Shown here one piece after another: positions 1-64,000 of a stretch of DNA of 64,000 nt. The stretch covers positions 7,747,519-7,811,518 of the forward strand of contig CM049306.1 in the NCBI GenBank assembly GCA_026874595.1, given 5' to 3'. The position numbers and the translations under genes are program-made. The notes under the pieces were generated by a model. It did not search any database. It saw only the letters and a list, made by a program, of their open reading frames with translations, and was not told where the DNA came from. Within the stretch, counting starts at the first letter, position 1, and each line of letters opens with the position of its first letter. This DNA comes from Sipunculus nudus. Taxonomy: Eukaryota > Annelida > Sipuncula > Golfingiida > Sipunculidae.

Positions 1-635
1 GTCAACATTGTACCGAAAGCATTGTTATCCCAGGTTACATGGTTTTGTTTGTCAACATTGTACCGAAAGCATCGTTATCACAGGTTACATGGTTTTGTTT
101 GTCAACATTGTACCGAAAGCATTGTTATCACAGGTTACATGTTTTTTTTTTTGTCAACATTGAACTGAAAGCATTGTTATCACAGGTTACATGGTCTTGT
201 TTGTCAACATTGTACCGAAAGCATTGTTATCACAGGTTACATGGTCTTGTTTGTCAACATTGTACCGAAAGCATTGTTATCACAGGTTACATGGTTTTGT
301 TTGTCAACATTGTACCGAAAGCATTGTTATCACGGTTACATGGTTTTGTTTGATAACATTGTACCGAAAGCATTGTTATCACATGTTACATGGTTTTGTT
401 TGTCAACATTGTACCGAGAGCATTGTAATCACAGGTTACATGGTTTTATTTGTCAACATTGTACCGAAAGCATTGTTATCACAGGTTACATGGTTTTGTT
501 TGTCAACATTGTACCGAAAGCATTGTTATCACGGTTACATGGTTTTGTTTGTCAACATTGTACCGAAAGCATTGTTATCACGGTTACATGGTTTTGTTTG
601 TCAACATTGTACCGAAAGCATTGTTATCACTTGTA
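1..635. repeat. 50-bp tandem satellite (about 13 copies, window edge)
   Basis: A unit of about 50 bp (core gtcaacattgtaccgaaagc, then attgttatcacaggttacat and ggttttgttt) repeats head to tail about 13 times with roughly 95% identity. A few copies carry 1-2 bp indels, for example ggttacat losing its preceding 'ca' near 335, 533 and 582. The array starts before the window and ends at the sequence 'ttgttatcacttgtaaattc'. Four overlapping open frames of 69-158 codons run through it only because the unit lacks stops in some frames and indels switch frames. I do not read them as genes. Confidence 0.95.
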
Positions 636-637
636 AA

Positions 638-1760
638 TTCTACATTAGAGGTAGGATGAATAGCTGACTTTAAACACGTGACCAAGGGTTTTGTTGTTCG
701 TGCACAGCAGGATGATGAACACAGCAGGAATAACAACCAGCAGAAACAGTACTGAAGGAAATTTGAAATTCAGCAAATATTTCTTTTTACAAAGGATGTC
801 CTAATAACTTTAATTTGTCCTTTTATTTATCGAAGTTATTTCAGGATAAAAGTGAATTAAATTAGATGGCATCGCTTGTCTTGTATATATTATAAAACTT
901 AAACGGTGATCATTTGCCTATTGGCCATGAGGAAACGTAATTATATTTTGCATGGTGACTGCTTGTTTAGAAGCATCCTCATTTTTAATGCTAACCAAGA
1001 TGCCTAGCCAAAACTGTAAGGTATGTTTTAATTCAGATAACCCGTCTCGTGCAGTTGGAGAACAACATACATTTTCAATATGCATATTGATTTCAGGGCT
1101 GTTCTTGAACAGCTATAAATCTAGACATTAGCGCTTGTGAATTATAGTTTGAACTCAAAATAGAACATTTAAAGTGAAATTAGTAAAAAGTGTTAGTAAA
1201 TAACTATATTAATAGTCAAGACATTTTTTGACCCAAATTGCAAGACTATAGAGAGAGATGTGTTTAAATCAGACACTTTATTTGGAATTTTATTACTCAG
1301 TATAAAATTCTTGATCAGCAACCATTTCGCATAGCCATTTATTAGGGAAAAGTGTCATATGCTGTCACTTCGTGGTCCGTTAAATATCATTAACTACATA
1401 GTTTCGAGTTTCTCTCAGATCAGTGTCTATATGGATGTAAAGTAAGAAATGCCTAGGTGTATTAATAACCGACATTGAGATAATGTGACTATATTATGTT
1501 AAAATTTCACAAAATAATAATGAATATCAGAAAGCAACAAATTAAAACCTTTGCCCTTTAATTTTTTTTTTATTTTTAAATATATTTTTTTAAAATTTCC
1601 CATTATATATATTAGACGGGCACAAGAGCATATAACAAGGGAAGCTTTTGTAAATGAATTAAGTGAATAATGTCGCACATATGTACTTAACTACTTATTT
1701 ACCATACAAACAATATTGTCTAATATGGTCACCCGTACGGTGGCTGATTTAGGACACAGA
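638..1760. other. Unremarkable AT-rich intergenic DNA
   Basis: No repeat, open frame, RNA gene or recognisable regulatory block was seen here; the sequence is AT-rich with short poly-A/T runs (around 1560-1600). Confidence 0.6.
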
Positions 1761-1770
1761 AAAAAAATAT

Positions 1771-2026
1771 TTATCTCGAGATAAGATCTCGAGATCTCGA
1801 CATAGAATTTCGCCAAAAAAAAAAAAAAAAAAAAAAATTAGGAAGCAAAAAAAAGAAGAAAATTTAGGAAGCAAAAAAAAAATTTAGGAAGCAAAAAAAA
1901 AAAAAAAAATTTTACGAAGCATAAAAAATAATTTAACGAAGCAAAAAAAAAACAGAAAACATTTTAAGAAACAACAAAAAATTTAGGAAGCAAATAAAAA
2001 AAATTATCTCTGAGATCTCCAGATAA
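1771..2026. repeat. A-rich repeat with (aatttaggaagc-An)n core and palindromic flanks
   Basis: Between two palindromic flanks lies a purine-rich core in which 'aggaagc' or 'acgaagc' recurs in runs of A (about 1840, 1866, 1886, 1914, 1936 and 1984; spacing 20-28 bp). The left flank holds a perfect 14-bp palindrome TTATCTCGAGATAA (1771-1784), followed by overlapping GATCTCGAGATC (1785-1796) and TCGAGATCTCGA (1789-1800). The right flank is the near-palindrome at 2004-2026 (ttatctc...ccagataa). The arrangement resembles a small non-autonomous mobile element, but no clear target duplication was found. The minus-strand 86-codon frame across it (1933-2193) is a by-product. Confidence 0.7.
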
Positions 2027-2035
2027 AAAGTCACA

Positions 2036-3165
2036 CTTGTACGAACATTCGAAGCTGAATTGACATAAAGCAAAGCAACGTTATGGGGACAGAATCCGTT
2101 AATAGTGGTAATTATTGTAATTATAAAACAAAGACCATGTATACTGTGTTTAACTGAACGGTAATACAATTTAACTAATTTAAAATCAATCAAGTTTGTA
2201 TATCCCCTAAGATAAGGCGAGTTTAAGAAAATTTCAATATAAATTCAATATTTGATTATTCATATCCTTAAGGAAGATGTCAAAGCCTAAAGAAACTGAA
2301 ACATTCTTCCTGAACGGCGGATTCGGAGCCATGGCTGTTAAACCACTCAAATAGAAATGTTTAGGTCTGCTTGAATGCATTGTGGGTACCTTATTATTTT
2401 AAGAATACAAACAAATATGAGCTTCTTATAGAAACACGCTTTTTGTACAATTTCTTTCAGCTTTTGTTTAAATGGTGTGTTGTTTTATGGAACATGTATT
2501 AGACCATCATAAATTAAAATATGCTAAAAATGATTACTGTGTTTTCGGGTAGGTACGTTGGGGGGGGGGGGGGGGCGGTGCTTCAGCCCCTAAAGCCCAA
2601 GTCTTGATCCACTATAGCTATAACTATAGCTCAGATTATCTTTAATCAACCTATCTTCATAAATGTTTTATTTTCATAAATAAATGGTTTAAATATTTTG
2701 ATCATCTTCATCATGATTTTTCTTCAGCAAAATGCTCTGCTTTGGTCTTAAAGTCGCTATATTCACCTGCCTTATTTATAGAATCTTTGTAATACAGTCT
2801 AACTCTGCATATACATATTAAAGAAGTGAAGGTAATCATAAACATAACCTAGGTAAACATAATCTATTAAACCTTTCATAAAAATGAGCCAATCCCATGG
2901 GTTAAGTTGGTGTCTTTGTCTATATCCACGTGTTTTTATAACATAGGTCGGGGGGGGGGGGGGGGGAGAGTACAGAGTTATGTAAATGACAAATACTGCA
3001 TTGCTTCACATGCTCTAACGAATATCAACTAATAATCTTTCAATAACTCGGTTACATGTTTTTTCTGTATGTTAACACTTGCTCAAGTGCTTTGTTTACA
3101 AGTAGCCTGAAGATTTAATGTTTATACGTCAAAGTGGAGTTATAAGACCCATTCCCAGCTAGGGT
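2036..3165. other. AT-rich DNA with two poly-G tracts
   Basis: Apart from G-runs of 16 (2560-2575) and 17 (2950-2966), which could form G-quadruplex-like structure, nothing is recognisable. Confidence 0.6.
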
Positions 3166-3169
3166 TGCC

Positions 3170-3240
3170 TTTATTTTTTTTTTTTTGCAACCTAAATTTT
3201 CTTTTTTGCTTTCTAAATTTTTGTTTGCTTCCTAAAATAA
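3170..3240 (-). repeat. Reverse-oriented fragment of the aggaagc/A-rich repeat
   Basis: The T-rich stretch containing 'ttttgctttctaaattt' and 'tttgcttcctaaaat' is the reverse complement of the 'aatttaggaagcaaaa' core found at 1.8-2.0 kb. It has about three core units and none of the palindromic flanks, so it is a truncated second copy. Confidence 0.65.
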
Positions 3241-5960
3241 TTCACGAATCCAATGAAAATTCAAAACTGAAACGGGTGGCCCATGGACCATGACTGGCCG
3301 CTGAACATGCACACTACAAAAGACCATAGCACATAAATGTAGGTCGTAAGTGATCTAATTCTTAATTGCAAGAAATGTTAACATATACTGTTTACCTTGT
3401 CTGTATAATAAGATTTACCATTCTAGTTCTGTTGGTTATCATTTGTACCCTTCTTAATATCAGAATAATATCTGCAGTCGGTCATTCTCAACAAGAGACC
3501 CAGGGACCTAACATTCACTCTGTACAAGTCTGTGCAATATTATGGATAACAGTGAAAAAAAATACAGTGATACTGTAAATATACTGTAGAATGCTACATT
3601 TGGGGTGTTACCTATGGCATGAATGTGCATACCACGATAGTCCGTTTTTTCCGCGATTATTTTTGGCAAGTCAATACTGTTTGGAAAATACGTAATTATC
3701 TGTTTTTTTTTTTAAATAATGGCTCACCTCATGTCAGTCTCCTGTAATCAATTTAAAACTATTTTATGAGAAACTATCTATTCTGTAGCGACATCTTACC
3801 ACCAACCAATGAAATGTACAGTGATGACGTTACGCATCACGGGACCAATGATCAAGTGTTGTCGACCCCTCTTTACAACGGGATTTCTATTCTCTGTACT
3901 TCATAACCGTATCCAAGAAGGATAAACAATGGTCACTTGTTAAGGACGTCATGAACCTCGGATATACATGAAACATGTCAACCAGGCCGTAAAGTGAATA
4001 ACATTTATATTTCAAGCAAGTATGGTTAAATAAATACGCAATTTCCTTTATCTGCTATTGGTGCAACGGATCATAATAAAAGTGGATATAGCACATTTTA
4101 TTGCGCAGTGGAAATAGGTCAAAATAAGTAGCGTCACCTGCAGTTTACATGTACTCGCACAAGCTATGCATGGTCACTGTTTGGTAATGGACAATACATA
4201 TTACAAGCAAACGCAGAAATCAGACACTGCAATAAGGTAAGAAGTGGAAACGCAAGTTATGACTCACAGAAAGTATAAGTCAACATATGAGATGTTATAC
4301 CTGCAGCTTACACTGAAATAGCAAACGCAATTCCCGAGATATTCTGTAGCAGAAAATCAATTACTTGAAATCTTCAATATTTGTGGTCAGGATATTTAGC
4401 TTTTAAGGTGATCATGCAGACGTGTTGTTGTCCCGTAAAATAAAGTAACAGTAACCTAATTTTGGATATCCATAGAGGATCTGACGTTTGAATTTCTCAA
4501 AATGCAAAACAAAATGTGTAAAAATAGAAAAATTGCAGATGGCACCACTAGCCGCCTGTAACAGGTAAAGATCAATCAGCTTTTCTAAAACCATGACATT
4601 CTATCTATCTTTCCTGAGCAATCCGGTCTTTTGTATGCAATTTTACTAACAGGAGTCTTCTCTTGTCTTCTCTTCTGAGTTATTTTTGTTCTCTAACTAC
4701 CTGGATCATTAGCAAGTAAAGTTTAAACGTCATGGGTCTAACGCTTATGATTTGTGTTAGCTGAGCTAAAAAACAAAACTCAAGTAAATAATGCACACAG
4801 ATTAAACAGCAAAAATAGGGATAAAAATGTAAGGAAATGACAAACATTGAATAAATCTAACGTCCAAATTAAACTTCTGTTATCGTAATAAGGGCATTTC
4901 TATTCAGGTCCCGCTTCTTTCTGCAAGTTCACGCCAGAGAATTTAATGATAATTCAAACTTGGTCGTCACGCACACATTAACACACGACATGACACTCGC
5001 ATAAACTTTTCCTTTAATCCCTACACATGACCGCAACAGAAATTCATTATATCACCAGACTGTTTATCACGGTGTATTTAAAAAATCTCGTTTCAAGGTC
5101 ATTTTTGTCAGATGTCCAGTGTTAGAAATACAACAAAGAAATTCTTCGAAAGTAAATATATAATAATGGAACTCAAAAGTCAGCCGATTAAGAAAAAATC
5201 TTCACATGCATAAAACAATAACACCTTTTACAGCTAACAGACACAAACCTAAAAAAGGATTTAGGATTAATTTATATAGTTATTTGATCTCTTAGCATTA
5301 CAAATAAATTATAATCACTTTATATATAGACATCTGTTATTCACCCCCCCCCTCGTGTGGAGGGGAGGCCTATAACAGTTGAAGAGTTAATTTCTATATA
5401 AGTATTTGGGTCACACATTTTTGTGGATGGTCTTTCTTAGGTTCCAAGAAGTGCAAAATCATCGTTTACAATATTTTTCTTTTTTTTTCTGCTCATGTTT
5501 GCGTTAGCTCTCATGTATGGCTGATTAAAAAAAGTAATCTCTAGGTACAATATTACTAATAGGTGATAGATTTGCACCTGATATTTATTTCTGACATTAC
5601 TCTAATTTCCAAGGTCGCATACTCCCCATTATCGCTCAGTTGAGGGAACCGGGTTTGGCTTTTTAATAAAAATATAATGCCTCATAGATACTGTTAGTAT
5701 ATCTGTTCATGTAAAATAAAATTCTGCGTTTCTACTCAAAGCGACTGCATTAATGAATAAATAAAACCTTTTTTTACCGCTACTGTTATAATTATTTCTG
5801 CGAATCACATGCACAATTTGGAAATTAGAAATTTGTCAAATTTGGTCGCTAACCATAGGAGCCAAAATACTATAGTAGTGTATAAGAGTAAATATTATTT
5901 TTAACAGAAGGTGTCAAATGCCCTTTAGGAGACAAGAAACGCTTACAGAAAAGAAAGCGT
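3241..5960. other. Unremarkable intergenic DNA
   Basis: Mostly single-copy-looking AT-rich sequence. A C-run at about 5344-5353 and scattered short frames (60-70 codons) were seen. None has a conserved-looking protein, start context or splice structure. Confidence 0.55.
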
Positions 5961-6270
5961 ACACAGGAAAGCCCGGTCTCAACTGGAGCACAAAGTCGTT
6001 ATAAGCGCAGTTTTGAATATTAAGTACTGAGTAGTAAAGTGATTAGATGAGAGGCTAACAATTAGCTGGGATTAGGAGAACCACTAATCACTTAAGTTTG
6101 CTGCAGTATGACAATGAAAACCTAACGCCACTTACTGGCGTCGTGAAGGGCCTGTCGTACCAGACCTATCCGCTAAACATTAAACTTAATTAAGACACGG
6201 GAAAACCGTAAAAACAAGTGTTCTTGTTTTATTGTTTCAGCAAGAAGAATCAATAAAGAACACAGTAAGG
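5960..6270. promoter_or_regulatory. Candidate conserved non-coding / enhancer island
   Basis: A non-repetitive block of more balanced composition than its surroundings. It has several homeodomain-type cores in about 200 bp: 'caattagctgggattagg' (6059 on), 'cactaatcacttaag' (6083 on), and 'aaacttaattaagac' near 6182. It ends in a pyrimidine-rich 'ttattgtttcag' that mimics a 3' splice site, but no open exon follows. Function is inferred from composition and site density only. Confidence 0.3.
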
Positions 6271-7069
6271 TGCTTGTATCATCTGTTGTTTCATTTTACG
6301 GCAAACAAACCACAAATGAGTCAGGTTGTCTGTCTCTTTATTGATGGAAAGCTGTGGCTCGATCTAGGGATATAGTTAAGCAATTACTGAATGAGCAAAA
6401 TGCTGTCAGTTATACTTTTTAAAGAATTTCGGTTGAATGCTTATAGAAAAACACTTGAAGAATTCGATGAATTTGCTGATTTTACTTTATTTCATTGTCA
6501 GATTATGTTATGTGAAGCTTATTTATAGTTATAATATATATAATAATCCCTGGCTCCCCACGGGTTACTTGACCACTCCAAGGTTTTTGTAATTGAAGGA
6601 AATAAATACAAGTTCAATTTATATCTATGGTTCACAACGGAAGCTCCCACATACATCTGTTTTCTAATTACCTATGTTCTAGTAAACTGAAAAATTGCTC
6701 CCGTTGAAAAAGTTTTGTTCCTCGTACATTTTATTATAGCTCAGTTTGTGAGGAAAATATATAAAATATTATAAATTGTTAATATGTTTAATATATGTCA
6801 ATACCCATCTAAAATTGTAATGGTATATTCGATACTATTTCAGTATTTGTGACATGCACCTATGCCCAAATAGTTAATACAAAATGTAGTTTTTTTATCG
6901 GACATTCAAACATAAGAGGGAAAAGAATCTTACAACAATACAATAAATGATAAATAAAATAAAACGTTCATTGGTTTACTATTTACATAAGTTTTGAAAC
7001 GAATATCTGTAATTGTGTCTATATTTTTTTTGTTCCAACACTATTCACTGCAGCTTACCGATTAATATG

Positions 7070-7990
7070 AATAAGGGAGTGCGTTTAAGTTTAAGAGCCA
7101 TTCGCGGTGGATGATTTATAGGCTGGAAATTGCGTAGTTGTGTGAAATTGCAGAGGAAATTAATGCATTTAAATGAACCTATTTTCAACTCCGCACAAGA
7201 CTCATAAAATGTTATTTGGGTAATTGATGTCAGTTTCTTTACACTATGAAATAAACTTTAAAAGAAAAAAATAAAACAGAAGGTTTCCGTGACGTATAGT
7301 TGGATTTGGTGAAAATGGATATAGCCACAGCCATTTCTTGATGATTTTTTTAGATCCTTTAATAGAATTCTAGATATGGCGTCCACGACCTTAAGCAGGA
7401 ATCTCGGCTACAGGTGAATCATTTTAAAACAAAGCAGTCGCGGTGGTTAATGTGGCCAAGTGTTGCTGTAATTCTTTGATTTCCCGCTTGTTTATGAACA
7501 GATCTTCCTGTCTAAAGTCTGTTTGGTTTAATTGTCTATAAACACGGCGTGGGCTAATAAAATACACATGTACATATCAACACGTGTACTTTATGCAAGT
7601 TGTAGCAATGATCTTCTATAAGCAGCTGCTAGATACAACTGATTTGATGCTCCTTGCTGAATTGACTATTTCCTTTACGGCCATTCGCTACGCTCCTTAC
7701 CCAATGTTCATTTGGTTTGAGGGGCGAGTAATTTTTGATGGCGCACAAGGAGGGATACTAAGGTCTGCCCGTTCACCTGTCGCAAACGTCCTGGAAAATA
7801 AGCGCGACACCTGCCTGCCACGATACATGTATCTTTTATTTTATGTCCTTTCCGTGAGGAATCCTGGGATGTGCAATTAAACAGGAGACGGCTCTAGTCT
7901 GACTGCATATATGTATCCAGATAAATCCATATGAGAATTTGATGACGTCATCAGAGCTGCCTGTCAGTGTGAGCGTCCTCCTGGCCACTA
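7070..7990. promoter_or_regulatory. Candidate regulatory island with perfect CRE palindrome
   Basis: GC-richer, low-repeat block. It includes 'gagccattcgcggtgg' (about 7094) and a perfect 12-bp palindrome GATGACGTCATC at 7941-7952, whose TGACGTCA core is the CREB/ATF site. A 98-codon plus-strand frame (7584-7880) crosses it, but its translation shows no domain, and I consider it chance. Regulatory role is an inference. Confidence 0.35.
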
Positions 7991-9400
7991 TTACCCTTCA
8001 AATTTATTTAGATATAACATATGTCGTGTTATTTATACTTATGAAATTTATATTATGCATATTACGAAATGGCTGTGGAAAATAATATAAACTCATTGTT
8101 TTGCGATTAAGTGATGGCAGAAACAGTTCAATAGGTTTAATAAACAGATTTATGTTTTCAACTTTTACCGACATTAACTTTCCATTCTAGGTTTATTTTA
8201 GATAAATTCACTGATTAAAATTGTTAAAACTATAGCATATCATTACCCAATATAGATATTTTTTAGCCTAAACTTGACACGGCCCTTTGTGTTTGGAAAA
8301 CAGAAATAGGACAAAAGCTAATCGAGATCGTTTGTATTGGGTTGCCGAGACACTTTTAATTACAGAAGGAATATTTTCAACCATTTAATCGATTAAAAAG
8401 AATGATTATGATTAAAATCGTCAAGAACATTTGTTCATTCAATTCGGCACAAGTCTTCACAAATAAAAATTTACACAGTATTACCTATAATATTACAAAA
8501 TGTAATCATGATATCCGGGTATATACTTTTTATAAGCATTTTCGAGTTAGAGTGTCGCACGACAGTCTTATGATAATGAATGGAGGTTGGCGGATATACG
8601 TTTATATTCATACACAATATGTTGTTATAATTAATGTTCATGAAACATAAAACCCCTTCCCTTTTGGCGTTATATATCTAATGAAGAGGTAGTAATGTTT
8701 TACCCAATAAGGATAAATTCAATTTGAGCATCGGTCCTCTAAGACGGACATTACTAAGGGGTCGTCTTAAGACAAACATCTTTATTAATTATTCTACATT
8801 TCATCAAAATGCCATAGTTTATTTAGATACTTTATAAAATATTTGGACCGTTCCGCAAAACACATTCCATAGAAATTAAATATAAAAACCTACATCGTCT
8901 TCGAGTCTCCAGGCTACCGCATTTTATCGTTACTGTATTCAGTTGAATATGTTATATATAAAACAAGCGATATCTCAACCTGCTTTTCATGATACCTACT
9001 GCTAGCGCGTCACACTTCTAACATCATCCGGCGTTTCTCTGTCTTATCACGTAATGCAGCTGTTTTCTTTACAAATTTTATTTACCATTGTTTAACAAAA
9101 GGGTGCTAGTTTAAAGAACATTATCTCATATTTAAAATAGCCTTCGTATACCAGAACAGAAAAAGGCAAAAGGTTATCCAAAAAAAAGGATATCAAAGGT
9201 TGCATTATAAACATATTTGCAGTATTGAGTGTTGAACATTTCAAGCCTATAAGAAGGCTGTGATTCGACAGACGAAAATACCAAAATGGGTACAACGATG
9301 ATTAAACTACAGTCCTGAGGTCGTGCACCTTACCTTACATGAGCCACGATATAAGTAAACTTTGTTTATTTTACATGGATTGTGTAACGAGTTATAATAA
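7991..9400. other. Unremarkable AT-rich intergenic DNA
   Basis: Only short unconvincing frames (about 8402-8650 plus, 9092-9295 minus) and no repeats of note. Confidence 0.55.
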
Positions 9401-9404
9401 CTGA

Positions 9405-9585
9405 AACAAGGGCTCGGGTGGTGGCGTTCGGTACAGTTTGTCAGGGTGGAGGAAACCGGATGAGCCGGAGAAAACCACCGACTTCGGACGGGCCAACACA
9501 ACCAACACTCATAGCTACGGCGGGGATCGAACCCCGGGGCGTCAGCGGAGAGAGCCAAGCGACATAGTATATGCAGTGTCCAGAC
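9405..9585 (-). mobile_element. tRNA-derived SINE (minus strand)
   Basis: Read on the minus strand, this block contains a near-consensus RNA polymerase III B box (GGTTCGATCCC, reverse complement at about 9523-9533). It is preceded by 'gtcgcttggctctctcc', which resembles the D-arm side of a tRNA-type SINE head. It is followed by the core whose plus-strand form is 'ggaggaaaccgg' and 'ggagaaaaccaccgac' (about 9450-9481). That core pattern is widespread in marine-invertebrate SINEs (recalled from general knowledge; family not named). The A box is degenerate and no tail or target duplication could be fixed, so the copy is probably old. The 83-codon minus frame 9307-9558 is a shadow of this element. 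Confidence 0.7.
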
Positions 9586-9599
9586 TATTTATATTATGA

Positions 9600-10195
9600 C
9601 TTGGTAAACCGGATAGTTGGCTTTCGCCAACAGTAAGTCATCGAAGGGACAGATCGAGCAACAGTTGCGGTCTAGCAAACGCACAGCCAGACGCAAATAG
9701 TTGCATCCGGCAGATGTCTGTTATTGGCCGGGTACGATAGAAAGGTTATATTTCTTCCGCAGCTCTGCCAGTTCCGCCAAAATTCTAATTTAGCAATGGC
9801 AAGCAACAAGCAACAAAACAACAACCTAACAGAAACGACCCTTCTGTGTAATCAGCAGCGACACAGGATAAAGACAGTTGTAAGTCACGGACACGGACTA
9901 GATCACAAGACACTCAACACCTTGTACGTCTCATGGAGTCGACAAGAAGGAAACAACATAGACATTTTTTGACAGTTTATGATATGATCAGTCATGAGAG
10001 TGTCCGTGATTAACAAAGAGCATGTATAATGAGTGTAATGCCCGTGAATAAAGTGTGGTAGCACAAATCCTATAAGTAAGACTTATTGATTTGTTTTTGA
10101 AAGTTGCAACATATACATTTATGATGGGGTGAGAGTGGCCTTGAACAGGAGATGATAAAAATGTGTTTAACATTTAGGTAAGAATTACTGCGCCC
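9600..10195. other. Intergenic DNA with a short inverted repeat
   Basis: Moderately GC-rich non-coding sequence. A 10-bp inverted repeat, tcacggacac (9894-9903) against gtgtccgtga (9999-10008), spans about 115 bp. Nothing else was recognised. Confidence 0.45.
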
Positions 10196-10199
10196 CAAC

Positions 10200-10250
10200 A
10201 AACACTCACACACACCCTCACACACACAAACACACACACACATATATGTG
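10200..10250. repeat. Interrupted (CA)n microsatellite
   Basis: Runs of CA/CACA with occasional CTC or AAAC interruptions, ending in 'catatatgtg'. Confidence 0.9.
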
Positions 10251-10299
10251 TAAAGTAAGTACAATGCACAAGTATGTTTGCAAAGGAGAAGTGCTGATA

Positions 10300-11030
10300 T
10301 GAGTTAAAGCTGCACGGCCAGCGCCCAACACATCAGACCCGGATAAAGAAATTACGTTTACTATACCTTCTCTTACTCGTTCATTATTTACTCTGGATGA
10401 CCTCTTTAAATTCATCTCAAATGCAACAGACGGTGCTATCATATAAGGAAGGCTGGCTTACATATTGTAACAGCAACAGACTGCTCTCTGGGTTGATACA
10501 CAATAGTAGTTACCGTAAGGTGGCGCTACAATCGCCTCTTTAAAAATACAGTGAAATATCGCCGGATTCAGGTGAAAATATACGAACTGACCCACTTAGG
10601 ACATACTTTGCATCATTCTCGACAGTTCAAAACCAATAACAAGAAACCCGAGGCGTGGGCACGGAGGAGGTGCGTGACCACCGTCAATTATAATACAGTA
10701 TGTGGCACCAATTTTTGCTGATTAACTTGGCAGATAATGGTGTGTACCGGGAGGCTTAAAAGTGCTTATGAGATTCTTTCTATATAGGCCATTTAGGTAA
10801 ATCGGGGTGCAAAATCACCGAAGAGAATGTTTTCTTTTTTTGCAAATTATTGTTTTTTTTCTGCCCACCTGTGCGCTAGATCTCGAGTTTTGCTGATTTT
10901 CCCTTGGCCAGAACGTTTGTCACAGGTGACAGTTTTACACCTGATGTTTATTTTTGGCCTTGACCTTATTATGAAGGTCGTGCACTGGAAGGCATCTCGT
11001 GATCGCTTAGCCATTGCAGACTTCTTTTTT
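10300..11030. other. Intergenic DNA, no recognised feature
   Basis: A few open frames cross this stretch (10218-10442 minus; 10827-11117 plus and its minus shadow), but their translations end in microsatellite-encoded YIYI runs and show no domain. Confidence 0.5.
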
Positions 11031-11031
11031 A

Positions 11032-11035
<4 letters not shown>

Positions 11036-11089
<54 letters not shown>
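11036..11089. repeat. (TA)n microsatellite
   Basis: About 27 TA units interrupted once by 'tg' near 11070. Confidence 0.97.
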
Positions 11090-11092
<3 letters not shown>

Positions 11093-11387
11093 CCAAAATA
11101 GACCAACAGAGCTCTAAGGTCATTCTAGCCGTCGTAGGGGCGAAACTGTCGCTATAGCTATACACGGCAACCCGATATGGGATGTGAAGTAAAGGAAGAG
11201 ACTCCAGTTGGACAACGTTATTGTATAAAAGAGTTAAAAAGGGTCAAATCTGAATCATTCACACGGCACTTGGAAAACATCAACCTCGTGAGTATGTATA
11301 TAGATTTCTAACCACATTCACTTGATGATCGGGTCGCATCCCGTGAAACAGACTGTTGTGAATTGACAGTGTTGTTTTTCTTCAGAG

Positions 11388-11388
<1 letters not shown>

Positions 11389-11444
<56 letters not shown>
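11389..11444. repeat. (TA)n microsatellite
   Basis: About 28 uninterrupted TA units. Confidence 0.97.
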
Positions 11445-11447
<3 letters not shown>

Positions 11448-11499
11448 GCATACAAGAGATATGATCCACATGCATGTTCTTTCATCAGATCGTTTATAG

Positions 11500-13125
11500 A
11501 CATGCGAAGTTAATTAAATCACGAAGAATATCGCTAAATTTCCTTTCCGTCTTGATCCTGAAATAAAGTACAATCGTTTAATTTATAATATATGAAAGAG
11601 GATCTCTCAGGTTGTCTGATAACACACACCTATATATACTGATTGTTATGTATTTATCGGGATTATCTTCAATTCATCCTCAACTGGTATTCAATATAGA
11701 AAATCATTGAAAATACTCTGGTTATCATGAAAAATATAGTAAAATAAAGATATAAGCCTGCTGAGTGAATATGTCGGTAAGATGCAAATATACTCCGATG
11801 AGAGGTTATACTTCATATTTCCTCTGCCCTAGGATAACAGTATATCCTTTAGTGGGTTAAATGTGTTAATTTGTGATTCGATTAACTATTTCTTTGGATT
11901 CATGAAATGTCACCCATTAAAAACAGTTTAAAACGGCAATAAAAACCACTTTCCTTTCATCCACCGGCAAGAGGTAGACACTATGTGGACTTTTAACAAA
12001 AACCAAAAAAAGATCCTTCAATGACACCCGGATTTTTGACGAACGGAATAAATCATAAGCCTTATGGTCAATCAACGTACTCTATAAATAGCAGAGTAAA
12101 TGAAGATCATTTAATTATATAAATTAATGAAATATTGTTTTTCAACCACTAATCCCATTTGTTTTATTCGTTATTTTAATTGAATTTTTCTTGGAACTGG
12201 ACGGGTCGCCCAACAAAAGTGTATATCGAAACCATTTCCTCCCTGATTGATGAGCGACTACCAAATAATGTATGTTGAGAAGTTGGAAACATACAGTCTA
12301 ATGATCAATGATCTACAGAATACCCTTCGCGTACACAACAGGAGATATACTTTTGAGTTTTTAGCTTTAAAGAAAGATAGGACATCCTGCCGAGAACGTG
12401 CCAGCTAAGAACCCATGCTGAGCAGAGTTTTTGATGGTATCGACAACACTGTCTCCACCGGTAAAAAACATCTGGTACTTATTTTGGTTTTGTTTCTCAA
12501 TTATACATTCCAAGTTGTGTAATATGCTGCGTGATAAAGGAGGACCCGGGCCATACAAAATTTAAGGTATTTATTACGCTGTAGATCTATCAATAAGACC
12601 AACTGTTCCTAGTGTAATAATAAAATCTTTCTTTCACGTGGGAAAGCTCTTATAACAAAAGGGAGTTCATTTATACCACCCTCCCCACCGTAAACGTTGC
12701 AACTTAAGTACTTTCCTTCTTTTAGACAAAGAAATACCGTCCCATGGCAACTTGTCGTAAGAACTGATGAAGAGAAACTCTCTATGGGGACAACTTAATG
12801 CTAACTGTAAAAAATAACATAGCTATAAGTACACACTTATTATACATTTCTGTATGCCCGTTTATCTTTATATTTTCACTGCATATAGGATATATGAGTT
12901 CCTTGTATTTATAAAATATATATATCCAATGCACACGTATTTCCTATTAAATAAATACGTTATTAAAGTGCACAAATACAAATAGCCAGTTTCCAGTTAA
13001 AGCTACCTTATCTAAAGTCGTGAAGATGTACATGCATAATACTTACGTCATTTTAGTGAGGTATTTTACATGTAAGCCCAGTTCATGTGAGAATCAGATT
13101 CACTTTGTGTATGCATATGTTGTGA
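11500..13125. other. Unremarkable AT-rich intergenic DNA
   Basis: No repeats or convincing frames; the 63-codon minus frame at 12367-12558 has no recognisable features. Confidence 0.55.
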
Positions 13126-13129
13126 AATA

Positions 13130-13160
<31 letters not shown>
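13130..13160. repeat. (TA)n(CA)n compound microsatellite
   Basis: Ten TA units run directly into five CA units. Confidence 0.95.
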
Positions 13161-13884
13161 TAAAGAGATACAAGTCTTGGTTTACGTTTGTTTGTCTGAG
13201 TAACCTATCTATACTGTTATATCTGTGATGAAGTGAATCCATCTTTATAAACCAGGAAGGGTTGATGAACATGTCAAGTTTCATGTCTGAACAGAAATAC
13301 CATAAATTTAGAGGACTGGTAGGAAAATGCACTTAAACGGCCACCCATCCTTTTGCATCAAATTCTTAACATTCGTCAAAGAGTGATGAATTAACAAAGA
13401 ACACATGTTAACCTGTAAAGAAAAGGGTAATTTTTCTCACACATGTTAGTTGTTGTCTAACGATATAGGCCATGAGGCCCGGTAAAAATGACGAGAATAT
13501 TTGTGTCATTATCATCCTCCTCCTAATCATCATCATCATCTTCATCGGGATTCAAAGATGGATTCTCGACATTACCTAGCATGATGCTCTCTCTGTTTAA
13601 TTATGTTATCTCACATAGTTCACTTTGGTAAAGTTCACCGCAGGTATAAGACACCACAAATTTCTGTTTAATCATGTTATCTGACATTGTTCACTTTGGT
13701 CAACTGATTGCTACCGAATTTGATTTGAAAAAAAAACCTCACCACTGAAAAGTATGAAATTAAAATATCCCTTTAAACCAATTGTCCGATTCTTTCCAGA
13801 GAAAAAGATTATGAATTCTTCAGGTTCATTCATCTCATGGAGAAATAACCCGCAACAAACAAGATATTAAAAAAAGGCCGTGGA

Positions 13885-14765
13885 ATGATTTCGAACTGTT
13901 CAGGACACGAGCAAGCTTCGTTAACTATTTGTCTTTGAGAAATAAATGACCACAAGTGTTTTCCTTTTTTTTTTTTAGATTTCTGTATTAGTCCAGGCTC
14001 AGTTGTAATTCCGTGGGAGTTTCATGAAGAAAGCTGGCAACATACATCATTTTAAAGTTTATAACCGTAGCAAAATAAAAAAAAATCCATGCTGCCATTT
14101 TGTCCCTACAGTTTCAAGGTCACCAAACAATGCCAAGCTCATGGCTTTAATATATCTAATTTACCAGGGTTAGTAATCATTTCGTGCGAGTTTAATGACA
14201 GTAACTGGCAACATACATCATATTAAAGATTATTCCGTATCAATCTAAAACACTTTTAACCTGTAGTTTTAAAGTCACCAAGAAAGGTCAAGGTCATGGC
14301 TATTGACATTTCTTTTTACCATAGAAATTACGTACGTCAAAGACACCCTTTAGATGTATATCCCTGATCCGTTGTATTTATTTTGTTTGAGCTTCATAAT
14401 AAGGTTCATATCATAATGCAAGGTCAAGGGCAATAAAGGTTAATGCACTGATTTTATAGTTCAGGGCAAGTCTCCTGGTTATAATCTGCCATGCAATTTC
14501 CTTGAAGGAAGGTGACATGTAGCTCCAGACATGGGAAGTTGAAAAATGTATTGCTATTTTTTTTCTAAAAGCACCAAATGTAAAATGTCAAGGTTTTGTA
14601 CAATTTTCACAATTTTCAACATTTACAATACAAAAATCTGTGCCCTGTTTCAATTACAAAAATCTGTTGGAATGGACTTTTTAAAACAAGTGCATTACGA
14701 ACTGGATGACAGTTTCTGGGCCACAAGCAAGTTCGTTGTCTTTGGGAATAAATGTCATGTGTCAG
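13885..14765. repeat. Diverged tandem array, roughly 190-bp units
   Basis: Three to four diverged units share phrases such as 'ctggcaacatacatcat' (about 14034 and 14206), 'ttcaaggtcacca' or 'ttaaagtcacca' (about 14112 and 14269), and 'gtctttgagaaataaatg' or 'gtctttgggaataaatg' at the two ends (about 13931 and 14737). AAGGTCA-type half-sites recur (for example 'aaggtcaaggtcatgg' near 14285 and 'aaggtcaaggg' near 14421). The plus frame of 74 codons (14546-14770) lies inside this array and is not credible as a gene. Confidence 0.7.
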
Positions 14766-14830
14766 TTTAGACACAAGCTCTCACGTATGAACAAGGAGAG
14801 TAAATCTTAAAGAAATCCATCATTAGGTAC

Positions 14831-14905
14831 CGGCGTCTGTGGCTCAGGGATAAAGCATAGGACACAAAGCCGGAAGCTCAGCCGAGGCGGTGAGATTTTC
14901 ACGGT
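14831..14905 (+). mobile_element. Degenerate tRNA-like SINE head
   Basis: The segment 'gtggctcagggataaagc' resembles a pol III A box (TGGCTCAG followed by G-rich). It continues 'ataggacacaaagccgga' as in tRNA-derived SINE heads. The expected B box (GGTTCGA) is not preserved; in its place is 'aagctcagccgaggcgg'. It runs straight into a 33-bp poly-C tract. Probably a truncated or decayed SINE. Confidence 0.35.
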
Positions 14906-14907
14906 CG

Positions 14908-14940
<33 letters not shown>
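14908..14940. repeat. 33-bp poly-C tract
   Basis: Thirty-three consecutive C in the given sequence. The true length is uncertain because homopolymers this long are commonly miscalled. Confidence 0.9.
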
Positions 14941-15004
14941 AGGGTGAGCGCACTGAAGGTTTAATTGGAAGACTGTGTCCCACAGGCGTAAATCACTCAC
15001 TAAG

Positions 15005-15500
15005 GGCCCCATCACACTAGATGAAGACCTTACGGCGACCACGGCGACCTAGTTGGTCGCCCTCAACATCGGAAAACCCTCCAAGTATGACTGCAATGCC
15101 GACATGTGCTGGCGCCGCGAGCTTCGTCAGAGCGCAAACGCCAGCACACGTCGAATCCATCTGGGCGCAGAGAGAGCGCAGCTCTGACGTCATAAGCGCA
15201 ACGGCAGCACCGTGTGAAGCGTGTAAAGAGCTCACTAGGGTCACCGAGGTCTCGGTAGTGGCGGGATAAGTGTGCTGAGCCAGCGCCGTGGAACCGGAAG
15301 GTCGATGCTACCCCTTTCACTGGCGCTCGACTTACACGGTCAGGAAGCTGGTACTGCGCTGCTGGGACACTGATGCGCTTTTAATCCACGGCGACCCCGC
15401 GGCGGAAATTTTGTCCATGTTCAAAACTGGTCGCCACTCATGGCGTTCATGGTGACCATATGACGACCCAAGGCGACACTATCTCGCTCCTACAAAGCTC
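15005..15500. mobile_element. GC-rich block, possible decayed Harbinger-like element
   Basis: The block begins 'taagggccccatcacacta', a start type reminiscent of DNA-transposon termini. It is rich in 'ggcgacc'/'ggtcgcc' inverted motifs (15033-15061 and 15390-15480). No matching right terminus was found. Several overlapping 69-85-codon frames on both strands (15017-15320) are mutual shadows in GC-rich DNA with no recognisable domain. The element assignment is weak; the GC contrast with flanks is clear. Confidence 0.3.
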
Positions 15501-17145
15501 ATGAAAACTTAAGGCCACTCTGGCTACGCTCTACGGTGATCTGACCCAATTCGGTGATCGCAGCGAGATCGTCTTCTCGTTTGACGGGGGTGTAAGTGAG
15601 TGTGTCTTTTTGGGATTCCTCGGTGTTATGACTCAGCAATGGGATTGATAACACACCCAGGACCTGCAGGTGCGGCAGACACCGGGCCTGGGTGACACCA
15701 GGATACATAAGTAATATGATAGGAGGCGAGTGCTACCGTCCTGTCAGGTAGTCCCAAACCGAAATGGAACTGCAAATGTACATACTTAGATTTATAACTA
15801 GGTAAAAGAGCATAAAAAAGGGAGGCGGTTACCTCCACACAAAAAAATCCTTCATTAGGTATTAATCCATCCATTTAGCGGTGAGAAATTAGAGCTTTAA
15901 TATGACTTATTATATAAAATCATCAAATCTGTGACATTTCCAAAGAGTATGATTCGGTCATTTTTTTTCTAATTTTGCATATTTCCAGAGACTAATGTGG
16001 CAATGTACTACATTATTTTGATTTTGTGATCCCATGGTAAATCTTAACAACAACCTTAAACAATTAGAAGATTTTAACGTTTAGTGTACTCAAAAGAATG
16101 CTATCGCTCCTTGAATACAGGTCACAGTGAATTCCGGGAGCCTAAGAAGCTTTCACTGGGACCTGACTAGATCTCAAGCAAGAAATTTCTAGGTCTCATT
16201 GTAACTGTTACGATTTGTGCCCATAGCTAGTTCAGCTGGCCAGGTGGGAGGACGATAAAAATATAAGATCTATCTGTGCATATCTCAGCATGATGGAAAT
16301 TCAGCTGAGCTAAAAACAAAAGCCGACTTCCCTGCACACAATCCCATTTATTAAAATTGCTCTAGCTCAGCAAAAATATATCGCTATAGCGATGACCCGG
16401 CAACCGTCCATTAACCATATACGTTGATTCTACATTTGTGACGTATGTGATTTCTCCACCCAAACCTAAAACTAGTTCACAGTGACCTCGTTTCTTCGAG
16501 AAACGAAGGAGATACATTTAATCCCTTTAACTTGTTCTTTTCAAATAATCCTCTGCTTTTCTATATAAATTTTGCATGTTGTCAGAGACTTATGTGGCTA
16601 GCTAGCCGATTGTGAAATTTGACCAAAAATTGTTACGTTATTACAGTTTTCCAGCCTGTCTGCTATAGCTCTGCTAGTTTCTTGGCAATATCAGCATAAC
16701 ATGTTTTGATCTAAATGACACACATAATTTATAGAAAATAGTTAATGGGTCAAAAGGGATTCCATGCACCATTGAAACGTATTTTTTATAAATAGTTATA
16801 AATATCCAGATGTGATTAAAAGCAGGATTTAAACAAACGAATACTCGGTCAGACGAAGTGTATAACGGTAACGTTACAATGTTTTACAAGAAGTATTTAA
16901 TATGCAAAATGTTTATTTAACTGGATGCATGTTCTTTCCAAGTGAGCAGAATTCTCCACATTATCCTGTTATTTAACAATATAACACTTATGACTCTTTT
17001 TGACATGCTAATTAAAAGCAGGTTATTTTCAAATTGTAATACTTCACATATCGTATTATTAATTTAACAAAAATGTTTAACAATGGATTTTACAATTGAA
17101 ATTTGTGCAGCTACTTCTTTACAATTTGGATGTGTTTGTGTCCAG
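15500..17145. other. Intergenic DNA, no recognised feature
   Basis: AT-rich with two small unconvincing minus frames at 15499-15874. 'gctagctagc' occurs near 16598. Nothing supportable. Confidence 0.5.
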
Positions 17146-17159
17146 TTCAGTGTCGGTTC

Positions 17160-17735
17160 AGTGCATTGACCTTGAGTTAGGACCTTGACCTTAAGTTAGG
17201 ACCTTGATATTGAGGAAAGCTTATCCTCAAGTAAAAAGTACTACTGATCAAAGATATGCCACAGGAGGTGATTCTTTGGCATTCATATTTAATAAGGCCA
17301 ACATAATAGAAAAACATATCAAATGTCATGACCTTGACCTTATCTGTTGACCTTGTATCTTCGAGAAAAATTGCAAAAAGGATTGATATGGTAATAAGCT
17401 TAAACATGATATATGACGCTTACGTTTTTTAATGAAATCTTCATGAAATAACAAAAACAAAAAAAAAATATCAAAGCCATGACTTTGACCTTGTTAATTG
17501 ACCATTATCGTTCAAAGAAAATGTGGCAACATAGGTTTGTAGACTGATAAGGTTATAGGCTTTAAAATGAGGTATGTTGTTATTTATTTTCATGAAATCC
17601 CCACGGAATGACAATTTATCATGGAAAATTCCAATAAATATCAAAACCCATTATACCTTGACCTTGTTTGATGACCTTGAAACTGCAAGAAAAAATTGAA
17701 ACATGTGTCTTTATATAGATACGGTGAAAATGTAT
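17160..17735. repeat. Diverged tandem array with TGACCTTGACCTT motifs
   Basis: Units of about 150-175 bp each carry a 'tgaccttgacctt'-type phrase followed by 'ttgacc' or 'atgacc'. Examples lie at about 17168-17210, 17327, 17478 and 17651. After each comes a conserved 'gagaaaaattgcaa' or 'aagaaaaaattgaaa' and a later 'atgaaatc' phrase. The motif on the opposite strand (AAGGTCAAGGTCA) equals the extended half-site bound by ERR/SF-1-type nuclear receptors. Whether any receptor binds here is untested. The minus 76-codon frame 17177-17407 is a shadow. Confidence 0.75.
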
Positions 17736-18109
17736 AAAATGATGTATTTTTTCCAGTGGTGAATGGTGGGAGTTTCAACACCCTTGCATATACATACAGG
17801 ATATGACATTTAATTCAACAGTTTTTACAGGGAAAAATATTATTCACAATTATTAAATATTTAAAAACAGCCAGAGAGATGGAAAACAGAGCAAATCACT
17901 TTAATTCCAAATATACTGAGGCAGGAAAATGATGAACAAATGTTTGCATTGGATTCTCATCTTTTATTTTTCAAGCATTTAAATTTTACTATTCATTTAC
18001 AGTATAACATATATATATGAATATTTAAATTTATTCACCATTCTAAAATCAATCAACATTTATAGCTAATTTAGTCAGGGAACATTACATTATGCACAGA
18101 GATGTATTT

Positions 18110-18248
18110 TTTTTTTTTATAAAATATAAATTTTAAATTTGCAAAACAATAATTATCTTAAAATAAACGCTTGATTAAGGATTCACAACTTATAGTCAGC
18201 TGAGCTTAATAAAAAAAAGGGGGGGGGCAAAATATAATAGAACAAGGC
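18110..18248. other. AT-rich spacer with short poly-T and G-run
   Basis: Spacer between two tandem-repeat families; contains a T9 run near 18110 and a G7 run near 18222. Confidence 0.5.
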
Positions 18249-18399
18249 CTACAGGTCTAACGCGAACCTGTGCAATGAGGTATATTGCTTCAATGCTGGA
18301 ACAATACTTTTCAAGAATATGTGTAACATGTATATGAACAATGCAAGTACTAAACACTTAGAACAAGAAACAATTAAACAAACATCACTGCTGAAATTC

Positions 18400-19850
18400 T
18401 GACATGGGTGCACAGAACAAAAAAAATTAAATAGCTTGAGTGGCAAGGTGAAATAGGGTGAGGTGTGTTGCATTATAGCTTGGATGTCTGCAGCCGAAAT
18501 GTGTATACATAGGTTGCGCCACCTACCACAAAATCCAGAAAGCTGTCCAAGTTGTATAAACATGCAAAATGTTATGCAGTTAAGTCAAACCACTACTGAG
18601 ATATGAGTGATTTTAGCCCACGGCAGACAAACAGACGGACGCTGTGCAAAAATGGTGGTAGATGGCGCCACCAATTTTGGGTATGATTAAGAGCTATGTG
18701 AGATCTATACACATGCAAAATTTCAGGGGGATATGTCTAACCAGTCCTGAGATGTAAGCCTGAATGTCTGCAGCGTATACATAAATGTAGGTGGCGACAC
18801 CTGCCACAAAATCGAGAAAGCTATCCAAGATGTATAAACCTGCGAAATTTAAGGCAGATATGTCAAACCACTGCCGAGATATAAGTGATTTTATCCCACG
18901 GCAAACAAACAGATGCAGGAGGCGCCACCAGTTTTGCATATAATAAAGAGCTATGTGAGATCTATAAACATGCAAAATTTTTGCCCAATCGGTCAAATGG
19001 TTCCCGAGATATGAGCTTGGATGTCTGCAGCGTAAATGTGAATGTAGGTAGCGCCACCTGTCAAAAAATCAAGAAAGCTGTCAAGGATGTATAAACCTGC
19101 AAAATTTCAGGTGGATAAGTCCAACCAATGCAGAGATATGTGTGATTTTATCCAAAGGCAGATGAACAGATGGACGCTGTGCAAAAATGGTTGCAGGTGG
19201 CGCCAGCATTTTTAGTGTATGTTATAAAGCTACCCAAGGGGTACATTTGTGCAAAATTTTTAGCCTGATCGGTCAAAAGGTTCCCGAGATATGTGGGTTT
19301 ATATCTGGAAACAGACGCATAATTGGACGCTGGGCAGAGAGGAAAGGTAAGGGGTGAACCAAAAATGAGGGCGCAGCAGTTCACATGTGACCCTATCATA
19401 ATTCCGAATTAAAAAAAAATTCTGCCCAGTGGTTACGGAGGAGTTTTCCGGAAACCTATGTGGCGGTGGCGGCGGCGTCCGACTGAAAACATAGTATCCG
19501 CAAAAGTCTGTTTTGGCGGATGCAATGATTGTAGCTGGCACCACCAACAAAGAGATATATGCATATGCCCAATGTCAGACTGATATGTCAAACCCCTCCT
19601 GTGAAATAAACAGGGACATACACTGTGCAAAAATTTTTGTAGGTGGTGCCACCAATCTTGTACACTATAAAGCTACCCGATATGTATAAACATGCCCAAT
19701 ATTAGTCTGATGTATCAAATTCCTCTGTAGAAATAAGCAGGCGCATACACTGCAAAAGTCAATGTAGGTGGCACCACCCGTCTTGTAAATGAGAAAACCA
19801 TCAAAGACGCATAGACAGGTGAAAATATCAGGCCAATAAATCAAACTTCC
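18400..19850. repeat. Diverged tandem array with GGCGCCACC motif (dimeric units about 260-280 bp)
   Basis: Repeated landmarks define the array. 'tgtctgcagc' occurs at about 18485, 18765 and 19022. 'gcgccacc' or variants occur at about 18513, 18665, 18793, 18923, 19052, 19200, 19648 and 19770, giving alternating half-units of about 130-150 bp. 'ctgcaaaattt', 'gagatatgag' and 'acagatggacgctgtgcaaa' phrases recur in each unit. Several 60-100-codon frames cross the array on both strands with related translations; this is what a diverged satellite produces and not evidence of genes. Confidence 0.85.
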
Positions 19851-19914
19851 CCAGAGTTTGATGCACTGGGCTGACGAGGCTTAGGTGAGTAAGGCAGTTG
19901 CCCCCGAGTGAACT

Positions 19915-20180
19915 GTGACAAATTACTGCGTCAAGCTACTGCACTGAGTGAACTCTTGACCTGCACCTGGCTAGACTGAGTGAACTTTTGACCTGTACTT
20001 GGCTGCACTAAGAGAACTCTTCACCTGTTCCATAATCTGACACAGTTGGCAGTCTGCCACAGCTATAAATAGATCCGGGCTGAATTTTGGTGCCAAATCT
20101 GATGCAATGAGCAGTCTGTCAAAGCTATAAATATAATGCAGCTACTGCACCGAGTGAACTCTTGACCTACACCTGGCGGC
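19915..20180. repeat. Short 31-35-bp tandem repeat
   Basis: The phrase 'actgagtgaactcttgacct' followed by 'gcacctggct' recurs with changes at about 19942, 19974, 20007 and 20146. Two 'agctataaata' phrases at about 20060 and 20123 are part of a further local duplication (the segment 'cagtctgccacagctataaa' against 'cagtctgtcaaagctataaa'). Confidence 0.7.
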
Positions 20181-20754
20181 ACTTCTTCCAATCCTGGCAC
20201 TGTGCCAAAACTATTTATACAGCTGACATCATCTTGGCTAGTGGCCAACATCAAGGCACTGGCAATCTGCCAGTGGTAAACCAAGGGCTGCCATCTGTAC
20301 ATAAAAGTGGTCCCTACTTGGAATAACTTTGAAATTAATTTTTCCAATACAAAATGCTTTTCGGCTGACTTTTTATTAAAAATAAATCAGGAATATATGT
20401 AAAACTGTTACAGATGCATACTGAATGCAAAAGTAAAATACAGATATATCTCACTGATGGCAAATTCTTGATTTAAGTTGAGTAGGGATACCAATAATTT
20501 ATAATCCATGTAAAGTTGTCTTTATAAGCCACAGAGAGCTGAATATCCATGATTGTAACATTGCCTGGTATGATGAATAACTTAAATCATAAATCTATTT
20601 TTTTTTTAAAAGCTTTTAAAAAACTTTCTTTACAATTTTAACCAAAGATAACCTGAAATCTATATGTCTAGTGGCATGATGTAATAGATGCTGATAAACT
20701 GGTGCCAGGCTAGATGTAACAGCATCACACAGCTAACATATATGGTAAAATGAC

Positions 20755-21780
20755 CCAATTCAATCTCCATAATTCAGCCAAAAATCATTCATGTGGAACA
20801 ATTAATGACAATTATTACAAGAATTATTGTGGGGATTATTCTTGTAAAATATTTAACAAACTGGCTTCAGTAACATCAGTCGAAAAACGTTTCGCAGGTT
20901 TATAACTCATATAGGAAGATACAGCAAACTGGTTAAGTTCAGCTTCCCGTAACTCAGCCAAAAAGCACTGAACCAAAACCATTTGAACAAACTTGAATTA
21001 TCAACAATCTGAGGATAATTAATCTGTGAGATTTAAGAAATTGGCCCAGTGGTTTTTGAGAAGAAGATCTTTGTAGCCACTGAGCTAAAATGGGCTGTTA
21101 AGGCATATGACTAAATTCAGCTTCCAATAACTTAGCCAAAAATCAATGAACAGAGACCATTTGAACAATCTTCAGAAAGCACTACCTTAGGATAATTTCT
21201 GTGTGATATTAAACATTTTGGCCATATGGTTTCAGAGAAGAAGTTTTTTGTAGCCCTGACTGTGATACTGATGACCCCGTACAAAAAGGCCGATGCAGGT
21301 GGCGCCGCCAATACCTCAATTTCAGATATGATCTATGTGACCAACATTGGCATAAAATTTTGTAATGGCAGCTCTAGCCGTTTCTGAAATTTAAATTTTA
21401 ATATGCTTTTTTTTGGACAGATGACAAAGTTCAACCTCCTGTAACTTAGCCAAAAGATCTCCAAACTGAAACCATTAAAACAAACTTGAGAGAGATTGTT
21501 CCAGGGATCATTTCTATGAAATATTGGACAATTTGGCTGGACAGTTTCGGAGAAGAAGATTTTTAAAGCTTTTTTAGCTTTTTCCCTATAAAATCTAAGA
21601 AAATGCAGTTAGAAAAAAAATAAACAAAATCCGATATAGTTTTTTGGATGACTGATATTGCAAAAAAATTGGTGATGCTAGCTCCTGCCGTTTTTGAGAT
21701 AGCTATGGTTAACGTACAGACGACGCACGACGGACGACACCGCACCATCGCATAAGCTCACAGGTTCGCTTAAAAGGAAC
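20755..21780. repeat. Diverged tandem array, about 180-bp units, ending in a cgacggacgac tail
   Basis: Four units each begin like 'ttcagcttccaataactta' then 'gccaaaaatc' and end 'tttcagagaagaag' (about 20757, 20937, 21117 and 21429). A 'ggtggcgccgccaat' phrase at about 21298 links it to the preceding GGCGCCACC family. It closes with 'gacgacgcacgacggacg' and 'cataagctcacagg' (about 21718-21766). That is a terminal pattern I associate with bivalve repeats (general knowledge, not verified). Confidence 0.8.
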
Positions 21781-22179
21781 CGTCAGTGGTTTTTCCGCGG
21801 AACCTCAGAGAGCTCACTCCCCAACAACAACAAACTTTATTCCCAAAGAACGATATCGAAAATGCTCATACCTGATAGCTCTAAAGTATTGTAAAGAAAT
21901 TTATATCACAGTGTAATATTTTCTAAGATAGTATTTTTATGGAAATCGAAGTAAATATGAGTGCTCAAACGCAAACGTTAAAATTTGAGATGACGCGCGT
22001 TATTATACTGAAGAATATGTTACCATATAAGAGTGCAGATTACTCATTTTGGTGTTGCATGGCCATGTTGATGATGTTATGTATACGAAATATTTCATTA
22101 TTTTGTACTTTACAAGTCCTCATCTCGCAAAAACCTGAACAGAGAGGTACCTATTTTTCGGGAAGACTTATCTAAATAT

Positions 22180-23470
22180 GAGCATTTTCATATTTTTTGG
22201 TCCGCACCAGGTCGATCGGCAGCATCTAGGAAATCAGTCGAGAGATCATCAACCAATCTCCTTAGTGCTGGGTATTATTAACCCGAGGGAATTTGCGCCC
22301 GTGGAAAATACAAATGGTATAAACAGAGAACTAATATCCAAGGATTATGAATCAACTACATTAACTCCATCCATTCAGACCTGATGACAGCTTCTACCAC
22401 TGAAGCTACGCTGCAGAGAGTTTCGAGGAGGGTTTTTAAATTTAAACTTTTGTTTCTTTGTGACTTGTGTAATCTTTCAGGGAGAAGCTTTTTAAACAGC
22501 AGCGACACGATCTGCCGACGTGTAATGGTGAGCTAATTGGCCTATGTCCCAGTAGTAACCACTTCGCCGGTGTTCTGAAGTCCAGGTCATGCAGGAGGCT
22601 GAAAATGACGCCTTAACAATTCATCGTCCACCGTAGCCCGATCATTTACGGACAACCAGATGCCAGGTCGCTACGGCGGACCCAAGTGTGTTGCTCTTTG
22701 CTTGCCTGCTGCCTCCCACCCCGGGCCCGACTCACTGTGGAGGTCAGTAGCGGCCTTGTTAATATTTAAAGATCATTTTCGCTGAGAATCCCAGTGCGAC
22801 TACAAATGGAACACGGGAACGAATCCTAATGAATTTGGAATTCTATTTGCGACTAATACGGGATGTAAGCAAGTGGGACTCGTGGGTTATTTGCCACTTA
22901 AGACAGATGCCGTCTCAAATCAATTAGGCTTAGGGCGACATGAGTTGCATGGAAAATTGTGTCTAATTCAGTGGTGTTTCGCTTAATGGCCCAACATAGA
23001 CAGTCCCAAATCGAGTTACGTAGCTCTTCATCAATCAGACCAGACGCGGCGACGCTCGGCACCGATCGGCTGACGCGGACGGCGTGCGGTCTTCAGTAGG
23101 CACGCGTGACATTCAGGTGACTTCACTGGTAGTCATTTTGCCTGAGCGACAACACCGACACATACATGCGTGTCAGGACGTCTGGTACTCCGTTCAAGTA
23201 AAACCCGGCGCTTTATGACAACCATAATTCTTTACGAGGTGTGTCAAATGGCAGCATACTGTTAATGCGTGCCTGGGGTTGAGGGTCAGTCTTTACACAA
23301 AAAGACTAAGGCCAAATGGCAAGGAGTTAGTTAATGAGCAATCTTTTCTGGAGGACGCCACGGCACGGACAATTTTAATCAACTGCTTTTAGGAGACACC
23401 GCGGGACAGGGAGAAATTGCGAATTGGGGCTTTGTCAAGAGGGCTGTAAGCGACACGTTATACTGAAAAA
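22180..23470. promoter_or_regulatory. Candidate conserved non-coding island (about 1.3 kb)
   Basis: After the repeat arrays the composition becomes GC-richer and non-repetitive. It contains 'gagctaattgg' near 22532, 'ctaatgaatttgg' near 22827, 'tcaattaggcttag' near 22919 and 'cgcttaatggccc' near 22980. There is a CpG-dense section around 23042-23090 and an octamer-like 'gagttgcatgg' near 22942. Two short plus frames (21939-22384) lie at its left edge without recognisable domains. Best read as unannotated regulatory DNA or an unrecognised UTR. Confidence 0.35.
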
Positions 23471-23898
23471 AACAACCAATGATAGAACTGAAAGCGGAAG
23501 GTTTGGTAAACCACATCTTCAGTTCAGATTGTGGTAGCTTTTATGCTTTTTTCTTCAAATGTTTCCATTAGATGTTTCTTATAAAGAGAACATCAACATC
23601 TATATACTGAAATTCCTGTACCTCGGCTCTAGGTGTTAATATTACTTCAACCTCATGTTGGAGTCTTTTTGGTGTCGGGTTGTCATTAGTACCATTTTGA
23701 TATAAGTTTAGTTTTAAAGCTCGCAGAACCTTCCATCAAACAATTCAAATCATTGTTATCTATATAAATTGTTATCCATGTACATATTTTGTTTGACTTT
23801 GAATTACATTTAGTTTCTTTAAATATGAACTGTAAAAATGACATAAGACTTAAAGCTTAATCTTTCATGATTTACACTTTTTTTTTATTTTCCTTCGT

Positions 23899-23943
23899 TT
23901 ATATAGGCGTGTGTAAATTGTAATTTTACACACGCCTATATAA
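23899..23943. repeat. Perfect 19-bp inverted repeat (hairpin/cruciform)
   Basis: Left arm 23899-23917 (ttatataggcgtgtgtaaa) is the exact reverse complement of the right arm 23925-23943, with a 7-nt loop 'ttgtaat'. There is no following T-run, so it does not look like a terminator. It may be a tiny foldback element or an RNA hairpin. Confidence 0.9.
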
Positions 23944-23991
23944 TATATTTGCTTTTAGTTTAATCATTTTAGTTTTAAAAGTTTTTTTTAA

Positions 23992-24186
23992 GGTTGTACA
24001 GTTGGACGAGTTGTTTCCTGAATATTTAAGACACCTTTTTCACAATAGACTGCACTATTATTCAGTTTTATATAAGAGTTTATACTAAATAAGGATTCAA
24101 TCTACAATAACGTAATGCCATTATTATTTTTCGAAATAACATATTTACAAACACTTTTTCAGGAAACAACTCTTCCAACTACAACC
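23992..24186. mobile_element. MITE with about 30-bp terminal inverted repeats
   Basis: The left end (23992-24022, containing 'gttggacgagttgtttcctg') is matched in inverse orientation by the right end (24158-24186, containing 'caggaaacaactcttccaac'). The match has only two or three differences, including a 2-bp gap near the outer end. The 135-bp interior is AT-rich and non-coding. Length (195 bp) and structure are those of a miniature inverted-repeat element; superfamily not assigned because no clear target duplication is visible. Confidence 0.7.
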
Positions 24187-24319
24187 ATATAACCGGGGGA
24201 TATGTTTTCAACACACATCCGCGCCTTTGGTGATCGTGAAATTATCCGTATAAATCAAGGATGACACCAAGCATAAAAATATACATAAAATGTTTTAAAT
24301 GTATTGTTCACAGCTCTGT

Positions 24320-25540
24320 CGATGAACAAACTTAAACAAGTCTTTATCAGAGCCGTAATTAACTTTTTTGCACGTTTTGAACGGTAAACATAAGCTGTTC
24401 ATCTTCCCTTTATCTAGAATTAACCTGTTAGCTTGTTTTATTGTTCTATTGGTACATTGTTCAGTTTGTTTTCCCCATGCATCACATTCTTTATATGTAC
24501 ATGAGTGTTTCAGCTGTTTTTTTTTAACTTTTATAAATTGTTCAATTTATGCATTCAGGGATATTTACTAGTTTGATTTAGCGGTTCATTTGTTTTCATT
24601 TGTAAGATGTTCATTATTTTGTTCAATGTCAGATATGTTCATCACTAAGTTATTCTGCATGTATGATGTTCATATATGTCCAGATGTTCATTATTCAATG
24701 TGAGATTCCTTTGTGTTTCCGTTATATTCAATAACATTTGAGCGCGGTAATTATATATGGACCAATAACACATGCATTTTCATTTGTTTTCTTTTACAAT
24801 TTCTTTTTCCGTTCATTTCTTTTCAAAAACTGATATTTAGTTTCCCTTTCATGTTTTCCTTTATGTTTCTTTTATGTTGACTGAAATAAACGTACTTGGT
24901 TTTTATATGCTGTAAAGTTCTGTTCAATGACAGGATATAGGAATTTGTTTTTTTTGTATGCTTTGGAGTTCTGTTCAGTTAGAGATAATATTTGTTTTTC
25001 TATTGTGTGGTGTGATGTTCTGTTCAATCATTGATATTGATTTTACATTCGTACGTTGTCCATTTATGTAAAAAATATGTTCTTTTGTTTTCTTTAGTTC
25101 AATTTTCATTTGTTCAATGATAAACATGAATTTGTTTACCTTGTTTTTGTTGTTCAATATAAGATATTGATTTATTATCTATTGTATTATGTTTATATAT
25201 AGTAAATAAAAAGCAAGCGTTAGTTCTTTTACATTCTTTTCACTATAGTTATCTTACGAATGCTATTCATTTCTGTTCAGTAACTGATATTATTTTGCTT
25301 TCATTTGTAAGTTGCCAATCCATGTTTAAAAATAGATGTTCATTTGTTCTCTTTTTCATGATTTCATTATGTTCCATGTCGGACGTGCCTTTATGTACTT
25401 TATCAATACTGTTCCTGTTATCTTCAATTTATTTGTTCAATAGTATTTTTTTTTCTTTTGTATGCTCTTCATTAATGTGTCTTAACGAATGTTTATTTAT
25501 TTATTTTTTAATTCTATTCATTTATGTTCAATCGCCATTG
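24320..25540. repeat. Very AT-rich, strongly diverged array of tgttca phrases
   Basis: 'tgttcaatg', 'ctgttcagt' and similar phrases recur through about 1.2 kb, often about 50 bp apart (for example 24921, 24972, 25021, 25111, 25151 and 25273). They are often followed by 'gatatt' or 'gacag' and T-rich runs. This looks like an old, decayed tandem repeat. The plus 109-codon frame 25295-25624 (MLSFVSCQSM start, Phe/Ser-rich) falls in it and is a T-rich by-product. Confidence 0.5.
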
Positions 25541-25624
25541 TCAGAGGCGCATTTTCCATTTACGAACATAGATTATTGTAAAACACGGTATACCAAATTT
25601 ACACCCCCCCCCCAATTTTTATAA

Positions 25625-27100
25625 AATAGTGTCATAATTATAATAATATTATAAATGGTAGATCCAGAACCCAGGGGTAGGGGACAAATATTTCTATAGG
25701 GAATCGCGACTGTCTATATACATGTATGTACAGGATGAGAGAGTTTAGCTTGGGAGGGGTGTCCCCCTACTCGGTGTGAAATTTTTTTTTCATTTTAAAT
25801 CATGAATAATGCTATTTTGAGGCAATTTGAGAATAAAATGTCAGGGAATAGTATCGCTTCAGAAACTATCAAGAAGTAAATTCACCCCCTCCCCTATAAA
25901 ACCTGCATGATTTTTTTTTCACTTGAGCGTTTAATGGATGAGTACAACAATGTCCTGGAAACGGAGGAATATTATATGTCATATTAAATGTCATTTTGTT
26001 ATTTTATTCATTACTGAAGCAATGCAGTTCGTCGGTATTTGAGGAACTATAAGACACTATGACACATTCTATGTGAACAACTTTTAACTATATAATTGCA
26101 GTGAGAGCCTATATTTAATGCAAATTTACATTTATTATAATTAGCAAAATTTGGCGGATATTACATGGTACGTTCCTCTTGGTTGAAAAAGTGAGACGGA
26201 GATCCCCCCCTCCTCCCCACCGCCCCCGGGTCCCCGGCTCACTTGCTCCCATGGCCGATGTCCATTTGTTTTTGGTTTTCGCTGCCCCAACACTTGTCCA
26301 GTAAACCAAGCGCATTTCGTTACAGCTTCTAGTAGGCCTATAAAGTTCCACTGTAAACAATGAAAGTTGGACATTGAAAAAAAAATTAAATTCAAAGTGT
26401 CATTTCCACGATTTATGCAAACAAGAAGCAATCGAACAGCAATTCCTTTTTTAATAGAATAAAATAGAAAATCGAGCAAATCTATCATTTCTGTAAATCT
26501 ATCAATGAAAAATATCAAAACATATGAACTTTAGCAATAAATTAAAAGGAAACGTCTATTAAGGGGAATTCTTCATGATTATATTGGGACGATGTTACGT
26601 GCCATACCATATTAAAAAGAACTGATCCTGGGCTGCCATATAGATATATATTGTGTGTATAAAGTTATATGAACAATGCGTTTGACAATAATTGAAAGAA
26701 TAATTAAAAGATTGAAATCTCCTTAAAATTCTATTCTGAATAAAAGATGTATCAAATGAACAAATGAGTTGTTGTCAGTTGTCTCATTTTCTACATTATA
26801 TTCATTTTGTAAAACAAGTGATATGAAATTCCATTAGTTATGGAAACAAGCAACTTACATATAGCTATACCATAAAATTTTACAAGAGTATAATGTAACT
26901 AAACAAACATCCGTGGTTGTGTGGTTGCTTATATAAATATTGATCATTCTTTTAATGGTTAAATTAAAATAAAAAAGTACACAAAATGTTAAAACATCTG
27001 GGAGAACAAACCCGGGGAAGGAAACAACCAGCTTGCTAGGGAATTAATGACCGAGAAAACCCTAGGTACAACACTATTTACTTGTACGTTGGGTAATATG
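25625..27100. other. Intergenic DNA, mostly plain
   Basis: Includes a G/C-rich patch 'ccgcccccgggtccccggc' near 26220 within overlapping minus frames of 81 and 125 codons (26115-26518). Their translations are unlike any family I recognise. A 'ggaggggtgtccccctac' phrase near 25756 may be a transposon remnant. Confidence 0.45.
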
Positions 27101-27106
27101 TACTTT

Positions 27107-27112
<6 letters not shown>

Positions 27113-27164
<52 letters not shown>

Positions 27165-27180
27165 AATATATAAATATATA
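27113..27180. repeat. (TC)n(TA)n compound microsatellite
   Basis: About 16 TC units run into TA units and then into imperfect 'taaatata'. Confidence 0.96.
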
Positions 27181-28430
27181 AATAATTATTATTGTTATAA
27201 ATATAAATATAATAATAATGTCATCATATGCTCGTAGTCAGTTTATAATAGGTGTCTGGAAAACGGTTTACATACTGCCGTAAAAAGTCGGGAGAAAAAA
27301 AAAATAAACCAAAAATATAGTAGGTGCAGAAAAAGGAAAAGAGTGCTTTGAAAAAGAAAACTGAAAGGTAAAATCGGCTTATCTCCACAGACTGGATATA
27401 TATATATATATAGTCACCTCATGCTTCCACACAAAGGAATGTCGCGTTCGTTTCTTGTTTTTATTGCGTTTTTATTTACTGCATACATTATGACAGTATG
27501 ACAATATTAAATATATGATATTAATACTATTAATCTAATAATACTTAACTCTTTTACCGGTTAAAAAAGGAGTGAAAGGGGAGCTGCAAAAAGAAATGAC
27601 AAGATGAAAAAGAGTAAATCTTCAAAAGAGAGAAAATAAAAATAGGGTGATTTGGCAGGCGTAATTATTTTCACACCATATTGGTCCATGCTGTTAATTA
27701 AACTTTGCCTCATTCATTTTATCTTTCTTGTCATGTTTGTGATAGAAGTAGAGCCAATATGCTAAAGATAAAGTGCCATTATCATGATAAGATAATTACA
27801 TTTGCAGCTGGTTTCGTTTAAAGATTTTGAATTAATCATTCCTTAACTGTTAGTAGTTTAAAGTGTCCGATATTTATTGTTTCGAATGCATTATTCATAT
27901 ACAGTCATAACAACAACCCATCGCAAATCATTATGACCTTTAATTTTAGTAGCTTGGTCTTTAATAATTAATATTAATTTTAACCCAATATATGAAGAAT
28001 GGAAATTCAAAATAAATGAAACTCGCCATTCGAGTCATGTCAGGGTATGTCTTTATGCTTTTCTTATAAGAAGCCTTCTGTTAACATTCAAATTTATTTT
28101 ATTTTATTTCTTTCATCAAATCTTTCAAAAGATCAAACTTCGAATCTTCCATTTGATTTAATTAGGACTTCTCGAAGGAAAACTGTATTTGATTAAAACA
28201 CAAAGTCTGTTTGAATCTTTGACAAAAATTTAGGATCCAGCGTTTAAAATTATAAGGGAAAAATATTTTAAAAAAAATCGGCTTACTATACGGATACTAT
28301 ATAGAAGTAAAAGTTATTAATTTAAGACTTATTTTATGAATATATAATGATTTCAGATAAAGTATAAACAGTAATAAAAAGGTATACTTCAGTGAGAATG
28401 TGCTGATTTCTAACAATCAGTGAATTTTCT
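27181..28430. other. Unremarkable AT-rich intergenic DNA
   Basis: No feature supportable; a short TA run at about 27398-27412. Confidence 0.55.
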
Positions 28431-28439
28431 TGCTCTGAC

Positions 28440-29400
28440 AAGTCTGGCCAGATTACATGAGAGTTGACAGATCAGGATGTGACATAGATCAGCGTATGAC
28501 GGGGCAACACCTGGCATGATTAACCTGCTCCAGCAATTGAATTTGTGTCCTTGTACAAAGCAGTTCTCACCCACGTCCCCATTTTGCATACGCCATGAGC
28601 CAGTTGTATTGTTTGGTGGTGGGTCGGGCGGTAAAACAAGGGGACAGGAAAAGAGGGGACGGCGCCATCGGGCCGCGGGCAGTCCCGATGTCAGCTGCCG
28701 CCTGGCTTAAGAAGCACGACAGAAGCGCTCCTCGCTCAGATGGCAACCAGCTAATTCCTCACCGCTCTGTCAAGTATCTTTTAATTTCCCCAAAGCCTGC
28801 AGCGAAATGGGTTGCTGTTAAATTATTCACGTGCGGGCCTGCTCGTAAGAGCAGCCATGATGAAACACCGCCGGCCTCGTCTAATAGTGATGAGTTCATC
28901 TGGGCTACCTCATTCAAGCGATTACCTCTCCTCGTGAAGACAATGCGGGAAATAGCTCCACTTTCCTTGCGATGTCTCTTAACGGCTGCCTGTTTCCTGC
29001 CACAAATAGAGCCCTTTAGTAAATGGGTCCCGGAACCTGCGGGTGCTCTCGCTGATGGCGAGGTGTCTCGCGCGGCTCACACTTGGTGGCGGGGCCGACC
29101 AATGCTTGGCGTTCGGGCTGCCTGTTAAGCCCAGTTTCCGGCATGGCCTCTGACGTGACCGCTGCACAATGACGCCTTTCCTCTCCCAAACCCTCGAGCA
29201 AACAGGAAAATCTTCCTTCCGGCATCCGATACGATACCTTCCGTATCCTCGGCTCCGTCAGCTCCCTCCTTTAAGGAGATAAAATGAGGTTGACCTCCCA
29301 TATCTTGTATCAACATACCCGGTTTTACCGCAATAAGAGGTTTATCTAATGTTTGACGCCCCAGCATATTATGACAACCTAAAAAATCTAACAAACACGC
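28440..29400. promoter_or_regulatory. GC-rich, CpG-containing island with a 177-codon chance frame
   Basis: An abrupt rise in GC and CpG over about 900 bp, with no tandem repeats and an E-box-like CAGCTG at 28692. It contains the longest non-repeat open frame of the window (28595-29128, plus; start MSQLYCLVVG). That frame has two overlapping minus shadows, no recognisable domain, no splice context and an amino-acid mix (Arg/Ala/Pro-rich) expected from GC-rich DNA. I favour a conserved non-coding or regulatory island. An orphan exon cannot be excluded. Confidence 0.35.
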
Positions 29401-30090
29401 ACAGCTCTATTTGTGGAAATACGTATGGTCGTCTCATAAACGTACTGCATATCGTAAAAGAGTTTAATATGGCACCATTAAGACATTGGCTGTTGTAACT
29501 CGCTAGTCTCACGTGTTGGATTCGTTTATTGGGTGTCAAACGGAAATAAAACGCCTACCAGTAAAAGAGTCCTTAAACATCAATTCTTAATTGCTATTGT
29601 TATCTAAATGAGCGGATCTACACAAAAACACAAACTGACTACGGAATTGGATTTAAGACAATTAGTATAAAACGACTTCTGTTTAGAATTGACAGTGCAA
29701 TTAAAACAAGAAAGGTACCTAAGTTTTGCTTGATAAACCTCTGGAGATTTTGACCCAAATCTTATGAAAGTGCGGTAAACTGACTTTGAAACGTTATAAA
29801 ATAGACCTTTAAAGATCGGCAGCTCCATTCTGTTTACTGAATAATTTAATATTATATGAGGACATCGCACCTTGAAATGTCGTGAATAGACAGTTTGATT
29901 TAGAAAAGGAATTGTATTAATCTTTATCTATATATTAAACACAAATATAGTATATAGAGCAGCATTTGACAATAACTTACATATACTGGAAATATTATGA
30001 TGTATTTAGTATATGGTGCATTTTGTTAAAAAGAGTAACTTGTACTAACAAAAATAAGTGTATATGAATGTATTTTTATTTCTTTATCCG
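29401..30090. other. AT-rich intergenic DNA
   Basis: Only an 88-codon minus frame (29604-29870) without recognisable features. Confidence 0.5.
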
Positions 30091-30091
30091 T

Positions 30092-30099
30092 GTATATAT

Positions 30100-30145
<46 letters not shown>
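30092..30145. repeat. (TA)n(GT)n compound microsatellite
   Basis: A TA run continues directly into about 16 GT units. Confidence 0.96.
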
Positions 30146-30147
<2 letters not shown>

Positions 30148-30229
30148 GTGGCTGCATGGACTACTGGATTCCGTGTCCGAGATATGAGCGTTATCTGGTT
30201 TACCTCTTTTAAACGTCGTCATTCTTATT

Positions 30230-30640
30230 GTTATTGAAAGGTGTCAGGACGAGAAGGAGCGATGACGGCCTCGGGAGACGTGCGGTTTAGCATAAATGAC
30301 ACCGTCAAAGGGTCACAATTGAAATGCTATCGAGAAGCTGAAGACAACTGTCTGTTAACCACGTGCAGATCCTGGGAGGCCGAACATCCTGGGAGCAGCC
30401 AGCTTACCAAGGTCCTCCATTCAAATTTTGCGGACACATGATTATTGAATTGTCGGTCAGGGAAGAGCCCGCCGGTAGATAAGTTTCCTCTTAAGAATTA
30501 CTAAAGCTTAACCGGTTGTATTTTATTGGAGTGCCACCTGCAGTTTAGAATGGAACTTTATTCGGGAGCTGAGTGGCATTCAGGGAATCGGGTCACATGA
30601 CTTGTGTGTATGATGTAGTGACATTTATGGACTTTTGGGT
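30230..30640. promoter_or_regulatory. Candidate conserved non-coding element
   Basis: Non-repetitive, GC-richer block. It includes an E-box-like 'accacgtgc' (about 30358), 'aaagggtcacaattg' (about 30307) and 'gattattgaattg' (about 30440). Open for 66 plus codons (30241-30441), but the peptide is unremarkable. Function inferred from composition only. Confidence 0.3.
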
Positions 30641-30779
30641 CATAAAATATACGCAATGCCCGTAACAGCAGACGGAATAGTACAACTTTAGATTTATTCT
30701 ATTGATCTGAAGAAATAAAAGTTTAGAAAGCTCTGTCCATAGACCGACAGCCTTGATTTAATGCTTACATAACGACTTG

Positions 30780-31460
30780 AAGCAAAGAGTAGACACTCCT
30801 GTTTTATGGTTGCAGCGGCCATTTGGGTGAAATGGTCGGGCCTGTAGTCTTCTTCATGACCCGTCTGGGTCCGGTCATACAGGAAACGTACATAGGCTGG
30901 CTGTGCCGGGAATACTGGACACATGAGCTCGGTTTCGTTGATGGGACTATGATTCATGTCGGATGGGATCCGATGGCTCATTACCATTGATCCGTCTGCC
31001 GTTCTTTCAAGTGATCGGGCCCGCCGCCCTTGCGATGGTGCAAGATTGCGTGATACAACCCCTGTTCTGATCAAACGTTAAACACTTCCATTTGAAGTCG
31101 TCAGCTCTGATCCATCTCCCGCCATTTACAGAAAGCAGACGACAATGGAAGTGGACAGCTCCCCTACAGACGACAAGGTTCGAGATTAATTCGTTTGCCC
31201 GCCAAACCCACCAGAGGATGCAAGAGTGAGTCTCGGAAGAGATCGGCTGCCAAACCCTTTTGATATCAGAACCTGGAGTCTTATTAAGTGCTGAATAGCT
31301 AATTAATTGTCTTTCTAAGTAAACACACAGAGACAGCCGGCTTCGTATAAAATCCTTATCGCGAATTCTGGGGCGAAAGGGCTTTTTTGAAAGAGAACCA
31401 GGTTTCGGGGGAAAGACAAAACATCTAACGACATAAAAACTCAACTACGTCGCAGTTTCT
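30780..31460. promoter_or_regulatory. Candidate conserved non-coding element
   Basis: A GC-richer island of about 650 bp. The 3' part has 'gctaattaattg' (about 31298) next to 'ctaagtaaacacac' (about 31315), i.e. a homeodomain core beside a forkhead-type GTAAACA. Two overlapping minus frames (126 and 145 codons, 30694-31444) show no domain, and their codons look random. One could be a degenerate exon, but I see no splice support. Confidence 0.35.
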
Positions 31461-33235
31461 TAATTCGAACGGAAAGCTGGGAGGCTGTCTTCAGAGCATT
31501 TAACCAGACTTCAGGATGGAACAATTGTGTTGATTGCCTGAAGAATGTCAAACAATAACACATGTTTTACTCGTTTAACAGATCGCACCTATGTCTGTTT
31601 ACCGTAAAGTTTGAACTAAATTGAATTTATCGTGGCATCTATATCATATTTTGTTTTCATATTCCTATATCTCCCTTCGTTTTTAGTTTTTTTTCTTTTG
31701 TATCTCCATTCTAAGCATGTTAATGCGTGATGCATGTTCCTACTCTAAACACGGACACATGCACACATACATAAATATACATATATATTTATATTTTCTA
31801 TATTATCCCTGCATATTTAATAATCCGCACCTCATTCACTTGTTATGCTGTCACATCCAAAAATATCGAAACTGTCACTGTTTGACAAAAATAAAATTAA
31901 TTTGTGATTGTCACAAGTTTCTTTGATAGTTCCTCATCCATTGTACCTTCTGATTATTAACCAGAATCTCTACCTGAACTATCTTGTATAATATCATCGG
32001 TTAAATAAATTTCAAAACATCCGGGTAAATTTAACTTTGTAATTCTTGAAAACTTTCAGAAACGTTGATTTTGTATGATGCTCCAAACTCATTTAATATT
32101 ATTTATTATTTTATATTTCTTAGTCCAGCTGTTTCTTTACACTTTTAGAATATTAGGGCCGTCGATAGTTTTGATCAAGTTTTTTAAAATATGATTTAAA
32201 TTAAAAGAATGATTAATTATTCAGAAAATTGGTAAGTAGAATTGGGCATTGTTAATCATCAGTCACACACACGTGCACGAGTGACACCCACTATCGTTTG
32301 ACAAATCGACCGGTTGTTATCTTTTATCAACAAAATATCCTCAGATGATTCTAACATCATCAAGTTTAATTTTACATTGATTGCCTTTTTACGATTATTT
32401 AAACTTCACCTCATGAACATGGCAATGCAAATACAGTATACCCATCCTTTCGCGCGAATTATCACAGGAATGTTTCAACCAATTGTCGTGAACATTTTAC
32501 GGATGATTGACGGGATGTACGCTATAGAACTTCGGACTCGTCGGAAATACATTATGACTGTCAGGCGCCATCTTTGAATTTATTTCGCGCATTATCTCCA
32601 TTACCAAACAATTGATTGCCTTGAAACTTTTACCGAAGTTTAACACCCATGAGAGGAAGTGGACTACAGAATTCCAAACCCATAAAAATCCAGTATAGAC
32701 CACAAGGCTACCATTTCGATTGACTTGGCATCGCTTGGCCGTAATTGAGAATTTATATAGGCTTCCAATTAAGTCTAGTTGAAATATATGAATCGTGCCA
32801 GATTCCCATGATTTCTGGAAGTAGAAATGTTTTGTCATTGTTTCTCCATACTTCGTAACCTTATTTAAATGCAAGTAACTAATAACAGCCCTATGCTTGA
32901 TCTGGCTGGTTTCTTGGAAGATAAATATTTTGCCCATTAAGAAAAACACATTTTGCTCTATCAAGTGGACGGTATATCATGCTTTCCAGGACAGTTATTT
33001 ATGAATAATCAGGTTTTCTGGGTTTTTTTTCAATACAAAGTCTATGCACGGTATTACAGTTTAAGTCTACAGCTTTTTGTGTTCTAGTGTGATAATGTTA
33101 ATTTATTTGACATTCACATTTTTTAGTATAATGCATTATATACCAGATTAACAGAAGGCTTATTCAATCTTTTTAGAACATTTATGACAATGTACAGTTA
33201 ATCAACTCCTTTTAAATTAAATGTGCCTTTTTGTG
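31461..33235. other. Unremarkable AT-rich intergenic DNA
   Basis: Contains an 87-codon plus frame and an overlapping 155-codon minus frame (32314-32964). The latter translation has no recognised motif. Confidence 0.5.
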
Positions 33236-33239
33236 AATG

Positions 33240-33940
33240 TGACCGGTGATCTAAATGGGGCCTGGCCCGGTCAAGAATTTGACTCTAGGGCACAAAACTG
33301 TTTTTAAATGTAATGTCTCACTTTTTGTTTTAATAATATTTTTTCAAGAGAGCCCGAGAGGGCCAAGGCCGGCCAGGACTGTGTCCTGTAAGGCAATTGA
33401 AACGGAGAAAGTTACGTTTTCCTTTTGTGTTTTTTTTCTTCATCGTAGCTCGGAGAAGTAATGGTGTTTTATATAAAGTGGCCACCAGATAAACGCCTGG
33501 ACAATTAGTGTAGTCTCATTTGATATTGTATTAGCTTACATTGAGTTTTTAATCGGGAGTTACCCAAAATAGCGTAAGGGGCCCGCATGGGCTGGCTAAG
33601 TGCTTTCTTAAGGGCACAAAAAATGACTTAAAAATGATGACGTCTCTTTTGGCTTTTGTGTTAACTTACAGGGCCCGGGTCGACTTCGGAGTTACTTGGG
33701 CATAGTAACATCTTTGAAAATGCGGAATTTGATTTGTATAGATTTGTATAGATTTGTAAAGAATTTTTTTATAGATTTAATCATGAGTGATTAACAACTA
33801 ACTAAAGGGGCTAAGGCCCAGGAGTTTCCAAAGGTACAAGAAAATGCAATAAAAAAAAAACAAAACAAAAAAAAAAACAGGAAATCTCATTTGTCTTAAA
33901 TTATATTGGTTAGCTTATGTATATAGGTTTAAGGAGATCA
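33240..33940. repeat. Diverged tandem units with ggcccg motifs
   Basis: Related phrases recur. 'gggcacaaaactgttttta' (about 33287) matches 'gggcacaaaaaatgactta' (about 33612). 'tctcatttgatattgtatta' (about 33513) matches 'tctcatttgtcttaaattat' (about 33886). 'ggcctggcccggtc' (about 33258), 'ggggcccgcatggg' (about 33579) and 'ggggctaaggccc' (about 33807) are also related. Period is irregular, a few hundred bp. An internal 11-bp repeat 'tttgtatagat' occurs three times at about 33732-33760. Confidence 0.5.
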
Positions 33941-34739
33941 ACGGGAAATAGTAGAAATTCCAGAGTGATTGGAAACTTTGGATTATATTATACTGGCCAG
34001 GCAGATTTTTCGGATTGATATTTCGTATACGGTACGACACATCCTTGGAAGAAAGTGATTGTTCTAAATGTAGGCCAGGTCCATTTGTACTTGCATATTC
34101 TGAACAACATGTTCGACAACAGGAGAAATATGTAGTCGAAACCTTGGGGAAAATGAAATATACTAGTAAGTCCACGTGGGGATATGTGATTTAGGGGATT
34201 TAATTTCCTTGCAACATAAGAAATTGTGCATGACATATAAAATATGACCTTCCCAAAAATATGCAAACATACTTATGAAGGGGACTAAAAATTGAGATCG
34301 GAACTTTATTATCCAATATTAAATACTCAATATAATATATTAATAAATATTAAATATTTATATGAGGTTACGATAAAGGAGATATTACGTATTTAAATAT
34401 TACAAATTTTGTGTCATTGTTTAAACAGAAAAGTTGGCCCGTCATTTTAAATGAGTGCCCCATAACCACGAAGTCTACACTGGAGCACTGAAATTGTGGC
34501 GTCAATGATACGTGGCTCGCCCGTTTGAGCGAAATATTAGAATACGTCAATGTTAAACAGAACTTTACCACGAGCATGCGCACTGCAAGTTACAATTGTT
34601 GCAGGGTTCGGGTCCTTTGAGCCAGACAGGATTCTTTTATTTTTCAGTATTTGGTATGCAGCAAAGATTTTTTTTTGTGAAGTAACGGACCCGAACTATT
34701 CGTGTTAATTTTCGCCAACAGATGTCGTTAGCGTGATGG

Positions 34740-34850
34740 GAAAGGTCATATATATCATATATGTATATGTGTACACAAATTATACATTAAAATTTATATA
34801 TAATGGGCTTGTACACAAATAATTTATAAAAATCTATATATTATGAGCTT
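34740..34850. repeat. Two-copy AT-rich direct repeat
   Basis: 'tgtacacaaattata' (about 34770) and 'tgtacacaaataattta' (about 34811) begin two adjacent units of about 40 bp, each ending 'atatataatgggct' or 'tatattatgagct'. Confidence 0.7.
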
Positions 34851-34857
34851 TTATATG

Positions 34858-34961
34858 TGTTTACGAAAATTAGCGTATTGTCAATACGTATCGGGTATCG
34901 CTTTAAGTGTATCGCAATACGTAAAGTATCTGAATAGTCTGACCGATACCCAACCCTACTG
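34858..34961 (-). mobile_element. Terminal fragment of a hAT-like transposon
   Basis: On the minus strand the segment starts 'cagtagggttgggtatcggt' (34942-34961) and then runs through several GTATCG/CGATAC-containing inverted motifs. CAG...GGGTTGGGTATCG termini are a common animal hAT pattern (general knowledge). The opposite terminus was not found, so this is an end fragment at best. Confidence 0.4.
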
Positions 34962-35765
34962 GAAAGCAATAGATAGCGTACCGGCCGTTTTTATTCGTGC
35001 CAGTAGTCTATTCCATTGGTCTTTAAAATTTGAATAAATGTATTTTCTCATTTTTAAGTATAAACTGGAACATTTATATCACATTGATGTTGTAGGAAAG
35101 TTTCTATTTTAAAGTAACTTGTTTTTCAATAAAATTATTAGAGATGAGGGCTGAATATATATACATGATTCTGTGGGTAGGTGACTGAGATCCCTTTGAC
35201 GTTTGTGTATGCGGCGGGGGAATGCCTGAAGGGGGGACTCAACTTAATTCTCTTTAATAAATCCTATATTCCTATATGCATACCATGTATTTATACAGCA
35301 AAATATAATATTCTTCACTTTCATACATTTTTATGTTTAGTGCATTCTTGTGTATTAATAAGCCCTCAACAATGACATGGACTTCATCATGGCGGAAAAC
35401 GCATATATGCATGAGAATACACTAATACACGGTCTCAAATGCAGAAAAAGTCAAGCATTCCTTTACATTCCTCCCTTATATAAACTATATATATAAAATT
35501 ATATATAACTATACTACAGACTATATATATAGTCCGTTGTCTGTGAACCTTTTCATAGTTTATATTGCTTTAAATCGAATACATATTTGATTGAACGCGT
35601 AAAGGGGGTCCCAGGAACCTTCTTGTACCGCCTCTCGGAGGCCCTGTAAATTCCTATATCATTCCATATCTGGTTTAATTTGCCTGATAATTTCATGCAT
35701 GTTAGGTTTATGCCTCTTCCTTCTTTGCAGCTTGCTTTTCTTGATTAAAGGATTAATTTATTTTT
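34962..35765. other. Intergenic DNA with short inverted AT repeats
   Basis: 'actatatatataaaat' and 'gactatatatatagtccg' near 35487-35534 form small hairpins; otherwise plain. Confidence 0.45.
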
Positions 35766-35769
35766 AATA

Positions 35770-36060
35770 GAGGTGACATATTCCGATGTTCTCCCTTTGG
35801 TTGAGCGTGCTGTGGTGGTATAAGGTCTGATGACCCCGAGTATCAAATAAATGTGTAAATGTGTGACGCATCAGTGTTGTGGGAGCCCGACGTGAACCTC
35901 CACCACCTCTGATCGTCTCCCTGTTCGGGGCTCGTTAAGCTGTTTAACTCATCACCTCAGCCAATATTGAGATAGACAAAGGTGTTAATTATTCATGGTG
36001 TATTACTAATAAATGAGCAGCGGATTCCGGCCATTCGTCATACATAAAGAGTACCTTCTG
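35770..36060. promoter_or_regulatory. Candidate enhancer-like conserved non-coding element
   Basis: Balanced-composition block with a compact site cluster. 'agacaaaggtgttaattatt' followed by 'catggtg' (about 35974-36000) places a Sox/TCF-like ACAAAG next to a TAATTATT homeodomain core. 'gagtatcaaataaatg' and 'tactaataaatgagc' flank it. No tandem repeats, no open frames. Regulatory role inferred. Confidence 0.4.
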
Positions 36061-36790
36061 TGAACCACAGAACTATGTAACATGAGGACGTATGTATGAT
36101 TGTTTATTTTTTCTTATATAAATGGCATTGCATTTAAGAACAAATGCATGTAGTTTTTATCAGCAAAGCCAGTGATGTGAGGTGTACACCTCATGTTAAG
36201 GAATAGGAAGGATATACAAGAAGGCAGGCTTTTACAATCAGTATGATGTGGAACTGTTGCTTATGGAAAAAACGAGTCGTCAATGCATTTTTTTAAAATA
36301 ATTTCGCAACATACTGAATACTGACCAAATTAAACTGACATTTCAGTAGATAAGTTTTGAAACTTTTATAAATTGTGTGTATTCAATTATCAAGGTAGCA
36401 TGTATACATGATAAACCTTCTAACGGTCTTGAAACTATTGTTTATGGAGGCCCCGTACTTTCAAAGAGGAAGGTAACATTATCAAACCTGATACAGGCAA
36501 ATCCAGTATAAATTGTCTCTTAATAACTGCTATACTTATGAAGGCTATTAACAAATCATGTCTTCCATTGTCTTTAATCTAAAACATCTGCAGTGCAATC
36601 AAGAACACGGGCCTGACCTAAAGTACAGTTTTATATAAATAGCTAGTGAAATGTATCTGTATTTAGTAACTTGTCGTGTTTGCTTTGAGAAGAAAGTCCG
36701 AAAAAAAACTCACAGAAATATTTCTTACATATTCTTTATTCTTCCTAAGGTGATATATTAAATCAAATTGATCTGTATGATCTTTTCGAT
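36061..36790. other. Unremarkable AT-rich intergenic DNA
   Basis: No feature supportable; a short near-palindromic 'tgaggtgtacacctcatg' occurs near 36178. Confidence 0.5.
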
Positions 36791-36793
36791 ACA

Positions 36794-36796
<3 letters not shown>

Positions 36797-36851
<55 letters not shown>
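36797..36851. repeat. (TA)n microsatellite
   Basis: About 27 TA units; produces the Tyr-Ile run in the minus frame 36663-36914. Confidence 0.97.
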
Positions 36852-36853
<2 letters not shown>

Positions 36854-37137
36854 ATGAAAAATGCTCATTTAAGCAATAAACATCATGTAATAGTATTATT
36901 ATGTCATCACTCACATACTAATATATTATTCAAATCGATTTTGTTGTCCCTTTATCTGTTCCCGTGATTACTTTTGATACGTATGCGAACTAAGTATTGT
37001 AAACATTACAACTCAATGTTGTCTCAATAGTCTTTTTTTAAATGTTATATTAAATTCGTTTGCGTAATTAGAAATCACAAAACAGTATTAATAGCCCGTT
37101 GCTGGAATTTGGATTTATGTTGTACTAAACAGTTCGT

Positions 37138-37251
37138 ACTGAGCCCGGGAGACGATATGGTAAAAATATTTATTAATCCATGCGCAGAGATTACTAATCC
37201 GTACGCACGGATTAATAAATATTTTGAGCTTTTCGTCTCCCAGGCTCCGTA
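37138..37251. mobile_element. 114-bp foldback element with 7-bp flanking direct repeat
   Basis: The two halves are inverted copies. 'gagcccgggagacg' plus 'aaatatttattaatcc' on the left match 'ggattaataaatatttt' plus 'cgtctcccaggctc' on the right, with a short central part around 37188. The flanks carry agttcgt at 37131-37137 and 37252-37258, consistent with a 7-8-bp target duplication. Structure fits a non-autonomous DNA transposon; the superfamily is not certain. Confidence 0.6.
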
Positions 37252-37259
37252 AGTTCGTG

Positions 37260-38240
37260 GTAAAAAGGTATAAAATTAATTTATACTTGTATGAAATAAA
37301 TTTATGTATTCAAATGTTTGTATGTATTTAAGGACCTAATGTTATTTACACCAAATGAACAGCATATTAAGAGTTGATTGTTCTTTAACAACTCAGTTGT
37401 TGTAAGTTGTATAGAGGTTATATCATATGAGAGTATATAAGAGGCTTCATTTTACGATATATCTATTGTTAAGAGCTCTGGGTGAGGGGCTTTATCCTCA
37501 GGGGGAAAAATATCTAATTTGTGTTATCTGCATACATGGCGCACTGGCAAATATTGCCTACAGCGCCACGTAGCGATAGATTTAGAACCAAATGAGTGCA
37601 TGAGTTCATGATGTACTTCTATGTGAGTTATGATTAATCATTAAGCAAAGTTACAACATACGGATTAAAATAACCCATATCAAGAAAACAGGCTAGCATA
37701 ATACAAAACACCATGTTTCGATTTACTCAGAAACACAAGGCTTACATGATTCATATTTTATGAGAATGCATTAACACCTGACACCTGACTCTTTTTACAC
37801 GTAAAAAAATGAGAGGGAATATATACCATGGCAATTTAAATATTCGACTGGATTCTCTGAAATGGATTGATTCTTTGTATAAGTATCTTAAATCTCTCAT
37901 AGCTGGAATTTATTTTGGTTTTATAAAAAAATGTAAGAATAAGTAAAAGTGGGCGCTGGGTCCAAGGAACTGGATTTTCTTGCAAATTAGGATAAGTATA
38001 TAAAACGTTTGCGGTTATCAATGCACGTTTGAAGTAAGCAAAACCTTTAAATAATTATGCTTTGTCACACAGTGCATGTCAATGTGTTTCATATGGTGCG
38101 TTCTCTACAATATAAACTTTTATGAATTCACAAAAAAGTGGTCTGCATAGGACCTGTTGGCTTTGTATTGACAGATAAGTTTGTGGGTGTTTTCATGTCG
38201 ACGGTAAAGCAATCTTCACAAACGGTTAGCTTTCACGAGA
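37260..38240. other. Unremarkable AT-rich intergenic DNA
   Basis: No repeat or convincing frame recognised. Confidence 0.5.
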
Positions 38241-38246
38241 ACTGCT

Positions 38247-39530
38247 TTGTCTTTTGATTGATTTAATCATTTAGGTTTGCCTTCTGATTGGTTTAATCAT
38301 TTAGGTTTGTCTATTTATTGGTTTAATCATTTAGGTTTGTTTATTGATTGGTTTAATCATTTAGGTTTGTCTATTGATTGGTTTAATCATTCAGGTTTGT
38401 TTATTGTTGGTTTAATCTTTTAGGTTTGCTTATTGATTGGTTTAATCATTTAGGTTTGTTTATTGATTGGTTTAATCATTTAGGTTTGTTTATTGATTGG
38501 TGTTATCATTTAGATTTTGTCTATTGATTGGTTAAATCATTTAGGTTTGTCTTTTGATGGGTTTAATCATTTAGGTTTGTCTATTGATGGGTTTAATCAT
38601 TAAGGTTTGTCTTTTGATTGGTTTAATCATTTAGGTTTGTTTCTTGATTGGCTTAATCATTTAGGTCTGTCTATTGATTGGCTTAATCATTTAGGTTTGT
38701 CTATTGATTGTTTTAATCATTTAGGTTTGTCTATTGATTGGTTTAATCATTCAGGTTTGTCTATTGATTGGTTTAATCATTTAGGTTTGTCAATTGTTTG
38801 GTTTAATCATTTAGGTTTGTCAATTGTTTGGTTTAATTATTTGGGTTTGTCTATTGTTTGGTTTAATCATTTAGGTTTGTCTATTGATTGGTTTAATCAT
38901 TCAGGTTTGTCTATTGATTGGTTTAATCATTCAGGTTTGTCTATTGATTGGTTTAATCATTTAGGTTTGTCTATTGATTGGTTCAATCATTTCGGTTTGT
39001 CTATTGATTGGTTTAAAAATCTAGGTTTGTCAATTAATCTATGTTTGTCTATTGTTAGGTTTAATCATCTAGGTTTGTCTATTGATTGATTTAATCATTC
39101 AGGTTTGTCTATTGATTGGTTTAATCATTCAGGTTTGTCTATTGATTGGTTTAATCATTTAGGTTTGTCTATTGATTGGTTTAATCATTCAGGTTTGTCT
39201 ATTGATTGGTTTAATAATCTAGGTTTGTCAATTGTTTGGTTTAATCATTTAGGTTTGTCTATTGTTTGGTTTAATCATTCAGGTTTGTCTATTGATTGGT
39301 TTAATCATTTAGGTTTGTCTATTGATTGGTTTAATCATTCAGGTTTGTCTATTGATTGGTTTAATAATCTAGGTTTGTCAATTGTTTGGTTTAATCATTT
39401 AGGTTTGTCTATTGTTTGGTTAAATCACTTAGGTTTGTCAGTTGATTGGCTTAATCATTTAGGTTTGTCTATTGATTGGTTTAATCATTTAGGTTTGTCT
39501 ATTGATTGGTTTAATCATTTAGGTTTGTTT
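38247..39530. repeat. 30-bp tandem satellite (about 43 copies) with 150-bp higher-order repeat
   Basis: The unit is 'ggtttaatcatttaggtttg' plus 'tctattgatt', repeated about 43 times. Variant units (ttaataatct; caattgttt; attcagg) recur together at 150-bp spacing (for example ttaataatct at 39211 and 39361), showing a five-unit higher-order repeat. Because 30 is a multiple of three, two frames stay open for 160 and 147 codons (38607-39089 and 39105-39548), encoding repeats of LSIDWFNHLG. The first 360 bp are broken in frame by 1-bp indels, and there is no flanking coding sequence. I therefore treat it as satellite, not a protein. Confidence 0.93.
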
Positions 39531-39674
39531 TTCACGGTTTTCACTTGAAATACCAAATAAACGGGATATTATCGCCAAACTGACAACATTTTATTGGTTA
39601 GTTTAACTTTTTTTTCAAATTTCACAAGAGCTATGTCATTCAATTATTTTGTACAGCCAACTTCAAGAAATTCT

Positions 39675-40030
39675 TTTTATGTCTCTTGTCTTGGAGAACT
39701 GGTTGGAGTTAACTTTAATAACTTAATAAATTTCTTGTCTTGAAGAAAAGGATATAGAGTTTACTTAAAAAACTTAATATCTATCTTATTTTAAAGAAAT
39801 TAATGGAGTTTGCTTTAAGACCGGAATATATTCTTCTTTTGATGAAAAGGATGAAATTTGCTTTAGAAACTTGCTATTTTTCTCATCTTGAAGAGGATTG
39901 AGTTTAATTTTAAAACTTTATATATATCTTGGTTTAAAAACCAGGATGGTGTTTACTTTAAGATCCTTAATATATTTCCTGTTTTGAAGAAAAGGATGAC
40001 GTTTGCTTTAAGAACTATATATATATATAT
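39675..40030. repeat. Diverged about 50-bp tandem repeat (about 7 copies)
   Basis: Seven degenerate units of the form 'ttcttgtcttgaagaaaagg' plus 'atgnnrtttgctttaagaact' plus 'taatata' follow one another directly (for example near 39680, 39730, 39780, 39830, 39880, 39926 and 39976). They end in a (TA)n run at about 40015-40030. The copies are far more diverged than in the two neighbouring satellites. Confidence 0.8.
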
Positions 40031-40235
40031 TTCATGTTCTGAAAAATACATGAAACAAATGTAGAACTTCATCAAAATTCGTGTCTACAATAACTGTTTA
40101 ACTGTTGATGATTATATATAAATTTAAGTTGACCTTAATTTGAAATGACGTAAGTTGGTCCTGCTTTCTTGCATTTTTTTATTATTTGAAAATGTCAATA
40201 CATATCTCGATTCATATTCTGACATTTATACAAAT

Positions 40236-41268
40236 TTCAGTCAATATCATTCATATTCTCAGTCAATATCGTGCATATTCTCAGTCAATATTATCCATAT
40301 TCCCAGTCAATATCATCAATATTCTCAGTTAATATCATCCATATTCTCAATCAATATTATCCATATTCTCAGTCAATGTCATCCATATTCTCAGTCAATA
40401 CCATCTTATTCTTAGTCAATACCATCCATATTCTCGGTCAATATCATTCATATTCTCAGTTAATATCATCCATATTCTCAGTCAATATCATCCATATTCT
40501 CAGTCAATATCATCCATATTCTCAGTCAATATCATCCATATTCTCAGTCAATATCATCCATATTCTCAGTCAATATCATCCATATTCTCAGTCAATATCA
40601 TCCATATTCTCAGTCAATATCATCCATATTCTCAGTCAATATCATCCATATTCTCGGTCAATATCATCCATATTCTCAGTCAATATCATCTATATTCTCA
40701 GTCAATATCATCCATATTCTCAGTCAATATAATCAGTATTCTCAATCAATATCATCCATATTCTCAGTCAATATCACCCATATTCTCAGTCAATACCATT
40801 CATATTCTCAGTCTATTTCATCCATATTCTCAATCAATTCATCCATATTCTCAGTTAATATCATTCATATTCTCAGTTAATATCATCCATATTCTCAGTC
40901 AATATCATCCATATTCTCAGTCAATATCATCCATATTCTCGGTCGATATCATCCATATTCTCAGTCAATATCATCTATATTCTCAGTCAATATCATCCAT
41001 ATTCTCAGTCAATATAATCAGTATTCTCAGTCAATATCATCCATATTCTCAGTCAATATCACCCATATTTTCAGTCAATACCATTCATATTCTCAGTCTA
41101 TATCATCCATACTCTCAATCAATTCATCCATATTCTCAGTTAATATCATTCATATTCTCAGTTAATATCATCCATATTCTCAGTCAATATCATCCATATT
41201 CTCAGTCAGTATCATCCATATTCTCAGTCAATATCATTCATATTCTCAGTTAATACCATCCATATTCA
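40236..41268. repeat. 22-bp tandem satellite (about 47 copies) with about 285-bp higher-order repeat
   Basis: The unit is 'catattctcagtcaatatca' plus 'tc', about 47 copies. A block of 13 units with distinctive variants (aatataatcagtattctc, atcacccatat, accattcatat, tctatatcatcc) occurs twice, offset by about 285 bp (aatcag at about 40731 and 41016). This marks a recent segmental duplication inside the array. Open frames of 86 and 153 codons (40155-40732) are by-products of the repeat. Confidence 0.93.
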
Positions 41269-41269
41269 C

Positions 41270-42110
41270 GGGCAAATTTTATCCGTGCATTCCGACAACT
41301 AACGAATTATAAATCCACCTTTACTCACATTCATTAACTTTTAGTAAGAACCGTTTATATACTGTCAGCTTAACTTATATGTTAACACCTTGATATATCC
41401 GCAATAGATGGACTGAAAGATAGATGACGATGGTTATGTTATAAATAAATATTTTATTAATACTTAATTCTACATTAATCTTATCACATTTCATGAAGTA
41501 TCAGCCCATGAATTGTAAAACATTAATCCTTTAAAAAATGCAAAATTTTGCAGGAAGAAAACTACAACCCGTCTACAGGGGAGGCATAAATGGTCAGGCA
41601 CAAAATGAGGAGACAATAAAACAGCAAATACATCATACAGAGATCTTCTATATACAAGAAGACGAAATCGGGGGTTTGTCCTATATGTTATTGACAGCAG
41701 GCTGCATTTATTTCATTTTTAGTATATTGCATGTCGCCTGTATGGCAAAACAAACTATTTCCGAAGACTGTTTTATCTCAATACAGCTTCCGGAAGACTT
41801 CACAAAAAATGTCAATTAATATTTTTCCTTACGTGTGTACACTTTGGGAAGCGATGATACCCAAAGGATGATGCTGTCTACCGTCAACTGCCCTGTCGTA
41901 CTTAAAGCATCAATTCATGTATACAGGATCCAGAACAAATGTTCAAAAAACAATATGGAGACATAGGCTTCTTTTTTCTCATTTTAGTTATAAATAAAGG
42001 TACCGTGTTGTGATATGTATCACACGGGAAAAACCAACAAGACAAATCATGTGAACGTTTGTATGAATTAAAAATATGGTAGAGGTCTTTCCAAATTATT
42101 TTAAAAATGA
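41270..42110. other. Intergenic DNA with one 93-codon frame
   Basis: A plus frame at 41538-41819 starts MQNFAGRKLQ and contains a hydrophobic stretch (SYMLLTAGCIYFIFSIL), but no family is recognised and no splice context is evident. Probably chance. Confidence 0.4.
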
Positions 42111-42112
42111 TA

Positions 42113-42204
42113 CATATATATATATATATATGTATATTATATAGTTAGTTATTTATTATATATAAATATCACTATTTATATATGTATATGTTTATGCTTA
42201 TATA

Positions 42205-42235
<31 letters not shown>
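42113..42235. repeat. (TA)n-rich region
   Basis: Two TA runs (about 42113-42131 and 42201-42235) separated by AT-only sequence. Confidence 0.9.
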
Positions 42236-42529
42236 CTTAATTTAACGACTTCTATAGACAATGGTAGCGAAGAAAAAAAATTTAAGGAAACAAAACAATG
42301 CTTGAAATTAAGTTATGGGTACAAGCGTGTGATAACTTTTCTTCTGCTAGGTTTTAACAGCCTTGTCTCAAGGCATATATTGCCACTGCAAAAAAAAAGT
42401 ATCACATATATAAACAAGCCTCCCCCACAGTGTTTTAGGCATAATTTTTCAGAAGTGGGCATTTTGTAAAGAATGTTGGTTGCTGCCGTCTGTGGCGAAA
42501 GCTTGGCTGTTCCAGGACAATGAAGTTGT

Positions 42530-43060
42530 AGAGTCATTCCGACAGCGCGTGAGTGACAGCCAAAAGACTCATGGTCCCCGTGGGGCCCGTTACTCGGTCT
42601 CGACGCGGGCTCCCCCCGGGTAGACCCACATAAAGGCCGGCGGCTCAGGTCGGGCTGCTGCGCGGATTAATACCGGAATGTTTCGCAGCCTTAAGTGCGT
42701 AATTCGTCTTCATTAGGACGAGTGATTTCCCGTTTAGCCCCAGATTCCCGCTGCTTTATTAGCGCTCGTTTTAAGCGGAGCAGGTGATTGTCTTAATCCC
42801 AAGTACTTCAAGTAATTGGCTCGAATAGAGTGGCTAAATTGAAAAATGATCCCGCACCACTTGGTCTTTTGCGGCATTATTTATTTATAACAGGCTGAAA
42901 CCCTCCGGCCACTCCGGCGTAATCGCGCTTTATTATCCAATTTAAGTGTATGTAATTATCGCCATTAGGCCTGGCAACGGTGATGTACGAACAGACATCA
43001 TTTCTGCTTAATTCTGCTTTACTGCTGTACGTGGACGTAGTACTTTTAATGTTGGTTTAA
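42530..43060. promoter_or_regulatory. Candidate conserved non-coding element, homeodomain-site dense
   Basis: A sharply bounded GC-richer island. It starts with a CpG-dense part (42543-42665) and continues with many TAAT-type cores: 'cggattaatacc' (42662), 'gcgtaattcgtc' (42697), 'tttattagcgctcg' (42754), 'cttaatcccaag' (42792; OTX/PITX-like), 'ttcaagtaattggc' (42807; NK2-like), 'tttattatccaattta' (42929) and 'gtaattatcgccattagg' (42952). No repeats, no open frames. Of all the islands, this one most resembles a deeply conserved developmental enhancer (inference). Confidence 0.45.
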
Positions 43061-43179
43061 TGGAACATTAAATTACAATGTCACCAACATAGGCAATATA
43101 TCTTGATCAAAGGCCTCATTTATATTTGAATTCAACTGCAGTAAATGCGAATAAAATGCCATCTGAAGTAGAACACAGG

Positions 43180-43445
43180 TTAATTTAAGGATAAAGCTAC
43201 GTCCCGATGGTAATGGTTGCTATTGGAGGCCTATTTACTTGACCTTGGGGCACGTTAGACTTTGTGTTTACGACTTCTATCGCCAATCGGCCCCCACAAG
43301 GACCAGCACACAACACCAACTATCCCTTGAGCGGCCGCCATGGTGATATATCATAGTGACGTCACACGTACCTGCCCAGTCAGCTTAAAACAGCCATATA
43401 AAAGGTGCTAGGTTTTATGCTTCCCAAATCTTTGATAAAGTTGTA
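43180..43445 (+). promoter_or_regulatory. Candidate core promoter: CRE plus TATA box
   Basis: A palindromic CRE (gTGACGTCAc, 43356-43365) lies 31 bp upstream of a textbook TATA box (TATAAAAGG, 43397-43405), in a CpG-containing segment with a NotI-type gcggccgc at 43331. The expected start would be at about 43425-43435. No obvious first exon or open frame follows within the next 300 bp, so this may be a promoter for a non-coding transcript or a chance arrangement. Confidence 0.35.
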
Positions 43446-44075
43446 ACAGTCATAAACACTGGCGTTCTTATATGTTATTGTGCCCCGTGTTTTCTTACAT
43501 TATGTAGCCAATAAGAGTAATGTCGTGAAAGTCAGAGAGGCCCCATTACGGCTACATCCGGTTGCCATGAGCAATTTCCGTTCCACAATTATACGACTCC
43601 AACAAATTCTTTACTCTTTTCTTTTTTATCTGTAAATAATACACACTAAGATATATCTGCTGAACCCTTATTTTTCAGAGTTTATGGTTCCCCTTTGTCG
43701 GAAAGAAAAATCGGCCTCCAGTGTACGTGGGTGCCGCAGGTAGAAAACGTTTGATTTTAAGCTGCCCTCCTTGTTATCACTTAATTCAGCTGCACTTCTA
43801 TATATATCATAATCCATTAAATGAATAATTAATAAATAAAATGACAATTTAATCAATCACATCTTTTAATTTACGGTTACATTATTTTCATTCATTTTTG
43901 TGGAATCGTTCATGTTTTAGCAAATGGGTCCAAATGTAGCTATATTAATAAGACAGCCAATCTTTTCCCATAATTTTGTAAATTCACATTATAATATTCT
44001 AATATAAGAGCATTAATAATTACATTTTATAGGTCACATAAGGTTTTACCATTCACTTCAATGTTCTTTTCCTTT
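43446..44075. other. Intergenic DNA
   Basis: AT-rich with a 62-codon minus frame (43668-43856); nothing recognised. Confidence 0.5.
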
Positions 44076-44079
44076 TTTC

Positions 44080-44101
44080 GGGGGGGGGGGGGGGGGGGGG
44101 G
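44080..44101. repeat. 22-bp poly-G tract
   Basis: Uninterrupted G22 in otherwise AT-rich DNA. Confidence 0.95.
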
Positions 44102-44894
44102 TCTTACAAAATCAATTTATTTATTCGCCCATCACTGTGCCAAATTTAGCTATATTTGATTTATAGAATATTATGTATCGGGTAAACATTACTTTATATT
44201 ACAATATGCCTTATTCATGGAAGATTGACAGATTAGATGTAAAACAACAAATAAGATAAAATGTCGTGGATACTGATAAGAAATAAATACCGGAAGTAGT
44301 GTCTTGTGATTCAAACAGGACAGTATCACAATCAGACAAAAATTGACAACAAATATTGATTATGACCAACGCTACTTAATCACCATTGCATGGCCTCATT
44401 CCAAATTTCTCAATTAAAATGAACGAAATCCATATTTAGATAAATTAAAACTCAGGCAAACAAAGACACAGAACCAAGCATAGCTATCGGAGAACAAAAG
44501 CCTCTGACCAGTTTCAAACTTCTCAACTCCGTTTGGCCAGCTACCCCTTAAGTTCTATGTTTATAATATAAAATGAGATTATAATAAGTATAACTTCTGA
44601 AGAAGCAAGGTAAAAAATCTATTGTTGAGAGTCGGACAACAGCTGGTAATCTAATGTAGTTTGTACTAATGTAGTTATACTGTGTTTGTCTCTGTGTAAG
44701 TCTAAAGTTTCAGTAACAATGGATTAATACCGTAGGCGATTTAGACGGATAAATTTAAAAGTGTATGGGGTTATGTCTCAATTCTGTTTTCTGTCGAATT
44801 TTCAAATAGATTTTTGCAAACGTACTTTTTTTCAAAACATTGCATCCTAATGTAACTACAAATCTATTTTTGCTTTTCTTTCGATAAACGGCAA

Positions 44895-44965
44895 AATTAA
44901 AACCCGGGCTATATGCCTCAGCCGAACGAGCTACTGTCGGTCGTCAGCCAAAATGCGTTCGCGGG
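44895..44965 (-). mobile_element. Possible tRNA-like SINE head remnant
   Basis: On the minus strand 'gtagctcgttcggctgaggc' resembles a tRNA D-arm or pol III A box, followed by 'atatagcccgggtttta', where a B box would be degenerate. No body or tail recognised. Confidence 0.2.
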
Positions 44966-44999
44966 TGATCTGACCATGGTGCCTTACTTTCTCAGATTC

Positions 45000-46205
45000 A
45001 CGTAACATACTGACGTTCTGCTTTGTAAAAGACCTGTTTCAGGTAACAGAAGTGGACATTTAATTAAAATGACGTATCTTAACCCTAGGCCGCCATGTGG
45101 TTTTATCGACAATAATGCATTCAATGTAAGATCAGCACAGGACAGTTGGAGCAAATATTTATATTTTTACACTGAACATGCCGGGTAACAATGGTGATTT
45201 TCTTAAAAATGAAGTACCATATGATCAATCCTTCGCTGTTCTATAATGTATTCATACGGTATGTTTAACATATAATGCTTCTACATTCTATAAAGTTGTT
45301 CGACCTGTTGAGCTTGTCTATTTAAAATGTGCAGATTTTTCGAGAATCAAACATTTACAAAAGTCTGCTAGAGAAATGATAGGGTTACACATTTTTTATG
45401 AAATATCAAGTATTAAAATTAATCCATATTGCATAAAGATGCATGGTAATAATTAAAACTCTCAAACATTGTCTTTTGTCTGAATTGACAGTGATTTTAA
45501 AACAAGGACGCAAGAATCCAAAGATTACATTTCCCACATGACAATACTGGACAAGCAAGAATTATTCTACATTTTTCTGTTACCTACAAGATCTTTCAAA
45601 TTGAATTTATTTTAGGTGCAAAATGAGGTGATAACGAGAGAGCAACTTCATGTCCCCGGACAGTCTCAGCCTAGGGGTTTGTAGAAATATGTACCTGAAA
45701 TATGTACCTGAAATATGTATCTGTTTGATATGATACAGACGATGTTTTAGTATTATTCATTAAAAGAAAACCGGCGATATTGGTGTTTATGATAAGGGTG
45801 TTCACTTTTAAATTATGATTTTATCGAATAATGATTTTGAAGTTTACATGTATAAAATTTATTTATTGATGAGGAGTTTTCATTAATGAATGGTTTTCTG
45901 TTAAATGTAAGCCAACAATTAAAATATAATGTGTTATATAGCATAGGTTTATACCTGCAGTGTTGCAAATGAAATAATTTGAATATGTAAACGCAAAGAA
46001 ACTTCTAAAGTTAAAATTAATATTTAAACAATGGAGGAACCAGATTCGTAAAATGTTGGGTTTTCATAAGCAACAGAGCCGACAACATTATATTACTATC
46101 TTTAAGATAATATAAGCAGGGCATGTAAATGATTTCAAGGCAATATAAACATATAATTGATGTGAAATTGTGAAAAAAATATTTACACATACCCTATATA
46201 CACAT
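45000..46205. other. Unremarkable AT-rich intergenic DNA
   Basis: A small direct repeat 'gaaatatgtacct' occurs at about 45685 and 45698; otherwise nothing. Confidence 0.5.
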
Positions 46206-46642
46206 ACACTCTTAGAAAAAAGGGTTCCAACTAGAACCCAAAAGGGTTCTTCAGAGTGGACTGAGTGGGGAACCTTTTAAGGTTCCAGCTAGAACCTTCA
46301 AGCGGGGTTCCTTTTGGAACCTCCCTAAGGTTCTTTTATAGAACCTATTAGGTTCCATAAAGAACCTCTTTAGAGGTTCTGAGAAGAACCCTCTAAGGTT
46401 CTTCACGGTGGACTGAGTGGGGAACCTTAAAGGTTCTTGGTGGAACCAATGTGTAGGGTTCTTCATGGAACCTTCAATGTATTTTTATTTAAGTAAACAG
46501 TCTAGGATGTCCTATTATACGTTTAGGAAAAATTAATTCCGTCATATGTCCATACATATTTGATAGAGTGTTGATTGATATGCAAAAAAAATATAAAAAC
46601 ATTTCTCAAAGAAGTTGGGTACCTGCAAGGATCATAGCTGAA

Positions 46643-46645
<3 letters not shown>

Positions 46646-46703
<58 letters not shown>

Positions 46704-46707
46704 ATAT
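46646..46707. repeat. (TA)n microsatellite inside the 3.3-kb element
   Basis: About 23 TA units followed by 'tgtatgtatgtatata'. Confidence 0.96.
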
Positions 46708-47325
46708 CCTCTAAATGTGATGAAACCTTCCAGGCAAAATGAAAACTGTTTTTTTTAAGGAAACATATTTATTGAGTTATAAAGACCAGTCTGTGAAAAA
46801 AGAGCAATTACAAAAAGTATTAGCTAATAAATGCACGTAATTGATAAAACTGATATTTGCTTTACAGAGTTCATGAACTCCTCACGCAGTTCTGAGTCGT
46901 TTTCTCAAACTTAAATGAATTGTTTTCTTGGTATATACTAACAATGAAATTAAATATTCTCTCTTATCTGCACACACCAACATCCCTATAAGAATAGAAC
47001 TATGATGCGCAGAGTGTTCTGTTTTTTTTTTGTACATTTGATATCCGGTGAACGTCAAGAATATTTTTGATGAATTATTTGTGTGTTCTCAGGTATTTGT
47101 CTATCTCTTGCGAGTCCAGGTCCTCTTGTGTAGGTATTATGTATTATAAAAATAATACTTATCTGCTTTACAAAATAAAATATATGAAGTCGCAGCAACA
47201 TATAATCGATACACAACAGGTGATGCAACAAGTGTCTTGCACGATCTTTGTATTGCTATATACAGCTGATACGCCTTGGTGAGCGATTCAAACGAATTCC
47301 AGTCCCATAGGCAAATGTATTGTTT

Positions 47326-47491
47326 CTATGTATACAAATCTTCAAACGAAATGCCTGTATAGAATCGATGAGCTGTATGATCGGCGATAAAGTCCAAACA
47401 CTGCGACGGTCCAACTAATCTCTGATTCCGTGTCATCATATCACTTAATTGCGTGATGCGTACTTGGCAAGGAAAGGTACGGAGAATCGAT
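47326..47491 (-). CDS. Candidate terminal exon of an unknown gene
   Basis: On the minus strand a pyrimidine-rich acceptor ('ttattttttacag') is followed by 54 open codons and a TAG stop. The peptide (start SILRTFPCQV, containing 'MTRNQRLVGPSQCLDFIA' and ending 'GISFEDLYT') has balanced composition, unlike the low-complexity frames elsewhere. I recognise no family. It sits inside the 3.3-kb TA-flanked element, downstream of the other exon-like segments. Direct joining to the 47982-48071 segment would create a TGA at the junction. So either an additional exon lies between them or the model is wrong. A longer open frame of 135 codons (47326-47733) continues upstream through a (GA)n run, but that part is unlikely to be coding. 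Confidence 0.25.
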
Positions 47492-47594
47492 CTGTAAAAA
47501 ATAAGAGATGAAATATATATTACCAGCAGTTGAGAATTAATTAACATACGGTGTTTCTGGTCTGTGAAGTCGCTAATTGGAACTCGCCCCCCCC

Positions 47595-47620
47595 CTTCTC
47601 TCTCTCTCTCTCTCTCTCTG
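47595..47620. repeat. C-run plus (CT)n microsatellite
   Basis: Nine C followed by about 12 CT units; this gives the Arg-Glu repeats in two minus frames. Confidence 0.95.
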
Positions 47621-47981
47621 AGTGGGGATTGCATCTTGAATGTTGATGTTGTTAACATTACAATGTTTTGGCAAGCGTCCCAAAATATATTTGACACGAA
47701 AAAAGTCATATGAACCGCAGATGACGAATACAATAACTATTACAAACAACACATACTTTTCAGAAAGGTATTTTAACATAGAATGGGTAATTATTCTTAC
47801 TTTTTCTTAATTGACTTATAATAATTATTATCTTGCTTTCAAATTATTTGTAGTCTCCTTATATAGTTATAGGTGGTTAACATAGACAAAAATAACTGTT
47901 TTTTGCTTTGTGATACACAATGCCAACTGCATTATTAAAAACTTTTTTTTATGATTTAGAAATAACTCCTGAACAACGTAC

Positions 47982-48071
47982 CATATTATAATCGTCAGCC
48001 CAGTTACAACGAAAATCCACTCTTCCTTTTTCATTTCATTCTTGCTATAGCCAGGCAGATGTATCTGGTTC
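47982..48071 (-). CDS. Candidate internal exon with hydrophobic segment
   Basis: Minus-strand segment with a good acceptor ('tttctctttgcag') and donor ('gtacgt'), 90 bp. In one phase it reads 29 codons without a stop: charged 'HLPGYSKNEMKKEE' then hydrophobic 'WIFVVTGLTIII', like a membrane-segment start. Its first part is nearly identical to the start of the 48521-48593 segment (shared 'agatacatctgcctggctat'), so the two are a local tandem duplication that includes neighbouring intron-like sequence ('ctttgtgatacacaat'). In the phase that keeps the other copy open, this copy has an early stop. No family recognised. Confidence 0.25.
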
Positions 48072-48520
48072 CTGCAAAGAGAAAGAATGGATGGGTACCA
48101 GTATATTCTGTACTTGGTAATACACGTAATTAATCAATGCAACACCTGGTTAATTAGAGGACGCCTTAAACGAATGTGTAATTAAGCGTAACCACACAGT
48201 GAGAGGCCAAGTTCTGTCCCGCATGTCCATATGTATTGAAAACCCCAAAACTAAGGTCTCCAAAACAAAATATAAACATAACAAAATAGCATGCATATGT
48301 GTGCATTGGATTTTACGGTGTATCAATATAATTAATAAGCAACCTTGTCTTATTCTTTAAAATGTATGGCATATCCCTCACAATTAGATGTATATGCAGA
48401 CATAAAAACCTTAGACTTTTGTTTTGTGATACACAATTCCATGTGTGTTGGTACCACCTGACAGGTTACAATTTAAGTATAACTCTGGAATAACTTTTAA
48501 TGCACGATATATAAACTTAC

Positions 48521-48593
48521 CTTTTCAAAGGAAAATTCCTGTCAAATTCTTTTTCGTTTGCTCTCTTAATAGCCAGGCAGATGTATCTTGTCA
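48521..48593 (-). CDS. Candidate internal exon (duplicated neighbour of the previous one)
   Basis: Minus-strand 73-bp segment with acceptor ('cctcgttgcag') and strong donor ('gtaagtttat'). One phase is open throughout (TRYICLAIKR...NFPLK). Its 3' phase (two bases left over) is compatible with the 5' phase of 47982-48071. Joining to the upstream ATG exon at 49257-49322 is out of phase, so either another exon lies between them or only one duplicate is used. No family recognised. Confidence 0.22.
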
Positions 48594-49256
48594 CTGCAAC
48601 GAGGAATGCATGTGTTAATTAAGTAAAGTCTACGTTTGTATTAATTAGCCCATTATACAATACCGAGTTTATTAGTGAACACCTTCAGTCAATGTGCAAT
48701 TGGGTGTGACTTTATATTGAGAGAGTCCTTTTTGTCCCAAGGCCAAAGTGTTGAAAATTCCGAGCAGTTTATAAAACAATGCTCTTATTTCTACCATTTG
48801 CTGACTAAACTTAAAATAGCAAGGCTTGTGTTCTTTTGCCTAATGTAAAATAAATGATTTGTCGAAGAGTCTAAAGAAATGACAAAGGATAGAGACGATA
48901 GAGACTTGTAAACATTGTATACAGGTTATTAATGTTATGAATGTATTCCATGTATAATCGTCCAGCTTGTTCAGTTTCAGTCATTCAAGCCGATTTTCAC
49001 CTTTGTTTGGTGACTGTTCCTTTACAATGCTTGAACTGTTTCTAATTCTGCTTGTGTTACTATGAACTTTTATTACTTTGCTGCAACAATTATTGCACGC
49101 AAAAGCATGTTTATCATGGGACTTTGTCCAGGTTTAGATTAATTGAACGTAACTCCGTTCGCCGACAGAGACTTATTCACTGGACAGTAAATCTCTAGAC
49201 ATATAACTTTGACGTTCTTCACATAAAATTAAGTTATATATAAACATCAGTCTTAC

Positions 49257-49322
49257 CTCATTTACTGTGTTTTCTCTTCTCACATATCGAGCAAACCAAA
49301 ACAACCCGACCGTTGACTTCAT
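49257..49322 (-). CDS. Candidate first exon (ATG to GTAAGA donor)
   Basis: On the minus strand an ATG opens 22 codons (start MKSTVGLFWFARYVRR, end NTVNE) and meets a consensus donor GAG|GTAAGA in phase 0. Sixteen bases upstream is the palindrome TGCGCATGCGC (49338-49348), the NRF-1 consensus often seen in animal promoters. The exon lies just inside the right terminus of the TA-flanked element and points inward, as expected for a transposon-encoded gene. No homology recognised; short first exons are easy to find by chance, so confidence is low. Confidence 0.28.
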
Positions 49323-49337
49323 TAGTTCAAATAAAGC

Positions 49338-49348
49338 TGCGCATGCGC
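49338..49348. promoter_or_regulatory. NRF-1-like palindrome
   Basis: TGCGCATGCGC, a perfect match to the core NRF-1 site in a very AT-rich area, 16 bp upstream of the candidate ATG exon on the minus strand. Confidence 0.45.
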
Positions 49349-49559
49349 GTCTTAATCATATTGGTATCCGGTCAAGGCACGGGTTCCATCTAGAACCTCA
49401 TTTTGAGTTATGATCATGGCACGAACCTCTAGGTTCCATCTGGAACCTATTCATGGGGAAAAGAGTTCCAGAAAGAACCATGGTTCTTTCCAGAACCTTT
49501 TGGGTTCTTAAAAGAACCATCAGGAACCTTTTTTTCTTAGAGTGTACCCCTTGACAGGT

Positions 49560-50385
49560 TAAATGAGGTGAGAAATTTACAATATCTCAATTAATATAAA
49601 AAAAATGATTAGCAAACAAGGGGATGATAAGAAATCCTAACGACCTAACCTGACTACAAGGATTATTAAATCGTATAAGGAATCATGGTGTGGACGTATG
49701 CAAGAGTCTGTGATCTCTATACGCACATAATTATTGATTCTTCTTTTCAATTCACTAATATTTATTTCTGCTCCCAGGGTAGCAATTTGGATATTAGTTA
49801 GGAATATCTGAAAAAAAATGTTCACGCACATTCCAGAGATAGCCGTTGGACCTAAAATGGTATAAGGAGTTGGGAAACTAACAGTTGCCAAGTTAAATTA
49901 AAAAAGTAAAAGGTATCAGGACAATCAGATTTAACCGGATTATGAACAATACCTGCCCCTTTGGAAACTAATGGAAAACTGTGCAAAAATGCTTTTAAAT
50001 ATACAATTTTAGAGTTTTCTGCAAAAAAAAACTTTTTCTTCAAAAAAACTGTTTCATCCAATTGTGTTAACATTTTGGCCGCTGACAGGAATCTAATGAC
50101 GATTCTTTAACTTCAGATATCTATGAAACAGACTTAAATATAGTCTTATGAGCGCTAATTTTAATATGCTGTAATGAACATTTGTGCACAATAGAGTGGA
50201 ATTCCTTATATATAGTTGTAGCTTAGGTAAGCGATTAGTTATGACTTAATTCACAAGTCAGAAATTCAAGCTATTTTACGCAAGCAAAAGATTATAAGAG
50301 ATGAACGAAGTGAAAGAATAATTCAGCTGACAATACATAATAATAATTGGTTAAAACTATGGTTATAAACATCTCTTGGTTATTG

Positions 50386-50425
<40 letters not shown>

Positions 50426-51030
50426 TAATCTCTTTACATAAACATTTCTAGTTACATTTACTTTTGACAATATTAAAAAACAGTTACATTTTGGAATTCA
50501 GAAGTAACGCTTTTAGTTTGTAAACAACCTGACCTTGTGTGACCAAGATTGATCTTTTTCGCCATTCTAAATCATCTCGGTCCTGTCGGTTCGTGAACTT
50601 GATTTTGACATGATTAATGACCGATATAAATGCGAAAATGTCATGCATGATGGCTTGTTTTTGAGAATAAGTTAATTAAATTTTCGATTTCAATATCATT
50701 AGTGAAAAAAATATATTGCGGGATTTAAGTTTGAATTTATTCATTTATTTATTGAATGAAATACATGATAATTTACTTCAGTTGTATAAAAGAGACACAA
50801 GTGAAACAAACACTGAAACATAATTCAAATAATTTAAATGATAAGCCTTATAACTGAATAATATTTCCTTTGTAATTATTTCTCACAGCTCATTCATACA
50901 TTAATTCCCAGACCATGACATTCACAGTTTGGCTGACATCAAAAATCAGAAAGGCTAGTCCATTAGACTGTTAGTGCATTAAACGCTGTGATGTTACGTT
51001 ATTTTACAAAAGATATTTATGTCTATTGCT
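49560..51030. other. Unremarkable AT-rich intergenic DNA with a TA run
   Basis: Includes (TA)n at 50390-50422 and minus frames of 73-84 codons (49637-50073) with no recognisable features. Confidence 0.5.
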
Positions 51031-52320
51031 AAATAACATTCCAAACAACAGCGACCGAGTCATAGTTTAAATTTATTGTTCAACTGAGGCCGAAACACAT
51101 TTGTGCGGACCACGACAATGATCTATTTATATCTCATAGGGTCGAATGAGACAATGTTTTGAATAGTGAAGATCTTTATAGCCGATATTTTACACGTTCA
51201 CGTGCATAAATTCATGGCTAACGATTATTAAACTACGACGATAATCACATCAGAATACTTGGTTGTAAAATTATGATGCGGTCCATAACCGGGTTTCCTC
51301 TCAGTAATGGCTGCAATGCTTTAGCACTGTTGATGATCATAATCATAAAGTAATGTGTTGCCCAACGACAAGAAACTTTCAAATGGAGTGGAAGAAACCC
51401 ATAACCATGGAGGATATTAAGCGTGACCTTCATTAGGGCGAGAGAACAAGACAAAATAAACTGAAATTTAAAACAAAAAGGAAAAACAATGTTTGACAAC
51501 TAGATAACATTCATAGAGCGCGTACCTCCGACAAGGCCTGATCCAGGTCAGCTCCCCCATTCATCACCTTTATACACTAGTAAACTGCGCAGAATCAGGC
51601 TCACAAGAGTACGACTCTATTGGTTAGGTTTTGTGGGCTTCACAATGCACCTTCTCAATTTACCAGCGACGTAAGTATTACTGTCTTGCAGGGGTAATGT
51701 AGTCCGTTCAAATAACATAAACATTGATGTTTTTGTGGTAAAGACTTCACGGAATGAGTAATTTTATGTAAACATTTGCATTTGAAATATCATTTGGCGA
51801 CGTGATCAATTAAAATTGTTATTATCTCTTCCCTGTCTTAAGGTCTTTGGACAGATTAACCTGTTAACAGAATTTGTTACAGATGTAAATTGTTACAGGC
51901 TCCGGATATTTGAATGTTCTTACCAGCGTTCTACACGTTCTTACGTAGATTGATAGATGGCGCTATTGAAAATAGCCCATTCGTGAAAAAAATTTAAATT
52001 TTCAGTTTCAGTTTAAAGAATCAGAAGGTTCAAAGCAATTTTACCAAGTTGGGCAGCTTGTTTCCGCTGTCTTAATGAATTTTTATCAGAAGGTGAATTC
52101 CCTCATCGATATATAAAGGGTCATTTACAGATGAAGAAACTTTAATATCCGGAAGAACTGGTAGAAAGTCTTGTTGAAGAATGTGTGTAGTTTATACCAG
52201 ACAATTAAAAAACTCTTTTTGCTTCCCTTTGATTCAACTGAGAGAGTCTAAACAGTTGCGGATCAGGTTATGTACAATTTATATACATGTTCCAGTTTAT
52301 ATCCTTAATTTAAAGAAATA
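51031..52320. other. Intergenic DNA, no recognised feature
   Basis: Slightly GC-richer around 51260-51660 but without a clear site cluster; the 84-codon minus frame 51245-51499 shows no domain. Confidence 0.45.
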
Positions 52321-52349
52321 TAAATATCAAAACTGCCTCACGTTAACTG

Positions 52350-52363
52350 CCCCCCCCCCCCCC
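52350..52363. repeat. 14-bp poly-C tract
   Basis: Uninterrupted C14. Confidence 0.95.
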
Positions 52364-52650
52364 AACCGTAAGTTTGACTACATTATTCAAAGACATTTAG
52401 GAGAATATAGGTCGAGGAAATGAAAATTCTCATATTTTTTTTTCAAAAGTGCCTCAAAATGTCCTTTTTTTTATTGCATATCATTTTTAAAATGTTTTTC
52501 TGTAAGGAAGGTGCGGTAGCCCCTCCCCTACCTTCCCCTATATTCCTGTAATTAACTTTAGTCAAAATATGAGTTTAGATTTGATTTACAGGTGAAAATG
52601 AAAAACAAATTTTCCATTGACTAAAATATATAACGTAATAATAATAATGA

Positions 52651-52659
52651 TTATATATA

Positions 52660-52703
<44 letters not shown>
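52651..52703. repeat. (TA)n microsatellite
   Basis: About 24 TA units with one 'ttta' interruption. Confidence 0.96.
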
Positions 52704-52708
<5 letters not shown>

Positions 52709-53799
52709 ATGTAAAAACAAACATTAAATGCACAATTTTAGAACGTAGTTTTCATAATACCCATCAATCGCCAACTCAGTATTAGCGCCCCTTGTTCTTG
52801 AATATCTGGATCCGCCGTGCACTGCTAAAGTTATACAACTGATGGCTGGTTATTCTCTGGTGTCAATTTTTTCCAAATGCGGAAAATCTCTTCCATGTGA
52901 TCGTTGTCACTCATGATTACCAACTGCAACGGAAAAAGCTCATTGTCAAAAATGAACCCATCGATTAAAACAGACAAAAAAAAATCTTCAATCAGTGCCC
53001 GCAACAAGATTGCTCATGGCAAATCTAGAAAATGTTGTTTATAATTGTAGTTTTGTAACTTTTTTACAATTCAAGTCGCTGCATATTAAAAACATGAATC
53101 ACTTTTTCAGGTATGTAAATATACGTAAACAGCGTCCCTCTGTACCATCGTGCAAGTACAGCACTTCCGGTATGATTGAGATATGGTATGATTCTTAAAG
53201 TTTTGTTTGTAAATTCGAATATTATGAAATGCGAAGAAAAATTGAGATTAAAATGTAATATATCCAGCATACAGTGACCAACAGGGTCTTCCAAACGTGT
53301 AAAGATAATTCCATGAGTTGACACAATTTCCTTTTTGTGATCTAATTTTGTAATGTGTTATGTGATCCTTTTTAAACTGCCTGACAATTGATTTTTATAG
53401 GTAACGCCTGTAACTCTGATTAATCTACTGCCACGTTGTTCAAATACAGCACAGATATCATATCTAATAAACCATTAAATCTTAATTCTTTCCTTGTTCG
53501 TCTTCATTTCTACATTTAAGGTTGACCCAGTTCCCATTTTAAAACGGTCAATTTAATTGCGAGAAAATCTAATAACTTCCATATACCTTAGTGTTACAGA
53601 ATTTATAAGGTGCGTGAAAATTTGTGTTTATCTCAGAGACCCTGACAAAAAAACACTACTTGGCTCAGTATAACACATTCATATGACTGCGGGGGATCCC
53701 TCTAAATGATATACATTACCAATATGTTATACATTTAAGAAAACATAATCATGCTGGCTCGTTATATTATTTATTTTACCCAACGCTTCAAGCCTTCAT

Positions 53800-54270
53800 T
53801 AATGCTTGTTCGTAAAAAACGAGGTTCCCGCAAGAGAGGTCCCGTCATATCAGCAGGCACGCTTCAGTACACAAGGCCTACCTGCCACTGTTCAGGCAAC
53901 AAAGTCCTCATTTGGCCACTAGAGGACAGCACAGGCAAAGTTTGCTCAATTACCACTAAAGTGAGCTATTCTTCATGTATTTAATGGAGATAACATCTCG
54001 TCAATAAAAACCATCGTAAAGTTCGATGATGTAACAAGAGCCTGGTGTAGATGGGTACTGTCCTCTTCAGGCTGAGACAGGTCGTGGCAGATTGCTGGCG
54101 CCTCCAGCTCCTCGGCTGACCATCCTTAAATTGTCTGGTATTCGCGTTAAATCAAGTTATAACTGAGTTCCAGCGAGAACACGGCATTACTGGCCCTGTC
54201 AGACCATCCCACTTACTTTATCATATGACCTAAATAAGTCATCTCTAACGGATGCGGGGTCATCCACGAT
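53800..54270. promoter_or_regulatory. Candidate conserved non-coding element
   Basis: GC-richer, non-repetitive island with 'gcctacctgccactgttcag' (53876), 'ctcaattaccactaaag' (53946), 'tatttaatggagataac' (53978) and 'gttaaatcaagttataac' (54147). The 77-codon plus frame 53751-53984 enters it without domain evidence. Regulatory role inferred. Confidence 0.35.
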
Positions 54271-55395
54271 GTATTTTATAAAGTCTAACCATAATATAAT
54301 TCAGTCTTGCTTTTTCTTTTCTTGACATTTTCTTCTGACACTTTTGTCCGTATATTCCAGTTTCTGTATCATGTATATAATATATAAATTGTCTTTCCTA
54401 GACATCTTTTCTATGTAAGTGCCGATATATTTTGCCTTTGTTTTTTTTTTAAAATAACGCTACCCAGCTGAGTTTATCAAAATATTGCTTTACATCATAA
54501 TTAATTACAGCCGATATATTTCTCTTTTAGATTTATTATCTAATGTATAAGACCCCTTGAGTTTATTATAGAATAATTTTCTATAACACATATTTTGTTT
54601 TGATTATTTTAATCACTATAAAGAGTAACGTGTCCTAAAAAATGGACTATTAGAGTAATAATTTAAGTAATTTTTAACAGAAATAATGTAGGATCAATCG
54701 CGGTATGAACCGAAGATTTTATTTTGGATAAGAAACTGCAAGGAAAAACTAATGGTAAATTAACAACTCATTTGCAAGGTATATCGGATAATTTCCATTC
54801 AACTTGTTTACAAATACAATTGTATTGATTATTTATGGAGTCTCTGACGATACCAAGTGATAAATCACTTACAGACGATAAGTGGCAATAATTAAATGTA
54901 TATGAACAAACACGAACTTATATGAACATCCAACAGACGTCTATTGAAGTAAATAAAAAAAAAAAAATAAGCAGCAATGGCTTCTAGCGCATGCATGTAT
55001 ATTGCTTATCAATATGCTTAAAAACTGTGTAACTTCTCCTAAAACTGTGTTTTTTTCTTATTTGGTACACCTATATACCAATATAGAACTATTTCTTTGT
55101 CGACAAAGAGGTAATAAATGATTTCCCATTCGATTTAATTACTCCAGAGGGTCGGAAAGTTTACCTGTTTACATGTTTTTACATTTTTATATCTGTTTAA
55201 ATAAATTAATATATACTGTAGAAATGCACGAAGTTAAGAAGTGTTTAGAAAATGACAACAACAAAAAAATAGGTTGGTTTGTTTATTAGCGACGCAAGGC
55301 AAAATTTATAATAGGATTTTGCAAAAATTTGGTGAATGCTTAAGGCTCCAAATTTTGGATATTCTGGATCACAATCATATATTTTTATTCAAATA
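54271..55395. other. Unremarkable AT-rich intergenic DNA
   Basis: No repeat or frame worth naming; an A-run near 54955-54968. Confidence 0.5.
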
Positions 55396-55404
55396 ACTAT
55401 AAAC

Positions 55405-56230
55405 ACTCTAATAAAAGAGGGTTCCAGGTAGAACCCAAAACGGTTCTTCGTAGTGTACTGAGTGGGGAACCTTTAAGGGTTCTAACTGGAACCTTTAACA
55501 CATGGTTCTTTTTGGAACATCCCATGGGTTCTTTATGGAACCTGACAGGTTCCATCTAGATGCTATTGAAAGGGTTCCTCCCGGAACCCTTTAAGGTTCT
55601 TTAGAGTGGACTGACTGGGGACCTTTGAAGGGTTCTTTGTGGAATCCAAGGTATATGGTTCTTCATGGAACCTTCAGAGTAGGCTTGTCTTTATAAGTCC
55701 AGGGTGTCATATAAAACAATTAGGCTAAATTATTTAGAAGGGGTATAGACCATTTTTTCTTCATTAACCTCAGAATAATTTAATTGGACAGAATGGAGCC
55801 TACTCAGGGAGAGCTAACGTTTCATTTTTGTTTGTGCCGAAGATACGTAACCAATATGGTTTCGTTAATACTGCCATCTGGTAAAGAATAACACTGTTGA
55901 TGGATTATATGATATAATTCAATAGTTTTTTCATGAAATGTTGGAAAAATGCCTGTACTAAATGTAAAAGTAATTTCATTTGTAATCTGTGTGCAAGTAA
56001 ATGCTTTCAGTGTGGAATGAAAACATAGTTTTACAGAAACATATTTTTTTTAAACATTTATTTGTAATTTCCCCCCAAAAACAATACAAAAGTTCACAAT
56101 CATAAACCAACTATATGAATACAGGAAACAAAGGCATTATCATATGTTACGTTGGTCTCCGCCAGATACGATGTCTTTGGTGTTTGTGATACAGAGTTTA
56201 TGAACACCACACCCTATTTCACCCAGCATT
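55405..56230. mobile_element. Second, left-end copy of the GGTTCC-palindrome element
   Basis: Starts 'aacactctaataaaagaggg' and repeats the same order of GGTTCC/GGAACC palindromes and 'gtgtactgagtggggaacct' and 'gtggactgactgggg' landmarks as 46216-46475. Weaker similarity continues: 'aaccttcagagtaggcttg' against 'aaccttcaatgtattt', and 'cagaaacatatttttttta' against 'aaggaaacatatttatt'. 'atacagagtttatgaacac' also matches 'ttacagagttcatgaactc'. No matching right terminus was found in the next 3 kb, so the copy may be truncated. Confidence 0.6.
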
Positions 56231-56435
56231 ATTTCTTCTAAATTCAGTTCTCCGCATACTCTTAAAATGTTGAACGAAGGGTCTTTTTGCCTGCAGAGTC
56301 TTTGGTTGGCAAACAGTCAGGAGTGTTTTGATATATACAGACAATGTAAGTACAGTTTCCGTGCCGACTGTGCCGTTCATTTTGTGCTTGATAACTGGGA
56401 AGTAAATACAATAGATGTTTATATATGACAATTAC
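56231..56435 (-). other. Minus-strand 70-codon frame beside the second element copy
   Basis: The frame 56219-56431 (internal start MNGTVGTETV; ends 'RRTEFRRNNAG') has balanced composition and an acceptor-like 'ttacttcccag' upstream. It occupies a position comparable to the candidate terminal exon in the 46.2-49.5 kb copy, but the peptides do not align by eye. Unassigned. Confidence 0.15.
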
Positions 56436-56535
56436 TCTGTATGGTCTGCAAAAATGAAAACAAAATATGTAGGCTTGATGTACTTATAGCTGTCCATCGC
56501 CCAATCCTGAAAATGTTATAAAGAGGTCAAGAGGT

Positions 56536-56538
<3 letters not shown>

Positions 56539-56569
<31 letters not shown>
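56539..56569. repeat. (GA)n microsatellite
   Basis: About 15 GA units preceded by two 'aagaggtc' copies. Confidence 0.96.
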
Positions 56570-56572
<3 letters not shown>

Positions 56573-57091
56573 CGGGAGGCAAAAGTACCGCTAAGGGGTG
56601 CTTTGTTTTAGAAGTGTTCTAAACTGTTTGACAACAGCGGTGTCCCAAATTTTCATAATGCCATATGGGTGTTAATTAACACGTGACTGATCTGGGAAGC
56701 ATCCAACGCACCCCTTCGAGAGAACATTCATTCCCCTCCTCCACTCTCTCTTAAATACGAAAAAATGAGAAAAAATATTGCTTGAGAACGTAAATATGTT
56801 AGATTTTAATTTATTTGAAAGGTTCAAAGAATTCTTATATTTTCAATCACATGAGCCATATTGTATATATATGTGGGTGTGTGGGTGTGTGTGTGTTTGT
56901 ATAACCGTACTTAAGAAGGACACGATATTGACTGCACATCAAACGCGCGAGGACTTTTTCTTCTGATGAGGAAAAACACATGGGTCCTCGCAAACAAATA
57001 CCTGTTTAACCATTTTTAAAACATTTGAAAAACCCGGGAAAACTATGCTTGGGAAATTTCTTGCAAGTCCTCAGAAAGAACGTTTTGCTTG

Positions 57092-57096
57092 AAATT

Positions 57097-57127
<31 letters not shown>
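57092..57127. repeat. (GT)n microsatellite
   Basis: GT run after 'aaatttgttt'; a shorter imperfect GT/GGGT run lies at about 56873-56899. Confidence 0.93.
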
Positions 57128-57128
<1 letters not shown>

Positions 57129-57129
57129 A

Positions 57130-57704
57130 CAGCGCCATCTATTGAGAGCTTTGCAAGATGGTTTGAAAAGTGTGTTTGTGCAAGCTTGGTGCTCGATATA
57201 TGTTTAAACTGCTAATCAAACTGTTTAGCGGTATCAGATCTTATTAGATCGTGAGAAGATAGAATTAGAACCTTATATTACCATGGGTTCCTTGAGTAAA
57301 CAGGTAACGAAAAAATCTAATAGATTTTCTTATCTACGTGATAGGTATACCCTCTGATCTGTCAAGAAAAACTGTGAGCAGCTTGGTTTAAAGATTTTAT
57401 TAGACAAAAACCGTTTTACATGATAAAAATAATTAATCTTCCAATCCAGTGTAAATATATGTAAATATATGTTTATCATTTGTATTTTTTTTTTGTTTTG
57501 CACCTATTGTTTCGAGAGAGCATGTTATATCATTATATTGTTACATTATACATTAATTTCTTTCTAATGGTATTGCATGTGTTTCTTTTCATTTTGGTGA
57601 AGATTAAGAATTGACACAGAATTACAGCATTAATCTTAACATATTATATCTTAACATACTTTATGTATTTTTACTTGTACTGTGATGTCTTATATAATGT
57701 TGTG

Positions 57705-57705
<1 letters not shown>
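57130..57705. other. Unremarkable AT-rich intergenic DNA
   Basis: No repeat, RNA gene or convincing frame was recognised. Confidence 0.5.

Positions 57706-57708
<3 letters not shown>

Positions 57709-57760
<52 letters not shown>
57709..57760. repeat. (TA)n microsatellite
   Basis: About 26 TA units. Confidence 0.97.
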
Positions 57761-57763
<3 letters not shown>

Positions 57764-58225
57764 GAAAGCATGTACATTAGCCTGATTGGCTACGTTTGTA
57801 ATTCCGTTATAAATAAATATGTTTAAACCAAGTGTGCTTGATATGCTGATTAGTAGGTCCTCTCTATGACCCGAAGACATGACATAAACTGAAAGTCCTC
57901 GCAGGTTGTCCTAGCAAGTTATGAGCGGAGTCAGCGCATCGTTCCCACGAACAACCAGCCTTTTCCTTTAAAAAAAAGTGTGCGAGGTAACATGCGTAAC
58001 CTAAGTGTTTAGGACCTCAATAGCTCTTCTTGCTACCTCTAGCAGAACTGTCAGTCCGCGGACGTATAGTGTGAAAGCAAGGTCCTCTCTTGAACGCATA
58101 TACACGTGGGTGTGTGTGTGAAGAAATCTCATTTAATCTTTTGGCAAATAGAGACTTAAATTGTGCATTTATTGCACAGTGAAGCAATCATAATACAGAT
58201 ACAACTTTGCAATTGACCTGACGGC

Positions 58226-58500
58226 CAGGGGCGTCAATATAGGGGGAACTGGGGGTATATATACCCCCCACTGTTTGGCAAGGGGCGGGGGGATGGTCAA
58301 TGTAATCATCCCCCCCACTTTTCAGAGAATAATATCATAATATTGCAAATGAAATATATTAATAAATAGAATAAAAGACTTTTGATCCATTTACTAAACA
58401 ATTAAACAATGTTATATCTAAACCTTGTTTAGAATTCACAAAATAACTTATTTTCTAAAACATAATTATTTGAAATATGATGAAGTATATATATAATAAT

Positions 58501-58550
<50 letters not shown>

Positions 58551-58670
58551 GAATATGTCCTTCGGCGATGCTGAAAAAGGTATATATATATGTCTGTATA
58601 TATATATTTATATATATATATACAAAGTCATCCCCCCCCCCCACCCTGGAAGAAAAAATTGACGCCACTG
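58226..58670. mobile_element. Non-autonomous hAT-type transposon with 8-bp target duplication
   Basis: The element starts CAGGGGCGTCAAT and ends ATTGACGCCACTG (inverse: CAGTGGCGTCAAT, one mismatch in 13). It is flanked by an exact 8-bp direct repeat CTGACGGC (58218-58225 and 58671-58678). Termini beginning CAG and 8-bp duplications are diagnostic of the hAT superfamily. The 445-bp interior is non-coding, with G/C-runs just inside both ends and two TA microsatellites (58503-58547 and about 58580-58622), so transposase must be supplied elsewhere. The minus 88-codon frame inside is microsatellite-derived. Confidence 0.88.
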
Positions 58671-58723
58671 CTGACGGCGAGTGCGTGATCGGCATGCAGG
58701 TCCCTTAGAAAATCAGCGGATTG

Positions 58724-58830
58724 CCGGACCATATAAATCGGTCCAGACCAAATCCCGGTCAGCGTTTAGACCGGACCAAATCCAGTCAGGATCTGGTCTG
58801 GACCAATGGGCGGCCTAAACCCCGATCATT
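58724..58830. repeat. GGTCCAGACC-type palindrome-rich repeat, copy 1
   Basis: Short alternating motifs 'ggtccagaccaaatcccgg', 'ttagaccggaccaaatcc' and 'atctggtctggacc' recur at about 35-bp spacing. The same motif set fills 59410-59600. Confidence 0.7.
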
Positions 58831-59405
58831 AACTTTAAGGAAAGAGAATGCGTTCCTGTCTGAACTTATCAGGATTAAGGTCAGCATAAACCTATAGATT
58901 CTGAGCTTGCCTATATATTCTAGACAGGATATCTGAACTTATAACTTAATAAGTAATGACAATTTATTTTGCGACAATTATTTCATTATCATGGTATACA
59001 TTGTCAATAATCAAACAATTGTTTTTAAATTAGTATAATAATTATGTATCTATTCTCTTCTGTATAAATGCAATAACCAAGCTACAGTTGTCAGTGTCAG
59101 TTATGCAACATCAATAAATTGTTAGTTTAATTTAAAATTTTCTCAGATGGATCAAGTATTTTACTTATAGTATTACTAATATGAACAGCTTACATTCAAG
59201 TGAAAAATCCTGATTTGATGAAAACCAACAAATTACCACTTCTCTAATCAACATTTTTAAACTATATATGTATATTCATATCTTTATTACATATATTAAT
59301 ATATTAAATATTTTTTTCACACAACTTAGTTTATTTTTTTCATGTGTTATCCTTATGGAATATAGTATTATTTGTTTAAACCAAGAGCCTGCTCTAGCCT
59401 GCAAT
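58831..59405. other. AT-rich spacer between two related repeats
   Basis: Plain AT-rich sequence. It might be the interior of one element bounded by the two GGTCCAGACC-rich blocks. Confidence 0.4.
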
Positions 59406-59409
59406 AGAA

Positions 59410-59605
59410 TCTAAATCCGGAACTGGTCCAGACCTGATCCCGATTGGGGTATAGGCCGGACTGAATCCCAATCGAGTATTGGTCCAGCCCAGATCCCGAT
59501 CGGGATTAGGTCCGGCCTAAACCCCGATCGGAATCTGGTCTGGACTTGGTCTAAACCAATCGCCGATTGGTCCAGATCGGGATCTGGGCCTTGACATAGG
59601 CCTAA
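59410..59605. repeat. GGTCCAGACC-type palindrome-rich repeat, copy 2
   Basis: About five degenerate units with 'ggtccagacctgatcccgat', 'ggtccagcccagatcccgat' and 'gatcgggattaggtccggcc'. The minus 66-codon frame (59411-59611) encodes a short Gly/Pro/Asp-rich repeat and is a by-product. Confidence 0.75.
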
Positions 59606-59884
59606 ACACACGCACGTGGAGGTCGGACATCAGGTCGGACATTCCTGACACGTGTGTAAACTTTGAACCATATGCTCGATGGACCTGTCATCATAAATAA
59701 TAAAATATGATTAATAATTTGTATAAAAGTTACTCCAGGTATCATTTAAAGTCACAGAAATATGTTTTCTTCCTTCTCTTTGTAATAAAACCACAATACA
59801 AGGCGAAACGCAGGGATGGGAAAAGGCTGGCCCGATTTGGCCCTGTCATATATTGAGCCCATGTTGACACATATGGGAGTTTTA

Positions 59885-60383
59885 AGGGGCGTTCACACCT
59901 ATCCGTTTTTCCCTTCCGCACCTACACCCGTCATCCGTCAAATTCAATTTAGTTAAAATTACATAGGGCATTCACACCTATCCGCTTCCGCACCCGCACC
60001 CGTCACATGCACCGTCCGCACAAATCGGTCTGGGACTGATTCACGACGGAAGCGGACGACGGTGCGGACGGGAATCCATATTATGACGTCATATAATAGG
60101 GGATATTCTGGAATGTACTTGTGTCTTCCCCTTGATAGAAAATGACAAAAGCGGTTTATTTTCACTATGAAAATATGGAACTTGCGCGTGCCTCACAATC
60201 CCGCTCGGGAAAGCTTTAATTATTTATTGATATAATAAAAGCAATGTTATAAATAGAATCATATAAATCACCAAAGGAGCGGGGGCGGGGTAATTTGGAA
60301 TAAAGACTGATAAGTCGATGAATATAATACAAATTTACTAGTAAGCCCACGAAAAATAAAATATAGCCTATTATATAAAGTAG

Positions 60384-60436
<53 letters not shown>

Positions 60437-60587
60437 AAACATAATGTATGGAGAATAATTTAAGCGCCCTTGAGGAAACAGGGTTTCAGAATGAATCACA
60501 GTTTTAACCCTCAATTACACGAGTTTCGTGAAATTCAATTTTAAGAAGGTTCATGGTAATACATTATTTGTTATTAAATTAAATTTG

Positions 60588-60650
<63 letters not shown>

Positions 60651-60915
60651 ATGAATATATGTGAAAGATAAAAGTGTATAGTGTATTTTATATGAAACAA
60701 ATGTGATGAGTGCGGGTGCGGACGGAAAAAGCGCGGATAGGTGTGAACAGAGAGAACGTATGGCGGACAACGGATGACGGAAGCGGGTGCGGGTGCGGAA
60801 GGAAAAAAAAAAAGGGGCGGGGTAATTTGGAATAAAGACTGATAAGTCGATGAATATAATACAAATTTACTAGTAAGCCCACGAAAAATAAAATATAGCC
60901 TATTATATAAAGTAG

Positions 60916-60980
<65 letters not shown>

Positions 60981-61131
60981 AAACATAATGTATGGAGAAT
61001 AATTTAAGCGCCCTTGAGGAAACAGGGTTTCAGAATGAATCACAGTTTTAACCCTCAATTACACGAGTTTCGTGAAATTCAATTTTAAGAAGGTTCATGG
61101 TAATACATTATTTGTTATTAAATTAAATTTG

Positions 61132-61190
<59 letters not shown>

Positions 61191-61374
61191 ATGAATATAT
61201 GTGAAAGATAAAAGTGTATAGTGTATTTTATATGAAACAAATGTGATGAGTGCGGGTGCGGACGGAAAAAGCGCGGATAGGTGTGAACAGAGAGAACGTA
61301 TGGCGGACAACGGATGACGGAAGCGGGTGCGGGTGCGGAAGGAAAAAAAAAAAGGGATAGGTGTGAACGCGGCT
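59885..61374. mobile_element. Non-autonomous PIF/Harbinger-type element with TTA duplication
   Basis: Left terminus 'aggggcgttcacacctatcc' and right terminus 'ggataggtgtgaacgcggct' are inverted repeats. They are flanked on both sides by TTA (59882-59884 and 61375-61377), the 3-bp duplication typical of PIF/Harbinger. Inverted similarity continues inward (cccttccgcac...gtcatccgtc against gacggaagcggg...gcggaagg). An inner 'ttcacacctatccgc' copy at 59970-59986 is matched by inner inverted copies at about 60735 and 61275. No transposase frame. A CRE-like TATGACGTCATA lies at 60082-60093. Confidence 0.82.
60282..61353. repeat. 532/540-bp tandem duplication inside the Harbinger-type element
   Basis: Copy 1 (60282-60813) and copy 2 (60814-61353) start 'ggggcggggtaatttggaat' and end 'gcggaaggaaaaaaaaaaa'. 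They look essentially identical outside the two (TA)n runs each contains (60385-60432 and 60592-60645; 60916-60976 and 61136-61185). The length difference comes mainly from these microsatellites. Confidence 0.93.
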
Positions 61375-61396
61375 TTAGTATTTTTTGGCTTTAGCC

Positions 61397-61859
61397 GGCT
61401 ATAGGCATGTATACACGAGGCGGTTTTCATGGTTTCACCGTGTCTGATGAGGGTGCTCTGTGTTTTGTATCCTGTGATAATGTGACCGTCCATGGTTTCA
61501 CCGTGTCAGGGTGAGGGTGCCATGTGTTTTGCGCGGTCAACAGAAAACTCAGAGGAAGATGTGTAGGCTGTTGCTATCCCATAATACCTATGCCTATTTT
61601 TCTTATATATCTATATTAATAATGAGAAACAAGACAATATGTCCTAGGCAGAATATATGTTTCGTCACACGCACATATGATAGGCCTAAATAGGCCTACT
61701 ACGTAACTATAATAAAACAATGGTTGAATCCTAGAAGATTTTTTTAAGGATGTTGTTTTTGTCATAGTTTTGCAAGACGTGTTGCAGAACATGGCGCTGT
61801 GTGTATGGACTGTTCACGTTGAGCGACATGTCGCCTCGTGTATGGTCGAAGACGCAGCC
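61397..61859. mobile_element. Possible TIR element adjacent to the Harbinger-type element
   Basis: 'ggctataggcatgtatacac' plus 'gaggcgg' at 61397-61423 is partly matched in inverse orientation by 'cgcctcgtgtatggtc' and 'gcagcc' at 61832-61859. Inside, 'catggtttcaccgtgtc' occurs twice 63 bp apart (61428 and 61491) with following similar sequence. No target duplication was identified. Confidence 0.4.
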
Positions 61860-63100
61860 TATATGATCCCATACAACATCTATTGATAAACATTGGCCCG
61901 TAACCAGTGCTAAAAAGTGCTACATGTAGCATTTATCCAACACTCTTCAAAGTAAACGAAATGTAACACTCTCGGCCCAGTCGAGTCGGCACGTCTCCCA
62001 CTCCCAGTCCCAGTAAGTTATTCATGAATGTGCATACGCCGATTTGCTGAGTACTGTCACCACAAAATATATAGTTGATATATCTTTGGTTAAAGGTGAG
62101 TAACTATATAATGACGAGAATTCAAGTTTAATTGTATAGTAACCATGTTGAAAATGAATCAAAGATACAAGACCGCTAATGCCGGTTGTTAGTTACAACT
62201 TGCAGATTTGTCGGAGTGACAAAGCGCGAGCTCAAATTTTGATGATCGACCTAGATCTATATTCTGACTATTCAAATGACAAATAATACCGAAAATCGTC
62301 AAGAAACTACCAAAAGATAATTAAAGGTTTAATCTTGAATAATGAAGCTGTAAATTATTACGTGTAAATGTCGGCTATAAATAGTATAATGCCTATATTT
62401 TTCACATTAATTCTGTGTCTGTTCATTTTCCCCCTTGCTGTTGGTCTGGATGCTGGCAATATTAGGGGCCTAACATATTAATAATAATATCTTAACATTA
62501 AATATTGTCAAAAGTGACTGCAATTTAAGTACTAAGAAGCTGTCATTAAAAAAACTATCAATCTTAATAGTTAGTGATCACATCGGTTGTTGATTTACGA
62601 TTATAAATAAATCAATAATATTACATCCTATGGCCGCACATTTGTTATGGGTTCATAACTGAAATGAGATTTCAGTTATGGGGATCCTCTTATGGAAAAG
62701 CGTAGCAGGGGTATATAGGGATATTTGCAAAATAAACAGAGAAAATGGAGGCAATTTAGCAAATTTCTTACCAATAATGGCTAATAAACTGTTCTGGAGT
62801 AAAAATAAATTATGTAGAAGTGCCCTTATAAGGAAATTGTTAAGATTTCAACTCCTGTGGTTTTTTTTTAGCCTGCCATGCGGTCATGTTTATCTTTTGT
62901 CACATGACCCTGTCCTTGACCTTATTGATATGAGAAAAGTTGTCCTCTGATTATTGTTCCAAATAAATTATAGTAAATATTGTTTCCATAACTTCCATAA
63001 GCAAATTTGTTAAAACCTTAAATGATATAGCCATAAACTTAAAAAGGACTTATTGAAGCCATATATTATCATTTACTCATAAGTATTATTCATGAAATAA
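61860..63100. other. Intergenic DNA, no recognised feature
   Basis: A 90-codon plus frame at 62678-62950 (start MGILLWKSVA) has a plausible start and mixed composition but no recognised family or splice context. Confidence 0.45.
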
Positions 63101-63144
63101 GATTTTTTCAATAGATTTATTAGCAATAAATTACTCTGGTACAC

Positions 63145-63182
63145 CAGAGGTCAGGTCACAGGTCAGGTCATGGGTGACCAGA
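63145..63182. repeat. Short cluster of AGGTCA half-sites
   Basis: 'agaggtcaggtcacaggtca' followed by 'ggtcatgggtgacc' contains four or five AGGTCA-type half-sites, with direct and inverted spacing, within 38 bp. Confidence 0.6.
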
Positions 63183-63505
63183 GTTCATGCCTCAGCAACA
63201 TGGCTGTGTCAGTGATGGTCTTCTGCTCTTCTTTTCATGATAAAACGCTGTTATATCATATGTAACATAAACAGGAGACTCCACATGTATGGAAACTGAT
63301 ATATAAAGGATATATAGGTAGAGTGAACATAGTTTAAGCTGCATCTTATTCTTAATTACTCTTTTATTCTTTCCTTCTGATACATCAGAAGGACCGCTAC
63401 GATATTTCGTAAGAACATACTCAAGGCTGAGTATGGAGCCCGGGTCACCTGGTGTGTAATTCTCAGCCTTGCACCAAGGCAAGCCGCACATATACTCTGC
63501 CTGGC

Positions 63506-63526
63506 GGGGGGGGGGGGGGGGGGGGG
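63506..63526. repeat. 21-bp poly-G tract
   Basis: Uninterrupted G21. Confidence 0.95.
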
Positions 63527-63663
63527 TTAGAGAAAGTGAAGGGTAAAAATGCTTTTTTTTTGGTAACTAGTGTTACAGGTGCTCTTTTTATTGTGTGACA
63601 CGGGCGTACCTCGTTTTGTTGTTGCACTCTATGTTTAATCCGTACTGCTTGGACTCTCGTTGT

Positions 63664-64000
63664 CATGCTAGCTTGTGGCTTTCTCGCCTGGCCGAGGTCA
63701 CGTGTGGACCCTAGTATGTGGAGACACAGCGAGGTTTTTCTAGATGATTCCTGTAACGCGTGTACGGTGTTTCCTGCGGATTATGTTAGATCCTTTAGAC
63801 TGTTCGAGAAGTGGAAACTTCTCGGCTTGGGACAAGAAGTTATAAATAGGGGGCTGTGTTTTAAACAGGGAGAGAGGGTGAAGATTCCAGCGGACACAGA
63901 CGTGTGTATGTCAGTTTGTGGGACCTGTCCGATTATCCAGTAATTTCAGGGATTCTACTATTACTAACTCTATCGAATTTAATGCTGCCTGCCTCACGCT
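63664..64000 (+). mobile_element. Possible LTR or promoter-like segment at the window edge
   Basis: A GC-richer segment with a strong TATA box (TATAAATAGG, 63841-63850) preceded by a 7-bp-stem hairpin cgagaag/cttctcg (63805-63811 and 63818-63824) and a 'gtcacgtg' E-box (about 63699). It starts near 'tgtcatgctagc', compatible with an LTR that begins with TG. The second LTR and internal region would lie outside the window. The 92-codon frame 63665-63943 has no recognised domain. Confidence 0.3.

Follow-up and report, generated by a model that had tools for sequence, protein, structure and literature searches.

A TA-flanked 3.3-kb element with alternating GGTTC/GAACC arrays in Sipunculus nudus, a probable non-autonomous CACTA-like transposon

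What kind of mobile element combines densely palindromic ends with a series of splice-like signals, and does it encode a gene? The question is raised by one stretch of 64,000 nucleotides from the genome of Sipunculus nudus (the window), in which a first-pass annotation had proposed a TA-flanked element of about 3.3 kb with inverted, GGTTCC-rich termini, a second partial copy nearby, and a small intron-containing gene that was no obvious transposase. Here we compare this element with the window's own genome (1.43 Gb) and with transposons described in the literature. The element is most likely ordinary in kind: we consider it probable that it is a 3.3-kb non-autonomous cut-and-paste transposon of the CACTA (CMC/EnSpm-like) type, belonging to a large family and carrying its interior as passenger DNA.

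Termini, flanks and subterminal arrays

The element occupies positions 46207–49544 of the window (3,338 bp) with TA at either side (46205–46206 and 49545–49546), so that its bounds are slightly wider on the left than the 46216 first given. Its inverted termini read CACTCT(T/A)AGAAAAAA; the left terminal inverted repeat, CACTCTTAGAAAAAAGGGTTCC, lies at 46207–46228 on the plus strand and the right one, CACTCTAAGAAAAAAAGGTTCC in minus-strand reading, at 49523–49544. The sequence TACACTCTTAGAAAAAAGGGTTCC starts at 46205 and its inverted partner ends at 49546, and the two termini agree at 20 of the first 25 bases inside the TA. The ends of the element, CACTCTTAG.. and CACTCTAAG.., have the CAC..GTG termini and the CACT-beginning terminal repeat of CACTA transposons, and with the 13-mer of En/Spm the right terminus has 11 bases in common and the left terminus 10. 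A genome-wide search with the terminus pattern, allowing at most one mismatch, returned 198 matches, while the reversed pattern used as a control returned none. Of 20 fetched copies, 16 have TA immediately outside their left end; a right end could be located in six of the fetched loci, and five of these have TA there. The window copy has TA at both ends. We searched the genome for an empty site of the window copy and found none, its flanks being unique; the TA is therefore a putative 2-bp target-site duplication and may instead be part of the terminus.

Both ends carry arrays of GGTTC/GAACC motifs, and the dense palindromes reported at first pass are borne out by their counts. The left end has 20 motifs in 276 bp (subterminal array 46223–46472), strictly alternating in orientation and spaced by 10–14 bp, mostly, or 25 bp; a 54-bp stretch of this array is directly repeated, the second copy starting 152 bp after the first. 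The right array (49382–49528) holds 11 motifs, and the repeated, palindrome-forming subterminal motifs are thus asymmetric between the ends, as in CACTA elements. Motif density reaches 72 per kb in the left array, 65 in the right array and 58 in the partial copy at 55.4 kb, against 0.84 in the rest of the window. In 1000 first-order Markov sequences the average number of motifs was 1.2 and the highest 6, against 20 in the left array. Folded as single-stranded DNA, positions 46205–46480 give −63.4 kcal/mol (z = −7.84). The same order recurs among 27 array ends, where alternation holds for 385 of the 429 neighbouring motif pairs and 338 of the 429 spacings fall within 10–14 bp; these ends are not independent, because most of them are closely related left ends. 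GGTTC-rich ends that may be comparable are known from fish elements.

Copies, relatives and a sister family in the genome

A search of the genome with the left end gave 687 first-look candidates, of which 40 were scored, each with a best match 91–100% identical. The interior (46480–49375, with an (AT)n run at 46646–46707) is common to the family: DNA past element position 800 occurs in 16 of the 20 fetched copies, and in a search with the interior 14 of the 39 other scored candidates were near full length, with at least 2,300 of 2,651 bases aligned in one piece. The interiors of other copies are 86–93% identical to that of the element, and in more distant relatives (about 60–80% identical DNA) the interior order is kept.

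These copies bear on whether the two GGTTCC clusters could be independent short elements that flank ordinary DNA by chance. Such an arrangement is suggested by a sister family that has only its ends in common with the element, and by the copy at 55.4 kb, which shows one end only. The sister elements L063 and L064, from the same genome, resemble the window element in their termini and array spacing (the run 11-11-25-11-11-14-11 is found again in L064, and in L063 except for its first two spacings), but their interiors have no DNA match to it. However, four fetched copies (L009, L022, L024 and L026, the second of them rearranged) and the window copy have both ends with TA, and because other copies have the same interior this is one coherent family and not two independent short elements. 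The chance arrangement is therefore refuted for the family of the window element, and we rate it as extremely improbable; the mobile nature of the element, claimed earlier from its ends and the second partial copy, is upheld by the interior common to its copies.

The second partial copy is likewise real. It is a diverged left end of a related element on the plus strand (55403–55735), whose 333 bp, terminus included, are 76% identical to the window element over 337 aligned columns; no right end for it was found within the window. When the window copy was compared with it for coding similarity, matches to it were found only at the ends, and the other matches listed (best about 4e-4) were taken as chance. 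Rfam gave no match at gathering scores over the window. Among the papers listed for the terminus sequence, for the motif and for CACTA in molluscs we recognised none as related, and we make no claim of novelty for the family.

Exon-like segments of the minus strand

The minus-strand signals proposed at first pass are all present. An NRF-1-like palindrome, GCGCATGCGC (49339–49348), is identical in the relative L040, similar in L037 and L038, and different in L041. It is followed by a first exon-like segment from ATG to GAG with a GTAAGA donor (49257–49322), a middle segment with acceptor CTCGTTGCAG and donor GTAAGT (copy A, 48521–48593), another with acceptor CTCTTTGCAG and then GTACGT (copy B, 47982–48071), a terminal segment with acceptor TATTTTTTACAG and TAG at its end (47326–47491), and, on the predicted sense strand, a poly(A)-signal-like AATAAA (46768–46773). 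The two middle segments are copies of each other, 522 bp apart. The splice-like signals are real and some are conserved: the first donor, the acceptors and the AATAAA are present with small changes in four aligned relatives, the hexamer at the aligned place in L040, L037, L041 and L038. The exons nevertheless do not join in one open frame in the window copy, as had been suspected from their phases, for exon 1 (phase 0) meets TGA at the junction when joined to the acceptor of copy A at 48593, and TAG after eight codons when joined to that of copy B at 48071.

Could a real small spliced gene, with the NRF-1-like promoter, exon 1, copy A or B, the last exon and the poly(A) signal, have been intact in ancestral subfamilies and have decayed here? 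The conserved splice-like signals speak for it, as do the four best-conserved 30-base windows, two of which cover the acceptor and the beginning of copy B (0.83) and of copy A (0.80); but non-exon DNA at 48386–48415 scores the same as copy B (0.83), exon 1 shows no conservation as a protein across the four aligned relatives, and L037 and L041 do not keep the GTACGT donor that follows copy B. The terminal segment, covered by about 110 of the 150 genome matches listed for a joined 78-aa query (counted by row), differs between subfamilies by frame-changing lengths, and column shuffling of the candidate exons gives at most z = 1.2 in the sense frame while antisense frames reach 2.6. The 150 matches had suggested an in-phase join of copy A to the last exon that would encode a conserved protein; we dropped this reading because DNA outside the exons is about as well conserved from one subfamily to another, and the codon tests lend it no support.

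Codon tests between subfamilies were mostly neutral. The last-exon alignment comprised 26 sequences; a number of close copies were omitted, as were L040, L045, L048, L052 and L061, in which this region is broken or short, and L047 belongs to no group. Over the last exon pN/pS in the frame first proposed is 1.20 between groups A and A', 0.93 between A and B, and 0.96 between A' and B. The pairs A'–C and A'–D give 0.37 and 0.53 in the candidate frame. With 20 loci added, 45 of 46 sequences were grouped in a six-group test of 108 bases, with A and A' omitted from its count, and here pN/pS is 0.64 (P = 0.19) for the candidate frame and 0.63 for one of the antisense frames. When the last exon was tested over its downstream 95 bases, with 40 of the 46 sequences grouped (omitting L047, L065, L068, L070, L075 and L078), the candidate frame gave 0.47 (P = 0.02, one of nine tests and uncorrected). 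In L041 and L066, which belong to group D, the last exon reads open throughout. The signal is weak and covers a portion of this exon; it would allow for a small ancestral gene that has since decayed, although we judge the spliced gene improbable. Still more speculative, and doubtful, is that an ancestral element had its own spliced non-transposase gene, with an NRF-1-like promoter, a tandem-duplicated middle exon, a terminal exon and a poly(A) signal, whose product would have been a TNPA-like helper binding the phased GGTTC/GAACC arrays and kept on transposase-less elements, the last exon staying most open in group D and the gene having decayed in the window copy.

The earlier proposal of a small intron-containing gene thus finds no support in the window copy: the ATG frame runs at most eight codons past the first junction, the candidate exons show no consistent codon constraint from one subfamily to another, and none of ten peptides reaches a Pfam cut-off. 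These ten, all from the minus strand, were nine open segments and a joined peptide; the lack of a match at the curated cut-off accords with the first impression that there is no obvious transposase, and the single match obtained (E = 0.14) is at chance level; ten segments of the sister family gave only one match (E = 0.2). The joined 78-aa peptide had no match in PDB, and a PDB match to a nine-row profile of the last exon (E = 3.4) was taken as chance. Exon-like signals without a recognised transposase might also mark a captured host gene fragment (Pack-type), which the domain and structure searches do not favour; relatives compared across several kilobases have the same interior, so any capture would be old, and we regard this origin as very improbable.

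Probable affinity to CACTA elements and a proposed model of mobilisation

The CACTA (CMC/EnSpm-like) assignment is our best fit to the features found here: termini of the form CAC..GTG, flanking TA, and subterminal arrays that are palindromic and differ between the ends. Invariable CAC/GTG ends and a duplication of 2 bp are described for ENS1_Cis, a CACTA transposon of Ciona, and for two CACTA-type MITEs (PMC6004678). The element resembles ENS1_Cis and the MITEs CMC-NA_1 and CMC-NA_2 in its 5'-CAC..GTG-3' ends and 2-bp flanks, and the MITEs likewise encode no transposase; it differs in its length (3.3 kb versus 116–422 bp for the MITEs of that study; PMC6004678) and in its dense GGTTC/GAACC arrays. 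CAC is not universal in animals, since Spongebob is reported as a CACTA element with CCC ends (PMC4298943). The subterminal repeats of plant CACTA elements are described as palindrome-capable, asymmetric, cis-acting and recognised by TNPA, and the proteins may come in trans (PMC2613891). En/Spm and Tgmt* share with our element asymmetric, palindrome-capable subterminal repeats and a terminal repeat beginning with CACT, but the motif sequence is another one, autonomous plant elements encode TNPD/TNPA-type proteins, and Tgmt* has a 3-bp duplication (PMC2613891). EnSpm-like ESTA elements have TA duplications, and the CMCT group mostly has CA..TG termini; the ESTA families described there come from fungi and code for both a transposase and a TET/JBP dioxygenase (PMC12730594), neither of which we recognised here.

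An autonomous partner was not found in our genome search. Seven matches to Transposase_21, the CACTA transposase type with C2C and H(3-4)H motifs, were obtained genome-wide, and none of them lies within 10 kb of a terminus among the 100 of 198 termini listed (for C8 and C12, exact sites only). The same element could instead be mobilised by another TA-duplicating superfamily, whether Tc1/mariner, which targets TA, a PHIS lineage with TA, or one without a name. The TA flanks agree with this, as does the lack of a CACTA transposase linked to the listed ends; but the CACTC terminus with long asymmetric palindromic arrays resembles CACTA and is unlike typical Tc1/mariner ends. ISL2EU/PHIS elements also make a 2-bp duplication, with TA in the PHISTA lineage (PMC4482050, PMC12730594), whereas ISL2EU itself targets A|AT|T, which differs from the TA flank of our element (PMC4482050). 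We hold such a superfamily to be unlikely, though worth serious consideration.

For a CACTA-like element, the short CACTC.. terminal repeat would serve as the cleavage site, and a transposon-encoded protein would bind the long, asymmetric, alternating GGTTC/GAACC arrays and bring the ends together, the transposase being supplied in trans by an autonomous element elsewhere. The interior and its exon-like signals would be inherited as passenger DNA; they may be what is left of an ancestral gene, but not one that works in the window copy. For annotation, the risk is that open segments and splice-like signals of this high-copy family are taken for host genes. The array spacing, kept across families with unrelated interiors, offers a target for studying how animal CACTA-like transposases may recognise subterminal arrays.

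A TA-flanked element and its copies

The window (C1:7747519-7811518, in a genome of 1.43 Gb and 153 contigs) carries at 46207-49544 an element of 3,338 bp bounded by the TA dinucleotides 46205-46206 and 49545-49546, with CACTCTTAGAAAAAAGGGTTCC as its left terminus and CACTCTAAGAAAAAAAGGTTCC, inverted, as its right. Genome-wide, the terminus pattern is matched 198 times with at most one mismatch, and a reversed-pattern control is matched 0 times. The first-pass annotation had proposed a mobile element at this place, and the element is indeed real, as seen in its termini, TA flanks, arrays and shared interior. An empty site for the window copy was not found, as its joined flanks match their own place only. 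On contig C2 (38716232-38716849) five element termini lie in one orientation at intervals of 85, 256, 85 and 169 bp, which looks as though the terminus had turned into a component of a tandem array.

A genome search with the left end returned 687 candidates, 40 of which were scored, each 91-100% identical at its best match, and we compared 20 of the 39 other scored candidates in detail. Interior DNA past element position 800 is common to 16 of these 20 copies, the right end is reached in six, and one copy (L022) is rearranged. The left end is preceded by TA in 16 of the 20; three of the others have TG, AT and TT there, and in one the end is truncated. A right end was found in six loci, five of them with TA beyond it and the sixth with AA. 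The interior gave 646 candidates, with the window copy among the 40 scored; of the 39 others, 14 give a single unbroken alignment that covers at least 2,300 of the 2,651 bases, at 86-93% identity, and approximately 70 bases present in several other copies are absent from the window copy. The element is a member of a family.

Six more distant loci keep the order of the element in common stretches, at roughly 59-83% DNA identity per piece; collinear matches run across most of the interior in L037, L038, L040 and L041 and through its 3' part only in L039 and L042, and the crosswise matches between the element and these relatives arise from internal duplication. L038 has about 1.6 kb of extra DNA relative to L037 (approximately 2477-4083, gene sense). 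Within the window, a related element has left a diverged left end at 55403-55735, from which a few weak collinear pieces run inward; its right end was not found within the window. Elsewhere, two stretches about 540 bp apart (60385-60816 and 60929-61356) share two pieces, of 257 and 221 bases, that match exactly, and are a recent local duplication, and tandem arrays of 50-, 30- and 22-bp units occupy 1-630, 38246-39528 and 40237-41267, with open frames of 152-306 codons.

Exon-like signals in the interior

The minus-strand signals described earlier are all present in the window sequence: an NRF-1-like palindrome, GCGCATGCGC (49339-49348); exon 1, from ATG to GAG with a GTAAGA donor (49257-49322); a middle segment, copy A, at about 48521-48593, bearing an acceptor and GTAAGT; a related middle segment, copy B (47982-48071); and a last segment with TAG at its end (47326-47491). 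The two middle segments are duplicates of each other. In a three-way comparison with an overall identity of 0.45, two of the top four 30-base windows span the acceptor and first bases of a middle segment, one for copy B (0.83) and one for copy A (0.80), and the other two are non-exonic (0.83 at 48386-48415, 0.80 at 48452-48481). The intron-containing gene proposed from these signals fails for the window copy, in which exon 1 meets TGA where it is joined to copy A, and TAG eight codons past the junction when it is joined to copy B. None of 10 element peptides had a Pfam match at the cut-off, PDB searches gave nothing convincing, and Rfam gave no match.

For the family the gene claim is weak. 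Against it, exon 1 length differences between relatives are not multiples of three, the copy B donor is lost or altered in L037 and L041, and column-shuffle scores of sense frames in the candidate exons peak at z = 1.2, not above a 3' control stretch (1.3), whereas last-exon antisense frames rise to 2.6. We sorted last-exon sequences by eye, with 40 further short loci added, into groups A (the window copy), A' and B-G, which are working labels and not a tree; C, E, F and G are represented only by stretches of 0.3-1 kb. Over the last exon, group-level pN/pS in the originally proposed frame speaks against a gene at 1.20 (A-A'), 0.93 (A-B) and 0.96 (A'-B), where simulation gives 5-95% ranges of 0.24-0.58 at omega 0.3 and 0.56-2.19 at omega 1; values of 0.37 (A'-C) and 0.53 (A'-D), and 0.63 for B-D in another, B-anchored frame, speak for one. 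Also on that side, the last exon is open from acceptor to TAG in L041, L066 and the majority of group D, and with more loci the downstream 95 bases of the last exon give a pN/pS of 0.47 in the proposed frame (P = 0.02, uncorrected, among nine tests). In the first 70 bases of this exon it is another frame that gives the lowest value (0.55, P = 0.09). The majority sequences of groups A, A', B, C, E and G have a 7-base near-duplicate (CACGCAT preceding CACGCAA), which separates the two frames. Over 108 bases in six groups the proposed frame gives 0.64 (P = 0.19) and one antisense frame 0.63. The last-exon signals could be those of an ancestral gene whose frame was lost in most later subfamilies, or could be due to chance within a 170-base segment.

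Class of transposon and candidate partners

Comparison of ends and duplications with those of CACTA, ESTA, PHISTA and ISL2EU elements makes a non-autonomous CACTA-like transposon the best reading, by analogy, of the element. In soybean Tgmt* the CACTA repeats are 13 bp long and the duplication 3 bp, and the subterminal repeats are asymmetric and palindrome-capable. The animal CACTA element Spongebob ends in CCC and duplicates 2 bp (PMC4298943). Another study assigns the TA-duplicating ESTA elements, together with EnSpm, to the CMCT group, and presents PHISTA as a PHIS lineage with TA duplication (PMC12730594). ISL2EU duplicates AT (PMC4482050), whereas the present element has TA flanks. Transposase_21 is matched at seven places in the genome, four with stop-free open frames (549-973 aa), and judged by sequence these seven are candidate autonomous CACTA-type elements; none of the seven matches lies within 10 kb of any of the 100 termini, out of 198, that were compared (on contigs C8 and C12, exact sites only). 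The family is new to us, and its kind is most likely an ordinary one.

Order of the subterminal arrays

The left array holds 20 GGTTC/GAACC motifs in 276 bp, all 20 alternating in orientation, the right array 11 in 168 bp, and the diverged left end at 55.4 kb 16, against a background of 0.84 per kb in the rest of the window. In 1000 sequences generated from the left array by a first-order Markov model the mean is 1.2 motifs and the maximum 6, compared with the 20 observed, and the folding of this array as single-stranded DNA (z = -7.84) is equaled by 0 of 200 shuffles. The comparison was extended to 27 ends of the element and related copies; most are left ends closely related to one another, so that they are not independent. 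Of their 429 neighbour pairs, 385 alternate and 338 are spaced by 10-14 bp, and the commonest spacing is 11 bp (219 of 429). Two further loci, L063 (3.9 kb) and L064 (4.7 kb), have ends in common with the element and a nearly identical run of motif spacings, and comparison of their interiors with that of the element gave no match. Because the order of the array outlasts the interior, we suggest that this order is the functional part of the element.
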